Source: a virus
Direction: 5' to 3' (one strand)
Virus record (IMG/VR): IMGVR_UViG_3300042446_000499
Span: 1 to 64,000 of that record
DNA: 64,000 nt
Shown piece by piece: positions 1 through 64,000 of the stretch; position 1 is the first letter of the stretch; each line of letters opens with the position of its first letter. Made by a program: the position numbers and the translations under genes. The notes below the pieces were generated by a model. The model saw nothing but the letters and a program-made list of their open reading frames with translations. It did not search any database and had not been told where the DNA came from.

Positions 1-36
1 ATGGCTATTAGTAATAATTCAACTGGGGCTAAGTAA
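1..36 (+). CDS. Tail end of an upstream reading frame, or an 11-residue peptide
   Basis: The first 36 bases read as 11 codons and a TAA that overlaps the next ATG (TAATG). The peptide MAISNNSTGAK resembles the first residues of the following protein (MSVSNLSTGM). It could be the end of an upstream fibre gene or a remnant of a duplicated start. Because the window begins here, the true start cannot be judged. Confidence 0.25.
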   Translation: MAISNNSTGAK

Positions 37-617
37 TGTCAGTATCTAATCTTTCTACGGGCATGCGCCCTGGCGTATGTCTGTCTACAAGTCGCCCTAC
101 GGTTCCTTACGAGGGTCAAATGATTTACGAGACCGACACGGACATGGTGGCTATTTGGAACGGCACATCATGGCGGTATGTCTCTGCTACTACGCCAACC
201 AACGGGACAGTGTTGCAAGTTGTTATTGGGACATATAGCACCCAAACTGGAAAATCAAATGGAACTTTTGGTTCTACTGGGTTAACGGCAACAATCACAC
301 CTAAATCAACATCAAGTAAAATTCTTGTTATGTTTACACAAACATCAAGTACAAGTGGTGGTGGTGTTACTTTGGGTTTAAGACTCGTACAAACTATTGG
401 CGGGTCAGATACGGTTTTGCAAACTTGGTCTTATGCTTTAATGTCTGCTTCTAATGTTATTTATAGCAACTTTTCACAAAATGTTCTTGCATCACCAGCA
501 ACAACAAGTGCGGTAACTTTTAGGACTGATATGAATAGTTCTACAGGTTCAGGCGATGTTTATACACAGGTGGGCAATACACCTAGCAACATCACCCTTA
601 TGGAGATTGCAGGGTAG
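36..617 (+). CDS. Virion surface / tail fibre-like protein
   Basis: This 193-residue protein is rich in Ser, Thr and Gly and has no cytoplasmic enzyme signature. Residues about 20-48 hold the pattern VPYEGQMIYETDTD followed by IWNGTSW. Phage fibre and capsid-fibre proteins often use this pattern as a short beta module. A related block (PTEGMLTYLQD then YSGTAW) occurs in the protein encoded at 789-2153, so the two probably belong to the same receptor-binding apparatus. The remainder looks like a beta-rich trimeric fibre or C1q-like tip, but I cannot name a family. The start overlaps the preceding stop as TAATG. Confidence 0.55.
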   Translation: MSVSNLSTGMRPGVCLSTSRPTVPYEGQMIYETDTDMVAIWNGTSWRYVSATTPTNGTVLQVVIGTYSTQTGKSNGTFGSTGLTATITPKSTSSKILVMFTQTSSTSGGGVTLGLRLVQTIGGSDTVLQTWSYALMSASNVIYSNFSQNVLASPATTSAVTFRTDMNSSTGSGDVYTQVGNTPSNITLMEIAG

Positions 618-654
618 CACCTGCTACACTTACCACATAACAAAGGAGCCTTAA

Positions 655-789
655 ATGGAACTACAAACTGATGACCTCATCAATGGCCTACTTGAAGAAG
701 TAAAGCGCCTTACCCTTGAAAACATTGCTTATAAAGCCGCATTGCAAAAGATGTCAAATGCGTCAGATAGCCCTATCTCAGAAGAATAA
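655..789 (+). CDS. Small predicted coiled-coil protein (44 aa)
   Basis: A short frame begins at ATG 655 behind a good ribosome site (AAAGGAG, about 641-647) and ends at TAA 787-789, which overlaps the next ATG. The peptide has leucine-heptad character (LINGLLEEVKRLTLEN), so it is probably one helix that forms a coiled coil. Its location between two fibre genes suggests a fibre accessory or oligomerisation peptide. That role is inference; no family is recognised. Confidence 0.5.
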   Translation: MELQTDDLINGLLEEVKRLTLENIAYKAALQKMSNASDSPISEE

Positions 790-2153
790 TGCATAGCGCA
801 CACCCAATACATAGGGCACTTGTTACCTTTTCAAATAGCACCACAGGAGAAATCCGTGTAAAAATACCAGCATTGCTGGGCGCTGATTCTGAAGTAGCAA
901 TCTCTTATATTGGGCGCAAAGCACCATGGGCTGTCCCTGCTATTGGTGACCAGATAGTTGTAACGTCAGATGACACTAACTTAACTAATGTCTTTTGGCT
1001 ACAGACAGATAATGCTTATGCTACCACTGCCGTTAGTGCTGGGACTGCTACGTACGCTACCACTGCTGGTAGCGCCACTAATGCCACTAATGCCACTAAT
1101 GCTACTAATGCTACTAATGCCACTTACGCTACTAGTGCTGGTACAGCACATATCCCAATTTTTGCCAATGCGACTGCTCGTTCTACTGCTATTCCTTCTC
1201 CAACTGAAGGAATGCTTACATATTTGCAGGATGTAAATAGCCTATTTATTTATAGCGGTACTGCTTGGGCACCTACTGCTGGTACGGCACCGAGAGGCAC
1301 TTATACAGGCGCACCAACAGTAGGTGATTACACACTTGCTGTAGATGGTTACGAAGGCAGAAGTTATATGTGGTACAAGGCGAGTGGAACTTTTGTTTGT
1401 ACATCTGCTGGTTTTTGCGACATTGTTGTTACAGGCGGTGGAGGTGGCGGTGGCTCACTTGGCGGAGGCGGAGGCGGAGGCGGAGTAAATGAATATAAAC
1501 AGGTATTCATGCCTGTCGGCACATACGAAATCTTTATTGGCGCAGGCGGAGCAGGCGGTACAAGTGGTGGGAAAGGAAGTACAGGGGGAGATACTAGAGT
1601 TATTACCCCTAATCCCCCTGACCATTTTCTTTATGGAGGCGGTGGAGGCGGTGGAGGCGGTCAAAACGCAGGCGGTGTTAGTATTTACGGTGGCAATGCT
1701 ATCGGAGGCGGGGGCGGTCATTCCTATTCAGGAGTGAACACAGGAAGCGAAATGAACTACGGAAATGGTTATTACGCCACAAATGGTGGTTACGGATACA
1801 CAGGGAACCCATACAAAGGCGGAGGTGGCGGTGGTTCTAGAGGTGCTGGTTCGCACGCATCATTATATACAGGTGGAGATGGTGGAGCGGGTTTACCAAT
1901 GATGTTCCCTGGTGGTACTCTTGGCGTTTTTGGCGCAGGCGGTGGTGGTAGTTACCACGGAAATTACGGAGGTTTTGAAGGTAGGGGTGGAAGTAGTTAT
2001 TCTGGAGGCAGAGGGGCTGGCGCTCAGGCTGGCTTTGCTGGTTCTGATGGTAACGGCAGTGGCGGCGGTGGCGGTGGCTATTTAAGCGGTACTTACTATG
2101 CAGGCGGTAGAGGCGGAAACGGCTCAGTAGTGTTTTGGGGTGTAAATGTTTAA
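789..2153 (+). CDS. Glycine-rich adhesin / receptor-binding tail protein
   Basis: The 454-residue protein is modular. Residues 1-75 resemble a small OB-like domain (VPAIGDQIVV, then an FWL strand), as in baseplate spike proteins. Residues about 95-115 are an Asn-Ala-Thr repeat built from near-identical 9-base units. Residues about 120-165 repeat the fibre block seen in the first gene (PTEGMLTYLQD, YSGTAW). From about residue 216 to the end the chain is dominated by Gly runs of 5-9 separated by aromatic and Ser/Tyr residues, as in polyglycine receptor-binding tips. Such tips are known for T-even gp38; homology to gp38 is not claimed. It is probably the host-recognition protein. Confidence 0.6.
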   Translation: MHSAHPIHRALVTFSNSTTGEIRVKIPALLGADSEVAISYIGRKAPWAVPAIGDQIVVTSDDTNLTNVFWLQTDNAYATTAVSAGTATYATTAGSATNATNATNATNATNATYATSAGTAHIPIFANATARSTAIPSPTEGMLTYLQDVNSLFIYSGTAWAPTAGTAPRGTYTGAPTVGDYTLAVDGYEGRSYMWYKASGTFVCTSAGFCDIVVTGGGGGGGSLGGGGGGGGVNEYKQVFMPVGTYEIFIGAGGAGGTSGGKGSTGGDTRVITPNPPDHFLYGGGGGGGGGQNAGGVSIYGGNAIGGGGGHSYSGVNTGSEMNYGNGYYATNGGYGYTGNPYKGGGGGGSRGAGSHASLYTGGDGGAGLPMMFPGGTLGVFGAGGGGSYHGNYGGFEGRGGSSYSGGRGAGAQAGFAGSDGNGSGGGGGGYLSGTYYAGGRGGNGSVVFWGVNV

Positions 2154-2478
2154 TGTAGAAATCCCCGAAGTAGAACCAAGCAATAATGTTTGGGCAAAAT
2201 TAAATAGCGAAAGCATCGTTGAGAACTTAATTGTTGCTGAAGAAGAAATAGTTAGCGCATTTGACAATCCCGATATGTACATCTTTATAGGTGACAACGA
2301 TGCACTCAATGTTTGTATCGGCGATTTCTATGATGGTGTAAACTACTTGTCTCCAAAGCCTTACGAGTCATGGGTTTTAGTAAATAACGCTTGGGAACCT
2401 CCGCATGCAATGCCTGCTGATGGAAAAATGTACAGGTGGGATGGCGAAGAAGACGACTGGGTATTCATGCATGATTGA
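2146..2478 (+). CDS. Tail fibre accessory / assembly-like protein
   Basis: This acidic 110-residue protein overlaps the end of the adhesin gene by 8 bases. Its C-terminal half has the pattern GDFYDGVNY, PYESWVLVNN, WEPP, MPADGKMYRWDGEEDDW. This Trp-rich pattern is common in small proteins encoded next to phage fibre genes. The tight overlap fits a chaperone or cap for the glycine-rich fibre. The family role is inferred from neighbourhood and composition. Confidence 0.5.
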   Translation: MFNVEIPEVEPSNNVWAKLNSESIVENLIVAEEEIVSAFDNPDMYIFIGDNDALNVCIGDFYDGVNYLSPKPYESWVLVNNAWEPPHAMPADGKMYRWDGEEDDWVFMHD

Positions 2479-2497
2479 TTTAAGATAAACTGTATTC

Positions 2498-3025
2498 ATG
2501 ACCAGAAAATACTCTTATTACCCCAGTTTTGACGGAAAAAAGGCACAGCCTGGAACCTTAAAATTAGCCGAACTTTGTGCCAAGAGATACAAAGCCACCA
2601 ATATGGGAATTTATGTTGCCCGATTGATGCGAAATTCTCATACCGAAGGTAAGAAGATTGGTGACCCAGGCATGGAAAAGTGGATGTCTGTTCATGCCAC
2701 TGGAGCCGCTATAGACCTTGGGTACACTGACCGTAAGGTTGGCGTTGCTATGTGGGACTTCTTGTTGGCACACACGTTAGAACTTGGCATTGAAGAAATC
2801 CACGACTACGCATTTGACACAAACGTCAAGGACAAAGTGCAGGGTTATGGAAGAGGCTTCAGGTGCTCAAGAGGAGAAAATTCTAAAGGGGTAAAGATTT
2901 TCACCAAGGATGATAACGCTGGAAGTTTTGGGGGCAAGTGGTTGCATGTAGAACTTTCTCCAGAGATGGCTAAAGACGCTGCAAAGTTTGAAGCCGCATG
3001 GCGAGCAATTCCAAAGCCTGAATAA
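2498..3025 (+). CDS. M15-type peptidase, probable endolysin
   Basis: The 175-residue protein carries the zinc-peptidase pattern of the M15/VanY group. SVHATGAAIDLGY supplies H66 and D73, and KWLHVELSP supplies H150 and E152. Members cleave D-Ala-D-Ala or L-Ala-D-Glu bonds in peptidoglycan. The whole protein is essentially the catalytic domain, with no signal peptide or separate wall-binding domain visible. This fits a phage lysis enzyme that needs a holin to reach the wall. It lies between fibre genes and the head module. A second M15 domain is present in the tape measure at 22381-24849, so a virion-associated role here cannot be excluded. Confidence 0.7.
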   Translation: MTRKYSYYPSFDGKKAQPGTLKLAELCAKRYKATNMGIYVARLMRNSHTEGKKIGDPGMEKWMSVHATGAAIDLGYTDRKVGVAMWDFLLAHTLELGIEEIHDYAFDTNVKDKVQGYGRGFRCSRGENSKGVKIFTKDDNAGSFGGKWLHVELSPEMAKDAAKFEAAWRAIPKPE

Positions 3026-3042
3026 TACGGTAGGCTAAACAG

Positions 3043-3534
3043 ATGCCTCGTAAACCACCAGGAATTCAACCAGCAGGACGTGAACGTCTTCGTAAAAACT
3101 GGGATGACATTGAAACAAGTAGCCCTACCCCGTCATGGTTGACGGGTGGTGGTCTTTCTGAAAAAGGTCAGCAATTCCAAGAGCAGATTGATGAATCTAA
3201 TAAAGAATATAATTCTTTGTTTGATACTAAAACAGTTATCTCAATCCCAGAACCTGACTATTACCAAGGTCCAGAACTAAGTACTCGTGTTATTAAACAT
3301 CGTTTTGTACCTAATAAAATGACTGGGCTGACTGGTACTGCGTATGTACAGTTTGGTGGAACACGTAAAAATGGAAAACGTAAAACTGAAGATATATATG
3401 CGTATTACAACGTGCCCCCTTCGGTATACTTAGACTTTTGTCAATCAGATTCAAAAGGGCAAACAATTGATGCATGGACTACCAACTATCCTGACTACAG
3501 AAAACTTAATGACCCGTCTGTTTTCTCGCTTTAA
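3043..3534 (+). CDS. KTSC-domain-like protein
   Basis: Residues about 100-150 of this 163-residue protein follow the KTSC pattern: a strand (GTAYVQFGG), then IYAYYNVPPSVYLDF, then a Ser-Lys-Gly turn (SDSKGQ). KTSC domains are small modules of unknown biochemical role found in phage and bacterial proteins. The N-terminal 60 residues are charged and probably disordered. The gene sits just before the terminase block and overlaps the next start by 26 bases. Confidence 0.5.
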   Translation: MPRKPPGIQPAGRERLRKNWDDIETSSPTPSWLTGGGLSEKGQQFQEQIDESNKEYNSLFDTKTVISIPEPDYYQGPELSTRVIKHRFVPNKMTGLTGTAYVQFGGTRKNGKRKTEDIYAYYNVPPSVYLDFCQSDSKGQTIDAWTTNYPDYRKLNDPSVFSL

Positions 3535-3922
3535 AAAAGCAATACCATATTGGCCTTTAATTGGTTTTATCCTTTCAGTAGCCTTTACCGTTTTCATAAG
3601 CCCATACTGGATTTTAGATATAGTCCTATTCGGTTATTTTCTATTTAAAGACACCATCAATAGCGTCCAGTCAGCAGGACCTGTGTATTGGATTACAAGA
3701 GATTACGATAAATCCCAGAAACTGTACGTTGGCTCTGGGTTTATGCGTGAAATAGATGAACCTTGGCGCATTGGTAAAGGTCTTCAAATATCTTTACACA
3801 AAAAATCATTTCAAATAGGCTTGTGCAAGAAAACGAAATACAAAGACCAGCAAGAAGCAGAACTTGGGGTTTTAGGTGCTAGGTTTATGGACACTAGACC
3901 AACAGACATCGGGAATTGGTAA
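3509..3922 (+). CDS. Small membrane protein with two transmembrane segments
   Basis: ATG 3509 is the likely start, since the frame is open further upstream only inside the previous gene. The 137-residue product begins with a basic stretch (MTRLFSRFKK) and has two hydrophobic segments, about residues 14-32 and 34-50. A soluble, charged C-terminal domain of about 85 residues follows. Topology and location near the lysis-like peptidase could suggest a holin or superinfection-exclusion role, but no family is recognised. Confidence 0.5.
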   Translation: MTRLFSRFKKAIPYWPLIGFILSVAFTVFISPYWILDIVLFGYFLFKDTINSVQSAGPVYWITRDYDKSQKLYVGSGFMREIDEPWRIGKGLQISLHKKSFQIGLCKKTKYKDQQEAELGVLGARFMDTRPTDIGNW

Positions 3923-4134
3923 TGCGTTTCTTCAATAAAGAACTAAAAGATAAAGCAGACAGTCGTGTATCCAAGATGGAAACACCAGCATTAGTGGGGT
4001 GGCTTGATAGTTCCATCATGACCTTTGGTCAAGCATTTGATGAATGGCGCTTCAGAAATGGCAACAAAGAAACCGTAACCGAAGCCATTACTGCCATTAA
4101 TTCCATTTGGGATGAATTAGAGCGACGTAGTTAG
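3922..4134 (+). CDS. Small protein upstream of terminase
   Basis: ATG 3922 overlaps the preceding TAA (TAATG); a TTG at 3916 is a less likely start. The 70-residue product is helical and amphipathic (METPALVGWLDSSIM, FGQAFDEWRF). Small helical proteins immediately before terL in actinophages are sometimes terminase small subunits, but no DNA-binding motif is clear here. Function is unassigned. Confidence 0.45.
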   Translation: MRFFNKELKDKADSRVSKMETPALVGWLDSSIMTFGQAFDEWRFRNGNKETVTEAITAINSIWDELERRS

Positions 4135-4148
4135 ACTATTATTGTATT

Positions 4149-5705
4149 GTGCTAACAGAAGAAGAACAAACAGAACTACTTGCGGAAGAGATAGTAGAGG
4201 AACTTGACGAAACCTCTGCGGAATTCCTAGACAACCTTGTAAAAAGGTTGCTTGTATTTACCGAAGAGTTCTGCGATATAGAGTTTTTCCCTTATCAGGT
4301 GCCTATTGCCTACCGCATTATTGAGTCCATTGTCTTAGGAGACGGTGAAGAACTGACAGTGGTGGCTACACGCCAGTCAGGTAAATCTGAAGTACTGTCA
4401 GCAGTTATGGCTGGCATGATGGTCATCTTGCCAAAGTTGGCTCCCATCTACCCAACATGGTTAGGAAAGTTTGCTAAGGGCTTTTGGGTTGGAGTATTTG
4501 CACCAACCGAAGAACAGGCTGAAACTGTGTTTGGGCGTATTGTCTCAAAACTGACAAGTGACCACGCTCTGGACTTCCTACTTGACCCTGAGATTGATGA
4601 CAAGGCTACATCGGGTGGTACTCGTGGACGTGGTCGTATCATCACTTTGAAGCACTCTGGGTCACTCTGCCGTATGCAGACCTGTAACCCCAAGGCAAAG
4701 ATTGAATCTAAAACCTACCATTTTGTTCTTATTGACGAGGCTCAGGAAGCCGACGAATTCATGGTTAACAAATCAATCAAACCCATGTTGGCGTTCAACA
4801 ACGGCTCTATTTGTTTAACTGGAACGGCTAGTAGAAACAAATGTTATTTCTATAAGGCAATTCAGTACAACAAACGTCGTGCTGTAAGTGGTCGCAAAGT
4901 TCGTCCATGTCATTTTGAATATGACTATAAGACCGCATCAAAATATAATGATAACTACGGCAAGTTTATTTCTAAAGAAAAACTGCGTATTGGTGAGGAC
5001 TCAGACGAATTCCAGATGTCTTATGTAAACAAATGGATTCTTGAAAAAGGTATGTTTGTTACCGAAGAGCGCATGGACCGCCTGTATGACCCTTCTATGG
5101 GTCTTGTAAAGCAATGGTGGAGAACACCAGTTGTTATTGGTATTGACGTTGCTCGTGCAAACGACTCTACAGTTGTCACAGTTCTTTGGGTTGACTGGGA
5201 CCACCCAGACCCATTTGGTTTCTATGAGCACCGAATCCTCAACTGGCTTGAGATTAACAACGAAGAATGGGAAACCCAATACTTTGAAATAATTGACTTC
5301 ATCCGTAACTATGATGTGTTACGTATGGGTGTTGACGCCCAAGGTGTTGGTGGTGCTGTGGCGGAACGCCTACAGGTCCTTCTTCCCGACATTGAGGTTC
5401 TTGCTGTGTCTTCTGATTCCAAGGCTCAAAACGAACGATGGGTTCATCTAACTGAACTTATCCAGCGTGAGCAATTGATTATCCCTGGTCATAGTAAGGC
5501 TCGCCGCAACCGTACTTGGAAACGTTTTAACCAACAAATGTCAGACCTTGAAAAGGTATACAGAGGTCCATATATGCTTGCCGCCGCCCCGAATGAAAAG
5601 GGAGCCTTTGATGACTACCCAGACTCCTTGGCTATTGCCTGTCATATGACCATTCAAGATACTATGCCTCAGATTATGATTAGCGAAAATCCGTTTTTCA
5701 GGTAG
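4149..5705 (+). CDS. terL: Terminase large subunit
   Basis: The 518-residue packaging motor has an N-terminal ATPase and a C-terminal RNase H-like nuclease. The Walker A motif is ATRQSGKSE (residues 73-81), Walker B is FVLIDEAQ (192-199), and a coupling-type motif LTGTAS follows at 223-228. Nuclease aspartates are visible at D333 (IGIDVARAND), D396 (MGVDAQGVGG) and D489/D492 (DDYPDSL). TerL docks on the portal, drives DNA into the prohead and cuts it. The start is GTG 4149. No obvious small subunit is encoded next door. Confidence 0.93.
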   Translation: MLTEEEQTELLAEEIVEELDETSAEFLDNLVKRLLVFTEEFCDIEFFPYQVPIAYRIIESIVLGDGEELTVVATRQSGKSEVLSAVMAGMMVILPKLAPIYPTWLGKFAKGFWVGVFAPTEEQAETVFGRIVSKLTSDHALDFLLDPEIDDKATSGGTRGRGRIITLKHSGSLCRMQTCNPKAKIESKTYHFVLIDEAQEADEFMVNKSIKPMLAFNNGSICLTGTASRNKCYFYKAIQYNKRRAVSGRKVRPCHFEYDYKTASKYNDNYGKFISKEKLRIGEDSDEFQMSYVNKWILEKGMFVTEERMDRLYDPSMGLVKQWWRTPVVIGIDVARANDSTVVTVLWVDWDHPDPFGFYEHRILNWLEINNEEWETQYFEIIDFIRNYDVLRMGVDAQGVGGAVAERLQVLLPDIEVLAVSSDSKAQNERWVHLTELIQREQLIIPGHSKARRNRTWKRFNQQMSDLEKVYRGPYMLAAAPNEKGAFDDYPDSLAIACHMTIQDTMPQIMISENPFFR

Positions 5706-5765
5706 ATACCCTTAAAGTAGTGTAAAGTGGTATTAAGTAAACCACATCCCTATTTGGAGGATTAA

Positions 5766-6167
5766 GTGACCGTATCACCAAACCCAATGTTCCCTGAAAA
5801 GGGCGTTAACGTTTTTGAGAGCAGTTTTGCTCCTAGCATCCCAATGAATAAAGGACCTCTTCGTTTTGAAGAAGGTGTTGCAACAGACACTGATGTTCCT
5901 CATGACTTCGCTCAGGGTGCATACATGGACACCTCACCTAATGGTGGTCGCATGAACCATAGCAATCCTGAAGCACAGTTTAAGCATGCAATGGACACCA
6001 TGCGTGAACGTGCTCACGTAGGCTCTGCCGCTTGGATTGAAGCCCCAACAGTCTTGTCAGACTTTGTACAGGGTGCAATGAGTGGCGATGCAATGCCACA
6101 GTTTGAGTATGCCTTCAATACAGGTGCTCACATGAACCGTCCAAACCCAACTGTCGTAAACGACTAA
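5766..6167 (+). CDS. Conserved-looking phage protein with internal repeats
   Basis: The GTG start has a strong ribosome site (GGAGG at 5757-5761). The 133-residue protein contains related segments: DFAQGAYMD with GGRMNHSNP, and DFVQGAMSGDAMPQF with GAHMNRPNP. They suggest two or three copies of a short motif. Asn, Pro and Met are abundant and no enzyme motif is seen. It lies between terminase and portal, so a minor head protein or packaging accessory is possible, without direct evidence. Confidence 0.5.
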   Translation: MTVSPNPMFPEKGVNVFESSFAPSIPMNKGPLRFEEGVATDTDVPHDFAQGAYMDTSPNGGRMNHSNPEAQFKHAMDTMRERAHVGSAAWIEAPTVLSDFVQGAMSGDAMPQFEYAFNTGAHMNRPNPTVVND

Positions 6168-6170
6168 ATA

Positions 6171-6704
6171 ATGGACGCAGGCGCTCCACCAAGTGGTGCC
6201 CCTGCCACAGGAGACAGTGGTGCACCCACTACTGGGGATAGTGGAGAACAAGACGTACAGAGGGTAGGTTTACCTTCTATTACTTCATCAGTCTCTGGCT
6301 TACCTATTTCTCCTGTATACGCAGGTGCATTAGGTACTTATAAATTTGATGTTGGTCGCTCTCGGAAATCTTCTTTCCATGCCTCCCGACAGTCCTACAC
6401 GTATTCTCAGGCTGAAGTACGTAACAAATACGTACCACAGCGCCGTGGTTCTCAAGCCCAAGTAGCACAACAAAAGACCATGGAAGGTACGGGAGAAGTA
6501 TTCACCGACCCTCTGGATGAATTTAAGCCTCAAGTGTTTAAAGAAGCCCGTCGTTCTACGGACATTGGTAATGGTGCTGATGAACACAAGCGCCGTGAGC
6601 CTGCTGGAAAATACCGTGGTGCTGGTAAAGAGGCGTACCGCCAAGGTAACCGTGGTAACTCAGAAACATCTGTAAACCGCCAACTCAGGTACTCACAGGG
6701 ATAA
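6171..6704 (+). CDS. Disordered basic protein of unknown function
   Basis: The 177-residue product begins with a Gly/Ala/Pro/Ser/Thr-rich tail containing two GDSG(A/E) repeats. It continues as an Arg/Lys/Gln-rich chain (RRGSQAQVAQQK, KRREPAGKYRGAGK), and hydrophobic core residues are scarce. Composition suggests intrinsic disorder with nucleic-acid-binding potential. It starts 4 bases after the preceding stop and is followed 3 bases later by the next gene, so all three are probably co-translated. Confidence 0.5.
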   Translation: MDAGAPPSGAPATGDSGAPTTGDSGEQDVQRVGLPSITSSVSGLPISPVYAGALGTYKFDVGRSRKSSFHASRQSYTYSQAEVRNKYVPQRRGSQAQVAQQKTMEGTGEVFTDPLDEFKPQVFKEARRSTDIGNGADEHKRREPAGKYRGAGKEAYRQGNRGNSETSVNRQLRYSQG

Positions 6705-6706
6705 TT

Positions 6707-7750
6707 GTGGCAACTCCTCTTTTTAAAATTCTTCAGCAAGTTTCTGATACTGACCTAAGCCGCATTCCACCAGCCCGTGCTGGCGCACAGTTCAAGCAGT
6801 TTGCACAGTCCAGAGGCGCTAGTCGTAACTTGCAACTATTGGTTGGTCAAAAATCCAACACAAAGACAAATAAAAACGAAACTTCTACAAACCCAATGGC
6901 ACAGCGTGGTTTACAAGCCACACTTGCTCTGGCACCTGCTGGTACATCGGGAGTTGCTGATACTTGCGGTTCTTGCTCTACACCTGGATGCCGAGAAAAC
7001 TGTCTTAGTGATGCAGGTCGTTTTTCAAATGATGCTTCACAACGTGCCCAACGTGTTCGTACTGAGTTTGGCGCAGAACACCCTGACCTTTTCTTGGCAC
7101 ACCTTCGTGACTCACAACGAAGCCACGCTGAAGAGGCTTGGGCAGCAGGTCTTCACCCCGTGTTCCGTAGAAACACTTTGAGTGACATCCCGTGGCATAA
7201 ACTTCCTACGGCTCCTACTCTTATTGGAGAATACGAAGAACATCCAAGTGGCATTATGATTCCAAAAGATTTGCAACACCTTCCTGGTGCATCTACATCT
7301 GAATACACAAAAGAAGACATGCGTGGTGTTGTGGATAAAGAAGAAGACATTCCGTACAGAAGCGTTAATCTTACACGTAGCGTTAGTGAACTTACGACTG
7401 CCCCACGTATTGAACAGGTACTAGAAGGTGGTGGTAACGTTGCTGTTCCAGTTGCAAAAAAGAAGAAAGACACTCCTCACGAATTTTTAACTGTTGAAGA
7501 TTCATCAGGACGTACCGTTACTGCACCAACATTTGACATGGACCGTGACGACGCTCGTTGGGCAGACCCAGAGCAAGGGCACATTGGTGTCCTAACTGAA
7601 AAACAACGTGGTTCTTTTGGTTCAGGTGAATATGCATTAAATCCTCATACCAATAGGTTTGGGTTTGTACGCCCACACACTGCTGGTCAAGCCTCTGACG
7701 TTCCTGTTCGCATTCGCCGTCAGCACTTTGATGCTGGACATGGAATGTAA
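6707..7750 (+). CDS. GP88-like cysteine-motif protein
   Basis: Residues about 72-160 of this 347-residue protein contain LALAPAGTSG, then CGSC and TPGCRENCL (C87, C90, C95, C99), then SDAGR, FLAHLRD and NTLSDIPW. This order resembles the phage GP88 family, whose function is unknown and which has a CP..TPGCR..C core. After residue 170 the chain is hydrophilic and repetitive and does not look like a GP88 C-terminus, so this may be a GP88-type module fused to a disordered tail. The start is GTG 6707. Confidence 0.45.
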   Translation: MATPLFKILQQVSDTDLSRIPPARAGAQFKQFAQSRGASRNLQLLVGQKSNTKTNKNETSTNPMAQRGLQATLALAPAGTSGVADTCGSCSTPGCRENCLSDAGRFSNDASQRAQRVRTEFGAEHPDLFLAHLRDSQRSHAEEAWAAGLHPVFRRNTLSDIPWHKLPTAPTLIGEYEEHPSGIMIPKDLQHLPGASTSEYTKEDMRGVVDKEEDIPYRSVNLTRSVSELTTAPRIEQVLEGGGNVAVPVAKKKKDTPHEFLTVEDSSGRTVTAPTFDMDRDDARWADPEQGHIGVLTEKQRGSFGSGEYALNPHTNRFGFVRPHTAGQASDVPVRIRRQHFDAGHGM

Positions 7751-7753
7751 TAC

Positions 7754-7954
7754 ATGGACCCCGCACTTGCCACTATTATCGTTGCGGTAATAACAACCTT
7801 TGGTTTTTCCATTAAAGAGTTTAAAACAATGAAAAAGGCTAACTCCCTTGACCACGGTCAAGTAATGCAACAATTAAATAAAGTACAAAGTAGTGTTGAT
7901 AAAGTTGGGGACCGCCTTAACGACCACATTGACTGGCATGTAGATAAGCAGTAG
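7754..7954 (+). CDS. Small membrane-anchored protein, XhlA/DUF2746-like
   Basis: The 66-residue protein has one N-terminal transmembrane helix (ALATIIVAVITTFGFSI). An amphipathic helical tail follows (QVMQQLNKVQSSVDKVGDRL), ending in HIDWHVDKQ. Small phage membrane proteins of the XhlA or DUF2746 type, usually linked to holins, have this design. It closes the first operon segment: a promoter-like TTGACA begins at the base after its stop. Confidence 0.45.
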   Translation: MDPALATIIVAVITTFGFSIKEFKTMKKANSLDHGQVMQQLNKVQSSVDKVGDRLNDHIDWHVDKQ

Positions 7955-7984
7955 TTGACAGCCTGACTGGGATGATAGTATGTT
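7955..7984 (+). promoter_or_regulatory. Candidate sigma-70-type promoter with leader hairpin
   Basis: A perfect TTGACA (7955-7960) follows the TAG of the previous gene directly. It is separated by 18 bases from TATGTT (7979-7984), which matches TATAAT at four of six positions. Transcription would start near 7990. There an 8-bp stem with one G-U pair (7990-7997 with 8004-8011) could form before the ribosome site of the HTH gene at 8030. This would give the second head block its own promoter. Confidence 0.45.
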
Positions 7985-8029
7985 GGTGATGTGGTTTGTG
8001 AATAAACCGCACTAACAGAAGGAATACCA

Positions 8030-8314
8030 GTGGAAACACATTCACTTGTTGAGGCATTAAAAACGCCACAAGCACACGGTATAGGCGTGAATTGCAAATT
8101 CTCACAGATTCGTGACCTCCTCTCTGCGGAAGAGATGGAAGCCCTAGATAAAGCAGTTGACGGTATTCGTCAAGATGCTGGGATGGGAAAGTCCAAAAGG
8201 TTTAGCGCCTCATGGTTATCAAAAGTACTTGATTCTTTTGGTCATTTTGTAAGTGTTTCAACTGTTCAACGCCACGTAAACAAGGAGTGCTCTTGTGAGC
8301 GAATTAGCCGATAA
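8030..8314 (+). CDS. Small helix-turn-helix protein
   Basis: The GTG start at 8030 follows AGAAGGAA. The 94-residue protein ends with RFSASWLSKVLDSFG, then VSVSTVQRHV and CSCER, a good helix-turn-helix layout with VSVSTVQRHV as recognition helix. Similar small HTH proteins precede metallophosphoesterase genes in actinophages, as here, where the next gene overlaps by 20 bases. It may regulate its own operon or assist packaging as a small-terminase-like DNA binder. DNA binding is inferred from the motif only. Confidence 0.55.
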   Translation: METHSLVEALKTPQAHGIGVNCKFSQIRDLLSAEEMEALDKAVDGIRQDAGMGKSKRFSASWLSKVLDSFGHFVSVSTVQRHVNKECSCERISR

Positions 8315-9443
8315 ATTATCCACACCCCCTGAGTCCAAAGCACAAGCCCTTGGCAAGTTAGTAGAAATCCTTGACCGTCAAAACATTGACATCAATGAAA
8401 TTGGTTCTGTAAAACGTGTAAGCCTTTATCAGTCATTGACTAAAGACCAAGATGGTGAAGCACAAATCCATGACCTTGCGGCTATTCAGTTCTCACCTAA
8501 GTGGGCAGAAGGTCCTGAGTGGGACCCTGTTAACCAAGGTCCTGCAATTAAGTTGCCTAAAGTTACTGTTAAACAGTCGGTGTCTACTTGGAAGAAATGT
8601 GTTGTTCTTCCTGACATCCAGGCTGGGTTCTTTCGTAATGCAAATGGAGAACTGGTCAGTACCCACGACCCAGTTGCAATGGACTACGCACTTGCAGTTA
8701 TCAAGGCAGAAAAGCCTGACATCGTAGCCCTCAACGGAGATAACGCTGACCTTCCAGAGATGTCAAAGTATCGGTTGAGTCCTGCGTTCTCTATGACTAC
8801 CCAAGCAACAATTGATTACCTAACCACGTTGTGCGCCCAAATCAGAGATGCGGCTCCTTATGCTCGTATTATCTGGATGGAAGGTAACCATGAGATTCGT
8901 CTTACGAACTACATCATTGACAATGCTAAAGCCGCATTTGGGTTGAAGCAGGGTAATACCCCTACCTCCTTCCCAGTGCTCTCTATTCCCTTCCTGTGCC
9001 GTTTTGAGGACTTTGGGGTGGAGTACTTCGCTGGATACCCAGCCAGCCAGTTTTGGCTAAACAACCGCATCAAGATTATCCATGGAACCAAGGTGGCTTC
9101 GGGTGGCTCTACCGCCCATAAGTACCTAGGCACAGAAAAGTCATCTGTGGTCTATGGTCATATTCACCGCCGTGAGTGGGCTGAGCGCACCCGTAGCGAC
9201 TGGGATGGTCCAAAGACCATTGCCGCCATCTCCTTTGGCTGTCTAGCCCGTGTGGACGGTATGGTGCCATCTACCAAGGGTGGCATGGACCTAGATGGTC
9301 GCCCAATCACCTGCGTAGAGGATTGGCAACAGGGGCTTGGGATTATTTACTACCAAGAGGGTGATGGTGCTTTCCACCCCGAAATGCTTCCAATCCATGA
9401 CGGAACCATGTTTTATAAGGGCAAGTTACTAGGTGTAGAATAG
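8295..9443 (+). CDS. Calcineurin-like metallophosphoesterase
   Basis: The 382-residue enzyme shows the metallophosphoesterase motif series: LPDIQAGF (D107), LNGDNAD (D149), WMEGNHEIR (N198, H199), IIHGTKV (H263) and VYGHIHRRE (H289, H291). These residues bind two metal ions and hydrolyse phosphomono- or diesters. The first motif is DIQ rather than the usual DxH, so one metal ligand is a glutamine. An N-terminal extension of about 95 residues is probably helical. GTG 8295 has a ribosome site (AAGGAG) and overlaps the HTH gene. The substrate, nucleic acid or nucleotide, cannot be told. Confidence 0.8.
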   Translation: MSELADKLSTPPESKAQALGKLVEILDRQNIDINEIGSVKRVSLYQSLTKDQDGEAQIHDLAAIQFSPKWAEGPEWDPVNQGPAIKLPKVTVKQSVSTWKKCVVLPDIQAGFFRNANGELVSTHDPVAMDYALAVIKAEKPDIVALNGDNADLPEMSKYRLSPAFSMTTQATIDYLTTLCAQIRDAAPYARIIWMEGNHEIRLTNYIIDNAKAAFGLKQGNTPTSFPVLSIPFLCRFEDFGVEYFAGYPASQFWLNNRIKIIHGTKVASGGSTAHKYLGTEKSSVVYGHIHRREWAERTRSDWDGPKTIAAISFGCLARVDGMVPSTKGGMDLDGRPITCVEDWQQGLGIIYYQEGDGAFHPEMLPIHDGTMFYKGKLLGVE

Positions 9444-9447
9444 CCAA

Positions 9448-9744
9448 ATGGAACTTTTACCCGACTTCAAGAAATTCGTAGAATCTGTATTCGGGAAGAA
9501 GAACCCTACTAAACCTCCGCTTGTTGAGGTCCTTTGGTTAGACGCTTCCGACATTGAAAATGGTTGGTTTGGTCATGAAGAAATTCAAAAGGCTAAACCA
9601 GCAAAATCACTTTCAGTTGGTTATCTCATGCACAAAGATGCTGAGTGCATCAAGTTAGTGTCACTCATTAATGACACACATGCTGGAAATGGAATTATGA
9701 TTCCTGCGGGCATGGTAAAGAAGATTAATTACTTACACCGCTAA
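9448..9744 (+). CDS. Conserved-type phage protein of unknown function
   Basis: The 98-residue protein has a compact, non-repetitive sequence with patterns LVEVLWLDASD, SVGYLMHKD, LVSLINDTHAGNG and MIPAGMVKKI. It looks like a folded alpha/beta domain. It lies 4 bases after the metallophosphoesterase stop, so the two are probably co-expressed. I do not recognise the family. Confidence 0.5.
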   Translation: MELLPDFKKFVESVFGKKNPTKPPLVEVLWLDASDIENGWFGHEEIQKAKPAKSLSVGYLMHKDAECIKLVSLINDTHAGNGIMIPAGMVKKINYLHR

Positions 9745-9785
9745 ACGTAGTATCATTGGGGTATCCCCTTCTATCAGGAGCATTC

Positions 9786-10088
9786 ATGGCTACAAAGAAC
9801 CAGCAAGTCGCAGACCAGACTCTCAAGGGAGCAGTCGTTGGCGCTCTCTCTTATTTCCTTGCTAAGGCAAACATTGACCCAGGCGCACAAGCCGCAATCA
9901 TGCCACTTGTTATCACTGGTCTTGCATATGCAAGCACACTTGTTGGTGACAAGGGAACGGCTAACTTCCTTACTAAGGCATCTGTAGAACTTCCTAAAAT
10001 TGTTGAAGAAGTTACTGCTGAAGTAGCAAAGAAAAAAGCACCTGCTAAAAAAGCACCTGCTAAAAAAACTACTGCTCCAAAAGCCTGA
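9786..10088 (+). CDS. Putative holin with lysine-rich tail
   Basis: ATG 9786 follows AGGAG at 9777-9781 and gives 100 residues. Two hydrophobic helices (about 14-27 and 34-53) flank a short loop with NIDPG. The last 25 residues are a Lys/Ala/Pro tail with a repeated KKAPAKKAPAKK unit. Size, two helices and a basic cytoplasmic tail fit a holin, although the histone-like tail could also bind DNA. A small hairpin (GGGG-TAT-CCCC, 9758-9768) precedes the ribosome site. Confidence 0.45.
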   Translation: MATKNQQVADQTLKGAVVGALSYFLAKANIDPGAQAAIMPLVITGLAYASTLVGDKGTANFLTKASVELPKIVEEVTAEVAKKKAPAKKAPAKKTTAPKA

Positions 10089-10129
10089 AGTAAATAACTA
10101 CCAGTACTTGGTGGTAAGGTGTATGCAAC

Positions 10130-11821
10130 ATGGCAGTTGATTTTTGGTCCCCATCCTACAGAGCGTCTTCTAGCGACCTCACCGTTGCGATTTCTCCACT
10201 TGGTTTGGTGGAACTTGCAGACGAAGAGTTTGAAGTACATGGTCCACGCCTAAACCGCTACGCATCTGCATGGGCTTGGTACCTTGGTCACCACTGGTCT
10301 TACCGCCGTGAAATGGGTGAATCACAGTTCTACATGAACTATGTCCGTACGATGTCGGACTACATCACTAACTTTTGTTTTGGTAAAGGAATTCAATTCC
10401 GTTGTCCAGAGCAAAATGCCGCTATTATCCCCAGCCTTTTGCATGAAGTGTGGGATATGCATAACAACAAGCATTACGTTTTGTGGGAACTAGGACAACT
10501 TGCGTCGGTTACAGGAGATGCTTTTGTTAAAATTGCTTATGAAGAGCCATTTGTAGACTCTGTGGGTATCCCACATCCTGGTCGTATTCGTGTTGTTCCA
10601 CTGAACCCAGCGCATTGCTTTCCTGAGTATCACCCCCATGACCGTGACCGTCTTCTTCGCTTCAAGTTAAAGTACCGTTTTTGGGGTACATCTCCTGAAG
10701 GTACTCGTCAGGTTTACACTTTTACAGAAATCCTTTCTGATGACCTTGTACAGCAATTCATCAACGATGAATTAGTGGATGAGTATCCAAATGCACTTGG
10801 AACAATCCCAATCGTTCACATTCCTAATGTGACCATTTCGTCGTCGCCTTGGGGTCAATCAGACATTTGGGACATCATCCCACTTAATCGTGAACTTAAC
10901 GAAAAGATGGTTGAAGTTTCTGACATCATCAACTACCACGCCGCCCCCGTAACAATCATTACTGGTGCTAAGGCTTCCCAGTTGGAGCGTGGACCCAAGA
11001 AGGTTTGGGCGGGTCTTCCTAAAGATGCCAGCGTATTTAACCTTGAATCACGTGGCGAGATGTCTGGTGCACTGGAATACATCCAAGTAATTAAGCGCAC
11101 TATGCATGAGATTACTGGTGTGCCTGAAACGGCACTTGGTCAAATGCAACCAATTTCTAATACCTCTGGCGTTGCTTTGGCTATCCAGTATCAGCCAATG
11201 ATGAACCGCTTTAACATGAAGAAGATTCACTTCACTAAGGGTCTTGAGCGGATTAATGAAATCATTATCCGTACTGCGGCTGTATTTGAACCACAGATGT
11301 TGTTGTTTGATGGTTCTAAATCAGCAATGCCTGAGCCAGACCAACTAACACAGTTGGACCCACTTGACCCTCTGACTTATCACACTACTGTGCACTGGCC
11401 TGAGCCACTGCCAGTTGACGTTCTCATTAAACTCAACGAAGTCCAAGCCAAGATGCAACTTGGGCTGGAGTCTAAGCGTGGCGCTCTTCGCATTCTTGGC
11501 GAAGAATTCCCCAACGAAAAGATGGCAGAAATCTTTGAAGAACTGCAAGATGACGCCCTTGACCAAGGTGCTTTAGACATGATGCGAGCACAAATTCAAC
11601 AAGCCATTATGATGGCAACTGGCATGGTTTCTGGTGAATCAGGTGTTGAGCCAGCCTCTGCTGGAGGTGCTAATGTATCTACAACAGGTGCGGAAGCATC
11701 TGCCCCCCTCCCTGGGGTCGGTGCCGCTATCGGCATTGAAGGGGAACTCGTAAATAAAATTGTAAGTAAGGCTTACGGTGCAAGGTTCGCCCAGCGTCGT
11801 AATCCTGACGAAGATAACTAA
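10130..11821 (+). CDS. Portal protein
   Basis: The 563-residue protein has the length and layout of an SPP1-type portal. An N-terminal region contains YLGHHWSYRREM and YVRTMSDYITNFCFGKGI, followed by a wing and clip region. A long-helix region contains LNRELNEKMVEVSDIINY and ITGVPETALGQMQP. A Met/Gln-rich crown-like tail precedes a basic C-terminus. The GVPETALG-type motif is typical of portal stem regions. Twelve copies would form the DNA channel at the capsid vertex and dock the terminase. The scaffold and major capsid genes follow in the usual order. Confidence 0.85.
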   Translation: MAVDFWSPSYRASSSDLTVAISPLGLVELADEEFEVHGPRLNRYASAWAWYLGHHWSYRREMGESQFYMNYVRTMSDYITNFCFGKGIQFRCPEQNAAIIPSLLHEVWDMHNNKHYVLWELGQLASVTGDAFVKIAYEEPFVDSVGIPHPGRIRVVPLNPAHCFPEYHPHDRDRLLRFKLKYRFWGTSPEGTRQVYTFTEILSDDLVQQFINDELVDEYPNALGTIPIVHIPNVTISSSPWGQSDIWDIIPLNRELNEKMVEVSDIINYHAAPVTIITGAKASQLERGPKKVWAGLPKDASVFNLESRGEMSGALEYIQVIKRTMHEITGVPETALGQMQPISNTSGVALAIQYQPMMNRFNMKKIHFTKGLERINEIIIRTAAVFEPQMLLFDGSKSAMPEPDQLTQLDPLDPLTYHTTVHWPEPLPVDVLIKLNEVQAKMQLGLESKRGALRILGEEFPNEKMAEIFEELQDDALDQGALDMMRAQIQQAIMMATGMVSGESGVEPASAGGANVSTTGAEASAPLPGVGAAIGIEGELVNKIVSKAYGARFAQRRNPDEDN

Positions 11822-11874
11822 ACGTTTCACAACATAAGTTCCAATTAGCCAAACAAACAAGGTAGGTAACCACT

Positions 11875-12684
11875 ATGGCAAAGAACCCTAATATCCCCGA
11901 AGGGGACATCATTACAGTCCCAGTTGACTCCCCCCAAGTGGAGCAATTTGTAGAGGATGCAATGAAAAAAAGCAATTCCAAACTCTTTTCTGAGGATGAA
12001 GTAGAAGGCATCCGTAAGCAGGAAAAAGACAAGATGTACAAGCGTCTTGAAGAAGCCGATACACGAGTAAAGGCAATGGAAGAGCAACTTGGTATTATCA
12101 CGACTGAACGTGAAAAAGCCATGGAAGAAGCAGAGAAACGTGCCGCTAAAGAATCAGAACTTATCCGTGAGCGTGAAACTTCTGAACTAAGTGCAAAAGA
12201 ACTCCTTCTAAAGCGTGAAGACGAATTCAACGTAAAGTTGTCTCAGATTGAGCAAGATTACAAAAAGCGTTTTGACGAGATTGAACACCAGCGTTCTCAG
12301 CAAGAAGCACTGCTTGAAAAAGAACGTGAAATGCAGGCTTTGCAGTCATATCGCAGTCGTCGTTTGAACGAAGAGCAAGAAGCAATCATTCCAGAACTTA
12401 TTGACCTCATTGCTGGAAACAGTCAAGAGGAAATAGAAAACTCAATCGCTGTGCTTCGTACACGAAGTAGTGCTATTATTGAGTCAATCCAACAAGCAAC
12501 TCAGCAACAGCAGGGTCGCTTGAGGGGAGTGCCTCCAACGGCACCTCCCGTTGGGCCAATGGAGAATCAAACGGAATACCAAACGCTTACAGCCGAAGAT
12601 ATTCGGAATATGCCAATGGAACAGTATGCAAAGATGCGTGAACGGCTCATGAATGCCACCCCCTCTCGTAGGGGTCGGTACTAA
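11875..12684 (+). CDS. Capsid scaffolding-like protein
   Basis: The 269-residue product is strongly charged. From about residue 40 to 165 it is a continuous predicted coiled coil (EEADTRVKAMEEQLG, REKAMEEAEKRAAKES, FDEIEHQRSQQEALL). A Pro/Gln-rich linker (PPTAPPVGP) and a short basic C-terminus (TPSRRGRY) follow. A coiled coil with a basic tail between portal and major capsid genes is the standard picture of a scaffold that nucleates the prohead shell. No protease motif is seen, so removal may be by exit or by host proteases. Confidence 0.75.
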   Translation: MAKNPNIPEGDIITVPVDSPQVEQFVEDAMKKSNSKLFSEDEVEGIRKQEKDKMYKRLEEADTRVKAMEEQLGIITTEREKAMEEAEKRAAKESELIRERETSELSAKELLLKREDEFNVKLSQIEQDYKKRFDEIEHQRSQQEALLEKEREMQALQSYRSRRLNEEQEAIIPELIDLIAGNSQEEIENSIAVLRTRSSAIIESIQQATQQQQGRLRGVPPTAPPVGPMENQTEYQTLTAEDIRNMPMEQYAKMRERLMNATPSRRGRY

Positions 12685-12717
12685 CTTATAACAAATATTA
12701 TCCTAGGAGGATAAACA

Positions 12718-13806
12718 ATGGCCCTTCCAGCCCCACTTGGTGGAGCAATTACAGGAGCAGGTCTTGGTGCAATTACCACCACAGGCTACTCAAGTGATTC
12801 AACACTTTCCCCAGCAATCCAGACAATTTGGTCCAAAGAAATCTTGTTCCAAGCAATGCCAGTACTTCGTTTTGAGCAGTTTGCAGTTAAGAAGACAGAA
12901 CTTGGTGTTATGCCAGGTCTCACAATTAACTTCATGCGCTACAACAACCTTTCGGTTAACGAGCAAACAGGCGCACAGTTGGTTGAAGGCGTTCGCATGG
13001 AGCCAGTGGCTCTCTCTGCTAGCCAGATTCAAATCACTGTTAAAGAACAAGGTCAAGCAACTGCTGTAACCGAATTGCTTCTTAACGCATCATTTGATGA
13101 CGTTATGGCTTCGGCTTCACGTCTCCTTGGTCGTCACATGGCTCAGTCAATGGACGCCCAGGCACGTAACACGCTTTACTCTGCTGGTATCCCATTTGGT
13201 GGCGGTTCCGCTGTTGCTCCAAACGTTGTGTTTGGTCGTACAGCCGCTACTACCCGTGGTGCTATCTCGCCTTATGATGCAGGTACTCTTGGTGCTTCTG
13301 CTTCTCCTGGCTACATGTCACCTGCTTCCATCAAGGACGCAGTTGAAGTACTTGCTGGACAGAACATTCCTCGCCTTGGTGATACTTACGTATGTTTCGT
13401 TCACCCTTCACAGAGCCGTTCAATCCGTGACTGGCCTGAATTCATTGAAGTAACAAAGTATGCCGCTCCAGGTAACTTCATGCTTGGTGAAATTGGTCGT
13501 CTCTATGACGTAGTATTCATTGAAACCACACAGGTCTTGAAGACTTCATCGCTTGGTTCAGGCGTTGTTGACATCAACACAGCATCTGCTGGCGCTCAAG
13601 AGCCTTCGGCTGACTCATACTCAGCCATCATGATTGGTGACAACGCCTTCGGACAAGCCATTGCATTGCCAGTGGAACTCCGTGACGGTGGCGTCATTGA
13701 CTTTGGTCGTGAGCATGGACTTGCTTGGTACGCAATCTGGGGCTTCGGTGTCATCACCGCAGAATCCCGTGTACTTATCAACACCCTCGGTGGCGCAATC
13801 TCCTGA
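12718..13806 (+). CDS. Major capsid protein, N4-gp56-like HK97 fold
   Basis: The 362-residue protein has the strongest ribosome site of the head module (AGGAGG, 12705-12710). Residues 30-130 follow the N4-gp56 family pattern: SKEILFQAMPVLRFEQFA, GLTINFMRYNNLS, LVEGVRMEPVALSASQIQ, then TELLLNASFDD. An E-loop-like and P-domain-like region comes next, and the protein ends with a Gly/Ile-rich stretch. It would form the icosahedral shell. The GNRA-loop hairpin just downstream may end or stabilise the abundant capsid transcript. Confidence 0.85.
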   Translation: MALPAPLGGAITGAGLGAITTTGYSSDSTLSPAIQTIWSKEILFQAMPVLRFEQFAVKKTELGVMPGLTINFMRYNNLSVNEQTGAQLVEGVRMEPVALSASQIQITVKEQGQATAVTELLLNASFDDVMASASRLLGRHMAQSMDAQARNTLYSAGIPFGGGSAVAPNVVFGRTAATTRGAISPYDAGTLGASASPGYMSPASIKDAVEVLAGQNIPRLGDTYVCFVHPSQSRSIRDWPEFIEVTKYAAPGNFMLGEIGRLYDVVFIETTQVLKTSSLGSGVVDINTASAGAQEPSADSYSAIMIGDNAFGQAIALPVELRDGGVIDFGREHGLAWYAIWGFGVITAESRVLINTLGGAIS

Positions 13807-13824
13807 TAAAGGAGTGAGCAATTG

Positions 13825-13846
13825 GTGGGGGACGCAAGTCCCCCAC
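13825..13846 (+). terminator. Nine-base-pair hairpin with GCAA tetraloop after the capsid gene
   Basis: GTGGGGGAC (13825-13833) pairs perfectly with GTCCCCCAC (13838-13846) around a GCAA loop, a GNRA tetraloop. Only TTTC follows, so it is not a classic U-tract terminator. It may cause partial termination or protect the 3' end of the capsid message while allowing read-through to the next gene. Confidence 0.6.
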
Positions 13847-13881
13847 TTTCACCAAAACCCCAACTACAAAAAGGACCCCAC

Positions 13882-14118
13882 GTGTCAACTACTCGTAAGA
13901 CAAATGTATTTGCAGAACCTATCTCTGATGAAGAAGAAGTTATTGCAACTCCTGCACCGTCAACAAACCCTGACCTCAAGCGTTCACGCATCAAAGGTAC
14001 ATGGGCTATGTACTGGGCTGGCAAGACTTATAATTTTGAGGATGGCAAAACATATACCATCCCCGTTGGTCTTTTTGAACACTTAAAGGCACACGGAAAC
14101 ATCTACGACACTCTCTGA
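13882..14118 (+). CDS. Small head-module protein (78 aa)
   Basis: GTG 13882 is preferred because AAAAAGGA lies 7 bases upstream; the longer open frame would start inside the hairpin. The protein has an acidic disordered N-terminus and a small basic domain (KRSRIKGTWAMYWAGKTYNFEDGKTYTI cut by turns) ending with VGLFEHLKAHGNIYDTL. Small proteins with this YxF-DGKxY pattern are often found after capsid genes and may be minor head or decoration proteins. Role is inferred. Confidence 0.5.
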   Translation: MSTTRKTNVFAEPISDEEEVIATPAPSTNPDLKRSRIKGTWAMYWAGKTYNFEDGKTYTIPVGLFEHLKAHGNIYDTL

Positions 14119-14126
14119 GGTAACTA

Positions 14127-14954
14127 ATGGGTTTCCAAATCCCGAACGCTCCACTTGCTTCTGTAATTGACCAGTCTGAGCCTGATAGTGGAGACTTCCA
14201 AGCCCTCGGTGACCGTAAGACTGGTGTTATTTCTGGTTGCTTAGTTGCCGCCAACTCAACCCCTGACCAAACTGTTACTGTCGCTAATGGTGAAGTAATT
14301 TCTAATGGAGTATTTCGTACTCTCGTTGCAGGTAGTGGTACCACAACTTCTTTGTCATTAGGTCAAGGAACCGCAGGCGCCGCTCGTTTTGATATTGTTG
14401 TAATTAACTCAACAGGAACTTTAACTGCTCGTACAGGTACTGCTGGGTCTAACCCAACCTTTCCAACTCTAGAAGATGGTGATGTCTTTCTAGCCGCTGT
14501 TTATCGTGCCTCTGGTACTTCTGACATTATCTCAAGTACTCGTATTATTGATAAAAGAGTTATTACTCCAAGTAGCATGGTGCGTTCAGGAGCACTTACT
14601 GCTCCAAACCCACCTTCAAGCACTTTGGGCAATGTTGGTGACATCTTTGTTAACACATCAGTGTCTTCTTCTACTGGTCAATCTCAGGTATACCTTAAAA
14701 CTACTTCTTCTCTATGGGAAAACCTTGCTGAGTATTACCCAATTGCTACTGCAAACACTGTTAACACCCTTGTTCAACGTGACGGTAGTGGTAACTTCTC
14801 TGCTGGAACTATTACAGCAAACCTTACTGGTACAGCCACGGCTGCTCCATGGACAGGTATTACAGGCAGACCAACTGTTGGAAACGTTACTGTAGGAACT
14901 TCTGCAACACCAAGCGGTGGCGCTGCTGGTGACATTTACATCCAGGTAGCGTAA
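14127..14954 (+). CDS. Virion fibre-like structural protein
   Basis: The 275-residue protein is Thr/Ser/Gly/Ala-rich with many short strands. An N-terminal module holds FQALGDRKTGVISG and VTVANGEVISNG. A central module holds RFDIVVINSTG and GDVFLAAVYRASG. The repetitive end has LVQRDGSGNFSAGTITANLTG and finishes AAGDIYIQVA. The LVQRDGSGNFSAGTI pattern is common in phage fibres. It could decorate the capsid or attach to the neck. The next gene overlaps at its stop (TAATG). Confidence 0.55.
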   Translation: MGFQIPNAPLASVIDQSEPDSGDFQALGDRKTGVISGCLVAANSTPDQTVTVANGEVISNGVFRTLVAGSGTTTSLSLGQGTAGAARFDIVVINSTGTLTARTGTAGSNPTFPTLEDGDVFLAAVYRASGTSDIISSTRIIDKRVITPSSMVRSGALTAPNPPSSTLGNVGDIFVNTSVSSSTGQSQVYLKTTSSLWENLAEYYPIATANTVNTLVQRDGSGNFSAGTITANLTGTATAAPWTGITGRPTVGNVTVGTSATPSGGAAGDIYIQVA

Positions 14955-16039
14955 TGCCTAGCAGTAATAGCCATACACCTAAAGGGTGGGCTACTGGCGC
15001 TGGTGGGTTTACTTCTTGGGTAAACGTTAAGGTTTATCAAAGCGGTTGGCAAAACGCTAAAAAAGTGTTTCGTTGTATTTCTCCAGGTGTTTGGACAGAG
15101 GTTTGGAGCAACCGACCAGTAGTCACTACTGCCGCAGGTACATCATCTGCATTTGACAGAATTACTGCCAACGGTGCAGTTAACCCTAACAACTTTTCTG
15201 CTACCCCTCGTTTTTACTACAAAAAGAATGCAGATGGTGCGTACACCGCAGGCACAGAACTTACTGCTCTTACGGGTGCTACATCCCAAGATGTAACATC
15301 TACTATTACTGGATTAGTGGAAAACACTACATACAATTATTACTTATCAGCAACAAACTCCGCAGGTACTAGTGATATCCCAACGGTTAGAAACGTTACA
15401 ACGCCTTTAGATTGTCGTACTGTTGCCAATGGTGGCACAGGATGGGGTTCGTCTTCTTCAAGTGTTGGTGCACTTTGTGGAACATGTGGAAGTAAGACAG
15501 TTACTACAACAACTTACACAAAAAGTGGATGCGAACCCACCTCTCCATATAACGTAGTTTCTGAGACTACTTGTACAGAAGATGCGTGTGGGTGTAAAAC
15601 GGCTGGTACTAATGGCTGGACCAACAAAGCACAAGAAACACGAGTAGTCCACTGTGGTAGTTACTGCAATGGTCAAAACCAATACCGCCAAGTTATAGAA
15701 AAAGCAGGATGTACGGACCATGTTGCTACCGATTGGACCAACACAGGTGAATGTACTGACCGAGTAACTTCACAAAATGCCAATAATTTACCAAATGGGT
15801 GGGTAATGTGGATGGAAAGATACGGATACGGACAAGCAGATAACAGAAAAGTAGTTGTTTACCCAAGCAGTAGGCAACCTTTTAGCCCGTATAACTATGT
15901 TTTTGGAGATGACACGTACTGTTACAGTTGTTTTCTTCCTTATGGAGGTTGTAACTATGGGGTTACATATAGTGTGGTTTTGTGTCCAATAACATCTGCT
16001 TACTATTGGGTAGATTCAAGTTGTACGGCAGATTTGTAA
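14954..16039 (+). CDS. Cysteine-rich virion protein with Fn3-like domain
   Basis: Residues 1-52 of this 361-residue protein contain a Trp-rich block (WVNVKVYQSGWQNAKK, GVWTEVW). Residues about 55-150 look like a fibronectin type III domain (ITANGAVNPNN, TSTITGLVENTTYNYYLSATNSAG cut at its turn). Residues about 155-361 hold some 20 cysteines in patterns such as LCGTCGSK, CGCK, VHCGSYCNG and YCYSCFLPYGGC. So many cysteines are unusual for a phage structural protein and suggest disulfides formed outside the cell. An adhesion role is inferred. Confidence 0.55.
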   Translation: MPSSNSHTPKGWATGAGGFTSWVNVKVYQSGWQNAKKVFRCISPGVWTEVWSNRPVVTTAAGTSSAFDRITANGAVNPNNFSATPRFYYKKNADGAYTAGTELTALTGATSQDVTSTITGLVENTTYNYYLSATNSAGTSDIPTVRNVTTPLDCRTVANGGTGWGSSSSSVGALCGTCGSKTVTTTTYTKSGCEPTSPYNVVSETTCTEDACGCKTAGTNGWTNKAQETRVVHCGSYCNGQNQYRQVIEKAGCTDHVATDWTNTGECTDRVTSQNANNLPNGWVMWMERYGYGQADNRKVVVYPSSRQPFSPYNYVFGDDTYCYSCFLPYGGCNYGVTYSVVLCPITSAYYWVDSSCTADL

Positions 16040-16074
16040 TAACTAAAAGTAATAAAAACTTAAAGGATTATTAA

Positions 16075-16338
16075 ATGGATTATATTGTTGTTGTTGTTGA
16101 AGGTGATGTTGCTTTTAGCATCCCTATTCCAAAAGAAGGAAACATGCGTGAACTAATGGTTTCTGCATACTTTTCAAACCCTACGTTTGTTTTACATGAT
16201 AAAGATTTAGTGTATGGGTCTGAGTGGGACGGAAAAGAATTTACAACAGTCGTAGAAAGACCCGTATACACGGGACCCATTGGCAGTGTTGGTGACACTT
16301 GGGACGGGGAAAAATTTATACCTAAGGGGAAACAATGA
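16075..16338 (+). CDS. Small tail-accessory-like protein
   Basis: The 87-residue protein follows an AAAGGA ribosome site. It carries two similar turns, YGSEWDGKEF and GDTWDGEKFIP. The latter resembles the W-DG-x-F-I/V-P ending of many small tail-fibre assembly proteins. A strong N-terminal strand (YIVVVVEGDVAF) is visible. It probably assists the two virion fibre genes just upstream; no enzyme motif is seen. Confidence 0.45.
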   Translation: MDYIVVVVEGDVAFSIPIPKEGNMRELMVSAYFSNPTFVLHDKDLVYGSEWDGKEFTTVVERPVYTGPIGSVGDTWDGEKFIPKGKQ

Positions 16339-16577
16339 GTTTGTGGCAAGAGTGGAAGGCTAAAAACCTTGCACAGCAAGAACAAGGCAACGTCTCTCCT
16401 TTAGATTTTCTGAACCCTGAAACTGAATATGTAGATGTTGAAACAGCAGATAATCGTTTATCTATATGTGAATCCTGCCCCGAGTTGATGACTACCAAAC
16501 AGTGCTCTCTGTGCTATTGCTTCATGCCTGCTAAAGTTAAATTGTTACATTCTGCGTGTCCAAAGGAGTTATGGTGA
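16335..16577 (+). CDS. Small zinc-binding-type protein
   Basis: In this 80-residue protein the second half has the pattern LSICESCPELMTTKQCSLC followed by CFMPAKVKLLHSACP and KELW, giving six cysteines. Similar C..CP, C..C.CF, K, CP-x-W sequences occur in small proteins of many marine and freshwater phages (DUF6171-like), where a zinc ribbon is assumed. It overlaps its upstream neighbour by 4 bases (ATGA). The function is unknown. Confidence 0.55.
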   Translation: MSLWQEWKAKNLAQQEQGNVSPLDFLNPETEYVDVETADNRLSICESCPELMTTKQCSLCYCFMPAKVKLLHSACPKELW

Positions 16578-16732
16578 CTGATTTAGTACGCCCCATATCT
16601 ACACCTTCTGGCTCTGTGACGGACATTACACGTATTCGTGGGGTAATGACACACCGTTATCGTGAATCTCAACCACAGGTAAATCAACCTACTCAAGACA
16701 CCATTCCAGGCGAAAGTTCAGGAGAGCAGTAA
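16574..16732 (+). CDS. Short disordered protein (52 aa)
   Basis: GTG 16574 overlaps the preceding TGA (GTGA) and lies 5 bases after AAAGGAG; ATG 16571 is possible but too close to it. The product is polar, with TDITRIRGVMTHRYRESQ in the middle and a Gln/Pro/Ser tail, and probably unfolded alone. Its position in a dense operon is the main reason to call it a gene. Confidence 0.4.
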   Translation: MTDLVRPISTPSGSVTDITRIRGVMTHRYRESQPQVNQPTQDTIPGESSGEQ

Positions 16733-16740
16733 AATAGAGT

Positions 16741-17544
16741 ATGGCTACTTTAACCCCACTTGAACACACAATGCAGTTGGCACGTACATACCTTCGTGAC
16801 TTCCCTAAATTCTTCCAAGTATCTTTTGATGCTGTTGGTCGTACTTACGAGTTAGGACAAACTAATGTTGACAGTAGTACTTTGTGGATTGCTAGCACTA
16901 CTGGTGCCAGCGCAACTGAACTAACCACTAGTCAGTACAGCATTGATAACCGTAACGGTATATTACGGCTAGCGGCAACTCCAGCAGCCAATACTAAGAT
17001 TATGATTGAAGGGTACTACTATGAGTGGATTCTTCCTGAAGACCTTCAGTTTTACTCAGAACGCTCTATCAACTTCCACACCCCTACTATCAGTGTTCCA
17101 CTAGAGCAGGCTAACGCCGCTGTGTTGGACGTAGTGGGTCTAGGAGCGCTTGTGGAGGCTCTACAGGCTCTTATGACAGAATACGCCCGTGACATTGACA
17201 TCATGACCTCAGAGTCCGTACACATCCCTGCAAGTGCTCGTTTCCGTATGCTCCAAAGCCTCTGTCAGCAATGGGAAGTTGAATATCGTAAGCATGCCAA
17301 TAACCTCAACATTGGTCCTGAGCGTATTGAGCAGTTCAGCCTCCGCCGTGTGTCTCGTACTACTAACCGCTACGTTCCTTTGTTTAAAGCCAAGGAACTG
17401 GGTGACTATGGTCCGATTGAGCGCATCTTTGCTGATGATAGTGAAGGACACATTTTGCTTACTGCTAAAGATGAGCCATTGCGTGAGGATGTCTTTATTG
17501 ACATGGAACCTCCATACGGATACGTGTCTAATACCTTTATCTAA
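16741..17544 (+). CDS. Head-tail connector / adaptor protein
   Basis: This 267-residue protein opens the connector block. It contains LARTYLRDFPKFFQV, a beta region resembling an N-terminal adaptor domain (YSIDNRNGILRLA, IMIEGYYYEWIL), and long helices (AAVLDVVGLGALVEALQAL, FRMLQSLCQQWEVEYRKHA). The position before head closure, gp10-like and tail-terminator genes supports a portal-adaptor role at the neck. Homology is inferred from order and pattern. Confidence 0.6.
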   Translation: MATLTPLEHTMQLARTYLRDFPKFFQVSFDAVGRTYELGQTNVDSSTLWIASTTGASATELTTSQYSIDNRNGILRLAATPAANTKIMIEGYYYEWILPEDLQFYSERSINFHTPTISVPLEQANAAVLDVVGLGALVEALQALMTEYARDIDIMTSESVHIPASARFRMLQSLCQQWEVEYRKHANNLNIGPERIEQFSLRRVSRTTNRYVPLFKAKELGDYGPIERIFADDSEGHILLTAKDEPLREDVFIDMEPPYGYVSNTFI

Positions 17545-18080
17545 TGGATGTACGTAGAGAACTAGCCCATATTCGGAAGCACTACCGTACTTACCACCGT
17601 GAGGTTGGTGAGACGATAACGTGGTTTGAATACCAACCATTTGCCGCATCTGCTAGTGCAGGCTCTACATACGATGATGTCTACGATGAGGGCGGATACG
17701 GTGTATCTGGTCGTAAGTATAAGACTGGTGTAGTAGTTCCTGTCTTGATGGTTACAGAGGCTGAAGACACCAAACGTGCTATCCCTGAAGGTCGCCAGCC
17801 TGTGCAGATTGTCAACCTTGTGGCATCTGTAGAGGATTTCCGTGTTGCAGGTATTACAGACCCCTTTGAGTACAAGCACCACCTTAATGACGTGTTCCTT
17901 TACGACGGACGCTATATGTCCGTAATGTCCTACAAAGTTCGTGGACGTGCTAGAGATGACGTCCTTATTGTTGTTGAAGGTTTGGAAATCTATGTCAGTC
18001 AGGAAATGCCTTTTGACACAGGACCTTCTGCTTTTTCCATTCAAAACCTACCTTGGCCTTCAAGGTTGTCTGGTACCTGA
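17544..18080 (+). CDS. Head closure / neck protein
   Basis: The 178-residue protein starts at an ATG overlapping the previous stop (TAATG). It has the beta-rich layout of head-closure or stopper proteins: ETITWFEYQPF, GVVVPVLMVTEAED, PVQIVNLVASVEDF and DVFLYDGRYMSVMSYKV. Such proteins seal the portal after packaging and receive the tail. Function follows from gene order, since sequence identity in this class is low. Confidence 0.55.
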   Translation: MDVRRELAHIRKHYRTYHREVGETITWFEYQPFAASASAGSTYDDVYDEGGYGVSGRKYKTGVVVPVLMVTEAEDTKRAIPEGRQPVQIVNLVASVEDFRVAGITDPFEYKHHLNDVFLYDGRYMSVMSYKVRGRARDDVLIVVEGLEIYVSQEMPFDTGPSAFSIQNLPWPSRLSGT

Positions 18081-18094
18081 TAAAATGAATGTAA

Positions 18095-18115
18095 CCCATA
18101 CGGTGCTCGTATGGG
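18095..18115 (+). other. Eight-base-pair hairpin between neck genes
   Basis: CCCATACG (18095-18102) and CGTATGGG (18108-18115) form a perfect stem with a GTGCT loop. It lies in a 65-base gap, 9 bases after a TAAAAT hexamer (18081-18086). A similar TAAAAT/TGTAAC/CCCATAC series begins the hairpin at 58134. It may be an RNA processing or stabilising element; no U-tract follows, so simple termination is unlikely. Confidence 0.45.
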
Positions 18116-18145
18116 GGTCCAACGCCTAGAACTCGGGAGTGTGCC

Positions 18146-18571
18146 ATGACTGGCTCTTCTTTAACTCATTCTCCCAACAGTTCTAGTGGCATTATTACGG
18201 GCACATTTGGAGCCATTGAGTATGTGGATAACATGCTTCGTGAGTACGACAAAGTTCTAATGCAAATCTTGCATGGCAGTGCCGCTAAAGCGCAAACTGA
18301 CTTACGCAAGCAGGCAAGCCAATCAGATACAGGCTGGGCAGAAATTGCTGACTCCATCTCGGTTGAATACGTCCATGACAACCGTCAGTTTTCTTACACA
18401 ATTACTGGTGATGAGGCTACCCAAGAGCAGGCAATGAACTTGGAGTATGGCAACGGTCACCTTGCTCCTACTCCCTTACTTCGTGGAAGCATCTTGCAAC
18501 AACAAGATAAGCAGACAGAAGAAATTAATTCAAGCCTACGTAAAACTCTTTTGGAGCACCGTAATGTCTAG
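18146..18571 (+). CDS. HK97 gp10-like neck / tail-completion protein
   Basis: The 141-residue protein has a helical N-terminus (VDNMLREYDKVLMQILHG), a central strand pair (SVEYVHDNRQFSYTITGD) and the segment MNLEYGNGHLAPTPLLRGSI. The last matches the E-x-G-x-x-x-P-x-P-F/L-R pattern of HK97 gp10-type proteins, which sit at the head-tail joint. It is followed at once by the tail-terminator-like gene. Confidence 0.65.
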   Translation: MTGSSLTHSPNSSSGIITGTFGAIEYVDNMLREYDKVLMQILHGSAAKAQTDLRKQASQSDTGWAEIADSISVEYVHDNRQFSYTITGDEATQEQAMNLEYGNGHLAPTPLLRGSILQQQDKQTEEINSSLRKTLLEHRNV

Positions 18572-19235
18572 AACTGGGTTTCTACTTGCCGAAGACCAAG
18601 CCCTTAAACAGGCTTTGTCTAATATTACTGTTTATGATGACCGTGACCAATCCCGTGATGTACAAGTGTTCTTCCGTTACCCAGAAGTGGAAACAGAACG
18701 TACGTACCCATTCATTACTATTGAAATGATTGACCTTGTACATGCCCGTAACCGTCAGCATTCAGAAACAGAGTTGGTTTACTTTAATACTGCTGGAGGG
18801 GCTAGTGCTCCTACAAACTGGCAAAAGCGTCCAGATGCTTTAACGTACTGGCCCAGTGAATCTCCAGACTTTTCTAACTTGGCAAATAAAAACCAATTTC
18901 AAGTTCTACATACTAATGAGTTCATACCCGTTGACCTTATTTACCAGATTTCTACGTTTACTCGTACGGCGCTACATGACCGTCAGTTAACGGCAACCCT
19001 TTTGCGGAAGGTATTTCCATTCCGTAAATCATCCATCAACATAGAGGCTGACGGCACTAACCGCCGTTTGGAGTTGTTGGACTGGACTACGGCTGACCTC
19101 CTTGACCCCGAGGCTGGTTATCGTAAGCGTATTTTTCGCAAAATATACACGTTGCAGATGGGTGCTGAATTGACCTCATCTGATATATATGGCTCCAAGC
19201 AAGTTCAATCAGTTACCGCTAATATTGATTATTGA
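18564..19235 (+). CDS. Tail terminator / neck protein
   Basis: ATG 18564 overlaps the previous stop by 8 bases; the frame is open further upstream only inside that gene. The 223-residue protein has VQVFFRYPEVETERTYPFI, ITIEMIDLVHARN, and FIPVDLIYQISTFTRTALHD followed by LLRKVFPF. This resembles tail-terminator proteins that cap the tube and sheath and contain a central VDLxYQIxxY-type strand. It directly precedes the sheath gene, as expected for a myovirus. Confidence 0.6.
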   Translation: MSRTGFLLAEDQALKQALSNITVYDDRDQSRDVQVFFRYPEVETERTYPFITIEMIDLVHARNRQHSETELVYFNTAGGASAPTNWQKRPDALTYWPSESPDFSNLANKNQFQVLHTNEFIPVDLIYQISTFTRTALHDRQLTATLLRKVFPFRKSSINIEADGTNRRLELLDWTTADLLDPEAGYRKRIFRKIYTLQMGAELTSSDIYGSKQVQSVTANIDY

Positions 19236-19280
19236 CTTCCAAATGTTTTCCCCGTCTATTTCCACTTATAGGAGTTTATA

Positions 19281-20792
19281 ATGGCCCAATACACAAATCC
19301 TGGTATCTACGTAACAGAAAGTCCTTTTGCGACTTCTGTTGTTACTGGACCAACTACTACTGCCGCCGCTTTTCTTGGTACGGCACTTCGTGGACCAAGT
19401 GTTCCAGTAAGTGTTGATTCATGGAACTCATTCAAAGCCCAATTTGGTGATGTTTCAAGTTCGTACGAACTAGGCTATGCGGTCTACCATTTCTTTGCAA
19501 ATGGTGGGCGTACCGCTTATGTTTCACGTGTTGTAGGCGCTAGTGCTGTTCCCGCCACGGTAAACGTTACAGGAACCTTTAATGGCACTGCTGGTACAAC
19601 CTTGTTTAAACTTAACGCTAAAAACGTTGGTGTGTGGGGAAATGGTCTTTCCGTAACAATTACTGCTGGCTTACTTGCTAATACCACTCCAACTTTTAAT
19701 GCTGTTGTTATTTATAACGGTGCAGAAGTTGAGCGTTGGTCAGAATTGAGTTTATCCCCTGATGATTCTCGTTATGTTCCAAACGTAATAAACAATTACT
19801 CATCGTACCTTTCAGTATCTAACTTCCAAAACTTTGTTGGCGCAACGTACTCTGTAACTAATGCCACGTTAACCCCTTCAACGGGTGACGATGGTGTAAG
19901 TCTTGTAGACAATACTGCTGGTGCAACACAAACTGCTTGGTCTGTATCTCTTAATAACTTTAACCAAATCAATGGGCAATTGTTGTTTAACCTTGTAGGT
20001 ATCTCAAACTCAACAATTATTAATAATGCGATTAACTACGTTGAAAACCGTGGTAACTCATTTTTGATTATTGACCCACTTATTACTGCTACAAGTACTA
20101 ACGTTATTTCAAGCACTGTTGCGGCGTACACCAAGTCTTCATATGCTGCTGTGTACTACCCAATGCTGCAAATGTCAAACCCTGCCGCTTCTGGAACTGC
20201 CGCACTTCGTAATACATACCCTGGTGGTGCAATTGCTGGTTTGTACACACGTGTTGATACTGAGCGTGGAGTTGCTAAGGCTCCTGCTGGCTACGCCTAT
20301 GAAGTCCGTAATGTGTTTGGTTTAACTACACCTTTTACTGAATCTGAAGTTGGAACACTGTACACAGAAAACATCAACACCTTGAAAGCCATTCCAGGCG
20401 CTGGAGTTGTTGTTAATGGTGCTCGTACCCTTAAACAAACAGACATTACAAAGTACATTCCTGTACGCCGTAGCCTTAACTTCATTAAAGCAAACATTGA
20501 TGGCATCTCACAGTTTGCTGTGTTTGAGCCAAACGGTGAGCGTTTGTGGGCAGAACTTACAGCAAAGATTTCAAACTTCTTGTCCAGTTTCTGGGCAAGT
20601 GGAGGTCTCAAGGGACGTAGTGCGGCAGAAGCGTATTTCATTACTTGTGACGCTACTAACAACACAAACACCTCAATTGAACAAGGTCAAGTAAATATTG
20701 AAATTGGTGTATCACTTCAATCACCAGCAGAATTCATTGTCATTAACATCAGCCAATTTATTGGCGGTAACAACGTAAGAGAAACCCTCTAA
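19281..20792 (+). CDS. Contractile tail sheath protein
   Basis: The 503-residue protein opens with the sheath signature YTNPGIYVTES, then TAAAFLGTALRGP and a domain with NGGRTAYVSRVVG. C-terminal elements typical of sheaths are present: GVVVNGARTL, KYIPVRRSLNFIKANIDGI, and a final GQVNIEIGVSLQSPAEFIVI closing strand. It identifies the virion as a myovirus. The ribosome site is AGGAG at 19270-19274, and the tube gene follows after 10 bases. Confidence 0.93.
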   Translation: MAQYTNPGIYVTESPFATSVVTGPTTTAAAFLGTALRGPSVPVSVDSWNSFKAQFGDVSSSYELGYAVYHFFANGGRTAYVSRVVGASAVPATVNVTGTFNGTAGTTLFKLNAKNVGVWGNGLSVTITAGLLANTTPTFNAVVIYNGAEVERWSELSLSPDDSRYVPNVINNYSSYLSVSNFQNFVGATYSVTNATLTPSTGDDGVSLVDNTAGATQTAWSVSLNNFNQINGQLLFNLVGISNSTIINNAINYVENRGNSFLIIDPLITATSTNVISSTVAAYTKSSYAAVYYPMLQMSNPAASGTAALRNTYPGGAIAGLYTRVDTERGVAKAPAGYAYEVRNVFGLTTPFTESEVGTLYTENINTLKAIPGAGVVVNGARTLKQTDITKYIPVRRSLNFIKANIDGISQFAVFEPNGERLWAELTAKISNFLSSFWASGGLKGRSAAEAYFITCDATNNTNTSIEQGQVNIEIGVSLQSPAEFIVINISQFIGGNNVRETL

Positions 20793-20802
20793 GGAGTAAC
20801 TA

Positions 20803-21423
20803 ATGCCTATCGTTAGAACAGACCCAATTCGTAACTTTAAATTTGAAGTTCAGTTTTACCCACTGGACCAAAATAACCCTGGTTCACCGAATACCATCAA
20901 CTTGTCGCAGTATGCACCAGGAATCGGAAATATCGGCTTTGCCGCTATGTCAGGTCTTTCGGTTCGTAATGAGATGATTCCATATCGTGAGGGTGGTATG
21001 AACACACACCCACACAAGATGGTAGGTCAATCTGACTTTGACCCCGTGACATTCTCACGTGGAATCATTGAAGGTCAGGACCAACTGTGGAAGTGGCAAC
21101 GCTTTATCCACAACTGGCAGTCAGGTGTTCCAGGCTCAACTGGTGGTTCTGACTACCGTTGCGACATTATTGTTAAGGTCTATGACCACCCACACTCCAA
21201 TGCTTCATACAATGACAGCGTTGCAATTGGTTCAAAAACCACTTTCATTGGTACTCCAAAGTTGGGCATTAAGTTGTTTAACTGCTGGCCTGGTGCTTAC
21301 GCAATGGGCGGTTTGAACGCTGGTGACAACAACATTATGATTCAAGAAATGGTTCTTCATAACGAAGGTTGGATTTTGGCATGGACTCCAGAGGACATCG
21401 CCGCTCTCCCTAGCGCTCACTAA
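20803..21423 (+). CDS. Tail tube protein, T4 gp19-like
   Basis: The 206-residue protein has the gp19-type pattern: PIRNFKFEVQF at the start, a central MIPYREGGMNTHPHKMVG, then SDFDPVTFSRGI and WKWQRFIHNWQ. A final strand holds MVLHNEGWILAWTPED. Hexamers of such proteins stack into the inner tube through which DNA leaves the head. It sits directly after the sheath gene, the universal myovirus order. Confidence 0.9.
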   Translation: MPIVRTDPIRNFKFEVQFYPLDQNNPGSPNTINLSQYAPGIGNIGFAAMSGLSVRNEMIPYREGGMNTHPHKMVGQSDFDPVTFSRGIIEGQDQLWKWQRFIHNWQSGVPGSTGGSDYRCDIIVKVYDHPHSNASYNDSVAIGSKTTFIGTPKLGIKLFNCWPGAYAMGGLNAGDNNIMIQEMVLHNEGWILAWTPEDIAALPSAH

Positions 21424-21447
21424 AACTTAAATAAAAAGGAATAATAA

Positions 21448-22236
21448 ATGTCAAGTACAAATGTTGCTAACTCAGTAATATCTGACCCCGCTCCAGAAGT
21501 TAATGATGCCCCAATTACATCAGTTGATTTACTAAAAGGTCTGTTTAACTATGAAACAGAAGCATGGCAAACAACAGCAGTTGTCCGTGAATTAACAGGT
21601 GAAGATGAAGAGGCTTTGGCTTCCGCATCTGCTAAAAAGGAATTGTCCTACGCCGAATACATGTCAGCCTTGTTATCACGTGCTGTTGTGTCTATTGGTG
21701 ATATTAACATTCAGGACAATACATCTTTGGTAGACCAGTTGATGATTGGTGACCGTGACCTTCTATTCTTGGGTGCTATTAAAGCAACCTATGGACGGAT
21801 ACGTGAACTAGAAGTTACTTGTGGTAGTTGTGGAGGTACAAACTTTGTTACTTTGCAACTTGATGAAGACTTCAAAATCAACAACCCTTCTAAGGATTTA
21901 CACAAGCCAATGGAAGTCACCCTCAAGAATGGTTCAGTTATAAAACTGAATTATCCAACAGGTTCTGACAGCCTTTACGTTGCTAAAAAAGGTAAAACAA
22001 CCGCAGAGCAAAACACGATTATGTTGGCCCGTTGTACCGTCTGGGACGGTGCAGATAGGCCACAAGACCTTGAGGTTTGGGCTAAAGCCCTCAACCTTGG
22101 TGATAGAAGCAAGTTGGTAAAGTCGCTAACCACTGACCCTCCAGGTCCAAAGATGGAAGAGGTGAAAACTCAGTGCGGCGTTTGCAATGAAGAACTAACT
22201 CTTCTAATGGACTGGGTCTCACTTTTATTCGGTTAA
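21448..22236 (+). CDS. Tail assembly chaperone with zinc ribbon
   Basis: This 262-residue protein lies between tube and tape measure, the usual place of the tail chaperone. It has VRELTGEDEEALAS, LLSRAVVSIGDI, LMIGDRDLLFLGAIKATYG, and two CxxC pairs: CGSCGG near residue 128 and CGVC near residue 250. The pairs probably bind one zinc. Related zinc-ribbon baseplate or chaperone proteins occur in T4-like and Listeria-type myoviruses. A second frame continues past its stop (22208-22378), so a longer frameshifted form is likely. Confidence 0.65.
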   Translation: MSSTNVANSVISDPAPEVNDAPITSVDLLKGLFNYETEAWQTTAVVRELTGEDEEALASASAKKELSYAEYMSALLSRAVVSIGDINIQDNTSLVDQLMIGDRDLLFLGAIKATYGRIRELEVTCGSCGGTNFVTLQLDEDFKINNPSKDLHKPMEVTLKNGSVIKLNYPTGSDSLYVAKKGKTTAEQNTIMLARCTVWDGADRPQDLEVWAKALNLGDRSKLVKSLTTDPPGPKMEEVKTQCGVCNEELTLLMDWVSLLFG

Positions 22237-22378
22237 CCTTCAGTTTACTTATCTGGAATACGAGTCAATAGCCACTGTCTATCAGGGGTTTGGTCTAAAT
22301 GACCTAAAATATATGACAGTACGTCAACGTGCCTTTTGGTATTCAATGGCTCGCTGGCGTAGTTCAAGTAGAGGATAG
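22208..22378 (+). CDS. Probable frameshifted extension of the tail chaperone
   Basis: A frame shifted +1 (equivalently -2) from the chaperone is open from 22208 to TAG 22376-22378, 2 bases before the tape measure start. It reads through FTYLEYESIATVYQGFG, LNDLKYMTVRQRAFW and YSMARWRSSSRG, which looks like real protein. Its only internal ATG (22313) lacks a ribosome site. Programmed frameshifting that makes a long chaperone form is well known just before tape measure genes. The shift site must lie in 22208-22236; the stretch around CTTTTATTC is the best candidate. Confidence 0.5.
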   Translation, partial: WTGSHFYSVNLQFTYLEYESIATVYQGFGLNDLKYMTVRQRAFWYSMARWRSSSRG

Positions 22379-22380
22379 TA

Positions 22381-24849
22381 ATGGAAGACGCCATTGGGCA
22401 GAGCGAACTTAATAATGGGAACCAAGCAGAGGCTGGTAAAAACCTCGGCAAAGTCAGTGTCAACTCCCAAGCCGCAATTGATAAGTCTGCATTTACTGAA
22501 TTAAACAAAGAGTTTAAAGAACTTAGTAAGCACATTACTAAATTCAAGGCAGACCTCCCTACCCTTATTACTGACACTAAAAAGTGGGCAACTGAACTTG
22601 GCAAAGTAGCCAAGAGCATGAAATCTATTGGGGACGCTAAGGGTGGCGGTGGCGGTAGCAGTTACATGCCTGGTGCTGGAGAAGGCGCTACTAGCGTTAA
22701 CTCTGGCAATACTTATAACGTCCAGAAGACAATGATTATCAATGAGGCTGGTGGCGGAGGTGGCGCTCCTCCTCAATCACCAAAAGCGGCTGCTTGGGAG
22801 GGTATTAAAAACCTTGCTGGTTCTGCTATCAATGCAATGGATGCTCGTGCGGCTCGTGGTGCTCAGTACAGCCTAGGCGCTGACAAGATGAACATGCTGT
22901 ACCAGCAGACCACTGGACTCAGCCAAAACCAAACTTATCACCAATACCGTGAACCCCTCCAGAAATACAAACTGGGGATGGGTGGTATTAACACTTTGCT
23001 TGGGCTACAAGCAACCACAGGTTTAAATGCTCAAAAGCAAGCAGGTTCTGTTGAAGCCTTGAGAGCCGCTTCTGGATATGCATACAGCACAGAAGACGTT
23101 GCAGGTATGACTAAGTCACTTGCAAGCGCACCTACAACAAACCAAATGTTTATGACTCTTGGTACAGGTATGTATGGCATTGGTGGAAAGCAACGAACCG
23201 CCCAGCAGGTTTATCAAGACGTAATTAAACGCACAGGTCTTGGTGATGAAAAGATGCTTAAAGGTGCTTTTCAACAAGGTTCTATGACCCGTGCTCGCTT
23301 GAGTATGGCAGGAATTGCAGATGACCAGCAAGACCTCGTTCTCCAAATGGCGCAACAAAACGTAGCCTTTAAGAAAAAGGGTGGTAAGGGCGACTACGAC
23401 CAATCTAATAAAGAGCACCGTAAGTTAATGGGTGTTGAAGGTAACTACGCTAACCAAGCAGAAGAAACTACACGAGTTCAAGCCAACCGTGAGGAGAACT
23501 TCTACAAACGTCAAAACGATAACTTTGCCACATTTGAAAAGATGACCCAGGCAGCAACAAAAGCACTTCAAGCCTTTGAAGAAAAATTGTCTGGTATTGC
23601 AGGAGCAGGTATTTCAAGCAAAAAGCATCGTGATATTTTTGGTTCTGCTTTTAATATAGGTAAAAAAGTTGCTGGTGTAGGCATGATGGTTGCTGGTGCT
23701 ATGGGTGCTGTGCCTACTGGTGGCGCTACTTTAGCCTTAACCGCTGGTGGTGCTGCACTTGCAGGCTCAGGTGGTGACCCTGTAGACAGTGTTGTGCGTC
23801 GCCGTGGTCGTGGTCGTGGTGTTTGGGGCGCACGTACTAATACAGAGTTAGGTGGAGACGCTACAACCGATGGTCAAGCACCTGTGTCAACTCCTGCTGC
23901 TCCAGCGGCACCGTCTCCTCCCGAGGCTAAATTAAGCGCTAACAACAAATCTAAACTTGCCCAGTTAGACCCTAAACTTCGTGAACCGCTTAAACAGATG
24001 CTTCTTGCTAATCCTAAATTAGAAATTGGAGATGCACGTCGTAGTGCGGCTCGTCAAGATGCTTCTTTCCGTCGCCGTTATTCTAAAGCGCCTGAAGGTA
24101 CTACAAAGAAGACAAAAGACGCTGACCGCATCTGGAACGGTGAAGTCTGGATTTATGACAAGCATGCTGAGAGTGGTCCTCCAATGGCTCCTCCTGGATT
24201 GTCTATGCATGAACTTGGACTTGCGGCTGACCTAAGCCAGTCTGAAAACGAATGGATTCGTGCCAATGCATCTAACTTTGGTTTAGTTACTGGTGCTACT
24301 CAAAAAGGTATGCAGACTGACGAACCTTTCCACGTCCAGCCATCCAGTGTTCCCTTTGGTAGGTCTGAATATGAAAGTGGTCAAGGGGTACCAGCATCCT
24401 CGGCATCTGGGACTGCTACAGCACCTAATTCAACTGTGGCTTCAGGTTCTAGTTCTACAGAAGTATCACGTGACTCAATTGGTGGCAGTGGGAAAGTTTC
24501 CGCAACCTCAATAAGTTCATCCCTTTCTGGTCCTTCTACCTTTAAGTACTCTGGAATGAGCATTGGTGAAGTAATTGGTTCTGGAAGTGTTTACGCTACA
24601 TCTAACTTGAAACCTGCTGAACGACCATCCAGTGCATACCCATCAGCCTCTGCTGGTGGAGACCCTACTATCTTAGGTCCTTCATCTGTGTCAACAGCAC
24701 AATCGTCTAGCAACTCCTACACTATTACTGTTGCACCTAGTTTTAATATCCAAACATCAGGCTCTACCCCTGATTTACGCAAAATGGCTAAAGAAATTGC
24801 AAGTATGCTTGAACAGGAAGTACGAATGACAATGTTGAGGTCCTCATAA
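22381..24849 (+). CDS. Tape measure protein with M15 peptidase domain
   Basis: The 822-residue protein starts with charged helices (SAFTELNKEFKELSKHITKF). A Gly-rich region follows, then long helical Ala/Gln/Lys-rich stretches, and a hydrophobic segment around residues 430-462 (VAGVGMMVAGAMGAV). Residues about 545-660 form an M15/VanY-like domain: GDARRSAARQDASF, GLSMHELGLAADLS (H610, D617) and DEPFHVQP (H651). A Ser/Thr/Pro-rich tail completes it. Tape measures set tail length, and those with a muralytic domain help pierce the wall. Position after the chaperone and before the baseplate supports the call. Confidence 0.75.
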   Translation: MEDAIGQSELNNGNQAEAGKNLGKVSVNSQAAIDKSAFTELNKEFKELSKHITKFKADLPTLITDTKKWATELGKVAKSMKSIGDAKGGGGGSSYMPGAGEGATSVNSGNTYNVQKTMIINEAGGGGGAPPQSPKAAAWEGIKNLAGSAINAMDARAARGAQYSLGADKMNMLYQQTTGLSQNQTYHQYREPLQKYKLGMGGINTLLGLQATTGLNAQKQAGSVEALRAASGYAYSTEDVAGMTKSLASAPTTNQMFMTLGTGMYGIGGKQRTAQQVYQDVIKRTGLGDEKMLKGAFQQGSMTRARLSMAGIADDQQDLVLQMAQQNVAFKKKGGKGDYDQSNKEHRKLMGVEGNYANQAEETTRVQANREENFYKRQNDNFATFEKMTQAATKALQAFEEKLSGIAGAGISSKKHRDIFGSAFNIGKKVAGVGMMVAGAMGAVPTGGATLALTAGGAALAGSGGDPVDSVVRRRGRGRGVWGARTNTELGGDATTDGQAPVSTPAAPAAPSPPEAKLSANNKSKLAQLDPKLREPLKQMLLANPKLEIGDARRSAARQDASFRRRYSKAPEGTTKKTKDADRIWNGEVWIYDKHAESGPPMAPPGLSMHELGLAADLSQSENEWIRANASNFGLVTGATQKGMQTDEPFHVQPSSVPFGRSEYESGQGVPASSASGTATAPNSTVASGSSSTEVSRDSIGGSGKVSATSISSSLSGPSTFKYSGMSIGEVIGSGSVYATSNLKPAERPSSAYPSASAGGDPTILGPSSVSTAQSSSNSYTITVAPSFNIQTSGSTPDLRKMAKEIASMLEQEVRMTMLRSS

Positions 24850-26720
24850 TGCCATCAGGATATGCATCAAATCAATTTTGGAATTTTGGGTCTACGTATG
24901 AAAAGGGTAAAACTCTAGCCCGTCAAAAAGATGACAACGCTAACTTTATCTTTCCTCGTCCTTTTCAACCAGACGTCTATAACCCTATTAGGGGAAGACA
25001 ACTTGTAGACACTCGTTTACAGCGTGGTTTTATTAGAGGTATTTACCCTTCTGTGCTTGGTGGTGTTGACAACCCATCAGCAGCAACAGTAAAACAAAGA
25101 CGGTTGTTTTTCCAATTTAACCCAGCAACCATTGACCGCAGTGTTGAAATGAACGCAATGGTGGCTAACCCCTTGCTTCAAGACCCTTCTCAAATCTTTC
25201 AGCCAGTTGCTGGTACAGCGGCTTTTTCATTTGAATTAACATTCAACCGAGAGGCTGAAGTTGTTTCCGCACGTAACGCTACAACAAACCTAAAGAATGG
25301 TGGGTGGGCAACAGATACTGCTACACCTTTAACAAGTTCTTTAGACAACTATGGTGATACCACCAATCATGGGGATGTTGCAAGCCTTGGTGTTCTTGCT
25401 GACCTTTACGTTTTAGATTCTATTATTGGTCAGTCAATTACTCCAGATACAGCAAAATTTATTAAAGCATATTTTAGTACAGCAGATAAAGCAAATCAAG
25501 CAAATGCTAACACTACAGGCACTACTACAGTAACTAACTCAGATGGTAGTACAACCAGTACAGAAATAAAATCTGATGGCACAACTGTTACCACAGTCAC
25601 AGGTACCGACGGTAAGAAAACAATAACAACTGGTACAACTGGTGAAAGTGCTTCTAATTTTGATTCCACTGGCTTTGAGACAAACATTACAAAGAACTTT
25701 GGAAACGGCGCTTTTCTTAGTCCTCTTCCTATTCGTATTGTGTTTTCTTCTTTGTTTATGGTTGAAGGTTTTGTTGAATCAACTAGTGTACGTTTTGCTA
25801 AATTTAGCAAAAACTATGTACCAACTGTTTGTGCTGTTAACTTAACTATTCGTGCTTTGTATATTGGCTTTGCAAAAGAAGAAGCATATTTGACAACAGC
25901 ATTAAAAGCGGCTGTAAAAGACATAGAAGCAGAAAGAAAAGCAAACGAATCATCGCAAGCGGCTGGAAAAAACATTGCAAATACTGGAACAAACTTTGTT
26001 TATGAAACTACAAGTATCTTTAAACAACGAGCACTAGCAGCAGGAGCACTAAGAAACACTGCTGTAGGGTACCCCCATAACTTTGATTCTTTTCACGAAT
26101 TTTGGAATAATTACCGTAGTTCTAATGATTTTGGAACAGATATAGAATTTAAAGGCTCCAGTGGTTTTGGTATTCCAGAAGTTACTTCTCGTGTTGCTGA
26201 AACGCTTAGTCAAAAGGTAACAAAAGGTGAATTTACATGGGCACTTGATTCATCTGTTTCTTTAGATGAATATCTTCCAGATAAAGTAACTCTTGTTCAA
26301 AGGTTAGTACAAGGCCCTATTGCATATAAAACTTTTAGTACTAGTGGTGGTGCTATGGGTGACGAAGTTACAAACGCTAAAATTGTAGAAAATGCAAATA
26401 AAACAAAAAATAATGAACCACCACGATTTAACAGGTGGGGTGTTAGTTTGTCTGATAATGGAAACCAAAGCGGTATGCCATTATTTAAAGATGTTAAAAA
26501 CATTGTAAAAATGTCTATTCAACATAATATTAGTTATACCATTACACAGGCAGATGGTACTCCGTACACGGGCACTACTACTCTTTCTGCCAGTATTTTT
26601 ATTACTAAAACCAAAGCATCAAGTCCAGGCACTGGAATTTCTTGGGAAGAAGTTGATAATGGTGGTTTAAAATTTACTATTTTAAGCAATACCACTACAA
26701 CTGGTTGGAAAGACAGATAA
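24849..26720 (+). CDS. Baseplate / tail structural protein
   Basis: The 623-residue protein overlaps the tape measure stop (TAATG). It contains RLFFQFNPATIDRSVEM, the F-x-F-N-P pattern frequent in LysM-associated baseplate proteins. A Thr/Ser/Asp-rich linker (about residues 217-272) and SPLPIRIVFSSLFMVEGFV follow. A LysM-like protein comes next, as in Listeria A511-like and similar baseplates. It probably bridges tube end and hub. The Thr-rich linker looks like an insertion into an otherwise folded protein. Confidence 0.55.
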   Translation: MPSGYASNQFWNFGSTYEKGKTLARQKDDNANFIFPRPFQPDVYNPIRGRQLVDTRLQRGFIRGIYPSVLGGVDNPSAATVKQRRLFFQFNPATIDRSVEMNAMVANPLLQDPSQIFQPVAGTAAFSFELTFNREAEVVSARNATTNLKNGGWATDTATPLTSSLDNYGDTTNHGDVASLGVLADLYVLDSIIGQSITPDTAKFIKAYFSTADKANQANANTTGTTTVTNSDGSTTSTEIKSDGTTVTTVTGTDGKKTITTGTTGESASNFDSTGFETNITKNFGNGAFLSPLPIRIVFSSLFMVEGFVESTSVRFAKFSKNYVPTVCAVNLTIRALYIGFAKEEAYLTTALKAAVKDIEAERKANESSQAAGKNIANTGTNFVYETTSIFKQRALAAGALRNTAVGYPHNFDSFHEFWNNYRSSNDFGTDIEFKGSSGFGIPEVTSRVAETLSQKVTKGEFTWALDSSVSLDEYLPDKVTLVQRLVQGPIAYKTFSTSGGAMGDEVTNAKIVENANKTKNNEPPRFNRWGVSLSDNGNQSGMPLFKDVKNIVKMSIQHNISYTITQADGTPYTGTTTLSASIFITKTKASSPGTGISWEEVDNGGLKFTILSNTTTTGWKDR

Positions 26721-26977
26721 TGATTATCAAAGGTTCTCGTTATTCAGAAACTACTGAAACACGAAATGAAGATACTAAAGTAATTGCAACGGGTAAATCA
26801 TATACAATTGATTCTTACTTTTCTATTGTTACAAAACAATATGAAACATTTTCATCAATTGCGGCAGACCATTTAAAAGACCCAACTTTGTATTGGAAAA
26901 TTGCAGACCTTAATAAGTCTTTGGGTTTCCCTGACTTTATAACACAAGGGACAGTCATTAAGGTTCCATTTAAATGA
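26720..26977 (+). CDS. LysM-like baseplate protein
   Basis: ATG 26720 overlaps the previous TAA; a TTG 15 bases earlier is unlikely. The 85-residue protein is nearly all one domain: YETFSSIAADHLKDPTLYWKIADLN, read in parts, then FITQGTVIKVPFK. This is the LysM pattern (a helix with a DPxLYWxIAD turn, then an xGTxIxVP strand) of small wedge proteins such as T4 gp53-type. In this setting it probably links hub and wedges or touches peptidoglycan. Confidence 0.65.
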   Translation: MIIKGSRYSETTETRNEDTKVIATGKSYTIDSYFSIVTKQYETFSSIAADHLKDPTLYWKIADLNKSLGFPDFITQGTVIKVPFK

Positions 26978-28146
26978 TTTTTAAAAGTGCATCTCAATTA
27001 TCTCCAAACGTAGAAGTATTTATTGACAACGTTCCTGTTAATTACATGACCTTGCAACAAATTACCGTTGAAGAAAAAGAAAATATGCACAACCTTGCTA
27101 TTCTTGATTTTGCTGGTATGAACACGGAGTTGATACACGAGTACCTTGATGTTCCAATTAAATTTAGTATTGAATTAACTGGTAAAGATATATTCAATTT
27201 CTATGGGTATATAACATTTGTGGAACCGATTGCTAATACACATGATGGAATTGTAAACAAAAGTCCATTTCAAACTACACGTGTTTATTGTTTTGGTTCT
27301 AGTTATACCATGAAATCAACTTATTCTCGTATTTGGGAAAACTTAACTATTTCTGACATTGCAAAACAAATTGCTAATAAATACAAGTTTTCTGTGTCTG
27401 TCCCAAATAACTCTTATAAGTTTCCACGACTTGTACAATCTGGTCAATCAGATTGGAAGTTCTTAACTAAGGCATCAGAACTTCTTGGTTACTCTGTACT
27501 TATGGATGGTACACACATTAGAATTTGGGACCCTTATAGCGCTTTGTACCAAAATGTTTCTTACAGCATGCTTTTAACAATGCGTGGAAGTAAGGGAGAT
27601 GCAAGCCCACAGCCAGGTCAAATACTTAAATTTGAAGGACGCATAGGTGCTGTAACTACTGACGGTGCTCGTTCTGCTGACACTATCCATATGTTGGACA
27701 AATCTGGACAGTTGCTGTCTGTTACAAATAGTGACAACTTTGAGTCATCTGGTTTAGCAACAGGATTAAAATCTCAATTTGATAATGTGCTTACTGTAAA
27801 TGCTGATTCTTTTGATACGGCTACACGTTTAGTTACTGGGGCATTAAGGAAGAAATTCCCAATGAGGGCTAGTTTAGAGGTGGTATCTGACCCAAGTATT
27901 AAACCTGGCGGAATTGTAAGTATTAATGAATACAATACTGAATTTGATGGTTTTTGGTATGTCATGTCTGTACGCCACGAAATAACACAATCGTATATGC
28001 GTACCTATTTAGAAGTAGCAAGAGATGGTCTTGGAACCACTGCTTTAGCAAAACAGGTAACAGCCACATATGTAGAACCACCAGAACCTGCCCTTATTGG
28101 AAATGCATGGGTTTCCTCTAAAGACTATACCCATGTCTATAACTAG
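26974..28146 (+). CDS. Baseplate hub protein (gpD / gp27-like)
   Basis: The 390-residue protein overlaps the LysM gene by 4 bases (ATGA). It reads as a hub protein: an N-terminal strand domain (VEVFIDNVPV, KFSIELTGKDIFNFYGYI), LTISDIAKQIANKYKF, SDWKFLTKASELLGYSVLMD, and a C-terminal part with KPGGIVSINEYN and FWYVMSVRHEIT. The last pattern (H-x-I/F near the end of a returning domain) is typical of gpD and late control proteins. It would trimerise at the tail tip. Confidence 0.75.
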   Translation: MIFKSASQLSPNVEVFIDNVPVNYMTLQQITVEEKENMHNLAILDFAGMNTELIHEYLDVPIKFSIELTGKDIFNFYGYITFVEPIANTHDGIVNKSPFQTTRVYCFGSSYTMKSTYSRIWENLTISDIAKQIANKYKFSVSVPNNSYKFPRLVQSGQSDWKFLTKASELLGYSVLMDGTHIRIWDPYSALYQNVSYSMLLTMRGSKGDASPQPGQILKFEGRIGAVTTDGARSADTIHMLDKSGQLLSVTNSDNFESSGLATGLKSQFDNVLTVNADSFDTATRLVTGALRKKFPMRASLEVVSDPSIKPGGIVSINEYNTEFDGFWYVMSVRHEITQSYMRTYLEVARDGLGTTALAKQVTATYVEPPEPALIGNAWVSSKDYTHVYN

Positions 28147-28159
28147 TAGGCTTTAAATA

Positions 28160-28570
28160 ATGAAATCTATAGCAATTCCATTTTCTTTTACATCTGACAC
28201 TGGTGGAGTATCAACTGTTTCAGATATTGACTCTGTCATGAAACAAAACATAATGGACATACTTACTACGTCTCCAGGAGAACGTGTAATGGTTCCTAAT
28301 TATGGAGCAAACATAAGAAGTCTTTTATTTGAAGAAGCAGACCAACTAATTTACGATGAATATCGCATGGATATTATAAACGATTTAAACGAAAAGTTAC
28401 CGTTTGGAAAAGTAACTGACGTTCAAATTGGCGTTCCGTCAGATGCTTTATATCTAGAAAACACTGCTACAACTGTTTCAATTGCTATAAAATATGTAAT
28501 ACCGCCATTTGATAGTTCAGTAATGACTTTTAACATAAATAATACAAACATAACGTTCGGAGGGGCGTAA
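28160..28570 (+). CDS. Baseplate wedge protein, gp25-like
   Basis: The 136-residue protein has the GPW/gp25 signature: VMKQNIMDILTTSPGERVM then VPNYGANIRSLLFE. The SPGERVMxPxYGxxIxxxLFE block is highly characteristic. The wedge protein resembles lysozyme-like folds but acts structurally at the sheath-baseplate contact. It is followed immediately by the baseplate J-like gene, the normal order. Confidence 0.9.
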   Translation: MKSIAIPFSFTSDTGGVSTVSDIDSVMKQNIMDILTTSPGERVMVPNYGANIRSLLFEEADQLIYDEYRMDIINDLNEKLPFGKVTDVQIGVPSDALYLENTATTVSIAIKYVIPPFDSSVMTFNINNTNITFGGA

Positions 28571-28571
28571 C

Positions 28572-30092
28572 ATGCCTAGTTTTGATTATACAAGCAGGGA
28601 TTACCTGTCTATTCGCCAAGATATTTTAGACCGTGCATCAGCACTTGTTCCTGAATGGTCTAACCGCAATTCGTCTGATTTTGGAATGGTCTTAGTAGAC
28701 CTCTGGGCATACCTTGGAGATATTCTTCATTATTACGTAGACCGTGCTGCTGCTGAAACATATCTTGGAACAGCAGTAAACTCCTCTAGTGTTTTGGCTT
28801 TAGCAAACTTATTTGATTATCGCCCTGCTTATCAAACGTCTGCAATTGGTTCTGTGTCTTTATCTGCTAACACTCTTAACCATTCAGACACAATCATAAT
28901 TCCACAAAATACTGGATTTGTTGCTGCTGCAACGGACAATGAACCTTTGGTTTATTATACAACTACTGCATCTGCAAGTATGGGTCCTTCTGTTTCTTCT
29001 GTAGTTGTTGAAGTTGCTGAAGGTAAGTACGTAGATAGCGAATCGCCTATACAGGCAGTAACCCGTAACACATACAGCAACGGTACTGCTGGACAACGTT
29101 TTAACCTACGGTACACAGGGGTAATCCCTTCCAGCATTATTCTTTATGTTGCTGAAGGTCCTAGTTCTGGTGGGGTTCCAAGTAACGTTCAATACTTTTA
29201 TACAGCAGATGTAACGTTAAGTACTTCAAGCAGTAAAGTTTTTGGAATTGAAATCGCTGCTGATGGTATTGCTCAAGTTGTTTTTGGAAATGGCGTTAAC
29301 GGAAAAATCCCTAACAACCGTGCTGAAATAGTAGTTTCATACCGTTATGGTCAGGGTTCTGTTGGGAACATTTCTTCAGGACGAATTACAGCATTTGACG
29401 CTGGTTCTAATATTAATACAGTTTCTATCTTGTCATCATCAGTTGCTACAGGTGGTACAGATTCTGAATCATTAGAATCAATGAAAACAAACATACCTTT
29501 AATGTTCCGAACTCAAAACCGTGCGGTATCTATTCAAGATTTTAAAGACTTAGCGTTAAGAGTTCCTCAAGTAGTTAAAGCAACATCTGAAATTGTTGCT
29601 GGTAGTTCTGCTCCTACAGAAATTTTAGTTTATGGTCTTCCTTTTCAATCTGATTACTTAACAACTACAAGTAATTCAATTACTGTTCCAAATTTTATAA
29701 AAGATGGAATTATTGAATACTTTGAACCACGAACATTAGTTGGTGCTAGTGTTGGTGCTGCTAATAGCGTTCCATTAGATGCTGTAAAAGTTTCTGCAAC
29801 TGTTTATATTGAGGATAATGCAGTTACTTATTCAGTGGCTTCCGCAGTTTCAGATGCTATTGACACTTTCTTTTTGTTTGACAACGTGTTGTTTGGGCAA
29901 ACATTATCAATTGGTGCTTTTTACAAAGCAATACAAAGTGTTCAAGGTGTTGATTATGTAATTATTACTGCTTTTAATAATAATGAATCTGGAACAGTAT
30001 CAACAACTATAACGGCGGCTAGCAATACGTTATTTAGAAAAGGTCTTGTTACGTTAACAACTGTTGGTGGTATCACAGGAACGTTTGTTTAA
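28572..30092 (+). CDS. Baseplate J-like wedge protein (gp6 family)
   Basis: The 506-residue protein starts with DYTSRDYLSIRQDIL and SDFGMVLVDLWAYLGDILHYYVD in overlapping parts, as in J-like wedge proteins. The middle contains VFGIEIAADGIAQVVFGNG, with a GxxGKIPNN turn. Later regions have TGGTDSESLESMKTNIP then FRTQNRAVSIQDFKDLA, the standard J-family motif. It forms the wedge ring that triggers sheath contraction. Confidence 0.88.
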   Translation: MPSFDYTSRDYLSIRQDILDRASALVPEWSNRNSSDFGMVLVDLWAYLGDILHYYVDRAAAETYLGTAVNSSSVLALANLFDYRPAYQTSAIGSVSLSANTLNHSDTIIIPQNTGFVAAATDNEPLVYYTTTASASMGPSVSSVVVEVAEGKYVDSESPIQAVTRNTYSNGTAGQRFNLRYTGVIPSSIILYVAEGPSSGGVPSNVQYFYTADVTLSTSSSKVFGIEIAADGIAQVVFGNGVNGKIPNNRAEIVVSYRYGQGSVGNISSGRITAFDAGSNINTVSILSSSVATGGTDSESLESMKTNIPLMFRTQNRAVSIQDFKDLALRVPQVVKATSEIVAGSSAPTEILVYGLPFQSDYLTTTSNSITVPNFIKDGIIEYFEPRTLVGASVGAANSVPLDAVKVSATVYIEDNAVTYSVASAVSDAIDTFFLFDNVLFGQTLSIGAFYKAIQSVQGVDYVIITAFNNNESGTVSTTITAASNTLFRKGLVTLTTVGGITGTFV

Positions 30093-30094
30093 AT

Positions 30095-31825
30095 ATGGCT
30101 TATACATCTTTTACACTTCGTAAAACTAGCGCTGGTTCAAACCTTCGTAAAGATAATGGGACAGATAATGCAATACGTTCCGACGGCATTTCTATTGAAA
30201 ATATTATCTCTACTTTTACAACAGGTACAAACACTTTTACTGCTAATGTAATTAACCAAGGTACTGTGCGTCTTTCCTGGACCTTAGCAGAAACCCTTGT
30301 TGAAGTTGTAAGTGCAGGAGTTGCACCAACAGAACTTCGTATTGTTTCATCATTTAGTGGGGAGCCTACAACTATCCGTGATGGTAGTCTTGTGCAAATT
30401 ATTACGGCTACAACTGCAACTAACATCTATGATGATATTCCTGTAGTACAAGAGGGTCGTTGGGTTTATTATTCTTTGTTTGTAAAATATGGCAGTACCA
30501 CAGACTACTGGTACGAACGTGTAGCAACTCTATATATTCAAATACCTATTACTTATGGTTCTGTTGAATCATTATGGCAACATATTCCTGAATACTACAA
30601 AACTCTTGATTATGCTCAACCAGACCTTACAAATGGTTATACACCTTTGTATGCTTTTCTTGAATTGTTTGGTAATGAAATAGACCGCACACGAACACTT
30701 ATTGAAAGTGTTGCTCTATCTAACGACCCTGAGTTAGCAGTAACACCAGCACTACAACAACTTGCTAAAGAAGTTGGATTAGAAATAACAACTGACGATT
30801 TAGGTACAAGCAAAGTTCGTGCGTTACTAAACAACATTGGAACACTTCGTCAACAAAAAGGAACAATTTCAAATATCTGTTCTTACATTTCAGCACTAAC
30901 AGGTTGTCGTGTTGAATATGAATTTGACGGTGCGCTTCCTAAACCCCATGTCTTTAATATCTACGCACAACGAATTAACTTTATTTCAGACCCAGAATTT
31001 GTAGACACTACTATTACAACGACAACAGCCACAGTAACCAAAGGTGGTAGCACCGTCTACGCCCAAAGGTACTTAACTGCTACTTGGGGTGTTGTTGTGT
31101 ATGGTTCAGATGTTATTAGCACCTCTAGCCCATCTGTTGGAGCAGCAGGCGGAGGACTTGTAAACTTAGACAACAGTATTGAAATTCAAATGCCCAGTGG
31201 TTCTTATGCAAACAGAACCGTGCTTGTTTACCCACGGATTCCCTTTCCATACCTTGGTACAGAAACATACGGAACTAGTTATGATTACTCAAGTACATCT
31301 GGTGCTTCTTTTTCTGCTTTACACACATCTACAAACACTGTAAGAACCACATGGGAAACTACAACAACTTGGCCTGCTTCTTTATTTGCCGATGATTCAT
31401 GGTACACAAGCCCTAAGTACACATTTAATAATTTGTCCTACCGCCCAAGTTTAGAATACACACCATCTACAACTGGAGCATCTGCAACAGCAAGTTCCGT
31501 ACCAGTTCTAGTGTTTGAAATGGCACCTAATAGTTCTATTACAATTGGTAATTGGTTATTTGAGCCTGCAACAGACGGTGATTATTTCTCAGGAAACACC
31601 CGTGATGGTGGATATGTCCCTATCCAAACGGGAACTTTGGGTGGAGGAACGTTTGACTATTATTGGGATACAAGCGGTGGTGGTGCCAACAATTCATATT
31701 CCTATTACCTTTTGGACCATGAACGTACTATTAAAACTACCGAACGAGTCATTGGACAATACATTGTTCCTGTGACTATGGTGGAAGATTACACCCTAGA
31801 ATGGGATTACTACAGCGGAAAGTAA
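30095..31825 (+). CDS. Phage tail protein I-like with fibre-like C-terminus
   Basis: The first 300 of 576 residues contain an Fn3-like strand region. The gpI-type core follows: WQHIPEYYKTLDYAQ, FLELFGNEIDRTRTLIE, LQQLAKEVGLEI and IGTLRQQKGTISNICSYIS. The rest is a Thr/Ser/Tyr-rich beta region like a fibre or carbohydrate-binding module. P2 gpI closes the baseplate, and the long extension may attach receptor-binding fibres. It ends the tail operon. Confidence 0.75.
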   Translation: MAYTSFTLRKTSAGSNLRKDNGTDNAIRSDGISIENIISTFTTGTNTFTANVINQGTVRLSWTLAETLVEVVSAGVAPTELRIVSSFSGEPTTIRDGSLVQIITATTATNIYDDIPVVQEGRWVYYSLFVKYGSTTDYWYERVATLYIQIPITYGSVESLWQHIPEYYKTLDYAQPDLTNGYTPLYAFLELFGNEIDRTRTLIESVALSNDPELAVTPALQQLAKEVGLEITTDDLGTSKVRALLNNIGTLRQQKGTISNICSYISALTGCRVEYEFDGALPKPHVFNIYAQRINFISDPEFVDTTITTTTATVTKGGSTVYAQRYLTATWGVVVYGSDVISTSSPSVGAAGGGLVNLDNSIEIQMPSGSYANRTVLVYPRIPFPYLGTETYGTSYDYSSTSGASFSALHTSTNTVRTTWETTTTWPASLFADDSWYTSPKYTFNNLSYRPSLEYTPSTTGASATASSVPVLVFEMAPNSSITIGNWLFEPATDGDYFSGNTRDGGYVPIQTGTLGGGTFDYYWDTSGGGANNSYSYYLLDHERTIKTTERVIGQYIVPVTMVEDYTLEWDYYSGK

Positions 31826-31828
31826 AAG

Positions 31829-32083
31829 ATGAATTATATAATTGCTGGACTAGCAGTCTACAAAATGTTACAAATACTGGATGTACTTACCCCTAAAGAA
31901 GCAATGCCCTGGGTAAAGATTGTTTTTGGTGTCCTTTTGGGCTATGTGTCTACACTTCTCCTGGAAGTTCCCAATGTTCCCCTAAGTGGCTTGGTGATTG
32001 CAACAATTGCTGGTACAGTACATGGTCTGCTCAGGTTGCTAACACTTTTAGGAGACTGGGCACAACGCAAAGCAACACGTTAG
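31829..32083 (+). CDS. Small membrane protein, holin candidate
   Basis: The 84-residue protein has hydrophobic segments at about residues 1-17, 29-45 and 52-68 and a short basic tail (GDWAQRKATR). Size, two to three helices and position at the end of the tail operon fit a holin or other lysis membrane protein. The protein at 9786-10088 is an alternative holin. Confidence 0.45.
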   Translation: MNYIIAGLAVYKMLQILDVLTPKEAMPWVKIVFGVLLGYVSTLLLEVPNVPLSGLVIATIAGTVHGLLRLLTLLGDWAQRKATR

Positions 32084-32092
32084 GAATACAAA

Positions 32093-32908
32093 ATGGCGCA
32101 TTACGGAATCATTGGAAGCGGAAAATGTGGAGAGAACATCATTGAAGATGGTCTTTCCGAAATAGGTGTGGAGAATAACGTATTTCTCGTTTACCCACGC
32201 AAGGGAGCAACTAGTTCCGAAGACCGTGTGTATGACTTCATGATTGATAATGAAGCAGAGTACATTGCCTATGTTAAGAGCAATGCTCCACAGGCTCTTG
32301 TGGATAACGCCTCAAAGGTTTTTGATGTCACTGGTGGTGATGCATGGTTAGAAATACTCACTACGTTGAAGAGCAAAAAGGGAACACTCCTTGTCCTTTG
32401 GGATGTTGACCATGAAGAAAACCTTATGAACTTTGTGTTTAAAGCCCATGATATGGGTATCCCTGTTCAAGAGTTGAGCAATGGTTTGGTCCCTATCAAT
32501 GTGGAAAGCGCTTCTGAAGAGCCTGCTATAGAGACTGAAATTGTTGAGATTGAACCGTTCTCTGAAGCCGAGATGCGGTCTATGAGTATTGGTGTCCTTC
32601 GTAAAGCCGCCACAGCACGTGGTGTAGAAGGTGTAGGAGCATATTCCAAGGACGAACTTGTTGAACGTTTGATTGACAAGAAAACACACGTAGAAAATAT
32701 TGAGGAGCCTGAAGTGGCAACAACTGGAATCAACCCAACAACGACTATTAATTACAGCGTGTCAGTACCTACTCAGGAACGTCCACAAATGGTGGCTCCT
32801 GATGGCGACTGCATGGTTACCGTAGTAATGCCTAATGGAACTGTTATCAGCACCCCAGCAACAATAGAAGAAGTGCGTGTCCTATTAGGACTTAGTGGAG
32901 GCCTTTAA
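32093..32908 (+). CDS. Rossmann-like protein with SAP/Rho-N-like motif
   Basis: Residues 1-140 of 271 begin YGIIGSGKCGENIIEDGL and alternate strands and helices (VFLVYPRKGAT, GTLLVLWDVDHEENL), suggesting a Rossmann-like fold. Residues about 157-200 read FSEAEMRSMSIGVLRKAA then SKDELVERLI. This is the helix-extended-loop-helix pattern of SAP or Rho-N nucleic-acid-binding modules. The final 60 residues include MVAPDGDCMVTVVMPNG. No family is recognised with certainty, and DNA binding is inferred. Its 3' end overlaps the convergent Dps gene by 24 bases. Confidence 0.5.
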   Translation: MAHYGIIGSGKCGENIIEDGLSEIGVENNVFLVYPRKGATSSEDRVYDFMIDNEAEYIAYVKSNAPQALVDNASKVFDVTGGDAWLEILTTLKSKKGTLLVLWDVDHEENLMNFVFKAHDMGIPVQELSNGLVPINVESASEEPAIETEIVEIEPFSEAEMRSMSIGVLRKAATARGVEGVGAYSKDELVERLIDKKTHVENIEEPEVATTGINPTTTINYSVSVPTQERPQMVAPDGDCMVTVVMPNGTVISTPATIEEVRVLLGLSGGL

Positions 32909-33322
32909 CTGCCAACGCCACTTCTTATGCATGTCATCACGTTCTGCTAAGAAGTTCATAATGCCTTGCTCGTTTGCTTTGTTGGCTGCTTCTTGAGCCT
33001 TTGCAATTGATTCAAGGATTCCGTCATTAAGACGCAGTAACTCTTTTGCCATTGCTTTTGGTTCAGGGTTAACATCCTTTGCTTCAATGGTGCGAAGGTC
33101 ACTGAACTTGCTCAAAGTGTAGGGAGCGTACTCATCCATCTTACGGATGTCTTCTGCAATAGGGTCAATGCTGGAGTACACATCTTCATAGATTTCCGCA
33201 AACAATGCGTGGTACTGAGAGAAGTCTTGACCTTCTACGTTCCAATGAAAACCATGTGCAGCAAAATACATTGTTACTGCATCAGATAATACTGTCTTGA
33301 GAGAGTTAGTTAGTGCACTCAC
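32885..33322 (-). CDS. dps: Dps-like miniferritin
   Basis: GTG 33322 is chosen because it overlaps the previous stop (GTGA) and has GGAG 5 bases upstream; a longer start at 33343 exists. The 145-residue helical protein has all four Dps ferroxidase ligands in exact spacing: H26 (GFHWNVEG), H38 (YHALF), D53 and E57 (DPIAED). Dps proteins form 12-subunit cages that oxidise and store iron, and many bind DNA. In a phage it could protect DNA from peroxide or change nucleoid state. It ends a four-gene minus-strand operon. Confidence 0.85.
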   Translation of the reverse strand: MSALTNSLKTVLSDAVTMYFAAHGFHWNVEGQDFSQYHALFAEIYEDVYSSIDPIAEDIRKMDEYAPYTLSKFSDLRTIEAKDVNPEPKAMAKELLRLNDGILESIAKAQEAANKANEQGIMNFLAERDDMHKKWRWQLKASTKS

Positions 33323-33585
33323 CATTTCTCCTTGTTTGCCCAATAAGCGGCGCTCATTTTGCCTTTAGCAATGTTCTTTGCATGACGGTCTTTGAACGCT
33401 TTATTACGAGCAGAACCATCAGGGGAACCCGATACACCTTGTTGACCAAAACGAATAGTTTTAATCTGGTCACCTTCTTTGGCAACAACAATGTGTGATT
33501 TAGTTGGATGGTCAGGCGTTGCTTTTGGTTTGTTAAAACCAGAAACTCCTGCACGTTCTAATCGTGGGTCTTTTTTGGAAGGCAT
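33319..33585 (-). CDS. Small conserved-type protein (DUF6321-like)
   Basis: The 88-residue basic protein reads GVSGFNKPKATPDHP, KSHIVVAKEGDQIKTIRFG, QQGVSGSP, then KDRHAKNIAKGKMSAAYWA and NKEKW. A similar series (FNKPK-TP-HP-KSH..VA..G, IRFGQQG, AYWAN) occurs in small phage proteins, which I recall as DUF6321; this assignment is from memory. Function unknown. It overlaps the Dps gene by 4 bases. Confidence 0.55.
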   Translation of the reverse strand: MPSKKDPRLERAGVSGFNKPKATPDHPTKSHIVVAKEGDQIKTIRFGQQGVSGSPDGSARNKAFKDRHAKNIAKGKMSAAYWANKEKW

Positions 33586-33809
33586 TAGTCATCACCTTTA
33601 CTTCTACCAGCAAAGTATCCACCGATGATACCAATCAAACCAACCAATGCATTTTGCACTAAAGCAATAGCATCTGAGTTAGTTGCAAACTTTTCACCAG
33701 TAGAAGCCTGCTGTGCAAGCATTGAAGCGTATTCACCAATAACAACCAAGCCAATGAACCCTAGAATACCTAGAGTGATGTACACCATAAGTTTGTCTTT
33801 GATATTCAT
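33585..33809 (-). CDS. Small two-helix membrane protein
   Basis: The 74-residue protein has hydrophobic segments at about residues 8-26 (MVYITLGILGFIGLVVIG) and 48-66 (ALVQNALVGLIGIIGGYFAG) and ends RSKGDD. Its neighbours are a basic small protein and the Dps operon, which share single-base overlaps. A role in membrane or holin-like function is possible. No family recognised. Confidence 0.5.
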   Translation of the reverse strand: MNIKDKLMVYITLGILGFIGLVVIGEYASMLAQQASTGEKFATNSDAIALVQNALVGLIGIIGGYFAGRSKGDD

Positions 33810-33982
33810 TACTTCTTCTTAGCAGGTGTTTTTTTAGACACAGCCATATTGTCTACTAAGTTTGGGTAAGGTCGTCCTGCTTTTTTAGCACGAGCCTTTG
33901 CTTCAGCCTTTTTTTCAGGCGTCAATTTCTTATCTTTTTTGGATGGGTCTGGTGTATCCCAGACTTCTTTTTTCTTTGTCAT
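33809..33982 (-). CDS. Small lysine-rich protein (57 aa)
   Basis: ATG 33982 is preferred over an upstream one because the extra 20 residues lie in the divergent promoter region. The product is strongly basic (KKDKKLTPEKKAEAKARAKK) with AGRPYPNLVDNMA and a KKTPAKKK end. The AGRPYPNLVDNM motif is seen in other small phage and actinobacterial proteins. It may bind nucleic acid. First gene of the minus-strand Dps operon. Confidence 0.5.
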   Translation of the reverse strand: MTKKKEVWDTPDPSKKDKKLTPEKKAEAKARAKKAGRPYPNLVDNMAVSKKTPAKKK

Positions 33983-34053
33983 ACTTTTCAATGATACTAG
34001 ACATGGAGGTGACTTTTCGGTGTAGGATGCATACCCCAACACAAGGAGTACAA
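33983..34053. promoter_or_regulatory. Divergent intergenic region
   Basis: This 71-base gap separates the minus-strand Dps operon from the plus-strand replication operon, so both should have promoters here. On the minus strand TAGTATCATTG (33999 down to 33989) offers a -10-like TAGTAT; the same 11-mer occurs upstream of the putative holin at 9748. No convincing -35 is seen on either side. Confidence 0.35.
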
Positions 34054-34527
34054 ATGGCAGACGGACCTTTTATTCAATTCCCCAAATGGCTTAGAGAGTA
34101 TCTAAGGGGGGACGCCACCACCACGGATGTATTGCTGGAATTGCTTGGGTACATGGACGGAAAGACCCAAAAGTTGACGACTTCTTATGGGCATATTGCT
34201 GAACGCACTGGATATCACCGCACGACAGTCATCAAGTCTGTGAACAAATTGGTGGAACTTGGGGTGCTGGTAAAGCAGAACCGAAGCAAGAATGGGCGCT
34301 CATTGACCAACGAATTTTACGTCAATTTCAATAACCCAAACTACCTCACAGTAGGGGTAGTGTCAGAACTACCCTCCCCATTAGGGGTAGTCGGGGGACT
34401 ACTGGGTGGTAGTCCTGGGGCTACCCCCGAGGGTAGTCGGGGCGCTACCCAATTAAGAATAAAGAACAAGAATAAAAAGAACAAGAAGGAAAATTTGGGA
34501 AAGATAGACCCAAGGTTGGTGTCATGA
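34054..34527 (+). CDS. Winged-helix replication initiator candidate
   Basis: ATG 34054 follows AAGGAG, and earlier in-frame ATGs lie in the divergent gap. The 157-residue protein has a DNA-binding domain at residues 20-95: TTDVLLELLGYMDGKT, YGHIAERTGYHRTTVIKSVN, KLVELGVLVKQ and a wing with NEFYVNF. This resembles helix-turn-helix initiators such as lambda O-type and HTH_36 proteins. Residues 100-135 are encoded by nine alternating GGTAGT/ACTACC elements and are low in complexity. The next genes include a helicase loader. The tail KIDPRLVS recurs in the next protein. Confidence 0.65.
   Translation: MADGPFIQFPKWLREYLRGDATTTDVLLELLGYMDGKTQKLTTSYGHIAERTGYHRTTVIKSVNKLVELGVLVKQNRSKNGRSLTNEFYVNFNNPNYLTVGVVSELPSPLGVVGGLLGGSPGATPEGSRGATQLRIKNKNKKNKKENLGKIDPRLVS
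34340..34450. repeat. Nine alternating inverted GGTAGT elements (possible origin iterons)
   Basis: Within the 3' end of the initiator gene the core GGTAGT or its complement ACTACC/CTACCC appears at 34340, 34355, 34368, 34386, 34397, 34408, 34421, 34432 and 34445 (approximate starts). The orientation alternates strictly. One copy (34397) is degenerate as GACTAC. Adjacent pairs form stems, for example GGGTAGT/ACTACCC around 34355-34374 and CTACCC-CCGA-GGGTAG at 34421-34436. The 55 bases that follow (34451-34505) are A-rich and could be the unwinding element. The plan resembles the lambda origin inside gene O. Confidence 0.6.
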
Positions 34528-34943
34528 TGTCACGACAGCAAGATGATTGGGGAATGGCATTTGGTTCCGACAAAGATGTTTACACTCCCCCAGTAAAAAA
34601 GAAACCCAAACGAAAAGATTCCACAGCATCTTTGGTTTACGATTTTCGTGACCAGTTGATGATGGACACCAGTAACCTGATGAACTCCCAAGTGAATGGT
34701 CCAGCCATGATGAAAGCGTTCCGCACCATCTTGGATACTGGACGTTCCTATGATGACATCCGAGCAATGATTAACCAGTTCCACAAAGATATTGCTATCA
34801 AACCATTGACCGATGGCATACCAGCATGGAAGGCTTTCATTGGTCGCCTTGATTCCTTGGCTAAAAAGGTTGGCACCACCGAAGATGTACCGAAATATGA
34901 CGGACCTAAGATTGACCCACGATTGATGAGTAATGATGACTGA
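34524..34943 (+). CDS. Replication-module protein sharing a C-terminal motif with the initiator
   Basis: The 139-residue protein has a basic disordered start (VKKKPKRKDSTAS) and a helical core (DFRDQLMMDTSNLMNSQ, YDDIRAMINQFHKDI, WKAFIGRLDSLAKK). Near the end it has KIDPRLMS, almost identical to the last eight residues of the previous protein (KIDPRLVS). Between an initiator and a loader ATPase, a DnaT- or adaptor-like role is plausible. The common tail may dock one partner. Family not recognised. Confidence 0.5.
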   Translation: MMSRQQDDWGMAFGSDKDVYTPPVKKKPKRKDSTASLVYDFRDQLMMDTSNLMNSQVNGPAMMKAFRTILDTGRSYDDIRAMINQFHKDIAIKPLTDGIPAWKAFIGRLDSLAKKVGTTEDVPKYDGPKIDPRLMSNDD

Positions 34944-35583
34944 ATGGCATAGCAACAAGTATTGGCAAAACCGCTCTAAAGAAGAGCGTTTACGGAACCT
35001 GCGGATTCCAGCCAGATACCTTGGAAAAGACTTAAACACTTATGACAGTGAAGCAGGAGACAGTGAGGCTTTTAATGCCATTAACCACTGGTGTTCCAAA
35101 GCCACAGACAACCTCACAGAAGGCATGGGAATGGTCCTGTACGGTCCCACAGGCGTTGGAAAGACACATCTAGCCCAAGGGGTGCTTGTGAATGTTGTAG
35201 GCTCCCATACACGCTCAGGAATCTTTGTTACCTCTGACCGTTACGTTGACATGGTTTACGATGAAATGCGTAATGATGGTGAATTGCCTGAACCGTATTC
35301 AGACCCGTTTCTGATGAAGTACATGAGACGAACCTTTGACTTGGTTGTCCTAGATGGTTTGGGAGCAGAGAGGGCAACAACAGAATTTGCTCGTAACGCA
35401 TTGATTTCATTAGTTGACAATCGTTATGAAGAAAAGTTGACAACAGTTGTTACAACTTCTTTGAGTCCTAATGAGTTAAGCCGAACCTACGGAAAGCGTG
35501 TGTTGTCAATCTTTCAAGAGAGTTGCTATTTCATCAACGTTGAGGGACCTGACTACCGAACGGTCTTTAACGATGCAAAGTAA
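34933..35583 (+). CDS. DnaC-like helicase loader (AAA+ ATPase)
   Basis: The 216-residue protein has Walker A GPTGVGKTHLAQ (residues 71-82), Walker B FDLVVLDGLGAE, a sensor-like TTVVTTSLSPNE and YGKRVLSIFQE with a likely arginine finger. This is the DnaC/IstB pattern. It would load the DnaB-like helicase encoded at 35986 onto the origin. The N-terminus contains RIPARYLGKDLNTYD, typical for loader proteins. Confidence 0.82.
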   Translation: MMTEWHSNKYWQNRSKEERLRNLRIPARYLGKDLNTYDSEAGDSEAFNAINHWCSKATDNLTEGMGMVLYGPTGVGKTHLAQGVLVNVVGSHTRSGIFVTSDRYVDMVYDEMRNDGELPEPYSDPFLMKYMRRTFDLVVLDGLGAERATTEFARNALISLVDNRYEEKLTTVVTTSLSPNELSRTYGKRVLSIFQESCYFINVEGPDYRTVFNDAK

Positions 35584-35998
35584 TGACATTGGAAACTTTA
35601 ACGACATAGGTCAAGGGGTTCTGTTTGAAGGTCTTCTTGCTTCTCCACCTGAGCGCCGCTTCTTTCAAAAAGCAGGTTCCGATTGGGATAAGGAATTATC
35701 TAAATGGAAATCTAATGAACTTCCTTTAAAAGCACTTGTTGATTATTCTGACCGACTTGGTATTGACACAGAGGTTTATACATTCCTTGGTCAAGATGCA
35801 GTAGACGCCATTGACCGTTGGCTTGGTCGCAAAGGCATTTCTCTTCCTGTGTATTCGTACAACAGTGTTGAAGAACTTTCCTATGACTTGCGCTTCAAGC
35901 GTTCAGTGCGTACTATCTACGTTCCCGAGCAAGAACAAGCCGCCATCATTGGTCTTCGTGCTACGGTAGCAGACTCTAAGAAAGCATGGTCCATCTAG
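35573..35998 (+). CDS. Unknown replication-operon protein
   Basis: ATG 35573 overlaps the loader stop by 11 bases. The 141-residue protein looks folded and alpha/beta: GVLFEGLLASPPERRFF, VDYSDRLGIDTEVYTFLG, DAVDAIDRWLGRKGI, then VRTIYVPEQEQAAIIG. The last pattern, with a strand and a polar loop, resembles small phosphatase-like folds, but no catalytic motif is clear. It lies between loader and helicase genes. Confidence 0.5.
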   Translation: MQSNDIGNFNDIGQGVLFEGLLASPPERRFFQKAGSDWDKELSKWKSNELPLKALVDYSDRLGIDTEVYTFLGQDAVDAIDRWLGRKGISLPVYSYNSVEELSYDLRFKRSVRTIYVPEQEQAAIIGLRATVADSKKAWSI

Positions 35999-37248
35999 TG
36001 GCTAACTCAGAACACCTCCTCATTAGCAAGGTTATTCAATCAGGAGATATTAGCCCAATCATTAACGCAGGTCTTAGGTCTGACCACTTCTCAGGCGAGA
36101 CACAGAAAATGTGGATGTGGATTTCAAGTTACTGGAGAGAATACGGAACAGTTCCTACTGACCGTGCATTCCATCAAGAGTTTGGTGATGTAACACTTTC
36201 TGATGCAACGATGGAACCGTTCCCTGCACTTATTGACGAACTGTTTCATTCATTTAAACGGCAACGCCTAATTGAAACCATCAGCACAGTAATGCCTGCG
36301 CTGAACAACAACTTAGTTGATGAAGCCTTTTCTGAATTAGCCGCAGGGTTGCAACGAGCCTCTACAGAGACCGCACGTCTTCGTGATGTTGACATCATCA
36401 CTAACTGGGAATCCCGTATCAGTCGTTACGAAGAAATGCGTAGCATGCCCAATGCTTTGCGAGGTATTCCAACAGGGTTCTTAGGTCTTGACCGAATTAC
36501 AGCAGGACTACGCCCACAGCAGTTGATTACATTTGTTGGCGAAGCAAAGAAGGGTAAGTCAATGATGAGCCTTATCATGGCAAATGCCGCACACGTCCAT
36601 GGCATCAGTCCTTTGTTTGTTTCTTTTGAAATGAGTATTGAAGAGCAAGAGGCTCGTTATGACGCACTTATCTCCAAGGTGTCACACACACGTATTATCC
36701 GTGGTGACATTACTAAACGTGAGATGGAGAAAATTGAAAAGGCTTTGCGTATTCGCAAGAACATGCATCCATTCCACATGACTGAGGACTCTTCATCATT
36801 GACAACTATTAGTGCATTGGCTGGAAAGATTCAACAGTACCGTCCTGGCATCTTGTTTGTAGATGGTGTGTACATGATGGACGATGAGAACGGCGAACCT
36901 AAGAACAGCCCACAAGCCCTTACCAACATCACCCGTTCTCTCAAGCGGCTTGCTCAGAGGTTTGACATCCCAATCGTAGGAACTACTCAAGTGCTATCTT
37001 CAAAGTTAAACAACAAGAAGTCACGTGCTATCACGGCAGACTCAATTGGTTATTCATCTTCTTTTGCACAGGACTCAGACCTAGTGCTTGGCGTAGAGTC
37101 AGACCCTGATATTGACAACCAATCAATCATCCGAGTAGTTATTGCACGTACAGCACCCAAAGGTGAGGTTCGCATTAAGTGGGACTGGGAGAACATGGAT
37201 TTTACGGAGGTAGACGAAAGTGGCAATGAAGACAACTGGTACTACTGA
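35986..37248 (+). CDS. dnaB: DnaB-like replicative helicase
   Basis: The 420-residue protein has an N-terminal helical domain and a RecA-like motor with Walker A FVGEAKKGKSMM (G185-S192), FVSFEMSIEEQEARYDAL, and Walker B ILFVDGVYMM (D293). Motif H4 follows as IPIVGTTQVLSSK, and a final DLVLGVESD region completes it. The ring helicase unwinds the fork and recruits primase. ATG 35986 overlaps its neighbour; GTG 35998 is an alternative with no ribosome site. Confidence 0.88.
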   Translation: MVHLVANSEHLLISKVIQSGDISPIINAGLRSDHFSGETQKMWMWISSYWREYGTVPTDRAFHQEFGDVTLSDATMEPFPALIDELFHSFKRQRLIETISTVMPALNNNLVDEAFSELAAGLQRASTETARLRDVDIITNWESRISRYEEMRSMPNALRGIPTGFLGLDRITAGLRPQQLITFVGEAKKGKSMMSLIMANAAHVHGISPLFVSFEMSIEEQEARYDALISKVSHTRIIRGDITKREMEKIEKALRIRKNMHPFHMTEDSSSLTTISALAGKIQQYRPGILFVDGVYMMDDENGEPKNSPQALTNITRSLKRLAQRFDIPIVGTTQVLSSKLNNKKSRAITADSIGYSSSFAQDSDLVLGVESDPDIDNQSIIRVVIARTAPKGEVRIKWDWENMDFTEVDESGNEDNWYY

Positions 37249-38137
37249 TATTCAACATGTTCTTGTTGATTTAGGTGTTGAGGTAACTCGTGCTGGAGAA
37301 AGAGAAATCTCTGGTCGTTGCCCCGTACACCTAAGCCGCACAGGGCATGTAGACCATTCACCTTCGTGGTCAATGAATGCTGAGACTGGTTTATGGATTT
37401 GCTATTCGTGTGGTGCTCGTGGAACACTTGTAGGTTTGATTTCTGAATTAACGGGAGACGAGACATCTTTAATTGATGTTCATTCATTTCTGATTAACTC
37501 AAGTCTTGGCAGGATTAATCGTGAAGACATCCCTGAACCTGAACCCGAGATTGATTGGATTTCATACAGTCGTTTTGACGTTGTACCAACGTCTTATTTG
37601 TACAACAGGAACTTAGATGCATCTGTTGCACGTTCCTATGGTATCCGATGGGATACATCAAACAAAGCATGGGTTATTCCTATTGTGTCCCCTTTGGGCC
37701 AACTTATGGGTTGGCAGTCTAAAAAGCCTGACTGGGTTCGCAACTACCCAATTGGTATCAAGAAGAGCCACACTTTGTTTGGTATTGAAAAGTTCTTAAA
37801 CAAACCAGCAGTACTCGTAGAGTCACCTTTAGATGTTATTCGTTTAGCATCTATTACAACAGGGGTACAAGGATTAGCAACTTTTGGTTCATACGTCAGC
37901 ACAGAACAACTTAGTTTGCTTAACTCCGTTGCATCTAAAGTAATTGTGGCAATGGATAATGACGAGGCTGGTTTAAAGGCTAGCAAAATGCTATTTAAAA
38001 CAATGCCCCGATTTGATGATGGTGTTTTATGGTTAAACTATAAGAACACAAAAGCAAAAGACATTGGTGACATGACAGACGAAGAAATCTATGACGCTCT
38101 AAGCACAGCCACTGCAATCCCTGGGTGGGTGCTATGA
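37220..38137 (+). CDS. dnaG: DnaG-type primase
   Basis: The 305-residue protein starts at GTG 37220 behind GGAGG. A CHC2-type zinc finger has C34, H37, C61 and C64 (GRCPVHL, WICYSCGARG). The TOPRIM core follows with AVLVESPLDVIRL (E201) and VIVAMDNDEAG (D246, D248). It would make RNA primers for the polymerase at 41157. It is shorter than bacterial DnaG, lacking the helicase-binding C-terminal domain, as in many phages. Confidence 0.88.
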   Translation: MAMKTTGTTDIQHVLVDLGVEVTRAGEREISGRCPVHLSRTGHVDHSPSWSMNAETGLWICYSCGARGTLVGLISELTGDETSLIDVHSFLINSSLGRINREDIPEPEPEIDWISYSRFDVVPTSYLYNRNLDASVARSYGIRWDTSNKAWVIPIVSPLGQLMGWQSKKPDWVRNYPIGIKKSHTLFGIEKFLNKPAVLVESPLDVIRLASITTGVQGLATFGSYVSTEQLSLLNSVASKVIVAMDNDEAGLKASKMLFKTMPRFDDGVLWLNYKNTKAKDIGDMTDEEIYDALSTATAIPGWVL

Positions 38138-39681
38138 CCTTTACAGGAACTTTGTACCCTTTTCAACAAGAGGCAAGCGAACGGATGGTAGAACGAGGGC
38201 AAATGCTGCTTGCTATGGTCATGGGTGCTGGTAAGACACCAACAACCCTGTCAACCATTGAAGCACTTATTGAAGATAATGAAATTAGCAGAGTATGTGT
38301 TGTAGTTCCCTCCAGCCTTAAATACCAGTGGCTTCGTGAAATTGGTAAGTTCACTACATCTAAAGCAATTGTTATTGATGGGACTCCAAAGCAACGTGAA
38401 AAACTATGGCGTTTGTCTATTGGTTGCCAGTACGTCATTGTTAATCCAGAGAGTTTGACAAAAGACATAAGCCAGTGGGAAGCCATGCGATTTAACGCAA
38501 TGGTTATTGATGAAGCCACAATCATTAAATCATTTACTTCTAAACGTTCTAAGATGTTAAAGAAGTTAGGTGCTAAATGCCACTACCGTTTTGCCCTTAC
38601 AGGACAACCTATTGAGAATAAACCTGAAGAGTTGTTTTCAATTATGCAATTTGTAGATTCTTCAGTGCTTGGCAAATTTGATTCTTTTGACAGAACATTT
38701 ATTGTGCGTGACCACTTTGGAAAACCAACACGATATAGAAACCTTAGACAACTAAATGATTCAATGTCAGAAGCAATGGTTCGTAAAACAAGAGATGACA
38801 TTAAAGACCAACTCCCTGAAGTAATTACACAAGTTATCCCTGTACAGTTTGACAATACAATTGCAGGTGTATACGAACGTATTTCTACGGATTTGTTAGA
38901 GCAAATTCAAAAAGCAATTACAAGCAACGGCAGGTCTTTTGACTTGTGGGCGCACTACCACGGAGGTCAAGGAAATGAAGCGCAAGGTCAAATTATGTCT
39001 AGGCTTACTGTATTACGTATGCTCTGCGATAATCCTAGGCTGGTGGTGGAATCAGCCAAAGCGTTCAATGACCCTACCCAAAACACTGAAGGAAGCGCAT
39101 ACGCTGCCAAGATACTTGCGGAGGGTTGGCTCCCCGAAACTTACAAGACACCCAAACTAGATACCGTTGTTGAATACATTAAGGATGTTTTAAATGAAGA
39201 CCCAACTAACAAAGTGGTACTTTTCTCGTTCTTTAAGAAGAACCTACGGATTATCCAGGAAGCAACTAAGGGACTTACGCAAAGCGTACTCTTCATGGGT
39301 GGTATGGGTGCAGACCAGAGAGATGTTGCAAAGCAAAAGTTCGCAACCGAGGATGGCGTTCGGCTCTTTTTATCCTCTGATGCAGGAGGTTACGGGGTGG
39401 ACTTACCGCAGGCCAATTACCTTATCTCTTACGATTTACCTTGGTCTGCTGGAAAACTGGACCAAAGAGAAGCCCGAATTATCCGTCTGTCGTCAACACA
39501 TCCGCACGTTACGGTTGTATCTTTCGTCATGAAAGGCTCTATTGAGGAGCGCCAATACGAAATGCTTCAACAAAAACGAGAAATAAACAAGGCGTTCATT
39601 GACAAGGGGTATGACAGTCAGGGTAAATTTGAACTGAACTTGGGCACCCTGTCTGAGTTCCTAAGCCACTCAGAGGTATAA
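38134..39681 (+). CDS. SNF2-family DNA helicase/ATPase
   Basis: ATG 38134 overlaps the primase stop (ATGA). The 515-residue protein begins with a Q-like YPFQQEASERM and Walker A MVMGAGKTPTT (31-35). It then has VVVPSSLKYQWLREI, a DEAT box (126-129), FALTGQPIENKPEELFSI, VVLFSFFKKNLRII, and motif V/VI SSDAGGYGVDLPQANYLI with LDQREARIIRLSS. Phage SNF2 proteins may clear or remodel forks and act in recombination. A second SNF2-type helicase is encoded at 61473-63356. Confidence 0.85.
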   Translation: MTFTGTLYPFQQEASERMVERGQMLLAMVMGAGKTPTTLSTIEALIEDNEISRVCVVVPSSLKYQWLREIGKFTTSKAIVIDGTPKQREKLWRLSIGCQYVIVNPESLTKDISQWEAMRFNAMVIDEATIIKSFTSKRSKMLKKLGAKCHYRFALTGQPIENKPEELFSIMQFVDSSVLGKFDSFDRTFIVRDHFGKPTRYRNLRQLNDSMSEAMVRKTRDDIKDQLPEVITQVIPVQFDNTIAGVYERISTDLLEQIQKAITSNGRSFDLWAHYHGGQGNEAQGQIMSRLTVLRMLCDNPRLVVESAKAFNDPTQNTEGSAYAAKILAEGWLPETYKTPKLDTVVEYIKDVLNEDPTNKVVLFSFFKKNLRIIQEATKGLTQSVLFMGGMGADQRDVAKQKFATEDGVRLFLSSDAGGYGVDLPQANYLISYDLPWSAGKLDQREARIIRLSSTHPHVTVVSFVMKGSIEERQYEMLQQKREINKAFIDKGYDSQGKFELNLGTLSEFLSHSEV

Positions 39682-39683
39682 AT

Positions 39684-40070
39684 ATGACAACGCCAGATTA
39701 TTACGAAAGACTTGCACAAGAGTTTAAAAAGTCAAAAGAAGCAATTGATTCATTAACAAAACGCCAGAATGAAATGCGAACCGAACTTGTAAAAGTAATA
39801 CAAGAAAACGGATATGAAGATGACAAAGGGCATTTGTGGTATTCGGCTGGTTCCGCAGAGATAAAGTACGAGCGCCGTGTTAGTCGTTCTTTTAACATTG
39901 AAGCCGCCGAACAATGGGCAAAGGGTTTAGGCATTTGGGAAGACCTTAAAAAGGTTGTGGAAATGCTGGATGAAGACAAACTTCTTGGGTACGCATGGAA
40001 CCACAAAGATAAAGAAGAAGAGATTCAAGGTTTCTACACAGAAAAGGAATCATGGGCACTGAAGGTGTAG
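39684..40070 (+). CDS. Conserved-type protein downstream of helicase
   Basis: The 128-residue charged protein has an N-terminal coiled-coil segment (LAQEFKKSKEAIDSLTKR) and a beta-like part (GHLWYSAGSAEIKYERRVS). The end is helical with AEQWAKGLGIWEDLKKVV. It lies 2 bases after the helicase stop and overlaps the MerR-like gene by 19 bases. It could be a helicase- or primase-associated factor. Not recognised. Confidence 0.5.
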   Translation: MTTPDYYERLAQEFKKSKEAIDSLTKRQNEMRTELVKVIQENGYEDDKGHLWYSAGSAEIKYERRVSRSFNIEAAEQWAKGLGIWEDLKKVVEMLDEDKLLGYAWNHKDKEEEIQGFYTEKESWALKV

Positions 40071-40504
40071 ATGATTTCATGGGTCTCTTTGGGGACTTGC
40101 CTAACTTTCCAGGCAAACGTGCTCCCAAGAACCGCCCTGATAGTCCTGAAGTAGTTAATTCTGTACTTGAAAACCGTTACAACGGTATAAAAGGAAAAGA
40201 ATACATAATCAATGGTGAGAAATTAATGATGTACACCATTGGACAAGTTTGTGCCGCACTTGGCAAAAGTGCTGTTACACTCAGGTCGTGGGAAAGCCAA
40301 GGCTGGATACCTAAATCCAGTTTTAGAACACCACCACCAAATAATGTACAAATACCAGGAAAAGCATCCAAGGGGCGGCGTCTTTATACGCAACAGCAAC
40401 TTGACACGCTTATAGATGGTGTGTCATTATTTAACATAGCAGACCGACACCGAGGTGATTGGAAAGCGTTTAAGCAATACATTCAAGAAAATTGGAAGAG
40501 ATAA
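40052..40504 (+). CDS. MerR-like DNA-binding protein
   Basis: Residues about 60-130 of 150 match a MerR-type winged helix: MYTIGQVCAALGKSAVTLRS, WESQGWIPKS, a loop, then KGRRLYTQQQLDTLIDG. MerR-like proteins bind operator DNA or act as excisionase-like architectural factors. No effector domain is present. The surrounding operon is replicative, so it may control or organise this region. Confidence 0.65.
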   Translation: MGTEGVDDFMGLFGDLPNFPGKRAPKNRPDSPEVVNSVLENRYNGIKGKEYIINGEKLMMYTIGQVCAALGKSAVTLRSWESQGWIPKSSFRTPPPNNVQIPGKASKGRRLYTQQQLDTLIDGVSLFNIADRHRGDWKAFKQYIQENWKR

Positions 40505-40506
40505 TT

Positions 40507-41157
40507 ATGGGAAAATATGATGAAGAAAACACGGGCTTTGAAACTCGTGAAGAAGCAAGCACAGAGAAGCCACAGGCACGTACGCTAGTCCGTGGTGGTT
40601 GGGGAAGCGTTGACGCAGTCAAGAACGCAGACTCACCATTCGCACAGCGTTTGAAGATTGCGGATGAACCGCAAATTATTAAGTTTCTTGATGACGAGCC
40701 ATACGCATCATGGCGTCAGCATTGGATTGAGCGTCAAGGACAAAAGTCTTTTGTTTGCATCGGTGAATTTGATGACAAGGGTTGCCCATTGTGTGACTCA
40801 GGTGACCGACCTTCAGTTCGTATTGCGTTTAACGTCGCTCTACTCATTGCTGGCGAAGAACCTGTAATCAAGTCCTATGAAGTTGGACCACGAGTTATTG
40901 ACCAGTTGAAGAACTTCCACACGGACCCACGCACAGGACCTTTGTCTAAGCACTACTGGGCAGTCAGCAAGACTGGCAAGGGCGCTACTACAGCCACTAG
41001 CCACCAGTTGGTTAAAGACCGTGACCTTGAAGAGTGGGGCATTGCAGAAATTGATGACGCAGGTCTCAAGGGACTTATCAGTAGGTCTTACACTGCCGAC
41101 ATCATTTCAATCCCGTCTCGCAAAGACCTGATTGACATTGCCAACGAACTAGAATAA
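40507..41157 (+). CDS. Single-stranded DNA-binding protein
   Basis: The 216-residue protein has a disordered acidic start, then FAQRLKIADEPQIIKFLDDE, SWRQHWIERQGQKSFVCIG, a zinc-like CPLCDSGDRPS with a distant Cys, and RIAFNVALLIAG. The pattern (IIKFLDDEPYASWxxHWI, then C-P-L-C) belongs to a group of phage gp32-like ssDNA-binding proteins. The position just before the DNA polymerase supports it. No acidic SSB tail is present; it ends DIANELE. Confidence 0.65.
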   Translation: MGKYDEENTGFETREEASTEKPQARTLVRGGWGSVDAVKNADSPFAQRLKIADEPQIIKFLDDEPYASWRQHWIERQGQKSFVCIGEFDDKGCPLCDSGDRPSVRIAFNVALLIAGEEPVIKSYEVGPRVIDQLKNFHTDPRTGPLSKHYWAVSKTGKGATTATSHQLVKDRDLEEWGIAEIDDAGLKGLISRSYTADIISIPSRKDLIDIANELE

Positions 41158-43220
41158 TGGCAGAGGGAGAAACTCCCTTTGTTGTTACATCCTTAGAGCA
41201 AATTCATAAACTTGTTGCCGACGTGCAGGAAGTGGGCGCTTTTGCCTTTGACGTTGAGACACGGGGAATACTAGAACGCCACCCAGATATGGTGGATGCT
41301 ATGGAAAAAGCGTGGAAGAAACACGTTAGTTCCTTAAAGAACCCTAGTCCCGAGATTCAACGCCGTGCTCACGAAAACTTTGAAGCAAAGTACCGTGGCA
41401 TGTTGGCAGTTGACCCTTTGCGTAATGATGTATTTTGGATTGGTATTGCAACACGTGGAAAATCGTGGGCAATCCCGATGGGTCATCCATTGGGGGAAAT
41501 CATTGAGCCTGAAGAAATAGGTGATGGTTCAACGATTCCCCCAAGTGGGTACCGCAAGGTTCTTAAAAATGGTCAAGAGTCTATGGCAAAGTCCACGTAC
41601 CATATACCTGCTGTGTTCTCAGAAGCACCCTTGCAGTTATCTCGGTCAGATGTCTTTGAAGCCTTGAGACCCATATTTTTTAGTGACCTTGTAAAGATTG
41701 GGCATAACGTAAAGTTTGATGCTCGTAGCATCTGCAAGTACTACGGAGAAATACCACCAGGTTTGTACGCCGACACCATGTTGTTACAGCACCTAGTGAA
41801 CGAGAACCTCATGTCTTATTCATTAGAGAATCTTATTATGCACAACTATGGCAAACATAATGCGTACGAACGAGATGGCAAACTAGGTAAGTTTATTACC
41901 TCTGTTCCATTTAACAAAGCAGTTAACTACGTCCACCTTGATGTTCGCTGGACATGGTTGCTGTACACACGGTTGTGGAAAAAGGTCAAGCAAGATACTG
42001 CGCTAGTTAACTCTTTCTACCAAGACACAGAAGTATTACATATCTTGATGCATATGGAAAACGAGGGAATACCCGTTGACCACCACAATATGCAGTTACT
42101 AGGTAAAGAGTTAGACGGCAAGATGCGTGACACCTTGTTGGCTCTCCATGAGTTCACGCCAGCAGGTTTCAACCCTGACTCCACTAAGCAAAAGCAAGAG
42201 TTCTTATTTAATAAAAAACGTGAGGGTGGTTTAGGATTAAAGCCTTACAAGTTGACCAAAGGTGGTATGCCATCTGTAGATGAAGAAACTTTACGGCACC
42301 TTGAAGCAGAGCACCCAGCGCTTGAACTTCTAATCCAATGGTCAGAAACACAAAAACTAAAATCAACCTTTGTTGATGGCATGCTTCCTCGCTTGTACAA
42401 AAGCAGACTGCACCCTTCCTTTCACTTACACCGAACAGCAACAGGTCGTTTGTCGTCCAGTGACCCCAACCTTCAAAACATCCCACGAGATTCAAACATT
42501 CGTAGTTTGTTTGTAGCCCCCAAGGGTCACACTTTGATTGTGGCTGACTATGACCAAATTGAACTTAGGGTTATGGCGATGTATTCACAAGACAAGGAAC
42601 TATTGCATGTGTTCAATAACAATATTGACATTCACACGGGTGCGGCAGCCCTTCTCTTTAAGAAGAAGATAGAAGACGTAACAAGTGAAGAACGCCAGAT
42701 TGGTAAAGGGGTTAACTTTCTTACAGCCTATGGAGGCGGTCCAGGGAAGTTAGCACGTACTACGGGCATTCCATTTGAGCAGGCTCAAGAAATGATTCAA
42801 GAGTACTATCGCCAATTTGCTGGGCTAACTGCTTGGAAACAAGAAGTAGTGGCTGAGGGTAGGAAGATGGGCTATGTCACCACCTTGTCAGGTCGTAGGC
42901 GCAGACTCCCTGACCTTATGTCCAGCGATAAAGAAAGTCGTGCCCGTGCCGAACGTCAGGCTGTAAATGCCGTAGTACAAGGGTCAGCGGCTGACCTATG
43001 TAAGCAAGCAATGATTAATATTGCTCGTGACCTAGCAGGTACCAATGTAAAGATGCTAGTACAGGTTCATGACGAATTGGTAGCCGCAGTCCCTTGTGAA
43101 GAATTAGATTCAATTATTGACCCGTTCATTACCGCCATGGGAAATGGTAACGTAATTAAAGGAGTTCCTCTCATGGTTTCGTATCACAACGCATCCAATT
43201 GGTCGGAGGCAAAGGGATGA
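41157..43220 (+). CDS. polA: Family A DNA polymerase with 3'-5' exonuclease
   Basis: The 687-residue enzyme has exonuclease motifs FAFDVETRG (D32, E34), LVKIGHNVKFDARS and VHLDVRWTWLL. Polymerase motif A is LIVADYDQIELRVM (D464). Motif B is ERQIGKGVNFLTAYGGG, and motif C is LVQVHDELVAAV (H638, D639, E640). It lacks a 5'-3' nuclease domain, as is usual for phage T7-like replicases. The ATG overlaps the upstream stop (TAATG). It is the replicative polymerase of this phage. Confidence 0.93.
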   Translation: MAEGETPFVVTSLEQIHKLVADVQEVGAFAFDVETRGILERHPDMVDAMEKAWKKHVSSLKNPSPEIQRRAHENFEAKYRGMLAVDPLRNDVFWIGIATRGKSWAIPMGHPLGEIIEPEEIGDGSTIPPSGYRKVLKNGQESMAKSTYHIPAVFSEAPLQLSRSDVFEALRPIFFSDLVKIGHNVKFDARSICKYYGEIPPGLYADTMLLQHLVNENLMSYSLENLIMHNYGKHNAYERDGKLGKFITSVPFNKAVNYVHLDVRWTWLLYTRLWKKVKQDTALVNSFYQDTEVLHILMHMENEGIPVDHHNMQLLGKELDGKMRDTLLALHEFTPAGFNPDSTKQKQEFLFNKKREGGLGLKPYKLTKGGMPSVDEETLRHLEAEHPALELLIQWSETQKLKSTFVDGMLPRLYKSRLHPSFHLHRTATGRLSSSDPNLQNIPRDSNIRSLFVAPKGHTLIVADYDQIELRVMAMYSQDKELLHVFNNNIDIHTGAAALLFKKKIEDVTSEERQIGKGVNFLTAYGGGPGKLARTTGIPFEQAQEMIQEYYRQFAGLTAWKQEVVAEGRKMGYVTTLSGRRRRLPDLMSSDKESRARAERQAVNAVVQGSAADLCKQAMINIARDLAGTNVKMLVQVHDELVAAVPCEELDSIIDPFITAMGNGNVIKGVPLMVSYHNASNWSEAKG

Positions 43221-43588
43221 TAATGATAGATATTGACCAAAGAATGTTTTATTTGATGCTTTCTGCTACGGAAGGTCAAAAGTTTGCCAGTGCCATGGGG
43301 TTTCCAACCCCTTCAGAAGATGTGCAAGAACTTGAAATTATGGATGTGTTGTCCAGATGGATGATGGTGCACAGTTCAGGACTGTTGGACGAAATACGAG
43401 AAGCAGCCGATTGGTTTGTAGCATTTCTTGAAGAAACTGATAAGATTAATTCCCCCTCTGAAGATTTTGTCAATGCACTTATTGTGTTCTCTATTGCGCT
43501 TAACAACAAAATGTTGGACAATGGTCATATTGGTCTTATCGTTTCAGACGACGATTTAGAAATACTAGAAGGATTAGAACATGAGTGA
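43217..43588 (+). CDS. Unknown acidic protein
   Basis: The start ATGA overlap at 43217 follows GGAGG. The 123-residue protein is helical and acidic: RMFYLMLSATEGQKFASAMG, LEIMDVLSRWMMVHSSG, DEIREAADWFVAFLEET, and a tail rich in Asp/Glu (SDDDLEILEGLEHE). It may bind basic or nucleic-acid-binding partners of the replisome. No family recognised. Confidence 0.5.
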   Translation: MIMIDIDQRMFYLMLSATEGQKFASAMGFPTPSEDVQELEIMDVLSRWMMVHSSGLLDEIREAADWFVAFLEETDKINSPSEDFVNALIVFSIALNNKMLDNGHIGLIVSDDDLEILEGLEHE

Positions 43589-43940
43589 TTGGTGGTCAAA
43601 GAAACTTGCTGGGGAAACACCTACCCCACAGCGTCCAAACTTGCCTCCCGTGCAGGCTCCTATGAATTTTCCGCAAGCATATCCAAGCGCACAACAATCG
43701 GGTGCAGTGGTATCTAATCCAAACGTCATGCCCGAAGACGCAACTCTCTCAGACTACTTACGCTCAAACTCCACAAAGGGTGGTAAAGCGGCTCGTACTG
43801 AAAATGCAACTTGTCCCGACTGCGGTAGTTCCTACTTGTTTACTCGGACAGGTTCTACTAGTCTCAACCCAGCCCCTCGTTGTTACGAGTGTGGTTGGAA
43901 CGGGATGTATTCCCAAGCAGACCAATCCAGTTGGTCATAG
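43581..43940 (+). CDS. Zinc-ribbon protein
   Basis: The first 75 of 119 residues are disordered (Pro/Gln/Ala/Asn-rich). A C-terminal zinc ribbon follows: ATCPDCGSSYLFTR, a turn with STSLNPAP, then RCYECGWNGM. Four cysteines in two CxxC pairs would hold one zinc. Similar proteins accompany recA or polymerase genes in actinophages. Role unknown, perhaps as an adaptor. Confidence 0.55.
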   Translation: MSDWWSKKLAGETPTPQRPNLPPVQAPMNFPQAYPSAQQSGAVVSNPNVMPEDATLSDYLRSNSTKGGKAARTENATCPDCGSSYLFTRTGSTSLNPAPRCYECGWNGMYSQADQSSWS

Positions 43941-43949
43941 AAAGTAACA

Positions 43950-44981
43950 ATGCCATTAGAAACAACACATGAATCATTAAAATCCATTATCTCTTCTATT
44001 CAGAAGAAGTATGGGGATGACATTATCGTTAGAGGAAGTGACGTTAAAGAAGAGATGACTCGCATCACTTCAGGCGTTCTTGCGTATGACCTTATGCTTG
44101 GCGGAGGATGGCCCGTCAATCAATGGAGTGAAATCATTGGTGAAGAGTCATCAGGTAAGACGGCTATGGCATACAAGACTATTGCGGCTAACCAAGCACT
44201 TGACCCTGAGTTCACAGCCCTTTGGGTTGCGGCTGAAGAGTATGTACCTGAGTACGCAAAGGCTATTGGTGTAGACCTTGACCGTTTGTGGGTTGTAGAA
44301 ACCAACTTGATGGAGCAGGTGTATGACCTTGTACTTCGTGTGATGGATGCTCGTGCAGTAGACATGGTTGTTATTGACTCCCTTCCTGCCCTGGTGCCAG
44401 GAGATGAGGCTGAGAAGACCATGGAAGAGTTCACTATGGGACTTGGTGCTCGCTTGACAGGAAAGTTCTTCCGCAAGGCGTCTAAGGCTCAAAAGCGTTC
44501 AATGATTCACGAAGACCGTGGTTGTACAGGAATCATGATTAACCAGTGGCGTGACAAGATTGGTGTGATGTGGGGTGACCCTCGCACAACCCCAGGTGGC
44601 AAGGCTAAGAACTTCCACTACTTCTGCCGTGTTGAAGTAAAACGTGATGAATGGCTTAAAGTAAAAGACGAGACAGTTGGTCAATCTATTAAGGGACGTA
44701 CTCTTAAAAACAAAACAAGTGCTCCCAACAAATCAGCGATTGTAGATTTTTACTTTACACACGCTAATGGTTTTGAGTTTGGTGATTTTGACACTGTTAA
44801 AGACATGATTAACATTGCCGCTTCTGTGGACATCATTACTCGTGCAGGTGCTTACTATTCTTATAGTGACCAGCGTTGGCAGGGCAAGGACGCAATGCTG
44901 TTGGCTTTCCGTGAAGACTTAGATATGCAAGCAAAGTTGCGTCTTGAGGTCTTTACACACTTTGAAATCCCAGCACCATGA
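43950..44981 (+). CDS. recA: RecA-like recombinase
   Basis: The 343-residue protein has a RecA core: RITSGVLAYDLMLGGGWP, Walker A IIGEESSGKTAMA (G64-T71), AAEEYVPEYAKAIGVDLDRL in overlapping parts, and Walker B DMVVIDSLPAL. Loop 2 contains MWGDPRTTPGGKAKNF, close to UvsX/RecA. It drives strand exchange and repair of phage DNA with the nucleases encoded downstream. The C-terminal domain is short. Confidence 0.88.
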   Translation: MPLETTHESLKSIISSIQKKYGDDIIVRGSDVKEEMTRITSGVLAYDLMLGGGWPVNQWSEIIGEESSGKTAMAYKTIAANQALDPEFTALWVAAEEYVPEYAKAIGVDLDRLWVVETNLMEQVYDLVLRVMDARAVDMVVIDSLPALVPGDEAEKTMEEFTMGLGARLTGKFFRKASKAQKRSMIHEDRGCTGIMINQWRDKIGVMWGDPRTTPGGKAKNFHYFCRVEVKRDEWLKVKDETVGQSIKGRTLKNKTSAPNKSAIVDFYFTHANGFEFGDFDTVKDMINIAASVDIITRAGAYYSYSDQRWQGKDAMLLAFREDLDMQAKLRLEVFTHFEIPAP

Positions 44982-45313
44982 CGCTAGGGGCTGATGACCG
45001 CAAGGACATCATGAAAAAGTCCCGTAAACAAGAAAAACGTTCAGCGGTTACTTACAATGGCAGTCGCAACGCAGGCTCTGGCTCTTTTTGGTTACGAAAG
45101 AATGATGTGCGGTCAGTTGAGTTTCTTATTGAAAACAAGTTGACCATAGGAACAAAAGGTATTACTCTCAAGGAAGTAGACCTTAGAGAATTGAGAGAAC
45201 GTGCGATTATTGAAGACCGTATACCTGTATTGCAGTTTGACCTCAATGGTCGTAATTACGTGGTTCTTGTTGAAGACGATTTTTTGGCGATAACAGATGA
45301 TGACAAAAGTTGA
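44978..45313 (+). CDS. PD-(D/E)XK resolvase-like nuclease
   Basis: The 111-residue basic protein has RNAGSGSFWLRKNDV (D43), EFLIENKLT (E52, K54) and PVLQFDLNGRNYVVLVEDD. This is the spacing of Hjc-like Holliday-junction nucleases (GSG, D, E-x-K, then a core strand). It directly follows recA, overlapping by 4 bases, and so probably resolves recombination intermediates. A second resolvase-type gene lies at 47663-48028. Confidence 0.6.
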   Translation: MTLGADDRKDIMKKSRKQEKRSAVTYNGSRNAGSGSFWLRKNDVRSVEFLIENKLTIGTKGITLKEVDLRELRERAIIEDRIPVLQFDLNGRNYVVLVEDDFLAITDDDKS

Positions 45314-45683
45314 TTTACATACAAAAATATTAGAATTATTGTTTACAAAAGAAGATGGACTTACTTGTCAAGAACTGCACGTGGAATTGCGTGACGCCTA
45401 TGACATCAAGAAGCATCATGGAACTTTATCTGGTGCACTTAATTCTCTTCATAACTCTTTAGATGTTTTTAATATCAAGGTTAAACGTAACAATCAAAAA
45501 CCGTATGTGCATGCTTGCTTTAGAACTAAGTACGATGAAAAGCATCGTATTGACTACCCAGCAAGAAGAAATAAATGGGAATCTATGGCTGATTTATTGT
45601 ATTTTGTAATGACTGAAGATAAGATTCCCCCCGACGCTTGGGAAAATGCTCTCAACAGTTATAGAAAAATGAAAAATGTCTGA
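45297..45683 (+). CDS. Winged-helix-like protein
   Basis: The 128-residue protein begins TKILELLFTKEDGLTCQELH then LSGALNSLHNSL, a winged-helix shape with a GLTCQELHVEL helix, followed by KVKRNNQKPYVHACF as a wing. The rest is basic and helical. It could regulate recombination genes or bind DNA structures. Overlaps both neighbours. Confidence 0.5.
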   Translation: MMTKVDLHTKILELLFTKEDGLTCQELHVELRDAYDIKKHHGTLSGALNSLHNSLDVFNIKVKRNNQKPYVHACFRTKYDEKHRIDYPARRNKWESMADLLYFVMTEDKIPPDAWENALNSYRKMKNV

Positions 45684-46458
45684 CAAAACGCCTTGGCACC
45701 TTAAAAATTACAAACAATCTTTGACTTCAAAGTATCGCCTGATACCTATTGCTGAAGAACAACTCATGCGTGAGCAACTAGAGAGCACTAGAGACACCCT
45801 TCATTTACATCCTTCAGAGATTTGTAAGCGTGATTGGTGCAACCGTTCATCTTGGTACACCATTAAAGGGTATGAGAAGGCTGACCGTGCTTTGTCATTC
45901 CAAACTTTAAACATATTTGCTGAAGGTCATGCCATTCATGCCAAATGGCAAAAGTGGTTGACAGACGCAGGTGTACTAGAAGCAGTTGAGGTACCCATCC
46001 TTGATGAGGAGTTCAGATTGATGGGACATGCTGATGGCATTATCAATGACGCCAAAGGTAAAGCCATCCTTGAGATTAAAAGTGTTGGCGCTGGGACCAT
46101 CCGCATGGAAGACTTTGAACTGTATCAAAGTGCTAACAGTCCTGATGATATGTGGAAGAAGGTTCGCAAACCGTTCAATACTCACCTTCGCCAAGTAAAC
46201 CTATACATGTATTGCTTAGGCATTCACGATGCTGTGTTTTTGTATGAATGGAAAGCCACACAAGAAGTAAAAGAGTTCTCAGTAAAGTTTCAACCAGAAC
46301 TCATTGAAGACATTCTTTCAGGTTGCAAAAATGTAATAAGAGGATTAGAGTCAGGTGTCCCACCTATGCGACCAACATGGGTAGAGGACTCAACAAGTAA
46401 AACATGCAAAAACTGCCCATACAAAAAAGTATGCTGGAAAGAAGACAACAATGAATAA
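45676..46458 (+). CDS. Cas4/RecB-like PD-(D/E)XK exonuclease with Fe-S cysteines
   Basis: The 260-residue enzyme shows a RecB-type nuclease: GHAIHAKWQ (H88), LMGHADGII (D120), AILEIKSVG (E133, K135) and HLRQVNLYMY (Q173). Four cysteines suited to an iron-sulfur cluster are C50 or C55 near the start and C244, C247, C253 near the end (KTCKNCPYKKVCW), as in Cas4 and AddB-type proteins. No other cas gene or array is present. It probably processes DNA ends for RecA-dependent recombination. Confidence 0.8.
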   Translation: MSDKTPWHLKNYKQSLTSKYRLIPIAEEQLMREQLESTRDTLHLHPSEICKRDWCNRSSWYTIKGYEKADRALSFQTLNIFAEGHAIHAKWQKWLTDAGVLEAVEVPILDEEFRLMGHADGIINDAKGKAILEIKSVGAGTIRMEDFELYQSANSPDDMWKKVRKPFNTHLRQVNLYMYCLGIHDAVFLYEWKATQEVKEFSVKFQPELIEDILSGCKNVIRGLESGVPPMRPTWVEDSTSKTCKNCPYKKVCWKEDNNE

Positions 46459-46945
46459 GCCATCACTGGCACCACCTAAGCCAATCATGGGAGAATTTCT
46501 CAAGAAGTTCCCATTGGCTGACAAACCTCACGGAGATTTCCCTGAACTTCCTGGGTATCTTGACGAGTTACCTGACCCAGAACTGATGGAACTGTATACC
46601 AAGTTTATTTCTTGGGGTTCCTATGCTAAGTCTGAACTTGTTCAATCTGAGATTATAGAAGAACGTACTGCTACTAATCAAAAGTTTTATGAAGCAACGA
46701 CTCTTATCAATCAGTGGGGAGAAGGCGCTAAAGGAGACACCGTTACGCTTGCCAAGGCTCGCCGTGACGTGGACCCTGAAGTAATGAGTGCAACAGATGA
46801 GTACCTAGAAGCACGAGCCTTCCGTAAGTTGACGGAGTCTGTGTTTGAACGATGTGAGCGTGGCGCACAAGTTATCAGCCGTGAGTTAAGCCGACGCATC
46901 TCTATGGCACCTAGTGAACGTCGCCAAGGGCGGTACACAGCATGA
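46451..46945 (+). CDS. Unknown helical protein
   Basis: The 164-residue protein overlaps the nuclease by 8 bases. After a Pro-rich start (LAPPKPIMGEFLKKFPLAD) it is helical: LMELYTKFISWGSYAKSEL, VMSATDEYLEARAFRKLTE, ERCERGAQVISRELSRRI. Its end is very basic. Similar helical proteins accompany Cas4-like nucleases in actinophages, but no function is known to me. Confidence 0.5.
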   Translation: MNKPSLAPPKPIMGEFLKKFPLADKPHGDFPELPGYLDELPDPELMELYTKFISWGSYAKSELVQSEIIEERTATNQKFYEATTLINQWGEGAKGDTVTLAKARRDVDPEVMSATDEYLEARAFRKLTESVFERCERGAQVISRELSRRISMAPSERRQGRYTA

Positions 46946-47208
46946 TTACCGAAGTAATGCCATACCGTGGACCTTCTTATCTTGCTCTCCGCTTTGCGGC
47001 TATGCGTAGAAAACGTTCTTTTACAATTCCTGAGTTGATGTTTGTTATGGGGTATAAGTATAAAAAACCATATGTTGCTGGACGCTCTTTGGAACGTTTA
47101 GTTAGTTACAACTTCTTAGAGCGCTACGGGGACACGTGGAAGATAACCCCAAATGGTTATGAGTATCTTAGAATGACTGCACAATCTTACTCAGGTGAGT
47201 TCAGATGA
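46942..47208 (+). CDS. Small winged-helix protein
   Basis: The 88-residue protein reads FTIPELMFVMGYKYKKPYVAG, then RSLERLVSYNFLERYGD and TWKITPNGYEYLRM. This is a compact winged helix: helix, turn, recognition helix with RSLERLVSYNFLE, then a wing. It probably binds DNA. It is the last larger gene before a series of very small overlapping ones. Confidence 0.55.
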   Translation: MITEVMPYRGPSYLALRFAAMRRKRSFTIPELMFVMGYKYKKPYVAGRSLERLVSYNFLERYGDTWKITPNGYEYLRMTAQSYSGEFR

Positions 47209-47345
47209 CACACATGCCTGACCTCCCCGTAGGTGACCAAGTACTAGAACAACGTAGAGTCATTAAGTTTTGGATTGAACGTTGTAAAGAATTAGAAAAA
47301 GAAAACGAACAATTAAAAGAAAAGGTGAGGTCGTTCTATGGCTGA
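47205..47345 (+). CDS. Small coiled-coil protein (46 aa)
   Basis: The frame runs from ATG 47205, overlapping the previous TGA, to TGA 47343-47345. The peptide contains a clear coiled coil, VIKFWIERCKELEKENEQLK. Its overlaps with both neighbours make chance unlikely. Probably a subunit-interaction peptide; not recognised. Confidence 0.5.
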   Translation: MTHMPDLPVGDQVLEQRRVIKFWIERCKELEKENEQLKEKVRSFYG

Positions 47346-47424
47346 GTTTTTTACACTCGTAATAATGGTTACTGCGGTTTTTGTCTGCGGTGTATTTACT
47401 GGACAAATGTTTAAGGACGAGTAA
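47338..47424 (+). CDS. Single-helix membrane peptide (28 aa)
   Basis: ATG 47338 overlaps the previous gene by 8 bases, and the TAA overlaps the next ATG. The 28-residue product is one transmembrane helix (FFTLVIMVTAVFVCGVFTG) with a short charged tail (MFKDE). A second such peptide is encoded at 47590-47673. Confidence 0.45.
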   Translation: MAEFFTLVIMVTAVFVCGVFTGQMFKDE

Positions 47425-47597
47425 TGGTAAAGAAAAAACAACAACAGGATGACTATTCGTGGCTTAATGAACCTGCTATTGAGTTTGTTGAGCATGATTT
47501 TGCCAAAGTCCAAGCAGAACGTGACGCTCTTAAAATAAAAGTACACGAGTTGTATACTGAGGTTGAGCGCCTATCAAGAGAGTTAGCCCGTGGGTAA
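47424..47597 (+). CDS. Small coiled-coil protein (57 aa)
   Basis: ATG 47424 overlaps the preceding TAA. The product has a basic start (MVKKKQQQ), a patch IEFVEHDFAKVQAERDAL and a C-terminal coiled coil KVHELYTEVERLSREL. The next start overlaps by 8 bases. Together with its neighbours it forms an alternating coiled-coil / membrane-peptide series. Confidence 0.5.
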   Translation: MVKKKQQQDDYSWLNEPAIEFVEHDFAKVQAERDALKIKVHELYTEVERLSRELARG

Positions 47598-47673
47598 CTT
47601 TGTTGCAGGATTCCTTGTAGGGGCAATGTTGGTCATCATCCTTTGGCAAAGGGAGATGTACCGTGGCAAATAA
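47590..47673 (+). CDS. Single-helix membrane peptide (27 aa)
   Basis: GTG 47590 overlaps the previous gene, and the TAA lies inside the start of the next (47663). The peptide is one membrane helix, FVAGFLVGAMLVIILW, with a basic end QREMYRGK. Paired with the peptide at 47338, it resembles small phage inner-membrane modulators; role unknown. Confidence 0.45.
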   Translation: MGNFVAGFLVGAMLVIILWQREMYRGK

Positions 47674-48028
47674 AGCCAAAGCCAAAGGAACATCCTTTGA
47701 GGTACTTGTAAGAGACTATTTAATTGACAAAGGGTTTATACATGCCCACCGACCTGCACTATCAGGTGGTAATGACACAGGAGATGTTAACGGAATTGCC
47801 CGTAGGGATACTCTTCGCAAAGTGGCGGTGCAGTGTAAAAATCAGCGTCAGTTTCAACTTAGCCAATGGCTAAATGACACGGTAGAACAAGCCTCCCGAC
47901 TTGGTGGGGCTGTTCCTGCATTGGTTGTTAAACGCCCTGGTAAAGGGGAAAAAGCGTTAGGTGAATCTTATGTTGTGATGAGGTTGGAAGACCTCACTGA
48001 CCTGCTAACAGAGGCTGGGTATTGTTAA
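47663..48028 (+). CDS. Holliday-junction resolvase-like nuclease
   Basis: The 121-residue protein (GTG 47663) has KGTSFEVLVRDYLI (E13), HRPALSGGNDTGDVNG (D41), and VAVQCKNQRQ (Q57, K59) in place of the usual ExK. LGGAVPALVVKRPGKG follows. This resembles the resolvases of mycobacteriophages and archaeal Hjc. The Q at the metal-ligand position is a noted variant in related families. It may resolve packaging junctions. Confidence 0.65.
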   Translation: MANKAKAKGTSFEVLVRDYLIDKGFIHAHRPALSGGNDTGDVNGIARRDTLRKVAVQCKNQRQFQLSQWLNDTVEQASRLGGAVPALVVKRPGKGEKALGESYVVMRLEDLTDLLTEAGYC

Positions 48029-48061
48029 CTAAAGGTACAACCTTTTTTTCAGGAGTACCTT

Positions 48062-48352
48062 ATGTCGCAAGATTTGAACACCACCATTGATGATATTCTC
48101 AAAGTGTCTGGTTCTAGCAACCCACAATCCGTTGGCTCTATTATGGCTCGTGCCATTAATGCAGGGCAATTACCAAAAATGCGAGCAATTGGCGCTTCGG
48201 CTGTCAATCAAGCCGCAAAAGCCTGTGCCATTGCACGTGGCTTCGTAGCACCACGAGGAGTTGACCTCTCATTTGTCATCGGTTTTGATGACATCAAGGG
48301 AGAGGGTGGAGAGACTATCTCCGCAATTTCATTTAAACCCATCGTAAAGTAG
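48062..48352 (+). CDS. spoVS: SpoVS-like protein
   Basis: The 96-residue protein matches bacterial stage V sporulation protein S: ILKVSGSSNPQSVGSIMARAI, MRAIGASAVNQAAKACAIARG in overlapping parts, then FVAPRGVDLSFVIGF. SpoVS belongs to an Alba-like fold group that may bind nucleic acid. The role in a phage is unknown; it may affect host development or nucleoid state. Ribosome site CAGGAG at 48050-48055. Confidence 0.8.
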   Translation: MSQDLNTTIDDILKVSGSSNPQSVGSIMARAINAGQLPKMRAIGASAVNQAAKACAIARGFVAPRGVDLSFVIGFDDIKGEGGETISAISFKPIVK

Positions 48353-48358
48353 GTACTA

Positions 48359-48499
48359 ATGACTGGTCGCCGCAAGCCTTCTCGCCGTCCAACGGCTAGT
48401 AAGTATCGTAAGGCACTGTCACGCCCACGCCCCGTAGGGATGATGGGTGGCGGTCAAGGCGGCATTCTTGGTGGACCATCTTCTGGAGGGCTTCAGTAA
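48359..48499 (+). CDS. Small basic Gly-rich protein (46 aa)
   Basis: ATG 48359 to TAA 48497-48499, overlapping the next ATG. The first 25 residues are Arg/Lys/Pro/Ser-rich (TGRRKPSRRPTASKYRKAL), and the last 20 are Gly-rich (GMMGGGQGGILGGPSSGG). It probably binds nucleic acid or assembles by disorder. It starts the cluster of small unknown proteins that runs to 52752. Confidence 0.45.
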   Translation: MTGRRKPSRRPTASKYRKALSRPRPVGMMGGGQGGILGGPSSGGLQ

Positions 48500-48987
48500 T
48501 GGCGCAACAGAATACGTTTACTTCATGGAGTAACCCATCTGAGGCTCCAGGTGCTGTCCCTAACAACTTGTATGGACCTGCCCCTGTATTCCGCAGTGGT
48601 AAAGATGAAGCACTGGCTGGTTACCGTTCGCAACCAGATACTTTGCACCCAGACGGTTACCTTGGAACAATGTCTTCCAACCGCCGTCAAGATAAAGTTC
48701 TAGGAACACTTAGTCGCATGAACGCTCGGCAGTACAGCCGAGGCGTACACAAAGGCGAACGCATTAATTCTGGCGATTATGTATGGCCTGCTGAGTTTAA
48801 CCCCATGACTGCGCTTGTATTACAATCGCAAGGGAAGAAGTTTGCACCACCAGGTGCAGAACCTGTTCGGTTAACAAACGATGGAAAAGTCGGACCACGG
48901 GGAATCCCTTCCCCAGATGTAGCACCAGTTGAAATGAACCCACAACGACGCTCTTATTTTAAGAGCCTTATGCCTGCTTGGAGATAA
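48499..48987 (+). CDS. Unknown protein of the small-protein cluster
   Basis: The 162-residue protein is Pro/Ser/Asn/Arg-rich with few hydrophobic blocks: WSNPSEAPGAVPNNLYGPAP, GTLSRMNARQYSRGVHKGER, SGDYVWPAEFNPMTALVLQS. Extended, binding-type segments rather than an enzyme core are suggested. Not recognised. Confidence 0.5.
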   Translation: MAQQNTFTSWSNPSEAPGAVPNNLYGPAPVFRSGKDEALAGYRSQPDTLHPDGYLGTMSSNRRQDKVLGTLSRMNARQYSRGVHKGERINSGDYVWPAEFNPMTALVLQSQGKKFAPPGAEPVRLTNDGKVGPRGIPSPDVAPVEMNPQRRSYFKSLMPAWR

Positions 48988-48990
48988 CTG

Positions 48991-49365
48991 ATGGCTTATA
49001 AAGTAAGACGCTCATCACATGGTGGAGACCGCCGACATGGTCGTTCCCTCATTGAGACCCTTAACGATGGTAATGACACCAATGTTGATGCATCTGATGC
49101 TGAAACCTATGACGAAACCGTAGGACCTCGTGACATGGTTCGCCGTCCAAACACTGAAGAGTGGGGAGAACGTGCTGAGGGTTACCGTGTTTTTTCGGGT
49201 GATAGCGATGACGCAGAACAAGTGCGAATGGTATTTGCCGCAAACGAAGGTCGTTCAACTGGCGGAAGAGGAAAAGTTAGATTTACTAACTGGGAAGAGC
49301 CTGAAGAAGTAGACGAAAAGTTAGAACGTAAAAAGTGGGAAAAAGAAACGGGTATGAGTTACTAA
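48991..49365 (+). CDS. Unknown charged protein
   Basis: The 124-residue protein has a basic start (YKVRRSSHGGDRRHGRS) followed by an acidic centre (DGNDTNVDASDAETYDETVG) and EQVRMVFAANEGRSTGGRG. The C-terminus is acidic and Lys-rich. It looks mostly disordered. The next ATG overlaps its stop (TAATG). Confidence 0.45.
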   Translation: MAYKVRRSSHGGDRRHGRSLIETLNDGNDTNVDASDAETYDETVGPRDMVRRPNTEEWGERAEGYRVFSGDSDDAEQVRMVFAANEGRSTGGRGKVRFTNWEEPEEVDEKLERKKWEKETGMSY

Positions 49366-49580
49366 TGGGTGGGCACAGAGACGATGGAACGTTCGCAGAG
49401 GACAAATCCAAAGGACGTAGTTTAGATAAAACTACTTATTTTTCTCAATTTAACGATGATGCACCAGCAAGTGGTATGCCTCGTCCAGACCTAGACGAAG
49501 TGCTAGACCCTTGGGACCCCGAGGACATTGAGGAAGAACAAACACTTAAAGAAGAGCGTCTGAAGAAAGGACACTACTAA
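49365..49580 (+). CDS. Unknown protein, paralogous start with 50011 gene
   Basis: ATG 49365 overlaps the previous stop. The 71-residue protein begins GGHRDDGTFAEDKSKGRS, like the protein at 50011 (GGPRDDGASAEDK). The remainder is acidic, with DLDEVLDPWDPEDIEEEQ. The common start suggests duplication inside the cluster. Confidence 0.45.
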   Translation: MGGHRDDGTFAEDKSKGRSLDKTTYFSQFNDDAPASGMPRPDLDEVLDPWDPEDIEEEQTLKEERLKKGHY

Positions 49581-50011
49581 TGACTACTGACCACAGAGGT
49601 CGCCCTGTTGGGGGCAACCACCGCTCAACACCACGTGTACAGCAAGCAATTGCTAAACAAATTCAACGTGATACTAACATTAGCCTTTATGAATCAGCAG
49701 GGCTTGCATCTAATGTAATTAGAGCACATCGCCAAGGTTCCCCCCTTAGTGGACGTGGTCCAATTGAAACAGGTCCAGTACAAACAGGTCTTCGTCCATA
49801 CGTTGGTGACAAAGAATACAATGAGGTTATGGACCGTGTGGGACCAGGTGCATATGACCACGGGCGAGATGATGCATGGAGCGATACAGCCGCCAGCATT
49901 AATTACCCACATGAAGTTAACCGTGCAGTTCGTACTGAAGGTGGAACGGGTAGTTACATTGGTAAAGCCGTAAAGAACCGCCAAGGTTACGCCGAGGATG
50001 ATTCATTCTAA
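49580..50011 (+). CDS. Unknown protein, paralogue of 52375 gene
   Basis: The 143-residue protein begins TTDHRGRPVGGNHRSTPRV, closely matching the start of the protein at 52375 (GTDHKGRRIGDNHKATPRI). The middle contains LASNVIRAHRQGSPL, and both copies have a (K/V)VKNR-(Q/H)G block near the end. The pair must derive from one ancestral gene. Overlaps with both neighbours are single-base. Confidence 0.5.
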   Translation: MTTDHRGRPVGGNHRSTPRVQQAIAKQIQRDTNISLYESAGLASNVIRAHRQGSPLSGRGPIETGPVQTGLRPYVGDKEYNEVMDRVGPGAYDHGRDDAWSDTAASINYPHEVNRAVRTEGGTGSYIGKAVKNRQGYAEDDSF

Positions 50012-50226
50012 TGGGTGGACCACGTGACGACGGTGCATCCGCCGAAGACAAAGCGCACCATGAAGGTCGCAAAGTTTCACGTGCTCACATTGCACGTAGA
50101 TTTAGTCCAGGTAAGGGTCCAGGGTCCTCCTATGGTACTTGCGTAGGTTGTAATACAGAACAACCTGTTGGTATGTCAGGTCGTTGCCATGACTGTGGTA
50201 CAGAAGACTCAGGAACCGATAAGTAA
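50011..50226 (+). CDS. Small zinc-ribbon-like protein
   Basis: The 71-residue protein starts GGPRDDGASAEDKAHHEG, then a basic SRAHIARRFSPGKG. A C-terminal CVGCNTEQP and RCHDCGTED give two CxxC pairs that could bind zinc. Its N-terminus is related to the gene at 49365. Confidence 0.5.
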   Translation: MGGPRDDGASAEDKAHHEGRKVSRAHIARRFSPGKGPGSSYGTCVGCNTEQPVGMSGRCHDCGTEDSGTDK

Positions 50227-50534
50227 TGCCCCAAGTCCCCTATAAGCCTTGGCAATCCCGACAGGAAATGCTCATAGATATGTCGTTGCAAAGCGCCATT
50301 TCTGACCCTGAGACCATCAGAGCAATTCGTCCTATCGTGCCACAGCAACTCATGCCTGAAAGATTAGGTTTTTCTAAGCAAGAGATGGGAATTATGGACG
50401 TTCTAAACACCGATAGGTTTGCGCCGACTTATCGTTCTTGGGTCTCAGGCGCACCAGTAATGTTCCGTAACGGCTTTATCGCAGATGACTTCACAGGTTC
50501 TAGCCGCTATTCAATGCAAGGATTATCAACATAA
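50226..50534 (+). CDS. Unknown protein of the small-protein cluster
   Basis: The 102-residue protein has a short helical start (SRQEMLIDMSLQSAI), PETIRAIRPIVPQQLMP, then LGFSKQEMGIMDVLN and a Gly/Ser/Phe-rich end. No family recognised. It precedes the long Gly/Pro/Ala-rich gene by a TAATG overlap. Confidence 0.45.
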   Translation: MPQVPYKPWQSRQEMLIDMSLQSAISDPETIRAIRPIVPQQLMPERLGFSKQEMGIMDVLNTDRFAPTYRSWVSGAPVMFRNGFIADDFTGSSRYSMQGLST

Positions 50535-52027
50535 TGCCAGTAAATGATTACCGCCAAGACCAAGCACAACAAACGTTTGATGCTCAACAACAACAAGGTG
50601 CTCGTCAACGTACGTTTGGCTTCCAAACAGGATTAGGAACACAAGCACCAACAGGTGCCGCACCTACTGCTGGACCAGTTGGCTCTATGGGACCACGCCA
50701 AGGACCAAACACAGGTGCAACACCAAACTACGGTATCCCTGCACAGACAAATTATGGTGCAGGCAATAGTTCAGGTCGTTCAGGCACCATGCCTACAGGT
50801 GGAAGCACCAGTTCTATGTCTCAAGCATGGGGTGGTTCTGGTGGAAACGCACAGCAATCCATTACACAGCCAGCAGGCAGTCGTGCACTTCGCCGTGGTT
50901 CTACCGTTCAACAACAAAATGTTGGAAATACTTACCGTTCCTACAGCATGGGTAACGATGATTTTAGTAACAATAACTTTGGCGATGTGCTTGGTGCAGG
51001 TGCTCAACAAGACAAGCGTGTCCAATCAAGTGTTATCCAAACTGGTGGAAACTCTGTTACCCAAGACGCCAGTGGTGGCGCTGGTGGTCGTACAGGAAAC
51101 GGTGGAGCCGCTCCTGGTGGTGCAGGTGGAGCAGGAGGTGGAGCAGCCGCTCCAGCCGCTCCAAAACGTGCTCGTACAGGTGGGCGTGTTGCTGGTCAAG
51201 TATCTGACACCCCAGGCGCTCAAGCCGCACGTACTCGCCGTGCAAACAGCAAAGCCGCTGGTGGCGCTGGTGGCGCTGGTGGCGCTGGTGGCAAAGGTGG
51301 AAACAGTGGAGCAGCACCAGGTGGCGCAGGTGGGCAGAACACCGCCACAGTAGGTGACCAAATCAGCGTTGATTTTGGAGCACCTTCATTTGCTACAAAA
51401 AACCCGAAAGCACCAGCACCAACTGGAGACGTAAGTGTTAATTCTGGTAATAGAACAATTTCTCAAAAAGGTAAAGACCTTTCTGCGTCCCAGTCGGATG
51501 ATAGTAGTACAAAAACCACAACTACAAATACGACTAATCCTCCTCCAGCGCCCCCTGCCGCACCTCCAGCAGGTGGTGCCACACCAACTACTCCTCCACC
51601 TCCAGCAGGTGGCGGTACGCCAGCACCAGCAACTCCTAAAAAGAGTGGAGCACCTGCTACGCCAGCCGCTCCAGCGCCTGCGCCACGTACACAGGCACCT
51701 TCACCTAGACCAACTGCTGCTCCTGGACCAACTCCAGCAGGTCCTCAAGCACAAGTAACAGGACCTGCTACAGCAGGACCACCACAAGTTCAACCAGCCG
51801 CTCCAGCACCTGCACCTGCTAAAGCAACTCCTGCACCAGCGGCGGCTCCAGCCGCAAAGACAGCACCAGCCGCAAAGCCTGTTGCTAAAAAAGAAGCAGT
51901 TAAAAAAGCAGCCACTAAAAAAGTAGATGCTGCTGTTAAAGAAACACCAGCACCTGCTAAAGAAACTCCTGCAAAGAAGGAACCTGCAAAGAAAGCGGCG
52001 GCTCCTAAGAAAGACCCAAAAGCGTAG
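50534..52027 (+). CDS. Long Gly/Pro/Ala-rich disordered protein with Lys-rich tail
   Basis: The 497-residue protein has Gln/Asn/Gly at the start, then a Gly/Ala region (GGAGGAGGK units), a Thr/Asn stretch, a Pro-rich region (PPPAPPAAPPAGG) and a Lys/Ala/Pro C-terminus with KKxxxKK repeats. Nothing suggests a compact enzyme. The histone H1-like tail may bind DNA or RNA. The zero frame ends at TAG 52025-52027, directly after a CCCAAAA slippery heptamer, so a longer -1 form is likely. Confidence 0.6.
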   Translation: MPVNDYRQDQAQQTFDAQQQQGARQRTFGFQTGLGTQAPTGAAPTAGPVGSMGPRQGPNTGATPNYGIPAQTNYGAGNSSGRSGTMPTGGSTSSMSQAWGGSGGNAQQSITQPAGSRALRRGSTVQQQNVGNTYRSYSMGNDDFSNNNFGDVLGAGAQQDKRVQSSVIQTGGNSVTQDASGGAGGRTGNGGAAPGGAGGAGGGAAAPAAPKRARTGGRVAGQVSDTPGAQAARTRRANSKAAGGAGGAGGAGGKGGNSGAAPGGAGGQNTATVGDQISVDFGAPSFATKNPKAPAPTGDVSVNSGNRTISQKGKDLSASQSDDSSTKTTTTNTTNPPPAPPAAPPAGGATPTTPPPPAGGGTPAPATPKKSGAPATPAAPAPAPRTQAPSPRPTAAPGPTPAGPQAQVTGPATAGPPQVQPAAPAPAPAKATPAPAAAPAAKTAPAAKPVAKKEAVKKAATKKVDAAVKETPAPAKETPAKKEPAKKAAAPKKDPKA

Positions 52028-52049
52028 AGGAGTCTCCTAAAGAGGCTCC
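52015..52049 (+). promoter_or_regulatory. Candidate programmed -1 frameshift signal
   Basis: The zero frame reads GAC CCA AAA GCG TAG. The heptamer C-CCA-AAA (52015-52021) fits X-XXY-YYZ. After a 7-base spacer, GGAGTCTC (52029-52036) pairs with GAGGCTCC (52042-52049), 8 pairs with one G-U, around CTAAA. Heptamer, spacer and stem are the standard layout. Shifting adds 44 residues that continue the Lys/Glu/Pro style. Confidence 0.65.
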
Positions 52050-52155
52050 AAAAGCACCCATGGAGATGGACGTAAGACCAAATCCACAAGGCGTCAATGA
52101 ACGCCACGTAAAAGTCGGAGACCAATGGGTCCCATTATCAAAGTATAATAAATGA
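52022..52155 (+). CDS. -1 frame C-terminal extension of the disordered protein
   Basis: After the CCCAAAA heptamer the -1 frame is open to TGA 52153-52155. It encodes 44 residues: SVEESPKEAPKAPMEMDV, then RPNPQGVNERHVKVGDQWV and PLSKYNK. The first part continues the K-E-A-P composition of the zero-frame tail, and the last part looks like a short folded motif. An independent start at ATG 52060 is possible but has a poor ribosome site. Confidence 0.5.
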
Positions 52156-52167
52156 TAGGATTATAGT

Positions 52168-52365
52168 ATGGCAGTTAATGATTCCCGTTCCATGAATATG
52201 GACCTCATCCGTGGCGCAGGCGACGGAAAATTCAAATCTCTCACCCCAAGTCGTGGTGGAGAAGTTGACCCAACCTCAGCAACAATTCGTAAGGAACAGT
52301 TGCAAATTCAATATAATGTTCAGACGTCACCAGACTTTCCGAACTATGAAACACACTTGCGATAG
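52168..52365 (+). CDS. Unknown small protein (65 aa)
   Basis: The polar product has MDLIRGAGDGKFKSLTPSRG, then RKEQLQIQYNVQTSPDFPN. A perfect TATAAT at 52144-52149 lies upstream, but no -35 is apparent. A ribosome site is weak (AGGAT). It looks partly disordered and is not recognised. Confidence 0.4.
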   Translation: MAVNDSRSMNMDLIRGAGDGKFKSLTPSRGGEVDPTSATIRKEQLQIQYNVQTSPDFPNYETHLR

Positions 52366-52374
52366 GAGCAACTG

Positions 52375-52752
52375 ATGGGAACAGACCACAAAGGACGCCG
52401 TATCGGTGACAACCATAAAGCAACGCCACGCATTTCTCAAATGCTTGCGTACAAAATGGGTTATGACCCTAAATTTTTAGGTGGCGCTATTCCAGAAGAA
52501 TACCGTGAAGAAACTGCTCAAAATTTGATTGATTCACACCGTGCTGGTGTGGGAAGAGGTCGTGGTGGTTCTAACGCAACACCATTGATTTCAGATGTTG
52601 TTAAAAATCGTCACGGTATTGTAGATGGTATTGCTGAAGAAAGGTACCAACGTGCCTGGAATGTGACAAGCCCACGAGAAGAATGGGGCAATGATGATGG
52701 CAGGAATTCTTATTTGTTTGACCACCCTGATGACCCACCACGAGGGTACTAG
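52375..52752 (+). CDS. Unknown protein, paralogue of 49580 gene
   Basis: The 125-residue protein starts GTDHKGRRIGDNHKATPRIS, related to 49580. A helical part (REETAQNLIDSHRAGVGR) and VVKNRHGIVDGIAEERYQRA follow. Its ribosome site is AGGAGC at 52363-52368. It ends the small-protein cluster just before a hairpin at 52773. Confidence 0.5.
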   Translation: MGTDHKGRRIGDNHKATPRISQMLAYKMGYDPKFLGGAIPEEYREETAQNLIDSHRAGVGRGRGGSNATPLISDVVKNRHGIVDGIAEERYQRAWNVTSPREEWGNDDGRNSYLFDHPDDPPRGY

Positions 52753-52772
52753 ACAACCTACTTAATTGTCCT

Positions 52773-52789
52773 GTAGGCTGAGAGCCTAC
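52773..52789 (+). other. Perfect 7-bp hairpin ahead of the next ribosome site
   Basis: GTAGGCT (52773-52779) and AGCCTAC (52783-52789) form a 7-bp stem with a GAG loop. The ribosome site AAGGAG begins 2 bases later (52791). It may be an operon boundary, a weak terminator or a structure that exposes or hides that ribosome site. No U-tract. Confidence 0.45.
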
Positions 52790-52802
52790 CAAGGAGTATA
52801 AA

Positions 52803-53270
52803 ATGGCTGAAACAGGTTTTGACCGTATCCTCGTTTGCAAACATCATGGTGTTATGTACAAGATGCGTCCTTATGATGGACCACCTGAGTATGACCAAGA
52901 ACTTATTGAGTTGTGCAATCGTCACAATGCTCAGTTCCCTGACTCAGATAAATGTCGTGCAACCATCTACCGAACAGACCCAGAGACGGCTAGTAAATTG
53001 GATATGGAGTCAGCACTTACAAAAGAGTTGTCTGACCATGACGTGTACATCAAAGATTACCGTGATGACTTAAAGGTTGAAGCCCTGAAATGTTTTAACC
53101 AGCACAATCGCCCTAGTGATGGTTGCCCTGATTGGTGCATTGAGGCTAAAACTATTGGTCGCAAGATTGGTGTTCCGCCAGAGAAGCGCCAGTATCTCTG
53201 CATGTATTGCCCTGCTGGTGCACACGTTGCACACATTGAACGTAAGGCTATGGGGCTTTACGACCAATGA
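52803..53270 (+). CDS. Cysteine-containing protein, zinc binding likely
   Basis: The 155-residue protein has scattered cysteines: RILVCKHHGVMY, ELCNRHNAQFPDSDKCRATI, and near the end DGCPDWCIEAKTIG, YLCMYCPAGAHVAH. This suggests one or two zinc sites. It follows AAGGAG and overlaps the next gene (ATGA). No family recognised. Confidence 0.5.
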   Translation: MAETGFDRILVCKHHGVMYKMRPYDGPPEYDQELIELCNRHNAQFPDSDKCRATIYRTDPETASKLDMESALTKELSDHDVYIKDYRDDLKVEALKCFNQHNRPSDGCPDWCIEAKTIGRKIGVPPEKRQYLCMYCPAGAHVAHIERKAMGLYDQ

Positions 53271-53758
53271 TTTTTATTACCTTTGATACTCTTGCTAGCC
53301 CAGCAGAGTCATTGGGCGCAAGACAACCCCGTCCTGAAACACGTCGTTTGTGGAGTGCTTTATTTCCTCATTACCATGGGCGCATTGTGGTTATTGCAGA
53401 TGGCATCCCTCGGGATGGTATTAACGGTGAAGAAATTCTTAAAGAATGGTTAAAGCGTGAAGGGTTTAAAGCAACTTCTGTAGATATTTCTAGCGAGAAG
53501 AGTTCTGAAGTTGTGTATGACCGAGTCATGGCTCTTGCGTCAGTATTTGGAAAACCTCATTGGTTCATTGACACCAACCCTGAATCTATTGCTAAAGTGG
53601 CTCGCTACGGCATACCTACACTTTTAATGACCATTCCACATACCATTCGTCCTGAATGGGATAAAGGTCGGGAAATCAAAGGTTGGGATACGCTTGTAGA
53701 AGAAATCAATAAGCAAGAAATGGCTAAAAAAGAAAGAAGTTGGGGCGACATTGAGTGA
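53267..53758 (+). CDS. HAD-like phosphatase-type protein
   Basis: The 163-residue protein begins MIFITFDTLASP and has GRIVVIADGIPRDG, WFIDTNPESIAKVARYGI then TLLMTIPHTIRPEW. The series of strands with aspartates, the last being FIDTNP, resembles HAD-like phage proteins, but the classical DxD is reduced to FDT. Possible nucleotide phosphatase; catalytic competence is uncertain. Confidence 0.45.
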   Translation: MIFITFDTLASPAESLGARQPRPETRRLWSALFPHYHGRIVVIADGIPRDGINGEEILKEWLKREGFKATSVDISSEKSSEVVYDRVMALASVFGKPHWFIDTNPESIAKVARYGIPTLLMTIPHTIRPEWDKGREIKGWDTLVEEINKQEMAKKERSWGDIE

Positions 53759-53759
53759 C

Positions 53760-53990
53760 ATGACGTTTGAAGAATGGTATCAAATTGGGATGGATAAGAG
53801 TTTCTGTGGTCCACCTATATGTGTAGAACACGATGGATACCCAAGCACAGAAGATGAAGACGCATGGTGCGAAGAGAATGGTGAGATGCCTTGTTTCTCC
53901 ATGGTTCGCCTATACGCCGATGACCTTGAACGCCTACTTGTAGAGCAGAACCACTCCCCTTCGGTGTGGCGCAGAGTTGGCTGGGAATGA
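53760..53990 (+). CDS. Unknown acidic protein (76 aa)
   Basis: ATG 53760 lies 1 base after the preceding stop; an upstream TTG is unlikely. The product is acidic with Cys and Trp: FEEWYQIGMDKSFCGPPIC, EHDGYPSTEDEDAWCEENG, MVRLYADDLERLLVEQNHS. It may bind metal through the cysteines. Not recognised. Confidence 0.45.
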   Translation: MTFEEWYQIGMDKSFCGPPICVEHDGYPSTEDEDAWCEENGEMPCFSMVRLYADDLERLLVEQNHSPSVWRRVGWE

Positions 53991-55423
53991 AAATATACTT
54001 TGGTGGTGCTGAGAAAGGCTCTTACCGAAACATGCTGTTATCCGCAGGGGTAACTCGTTTTGGTATCAATCTGACTCATCTCCCTGTCCCAAAGAAAAAA
54101 GAACAAGACCTTGGCACCATGTTCAATGGTGGAGAGGTTCTTCTTTATGTTTCTGAGACAGACGAAGACATCGCTAAGTACGATACTTTTATTCGTCAGC
54201 ATGCTGACAACCTCAGTATTGTCATTGGACAGCCCCAGTACGATGGTGCATGGCTTGGAGAAAAGTACGTTCCTATCTGGAATGACCCCGAAGACCTTGA
54301 GAGGTTGGCATGGTTGTGCCAGCGACATGGCAAGGTTGCTATCTCTGACAAGGCTATTAACGGTAAGAACCTAAACCGAATCAAGCAGTTGTCAACCCGA
54401 TGGGGCACCCACCTCATTGGTCTCACATCTAAGCCTGACTTGATTGAAAGCATTGCTTGGGACTCCGTTGTGGTGGTCTCATGGACGTCTGTCATCCGCT
54501 ATGGCGAGACACAGGTGTGGGATGGGCATGGGCTACGCAGGTACCCAGCACAACAAAAAGACTCTGCTCGTAAGAAACATCGTGCCGATATTATTCGCCT
54601 TGGTATTGACATTGACGCAGTCATGGAAGACGAAGTGTCTGCCGTTGGTTCGCTTGCTATTGAGTCTTGGAAGCAATGGGAAACTAAAACATTTGGGGGC
54701 TATGACCACATGCAAGACGATGATGAGCAAGAATTTGGTACCCCTAAAAACGGGGACATAATTGCTACCAACCCTAATACCCCTGATGCAGGAAACGTGG
54801 TTCCTAGGGGTACAAGTATTGCTACCAACGTGCCTGAGAAGCGGCACGAGGGTAACCGTGTATTGCTACCAGTAATGGGTGTAGAGAACATTACCTCTAT
54901 GGGGTCGCAAAGCCTTGATAGAGAAGGGGAATCTATTGAAATTGCCCCTGAAATAACCCCCCTGCTTAGGTACAATGCGAACCCTTTACGACAGTGTAAT
55001 AATTGCTACTTATCCTCACGTTGTCCCTCATTTCAAGAAAATACTGAGTGTGCGTTTTCTTTGCCGATTGAGATTCGGACTAAAGACCAACTTAGTGCCG
55101 CAATGAGGGCGCTTGTAGAGATGCAAGTGGGTCGTGTGATGTTCGCTAGGTTTGCTGAAGAGATGGAAGGGCAAGGTCTTGACCCGTCTCTGTCGGCTGA
55201 AATGGACAGAGTGTTTGCCCTTGTAGAGAAGATGCGAAACATCTCAGACAACCGAGAGATGGTCAGTCTCAAGGTAGAAGCAAGTGGCTCCAGTGGCGTA
55301 CTGTCCCGACTGTTTGGACAAAAGGCTGGGGAGCATGCTCGCCAACTCCCCAACGGTGGATTTGACAGTGGACAAACCGACGCCCTTTACGCAGACATAA
55401 TTGATTTATCTGAAGAGAGTTGA
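53987..55423 (+). CDS. Large unknown protein with TIM-barrel-like start and C-terminal cysteine cluster
   Basis: ATG 53987 overlaps the previous stop (ATGA). The 478-residue protein starts MKIYFGGAEKGSYRNMLLSA and continues with alternating strands and helices (GVTRFGINLTHLP, LSIVIGQPQYDGAWLGEKYV, DSVVVVSWTSVIRYGET) to about residue 240, suggesting a barrel fold. After a Pro/Asn linker there is RQCNNCYLSSRCPSF followed by another Cys, then helices. The cluster may hold iron-sulfur or zinc. I recognise similar actinophage proteins but know no function. Confidence 0.5.
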   Translation: MKIYFGGAEKGSYRNMLLSAGVTRFGINLTHLPVPKKKEQDLGTMFNGGEVLLYVSETDEDIAKYDTFIRQHADNLSIVIGQPQYDGAWLGEKYVPIWNDPEDLERLAWLCQRHGKVAISDKAINGKNLNRIKQLSTRWGTHLIGLTSKPDLIESIAWDSVVVVSWTSVIRYGETQVWDGHGLRRYPAQQKDSARKKHRADIIRLGIDIDAVMEDEVSAVGSLAIESWKQWETKTFGGYDHMQDDDEQEFGTPKNGDIIATNPNTPDAGNVVPRGTSIATNVPEKRHEGNRVLLPVMGVENITSMGSQSLDREGESIEIAPEITPLLRYNANPLRQCNNCYLSSRCPSFQENTECAFSLPIEIRTKDQLSAAMRALVEMQVGRVMFARFAEEMEGQGLDPSLSAEMDRVFALVEKMRNISDNREMVSLKVEASGSSGVLSRLFGQKAGEHARQLPNGGFDSGQTDALYADIIDLSEES

Positions 55424-55449
55424 CAAGTCCCCAAATAAGGACATAGACT
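55420..55449 (+). promoter_or_regulatory. Candidate promoter, possibly leaderless
   Basis: TTGACA (55420-55425) overlaps the stop region of the previous gene. TAGACT (55444-55449) follows after 18 bases and matches TATAAT at four positions. Transcription would begin about 55456, exactly the ATG of the dehydratase gene, giving a leaderless message. Leaderless mRNAs are common in actinobacteria. No ribosome site is seen upstream of that ATG. Confidence 0.45.
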
Positions 55450-55455
55450 CCGTAC

Positions 55456-56472
55456 ATGTCTAAACATGTACTAGTAACTGGCGGTTGTGGTTTTGCAGGT
55501 CACCATCTTATTGAACACCTCCTCGTCAACACCGATTGGGAAATCACGATAGTTGATTCCCTTACCTATGCAGGACGGGTTGACCGCTTAACGGACATCA
55601 ATGGGTATGACCCCAAGCGTGTTCACATTATGTGGCATGACCTACGCTCCCCGATGCCTCCAAACACCCCTGATGTAAATTATGTTCTACACCTTGCGGC
55701 TGAGTCGCATGTGGATAGGTCAATTACCAATCCAGTTCCTTTTATTTTGAACAACATCATGGCAACCACCAACCTTGTGGAGTGGGCACGTCACCAAGAC
55801 AACCTAGAACACTTTATTCAGATTTCTACTGATGAGGTGTATGGTCCTGCCCCTGAAGGTTACGCACACCGTGAGTGGATTGACCCCATGCTTCCATCTA
55901 ACCCATATGCGGCTAGCAAGGTTGGGCAAGAGGCTGTTGCTATCTCTTACTGGCGCACATACGGTCTCCCCCTGACTATTACTAACACTATGAACTTGTA
56001 TGGGGAACGTCAAGACATTGAGAAGTTTGTTCCTAAGACCATGAAGGCACTACTTGCAGGAGACAAAGTTATTTTGCATGGTCGGGAAGCAAAACATGGG
56101 TTTGTGTATTCATCACGACATTGGCTACATGCTCGTAACCATGCTGATGCTTTGCTTTGGCTCTTGCGTGAAACAACCCCTTACGTATACGGAACCAGCC
56201 CTGTCTTTCCTCAACTTCCAAATCGTTGGCACGTGGCTGGTGAAGAACGCAACGTACTAGAAATGACATATGAAATTGCCAAAACACTTGGTGTTAAAAA
56301 CATTAATCATGAGAACGTTGATTACCACTCAAGTCGCCCAGGTCATGACCACCGTTACGCACTGGACAACAGCAAAATTATGAACGCTGGATGGAAACCT
56401 CCGTACAGCCTTGAAGAGGCACTGACAAAAGCAGTGGAATGGACAATGGAGAACCAAAAATGGGTGAAATGA
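55456..56472 (+). CDS. dTDP-glucose 4,6-dehydratase-like enzyme
   Basis: The 338-residue protein is a short-chain dehydrogenase of the RmlB type: nucleotide-binding VLVTGGCGFAGHHLIEHLL (GGCGFAGHH 9-17), LHLAAESHVDRSI, ISTDEVYG (125-130), PYAASKVGQE (Tyr151, Lys155), and the RPGHDHRYALDNSK ending. It would form a 4-keto-6-deoxy sugar nucleotide from dTDP-glucose. Near a glycosyltransferase, it may help modify host wall glycans or phage DNA. RmlB substrate specificity is inferred. Confidence 0.85.
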   Translation: MSKHVLVTGGCGFAGHHLIEHLLVNTDWEITIVDSLTYAGRVDRLTDINGYDPKRVHIMWHDLRSPMPPNTPDVNYVLHLAAESHVDRSITNPVPFILNNIMATTNLVEWARHQDNLEHFIQISTDEVYGPAPEGYAHREWIDPMLPSNPYAASKVGQEAVAISYWRTYGLPLTITNTMNLYGERQDIEKFVPKTMKALLAGDKVILHGREAKHGFVYSSRHWLHARNHADALLWLLRETTPYVYGTSPVFPQLPNRWHVAGEERNVLEMTYEIAKTLGVKNINHENVDYHSSRPGHDHRYALDNSKIMNAGWKPPYSLEEALTKAVEWTMENQKWVK

Positions 56473-57200
56473 TTACCGACATTGGCATGGACATGGATGG
56501 GGTTGTTTACCCCTTTGTCAATGCTTTCAAAAGTTATTGTGCTGAACGTCAAGGAAAGTTGTTTCTTCCTGAGCCAACAAGTTGGCATTTCTATGAAGAC
56601 TGGGACATGGATGAACACACATTTCATGAATGGGTAGAAGACGCCGCTACAAACTACGAAGTGTTCTCTTCTCAAAAACCCTACGCAGGGGTAACAGATG
56701 CATGGAATGAACTACGTGCTATGGGTATCAAAATCCACGTCCTCACCGCACGTCCTCAAGCCGCATGGGAGCAAACGGCTAAGTGGCTGACTGCACAAGG
56801 TTTGGTTGCTGACAGTCTGCACTTTAACCCCACAAAAGGCTTTCTCACAAAGATTGCAAAAGGTCAAGCACTTATTATTGACGACCATGTCCAGTATTAC
56901 GATGAAGCAGAAAAGAATGACATCATTCCTGTTCTTATGACTCGTGCATGGAACACACATAAAGAAGACGCAACACGTGTAAATAACTTGTCTGAATTAG
57001 TATCCCTCATACGTGGTTACAACCTTGTAAAGAAAACTGAAAAGACTTCTATGTCTAAGAAATTAGCAACGTACTACAAAGAAGAAAAGCCATCTCCATA
57101 CATGAAAAAATTGCATGAACGGTACCCAGTAGAACCTCATAAGAAACCAGAACCAATTTGGACGTACCCAACAAAAGACGATGGGGTTTGGCGAAACTAA
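56460..57200 (+). CDS. HAD-superfamily 5'-nucleotidase-like protein
   Basis: ATG 56460 has GGAG 8 bases upstream; ATG 56469 is an alternative. The 246-residue protein starts DIGMDMDGVVYPFV (D11, D13). IHVLTARPQAAWEQTAKWL and ALIIDDHVQYYDEA supply the other HAD motifs. A basic C-terminal extension (KKTEKTSMSKKLATYYKE) is unusual. Phage enzymes of this type dephosphorylate nucleotides and adjust pools. Confidence 0.75.
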   Translation: MGEMITDIGMDMDGVVYPFVNAFKSYCAERQGKLFLPEPTSWHFYEDWDMDEHTFHEWVEDAATNYEVFSSQKPYAGVTDAWNELRAMGIKIHVLTARPQAAWEQTAKWLTAQGLVADSLHFNPTKGFLTKIAKGQALIIDDHVQYYDEAEKNDIIPVLMTRAWNTHKEDATRVNNLSELVSLIRGYNLVKKTEKTSMSKKLATYYKEEKPSPYMKKLHERYPVEPHKKPEPIWTYPTKDDGVWRN

Positions 57201-57526
57201 TGACTACATCTTCACGAGCAAAACTGTTGGTAGATGCTTCTAACCTAATTGACGGAGACCGTAACGTTCAATATGGCGACCCCATTGACGACTTCTCACT
57301 TACAGCCTCTATGTGGGAAGCCTACTTACGCCGTATTGTTATTACACGTAATACTGGTGGAGAAGTATTTCTTGACCCACATGATGTTGCTGTCATGATG
57401 TTGCTTGTAAAGGTATCTCGTTTAGCACAGTCCCCTGAAAAGCAAGACCATTGGTTAGACATTGCTGGATACGCAGGATGTGGTTGGGAGTGTGCTGAAC
57501 AAATGTACAAACCTAGTGGACACTGA
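57200..57526 (+). CDS. DUF6378-like nucleotide-pool protein
   Basis: ATG 57200 overlaps the prior TAA. The 108-residue protein has AKLLVDASNLIDGDRNVQYG then DPIDDFSLTASMWEAYL, HDVAVMMLLVKVSRLAQSP, and DHWLDIAGYAGCGWEC. This helical pattern matches DUF6378, a group related to MazG-type NTP pyrophosphohydrolases. It probably acts on dNTPs near the HAD nucleotidase. Family assignment is from memory. Confidence 0.65.
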   Translation: MTTSSRAKLLVDASNLIDGDRNVQYGDPIDDFSLTASMWEAYLRRIVITRNTGGEVFLDPHDVAVMMLLVKVSRLAQSPEKQDHWLDIAGYAGCGWECAEQMYKPSGH

Positions 57527-57701
57527 AGAAACAAAACAAGCCTACGCACGTGCGATGGGCTACACAACAAATGAAGATTACGCACAACTCAAAGCAGACT
57601 ATGAAGCACTCAAGAAACGTTATGAACAAATACTGGTTGCTGTTGAAGACAGCACTGAAGCGGTTCTTAGAATTGCTAGAGAAGGCAAAATGGATTTGTA
57701 A
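57516..57701 (+). CDS. Small coiled-coil protein (61 aa)
   Basis: GTG 57516 overlaps the previous stop by 11 bases and gives DTEETKQAYARAMG, then a helix YAQLKADYEALKKRYEQILV. The end is VEDSTEAVLRIAREGKMDL. It may pair with the DUF6378-type protein. Not recognised. Confidence 0.45.
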   Translation: MDTEETKQAYARAMGYTTNEDYAQLKADYEALKKRYEQILVAVEDSTEAVLRIAREGKMDL

Positions 57702-58111
57702 TGCAATTACACCTGTGGATGGAAGAGGCATCTTGCCGCAAACGTAGAAACGACTTCTGGTATCCACCATTAGATACTGACGTTCCCGATAACTATTACG
57801 CTATTGGACGTGAGGTGTGCCATCGTTGCCCTGTATGGGATAAGTGCTTAGACGCAGGCATTGACGAGAAATGGGGCATGTGGGGTGGTCTCACTCCACA
57901 AGAGCGAACAGTTATTGTTACTACTAATCCAAAGCCATCAGCAATAAAACAGCATGGTTCATGGATTAGATACCGACAAGGGTGTCGCTGTTCTGATTGT
58001 ATTGACGGGCATAATCAACCCACAAATAAAATCAACATAAACGTCATTCCAAAGCATGGTGAACCTGTTCAAGATTTAGAAATGTTGCGTTTCAACTTGC
58101 TTTCAACCTGA
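57701..58111 (+). CDS. WhiB-family regulator
   Basis: The 136-residue protein has the four cysteines of a WhiB [4Fe-4S] cluster: C12 (EEASCRKRR), C40, C43 and C49 (VCHRCPVWDKCLD). The GMWGGLTPQER turn follows. A C-terminal extension with HGSWIRYRQGCRCSDCIDG holds two more CxC/CxxC cysteines, not found in ordinary WhiB. WhiB proteins bind the sigma factor and act as actinobacterial transcription regulators; phage versions can modulate host genes. Strong sign of an actinobacterial host. Confidence 0.85.
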   Translation: MQLHLWMEEASCRKRRNDFWYPPLDTDVPDNYYAIGREVCHRCPVWDKCLDAGIDEKWGMWGGLTPQERTVIVTTNPKPSAIKQHGSWIRYRQGCRCSDCIDGHNQPTNKININVIPKHGEPVQDLEMLRFNLLST

Positions 58112-58124
58112 TTGCGTGTAAAAT
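58097..58124 (+). promoter_or_regulatory. Candidate promoter for hairpin leader and Rpf-like gene
   Basis: TAAAAT (58119-58124) differs from TATAAT at one position. TTGCTT (58097-58102) lies 16 bases before it and is a weak -35. Transcription would begin near 58131, so the strong hairpin at 58134 would form the first part of the message. The promoter overlaps the end of the WhiB gene. Confidence 0.35.
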
Positions 58125-58133
58125 GTAACTAGA

Positions 58134-58186
58134 GACCCATACCAAGGCTTTACCCCCGAGCACCTAGTGCTCTCTTGGTATGGGTT
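58134..58186 (+). terminator. Strong nested hairpin between whiB and rpf-like genes
   Basis: ACCCATACCAAG (58135-58146) pairs perfectly with CTTGGTATGGGT (58174-58185), and G58134-T58186 may add a wobble pair. Inside, GAGCAC (58158-58163) pairs with GTGCTC (58167-58172) around CTA. TTCTTT follows. It may terminate the whiB operon, or act as a structured leader for the next gene, whose ATG lies 33 bases downstream. Confidence 0.65.
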
Positions 58187-58217
58187 CTTTGCATTATTGG
58201 ACAAACATTGGAGACAG

Positions 58218-58811
58218 ATGATTTATCGCCTCATTACAGCAATTACCCTTTCCGCTACCACCTTCTTTGGTGCCATAACGACAGGAGGTGATGAGCCAGA
58301 GGCGAGTACAACGACAGTTGTAATCACAGTTCCTAAAGTGCACAGTATGTCAACCAACATGATGCACCCCGAACTAAGAGCACAGTTCAAAACAGGAAAG
58401 GCTGGCTCCATTAAGTTTTGGGAAGCAGTGTCTTGGTGTGAGACTAACCACAACTGGAAAGATGGTGGTTACTATGCAGGTGGACTTGGTATGGCGCAAT
58501 CAGCGTGGCAAGGCTTTGGAGGTAGAGAGTTCTCACACTCCCCTAAGAATGCAACCAAAGAAGAACAAATTATTGTTGCTAATCGTTTGGCATTCTTTGG
58601 ATACCAAACCAAGAATGTATTCAAGACACTTGATGACAAGTTGAACAACAGACCATTCTTTCGCCCTGCTATTGGATGGCGTGACTCCAGTAACTGGGGC
58701 AGGGACTGTGTGAACTGGAAGACACGTAAACCATTACGTATTGAATACACCCAACAAACTGTGCATGCAACAGACATGCTGGACAAGTACCTGAAAATGC
58801 CACTACAATGA
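58218..58811 (+). CDS. Rpf / transglycosylase-like muralytic protein
   Basis: ATG 58218 with GGAG upstream is preferred to a start inside the hairpin. The 197-residue protein has a signal-like hydrophobic N-terminus (IYRLITAITLSATTFFGAI). An Rpf-type domain follows at 66-125: FWEAVSWCETNHNW (E75), YYAGGLGMAQSAWQGFGG and KEEQIIVANRLAF. Rpf proteins cleave glycan strands and wake dormant actinobacteria. Export may help lysis or change the host wall. Confidence 0.75.
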   Translation: MIYRLITAITLSATTFFGAITTGGDEPEASTTTVVITVPKVHSMSTNMMHPELRAQFKTGKAGSIKFWEAVSWCETNHNWKDGGYYAGGLGMAQSAWQGFGGREFSHSPKNATKEEQIIVANRLAFFGYQTKNVFKTLDDKLNNRPFFRPAIGWRDSSNWGRDCVNWKTRKPLRIEYTQQTVHATDMLDKYLKMPLQ

Positions 58812-58815
58812 CGAC

Positions 58816-58989
58816 ATGTCACAAGAAATAAAGTATGCATGCAAAGCATGTGGAGTAAGTATCTCCACTGGTATCACTTTGGTATCACCACCCATACACA
58901 AGTGCCAAAAAAAAGCCAACAGAGCAATAGAATTGGAAGTACAAAATGAAACTGGGAATAGCAAGCGGAGACCGAGTACCAGCGAGTAG
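58816..58989 (+). CDS. Small zinc-finger-like protein (57 aa)
   Basis: The frame from ATG 58816 reads EIKYACKACGVSISTG, then PPIHKCQKKANRAIELE. Two CxxC-type cysteines and a later H-x-C suggest a zinc site. Its end overlaps the next gene by 44 bases in another frame, and the ribosome site is poor, so expression is uncertain. Confidence 0.4.
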   Translation: MSQEIKYACKACGVSISTGITLVSPPIHKCQKKANRAIELEVQNETGNSKRRPSTSE

Positions 58990-60034
58990 GTCACAAGATG
59001 GCGTTACCCATTGGGGTGGCGCTGGTTGGGTTCGCCTTGGTCAATACATGGACAAGATTGCCAATGAAGGCATTGAAGTTTGTATGGGCACATTGGTATG
59101 GAACCGTACACACTTTTCCATTGACACTAGTGATGGTATTGGTGAACACAACTATCAAGACGTAGACATTATTTACATGCAACGACTTATGCATGCTACT
59201 TTGGCTACACACATAAAAGAGGCTCAGGCGTACGGACAGGTCATTATCAACGACCTTGACGACTGGTACTGGGGGTTGCACCCTAGCAATGGCGCTTATG
59301 CATCCTCACACCCAAAGACTAACCCTAATGAGAACATCAACCACTACAAAGGCGTTCTTAGTGCCAGCAACCTTGTAACTGTGTCTACCAACTATTTGGC
59401 TGAACGCATCTCTGCCTTTGTACGTTGTCCTATTTTGGTTATTGAAAACACCGTGGACGTGGCACGATTTACACCCGTTCAACATAGCGACACCACGCTT
59501 CCAGTGGTTGGTTGGGTAGGTTCAACAAATCACCGAAGTAACGACCTTGAGATACTTTCTGGCATTATGAAACCACTGTATGACAACAATGAGATACTTT
59601 TGATGCATGCTGGATATCACATAGGAGCACCATCAGTAGCAAGCAAGTGGGGCGTTCTTGAAGAGTCTGTAGAACGTTACCCAGCGCTTGACCCAGAGCG
59701 TTACCCAGAGTTACTAAGAATGGAAGTGGGTGTGGCTCCACTTAGCGACATGCCATTCAACCACGCTAAGTCTGACATCAAACTTCTTGAATACTCTGCC
59801 TCTGGTATCCCTTGGGTCGGTTCTGACCTTCCTGCGTATCACAAACTTTGTGAGGAGTGGGGCATTGGTCGTACCGCAAAGAAACCGAAGCAATGGTTGT
59901 CTCATTTACGGGCACTAAAAAACCCCGACATCCGTTCCTCCGAAGGCTCCGCATTGCGTGAAGCCTCATGGAAGAGGGACATCGGGGTTGGTACTAAACA
60001 ACTGTTAGAAGTTCTAAACTCCCTGTCTTCTTGA
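58946..60034 (+). CDS. GT-B-type glycosyltransferase
   Basis: The 362-residue protein begins KLGIASGDRVPASR and contains VIINDLDDWYWG, LVTVSTNYLAERIS, VVGWVGSTNHRSNDLEIL, and near the end HAKSDIKLLEYSASGIPWVG. The last is the donor-binding motif of family 4-like glycosyltransferases (K-x-x-E-x-x-x-x-G-x-P). With the RmlB-like enzyme it could decorate wall polymers, teichoic-acid-like glycans or DNA. Acceptor unknown. Its end overlaps a convergent WhiB gene by 41 bases. Confidence 0.75.
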   Translation: MKLGIASGDRVPASRSQDGVTHWGGAGWVRLGQYMDKIANEGIEVCMGTLVWNRTHFSIDTSDGIGEHNYQDVDIIYMQRLMHATLATHIKEAQAYGQVIINDLDDWYWGLHPSNGAYASSHPKTNPNENINHYKGVLSASNLVTVSTNYLAERISAFVRCPILVIENTVDVARFTPVQHSDTTLPVVGWVGSTNHRSNDLEILSGIMKPLYDNNEILLMHAGYHIGAPSVASKWGVLEESVERYPALDPERYPELLRMEVGVAPLSDMPFNHAKSDIKLLEYSASGIPWVGSDLPAYHKLCEEWGIGRTAKKPKQWLSHLRALKNPDIRSSEGSALREASWKRDIGVGTKQLLEVLNSLSS

Positions 60035-60359
60035 ACTCTGCAAAGAGTTTGCGTCTATCGGAGGGAAAGGTTCCTGCCCAAATACCATGCGGTTCATTGT
60101 TGAGAACAGCAAACTCATAGCATTGCTTACTAACAGTACAATTCTTACAGGCATTCATTGCTGTACTAATACGTTCTTTCTTCTCTCCCTTTTTGAGTCC
60201 TACTGAGTTGTAATCAAAAAAGACGTTCTTGGGTAGTTTCCCGCAGTTGGCGTACTCCCTCCACCCTGTACTCATGACATGCCGAAGGTTAGGGAAAGAG
60301 ACGGCGGTTTCCGCCTCCCCTTCCCCTACCGCTATGGTCACACCCTTGCTAAGGGTCAC
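59994..60359 (-). CDS. Second WhiB-family regulator
   Basis: The 121-residue protein (GTG 60359, overlapping the prior stop as GTGA) has C39 (YANCGK), C71, C74 and C80 (ACKNCTVSKQC), then GIWAGTFPSDRRKL in place of the GVWGG turn. The spacing between first and second cysteine (32 residues) is longer than usual. An N-terminal extension of about 28 residues may be removed if ATG 60275 is the real start. It lies on the opposite strand to the WhiB at 57701. Confidence 0.75.
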   Translation of the reverse strand: MTLSKGVTIAVGEGEAETAVSFPNLRHVMSTGWREYANCGKLPKNVFFDYNSVGLKKGEKKERISTAMNACKNCTVSKQCYEFAVLNNEPHGIWAGTFPSDRRKLFAEFKKTGSLELLTVV

Positions 60360-61387
60360 AACAACACCAGTTCATTGAGCACACTCATTACGTGGGCATC
60401 AGCCTGCTCTATTCTTCCGTTGATGGAGTTCATGGCATTACGTTCTGAACGTGTCTTGTTGTTACCAGCAATGTGGTGCTGGTAGGTATTGAAGACCTGC
60501 ACGACTCCCAGTGCTGTTCCCTGCCATGGTGCAACCATTGGGTCAGAGTTGTACATGGTGCGAAGAATGTCTTGCTTGTTCTGCATCCGTGAGATAGCAG
60601 ACTGACAAACCGTTCCTTCTTCACCGACAGGTGCAAGGCGATTGACAATGGCATCCCACTCATTGCTATTTACGCTGGTGTTAGACAAACGCTCAATCTC
60701 TGCAATGATGTCTTCAGTCATAGTGAACATGATGTCCAATGCCTGACGAATGGATTGGAGTTGCATGTTGCTGTTCTTACTATGGCGAGCCTTGAACTGT
60801 GCACCATCTGTAGCAAGTCCTGCAAACAAGGTGTTGTCACATACTGGGGCGTTGTACACCTGCTTGTACGTGGTGGAAATGGTTCCGTTGTGGCTGGTGG
60901 TTGCCAACAAGATTGGACGTACAGGGAAACCAGCAGTGGTCTGAATGTTGTCAGGCATGGATACTGCTACCCAAGCGATGCCACCTTCACGTAAGCATCC
61001 AGCAGAGTCTACGACCAACTGGTTGTCGTCAATGATGTTGCTGACATTGTCAAGCAGTGTGTGACGGTACTGGTGGATGGCATAGTTCTCCTTGAAGACT
61101 CCCATTACGTGGTTGTTGTCATCACGCATGATTGCCTTACGGTCAGTCTGTTCAACGTAACGAATGATGTTTCCATCAGCGTCATGGAGTGCAATGTAGA
61201 TTGGTGTTTCAACGGCGTTCCAAAAGAAGAGGCGGCGCTCAACATCTTCAATGGGGATTGCTCCGTCATAGTGGTTTGGCTCATCGCCTTGGGACTCTGC
61301 ACGATAATGCCATGCGTTGTATCCACGCTTGGCTACATTGCCGATTAGTGTCATTGTATTTAGCGTACGTGATGACTCTTTGCTCAT
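60356..61387 (-). CDS. DUF932-like phage/plasmid protein
   Basis: The 343-residue protein has MTLIGNVAKRGYNAWHYRAES, MGVFKENYAIHQYRHTLLDN, GIAWVAVSMPDNIQT and WQGTALGVVQVFNTYQHHI. These belong to the TIGR03299/DUF932 class seen in phages and plasmids, whose role is unknown. Its leader contains a GGGGC-GTT-GCCCC hairpin (61408-61420) ahead of an AAGGA ribosome site. It precedes the WhiB gene with a 4-base overlap. Confidence 0.65.
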   Translation of the reverse strand: MSKESSRTLNTMTLIGNVAKRGYNAWHYRAESQGDEPNHYDGAIPIEDVERRLFFWNAVETPIYIALHDADGNIIRYVEQTDRKAIMRDDNNHVMGVFKENYAIHQYRHTLLDNVSNIIDDNQLVVDSAGCLREGGIAWVAVSMPDNIQTTAGFPVRPILLATTSHNGTISTTYKQVYNAPVCDNTLFAGLATDGAQFKARHSKNSNMQLQSIRQALDIMFTMTEDIIAEIERLSNTSVNSNEWDAIVNRLAPVGEEGTVCQSAISRMQNKQDILRTMYNSDPMVAPWQGTALGVVQVFNTYQHHIAGNNKTRSERNAMNSINGRIEQADAHVMSVLNELVLL

Positions 61388-61455
61388 TTCATATTCCTTA
61401 TGTTTGTGGGGCGTTGCCCCTGTTATTATTACTTTACTTGTTGAGTGGTGTCTGC

Positions 61456-61481
61456 ATGGGGTAGGGGGGGGGTCACCCCAT
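61456..61481. repeat. G9-loop hairpin, copy 1 of a pair flanking the SNF2 gene
   Basis: ATGGGGT (61456-61462) pairs with ACCCCAT (61475-61481) around A, nine Gs and TC. It holds the stop codon (TGA, 61475-61473) of the minus-strand helicase. The same element with a G8 loop is at 63386-63413, and both share a preceding GTGGTGT. Terminator, promoter-proximal element or recombination site are all possible. Confidence 0.6.
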
Positions 61482-63356
61482 CATCTCCGAAAGTAGAAGG
61501 GCTGTCACACTACCTGCCTCAGCGTTCATGTCCTCTCCCCAACCATCAAGGCAAGCAGAGATAGTTTCTTGTTTAGCATTGCAGATTGCCCACATACGAG
61601 CGTCAATGGTTGGTGACTCAGTGTCAATGGCTGTCAGCCACCAAGCGACTACGGCATTCTTGACGCCATAGCGCCATGCCCTGTCCTCTGCCTGTGCACC
61701 AACGCTGGGCGACCATGGTATTTCAACCATGACCACGTGGCTGGCGACTTGAAGGTTGAGTCCTACGCTTGATGCATCGTATTGTCCAATGAACAACCGA
61801 GCCTCTCCACTGGTGAACTTATTGACAGCGTTGTTCTTTGTTTCAGCAGTCATGCCACCAGCAACTACGACAACTCCATCGTTCTTGAAGTGCTCCTTGA
61901 TGGCGTTGATTACATTGGTGTGGTACGCAAATGCAATGACTTGCTCTCCTGCCTCCAGCAATGAACGGATGTGAGCACATGCTGGCTCTACCTTTGCTTC
62001 ACCAAGCAACTGCCTAAGTTTATTTATCTCTGTAATGACGGGAGCCTTGCTCGCTGCCATGTACGCATCATTGCCATAGTTCTCCATCACCCAAGCAAGG
62101 AAATCTTCCTCAGCCTTGCGATACTTGTTCATAGATGCCTCAGACAACTCAACGTCTAACTGGGCACGTCTTTTGGGGGGAAGGTCTTCCAGTACATCCA
62201 CCTTGCGTGTACGTGTGTAGACGGTGGAGCGCAGTATCTCATTTAGTTCTGATGTGTTAGAGGCTCCACTGGTGTTAGGAAACCCATTGACCATCTTGTA
62301 ATCACAGTAACGGGTAAGGAACTGTCTCTTAGTACCGAACACTGGGTCAAGCCTGCCGATAATCTTCAACGGAGAAATAAACTCAGACGGACGGTTAGGA
62401 ATGATGGTTCCCGACAGCAACACGCAGTAACCATCCTTGGGAACCTGTGTAGCAATACGGGACAAGCCTTTAGTGCGATTGCTGTTCTCAGTCTTGAAAC
62501 GGTGAGCCTCATCAACGACAAGGCTGGTGAACTTGCCAGCAAGGACATTCTGCCAAGCCTCAATGATGGAGTCGGGCACTAACAGCACGTCACATTTTGG
62601 CAACTTGTATGGCTTACGACCCTTGATGGATGACACCTTGAGCCAAGGAGCAAACCTCTTTAGTTCTGCTTTCCATTGGTACACGAGGTTTGGTGGTACG
62701 GATACCATCACCTTGTGACCTTCCTTGACAGCCATATGCGCTACAGCAATGCCGATGGGCGTTTTACCAAGACCCATGTCCTGACATACCAACGTACGGC
62801 GTGTACGGCGAACGAACTCAATGGCTGACTTCTGATAACCAAGGAGAGGTAGTTGTAGGTCAAAATCAAGGTCAAAATCCTTGGCATTTGACAAAGTAAA
62901 TAAACCTCCGTCAGGGATAATCGGTGGCACCACTTTGTCTAACGTTTGTACGAACTCATCAAGTGCAGAACGCAACGCTGAAGAATACGTAACGTCAGGT
63001 ACGACAGTTACGGCAGAGCACTTATCAACGGCATGAAATGTACGCCACGCACCCTTTAGAAAGACCTTGTGCCCTGCACCAGCAAGGACTACTTCATCAC
63101 AGAGATGGCATTTACCTTTGGCAGTGTTCACAATAATGCGTGTGACTTCTTCAGGGATGTGCGCTAGCGCAGGTGTGCGCTCTACTGGCAGATATGCCAA
63201 GTAATCAAGCAATGAGGATGCTGACTTGAATGTCAGTTTCTCTAATTCCATTGCGCTAATCCAGTTGTCAATGCACCCAACCATTTCTAGTGGGCTGGTA
63301 CGTTGTTCTAACGCATCATGTATGTCACGTTGTTGCCTTGGTGTAATTCCGTTCAT
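61473..63356 (-). CDS. SNF2/SMARCAL1-like helicase with N-terminal zinc site
   Basis: The 627-residue protein has a possible zinc site CHLC (C83, C86) with FHAVDKC (H108, C113). Walker A CQDMGLGKTPIG (193-199) follows, then VSVPPNLVYQWKAELKRF, a DEAH box (SLVVDEAHRFK), LLSGTIIPNRPSE, IGQYDASSVGLNLQVAS and motif VI AEDRAWRYG. This is the SNF2 pattern with a SMARCAL1-like arrangement. It probably anneals or remodels DNA at forks. Both gene ends carry G-loop hairpins. Confidence 0.85.
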   Translation of the reverse strand: MNGITPRQQRDIHDALEQRTSPLEMVGCIDNWISAMELEKLTFKSASSLLDYLAYLPVERTPALAHIPEEVTRIIVNTAKGKCHLCDEVVLAGAGHKVFLKGAWRTFHAVDKCSAVTVVPDVTYSSALRSALDEFVQTLDKVVPPIIPDGGLFTLSNAKDFDLDFDLQLPLLGYQKSAIEFVRRTRRTLVCQDMGLGKTPIGIAVAHMAVKEGHKVMVSVPPNLVYQWKAELKRFAPWLKVSSIKGRKPYKLPKCDVLLVPDSIIEAWQNVLAGKFTSLVVDEAHRFKTENSNRTKGLSRIATQVPKDGYCVLLSGTIIPNRPSEFISPLKIIGRLDPVFGTKRQFLTRYCDYKMVNGFPNTSGASNTSELNEILRSTVYTRTRKVDVLEDLPPKRRAQLDVELSEASMNKYRKAEEDFLAWVMENYGNDAYMAASKAPVITEINKLRQLLGEAKVEPACAHIRSLLEAGEQVIAFAYHTNVINAIKEHFKNDGVVVVAGGMTAETKNNAVNKFTSGEARLFIGQYDASSVGLNLQVASHVVMVEIPWSPSVGAQAEDRAWRYGVKNAVVAWWLTAIDTESPTIDARMWAICNAKQETISACLDGWGEDMNAEAGSVTALLLSEMMG

Positions 63357-63385
63357 GCCGATACCTTAGTTCTTAGTGGTGTTGT

Positions 63386-63413
63386 CCATGGGGTAGGGGG
63401 GGGTACCCCATGG
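63386..63413. repeat. G8-loop hairpin, copy 2, perfect 10-bp stem
   Basis: CCATGGGGTA (63386-63395) and TACCCCATGG (63404-63413) form a perfect 10-bp stem around eight Gs. The element lies 30 bases upstream of the minus-strand SNF2 start and 30 bases upstream of the next plus-strand ATG. It resembles the hairpin at 61456-61481 in sequence and in the preceding GTGGTGT. Confidence 0.65.
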
Positions 63414-63442
63414 AGGTGGGGTGCCAATACTACAGTGGGGTT

Positions 63443-63640
63443 ATGAAAAGCAACACATTCACGATTGACGAATACGTAGGTCTACCTGAAATCCTAAGAG
63501 CACTAGAGGCATTAGAGTCAGTTACCTACACCCATAAACAAGCAAATACGTACAATACACCTAATGACACAGATGCATTGTGGGAACACATAAATGATGC
63601 TCTACACGTTGTAGAGAAAATAAAAGAAACAAGGAAATAA
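63443..63640 (+). CDS. Unknown small helical protein (65 aa)
   Basis: ATG 63443 is preferred over a start inside the G8 hairpin. The product reads KSNTFTIDEYVGLPEILRAL then EALESVTYTHKQANTYNT and HINDALHVVEKIKETRK, mainly helical. It is the first plus-strand gene after the minus-strand block. Not recognised. Confidence 0.45.
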   Translation: MKSNTFTIDEYVGLPEILRALEALESVTYTHKQANTYNTPNDTDALWEHINDALHVVEKIKETRK

Positions 63641-63644
63641 CAAC

Positions 63645-64000
63645 ATGCCAAACTGGACAAACAACTGTCTCTCTGTAGAGGGAGACGACCAAGAAGTACA
63701 AGACTTCATCAACAAAGTAACGACAGAGGGTGACGACACTTACTCAATTCTCAACACGCTACTACCCACACCCACAGACCTCGGTGACGATGGTTGGTAC
63801 AACTGGAACATATCTAACTGGGGAACCAAATGGCAAGATAGTGATACTACTCTTGTTATTCGTGATAAGGGTTACGTGTTTTTTAGATTTGATACTGCAT
63901 GGGCACCACCACTAGTAGGTTTTGAGTCCATTTCAGTTATGTTCCCTGAACTTACATTTATTATCACATATGAAGAGATGGGCATGGGCTTTGTGGGATG
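63645..64000 (+). CDS. Api92-like ferredoxin-fold protein (cut by window end)
   Basis: The frame is open from ATG 63645 to the window end, giving 118 codons. It begins PNWTNNCLSVEGDDQEV and continues NTLLPTPTDLGDDGWYNWN, ISNWGTKWQD, VFFRFDTAWAPPL, SISVMFPELTFIITYEEMG. This follows the Api92-like/DUF1281 domain (PNW..N.L.I.G, NWGTKW, FDTAW.PP, FP.L.F...Y.E.G). Its function in plasmids and phages is unknown. The 3' end lies outside the window. Confidence 0.7.
   Translation, partial: MPNWTNNCLSVEGDDQEVQDFINKVTTEGDDTYSILNTLLPTPTDLGDDGWYNWNISNWGTKWQDSDTTLVIRDKGYVFFRFDTAWAPPLVGFESISVMFPELTFIITYEEMGMGFVG

Follow-up and report, generated by a model that had tools for sequence, protein, structure and literature searches.

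The question raised by this locus is whether a set of short repeats at the end of a winged-helix gene forms a replication origin inside the gene of its own initiator, as an earlier note on this DNA had proposed, and whether the strict alternation of these repeats represents a new design, as the same note suggested. The window analyzed here, a stretch of 64 kb, covers the first 64,000 bases of a virus record that is 72,488 bases long. The best explanation, to which we assign a probability of about 0.86, is a theta-type phage origin within its own initiator's gene, including the mechanism proposed below. This reading is favored because of the dyads themselves, the selection that acts on them, their presence in 29 homologous cassettes, the joint switches of site and protein, and the recurrence of the motif in unrelated initiator genes.

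The repeats and the gene that carries them

The features of the gene and its array are as follows:

34054-34527, plus strand: winged-helix initiator gene, 157 aa, with the candidate origin in its last third (HTH_36, PHROG 270, AlphaFold2)
34216-34260, plus strand: turn residue H55 followed by the predicted recognition helix, residues 56-69 (AlphaFold2 helix; alignments)
34340-34345, minus strand: lone ACTACC half-site, outside the element, absent in relatives
34356-34373, no strand assigned: dyad iteron 1, GGTAGTGTCAGAACTACC, kept in relatives
34386-34403, no strand assigned: dyad iteron 2, GGTAGTCGGGGGACTACT, kept in relatives
34408-34425, no strand assigned: dyad iteron 3, GGTAGTCCTGGGGCTACC, kept in relatives, in a reading frame that differs from that of units 1-2
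34432-34449, no strand assigned: dyad iteron 4, GGTAGTCGGGGCGCTACC, kept in relatives
34450-34504, plus strand: A-rich tract, probable DNA-unwinding element, top 50-mer of the window for A and for purine

The protein encoded at 34054 belongs to the HTH_36 replication initiators, in line with the winged-helix gene claimed earlier: it matches Pfam HTH_36 at E 1.8e-8 (34.5 bits against a cut-off of 25) and PHROG 270, “replication initiation protein”, at E 1.1e-14. With E values of 1 or less, 14 Pfam families matched, and Phage_rep_O (PF04492) was not one of them. In the AlphaFold2 prediction, residues 11-90 form a winged helix and the tail is disordered from about residue 94 on, which implies that the array encodes mostly tail; the model is of moderate quality (mean pLDDT 58, domain mostly 65-87). 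When the initiator and the small protein encoded next to it were searched against annotated phages with tblastn, neither gave a match, and the origin is therefore not linked to any phage isolate.

Nine half-sites of the GGTAGT type occupy the last third of the gene, at its 3' end (34340-34449), and alternate strictly in orientation (-+-+-+-+-); six of the nine are exact (GGTAGT/ACTACC), the others carrying one mismatch each (ACTACT at 34398, GCTACC at 34420 and 34444). Alternation and number thus agree with the nine copies reported earlier, but the half-site at 34340 is not conserved in relatives, and the nine-copy reading was rejected. The best reading of the repeats is four dyads of 18 bp, GGTAGT-N6-RCTACC (34356, 34386, 34408, 34432), plus a lone ACTACC. 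Each unit is an inverted repeat, the spacing from dyad to dyad is 30, 22 and 24, and the gene ends about 80 bases past the last dyad. The GTAGT-N6-RCTAC cores, which start at 34357, 34387, 34409 and 34433, use eight of the nine half-sites, and the whole 72,488-base record holds no such dyads besides these four. By chance, about 0.17 dyads are expected in 64 kb under a first-order Markov null, which produced no cluster of more than one, and codon shuffles of the initiator gene (n = 1000) gave at most one dyad, compared to the four observed.

Directly 3' of dyad 4 follows the A-rich DNA of the earlier description: of all 50-mers in the 64-kb window, the one richest in A (32/50), which is also the most purine-rich, lies within 34455-34504. 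This tract is a probable DNA-unwinding element. It contains two copies of AAGAATAA (34455-34462 and 34468-34475), a sequence that is kept in a distant clade with GTGTC half-sites (L117, L118) despite the different dyads found there, which suggests that it may be a specific single-strand binding element.

Homologous cassettes and unrelated initiator genes

Selection on the array was assessed in seven homologous initiator genes with 70-81% protein identity. At codons whose amino acid is unchanged, synonymous change occurs in 10% of comparisons within the array and in 46% in the rest of the gene, a suppression of about 4.5-fold, while amino-acid change in the array is at least as frequent as in the rest of the gene. 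Moreover, dyads 1 and 2 lie in one reading frame and dyads 3 and 4 in another, so that no single peptide repeat can explain them and the DNA, not the peptide, must be what is selected. Sequence and comparison together demonstrate that the dyads are selected as DNA and fixed in number and place. That the repeats merely result from a low-complexity protein linker made of Gly, Pro, Ser and Thr is hardly credible: the same DNA patterns do match collagen-like or Thr-rich genes (L021, L024, L042), but the two frames, the failure of codon shuffles to give such a dyad set, and the loss of synonymous variation while amino acids vary largely refute this explanation.

More distant cassettes, with loader identities as low as about 40%, were collected by searches with initiator and loader, and 29 initiator genes were examined; loader and small-protein genes were recognizable where the contig allowed. 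The earlier note had asked whether the repeats persist as the protein drifts, and they do: every cassette keeps its dyads in the same place in the initiator gene, four in 27 of the 29 and five in the other two, with N6 centers, a spacing of mostly 22-30 bp, the same gene order, and an A-rich tail starting with CCAA directly after the last dyad (29/29). The half-site, in contrast to this fixed layout, varies. It is uniform across all units within one genome and switches as a set between clades, from GTAGY in the clade of the window to GTGTC (L117, L118, L144-L150, L153, L154-L172), GTGWC (L160-L171) and GTATC (L146).

The recognition helix changes along with the half-site. It reads HRTT (H55/T57) in the GTAGY clade, [SDN][RK]RT in most GTGTC and GTGWC genes (i.e., mostly S, D or N at position 55 and R57), and SRIT (S55/I57) in the GTATC gene, L146. 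The initiator and loader trees both put L146 within the GTGTC group, whereas the window clade stands as a group apart, which implies at least two separate half-site switches; both main switches coincide with a change of the recognition helix, each at residue 57. However, L153 has SRST, with S57 instead of R57, and keeps GTGTC, so the half-site is not determined by residue 57 alone. That half-site and helix change together suggests that the encoded protein is what binds the array, and this covariation is the best evidence for the predicted binding. Whether initiator and origin, as parts of the same gene, change specificity together, with a constant layout and a half-site that tracks residues 55 and 57, is a tentative proposition, and we consider it somewhat less probable than its negation. 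If true, it would provide a readable specificity rule for winged-helix phage initiators, and origin sites could be predicted from protein sequence. The homologous series, with its constant layout and varying half-site, makes the change in initiator/origin specificity directly testable.

These switches also bear on the possibility that the alternating repeats act in the mRNA, by folding into hairpins that would regulate how the loader operon is translated or shield the transcript. Each dyad could fold into a hairpin of -8 to -10.5 kcal/mol (-63 kcal/mol for the whole block), and the overlapping stop and start codons (ATGA, 34524) suggest translational coupling. However, two-sided pair changes number 3 compared to 2.7 in shuffles, and covariation is no better on the key counts. 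The arm letters are common to all units of a genome and switch together, as expected of a binding site, whereas independent hairpins need not do so. In the L160 clade, all arm pairs are GTGAC/GACAC, which places an A-A mismatch in the stem and yet maintains the same half-site pattern. Together with the recurrence of the motif in unrelated initiator genes, this makes a function as mRNA hairpins very improbable.

This recurrence emerged from scans that were blind to the protein. The pattern of two neighboring GGTAGY dyads matched 17 times in 2.9 million viral contigs and 12 times in 84,980 prokaryote genomes; beyond the window's own family and low-complexity genes, the in-gene matches include HTH_36 genes (L012, L013, L014/L036, L032) and a Phage_rep_O gene (L040). 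A looser three-dyad scan mostly returned collagen-like or Thr-rich repeat genes, which have no origin role and were discarded as low-complexity matches, and added one more Phage_rep_O gene (L067), so that six unrelated initiator genes, HTH_36 or Phage_rep_O, were recovered in total. By eye, a histidine stands at the place of H55 in L012, L013 and L014 and is missing in L032; the association of His with GTAGY, against eight other half-site groups that lack it, has a one-sided P of 0.007 in a comparison that was chosen after seeing the data. Alternating arrays with other letters occur in further initiator genes (L084, L088, L090, L182, L184, L213, L216, L225). However, a de novo array search at 60 HTH_36 loci found most of them without an array, so the presence of HTH_36 is not by itself predictive of an origin.

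A dyad array inside a winged-helix gene is thus shared by the window with L012, L013, L014/L036/L227, L032, L040, L067, L182, L184, L213, L216 and L225. Six of these HTH_36 or Phage_rep_O genes have GTAGY half-sites, as in the window, and several have others. Outside the winged-helix fold they are not homologous to the window initiator, and they are mostly longer, with a C-terminal part after the array, whereas the window initiator is short. The earlier proposal of an origin inside the initiator gene draws strong support from both the homologous cassettes and the unrelated initiator genes. The array thereby supplies a large group of uncultured phages with a candidate origin, and offers a route to finding origins from sequence, namely by searching for dyad arrays with low synonymous change inside winged-helix initiator genes.

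The scans also returned two kinds of array outside long reading frames. In L029 (1604-1690), L035, L038 and L039, which come from one Clostridiales assembly, 3-4 copies of the 22-nt palindrome CGGTAGCTAWWTGACTACCG were not considered further, as they resemble a repeat dispersed through the genome. The viral contig L064 carries four TGTAGTG-TWTTT-ACTACA dyads at 23-24 bp spacing (500-586), possibly an intergenic origin of the same kind.

Downstream genes and a proposed mechanism of initiation

The array is followed by a series of replication genes:

34524-34943, plus strand: small helical protein, 139 aa, no known family, between initiator and loader
34933-35583, plus strand: DnaC/IstB-like helicase loader (PF01695, E 3e-11; PHROG 50, E 2.1e-38)
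35986-37248, plus strand: DnaB-like replicative helicase (PF03796, E 2.6e-30; PHROG 19, E 5e-60)
37220-38137, plus strand: DnaG-type primase, zinc ribbon and Toprim (Pfam)

The loader is encoded two genes past the initiator, which agrees with the earlier description. Further downstream lie genes for an SNF2-type helicase (38125) and PolA (41157). SNF2/DEAD-type helicase-like genes occur twice in the window (38125-39681, from Pfam, and 61473-63356 on the minus strand, by eye), and a Dps/ferritin-like protein was recognized by eye on the minus strand at 32885-33343, between the structural and the replication genes.

The small 139-aa protein gave no Pfam or PHROG match of weight, and its predicted structure, which is of low confidence (mean pLDDT 66), found no match of weight in the PDB; chains of lambda P were listed weakly (E 3-5) and were not counted as evidence. 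As a guess, it might take over the role of the C-terminal part of lambda O. It ends in KIDPRLMSNDD, a tail that is common to the initiator; the shared tail may serve in docking to the loader or the helicase. Tails of the IDPRL type end the initiator at 34504-34518 and the small protein at 34911-34925, and endings of the form KIDPRL(M/V)S or IDPRLK were seen on initiator and small protein as well as in L004, L010, L011, L015, L017, L018, L118 and L119. More distant cassettes have looser tails, e.g., IDQRL, VDGRL and VDKRL.

We infer a course of events that runs from initiator binding through melting and helicase loading to an active origin. In this scheme, dimers of the winged-helix protein would bind the four dyads via their recognition helices, one dimer per dyad of 16-18 bp, and form an array whose members are separated by some two to three helical turns. 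The array would strain the adjacent A-rich tract until it opens, upon which the small protein and the DnaC-like loader could load the DnaB helicase of the phage onto the open strand, and primase and PolA would follow. The steps after initiator binding are proposed by analogy to lambda and other DnaB-loading systems.

Alternatively, the dyads could be operators only, at which the winged-helix protein represses or paces transcription of the downstream replication genes, with the origin elsewhere. Winged-helix folds are common in repressors, the best Foldseek matches to the model include MarR and CodY proteins, and the array lies upstream of the loader gene. However, it sits inside the end of the gene, past the start codon, and no sigma-70-like promoter was found near the array, a result that counts against the origin reading as well; four phased dyads followed by a conserved A-rich tract have the anatomy of an origin, and the family matches are to replication initiators. 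We regard purely operator function as unlikely, although less so than a role in the mRNA; autoregulation alongside origin function could occur. GC skew, which the earlier note had suggested as a check, has no minimum of weight at the array in this record (block-permutation P 0.85) and a minimum about 13 kb from the array in a 94.5-kb relative, and is read as uninformative here. End repeats of the record were looked for and not found.

Comparison with known origins

The intragenic origin proposed here closely resembles that of phage lambda, oriLambda, which lies within the initiator gene O, upstream of the loader gene P. The lambda iterons (J02459) are four units of 18 bp at 39034, 39054, 39078 and 39101, spaced by 20, 24 and 23, compared to 30, 22 and 24 for the units of about 18 bp in the window, and are likewise followed by an AT-rich tract. 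While most plasmid iterons are direct repeats (PMC5043065; PMC7466680), those of lambda are inverted repeats bound by O dimers (PMC5043065). Alternating half-sites are therefore the lambda design, and they occur in unrelated initiator genes as well; the idea of a new design has to be corrected, as strict alternation is not unusual.

The window shares with lambda the main elements of this architecture: repeats inside the initiator gene, for which binding is suggested by the covariation; iterons that are each an inverted repeat, as expected of the predicted dimer site; a putative unwinding tract beside them, on the downstream side; and a helicase loader gene downstream, which is of a family other than that of lambda P, namely a DnaC-type ATPase. 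Further differences are the initiator family (HTH_36 with no Phage_rep_O match, versus Phage_rep_O in lambda), the half-site (GTAGY versus TCCCTC), one extra small gene in the window, and the position of the iterons, which in lambda lie mid-gene with a C-terminal part after them, whereas in the window the gene is short, has them at its 3' end and encodes no C-terminal domain past them.

Phage SPP1 provides a second case, as one of its origins, oriL, is located inside gene 38 for the origin-binding protein, with gp39 as loader and gp40 as helicase (PMC6316719). SPP1 and the window have in common a small protein gene next to the initiator, a DnaB-type helicase after it, and repeats with an AT-rich region (PMC6316719). 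However, SPP1 is described as having direct repeats, two origins (oriL and oriR) and no DnaC-like ATPase (PMC6316719), whereas the window has inverted dyads at one place in the record.

For RepA_N initiators, the resemblance concerns the principle of covariation. The RepA protein of PLE satellites has a DNA-binding domain that varies in step with the origin and the semi-palindromic iterons of that origin, and modules were swapped on more than one occasion (PMC8263062). The window shares with this system a winged-helix initiator and iterons that change together with the initiator's DNA-binding domain, but the PLE origin is intergenic, not intragenic, and there is no shared second domain. The window initiator does not group with the RepA_N plasmid initiators: no chain of RepA_N proteins of known structure appeared among the profile matches to its winged helix, and the Foldseek matches to a Rep-DNA complex (5kbj) and an initiator (4pt7) are weak and at fold level. 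Covariation of initiator and origin is thus known in principle; the present family contributes an example in which both reside in one gene and several half-sites are sampled.
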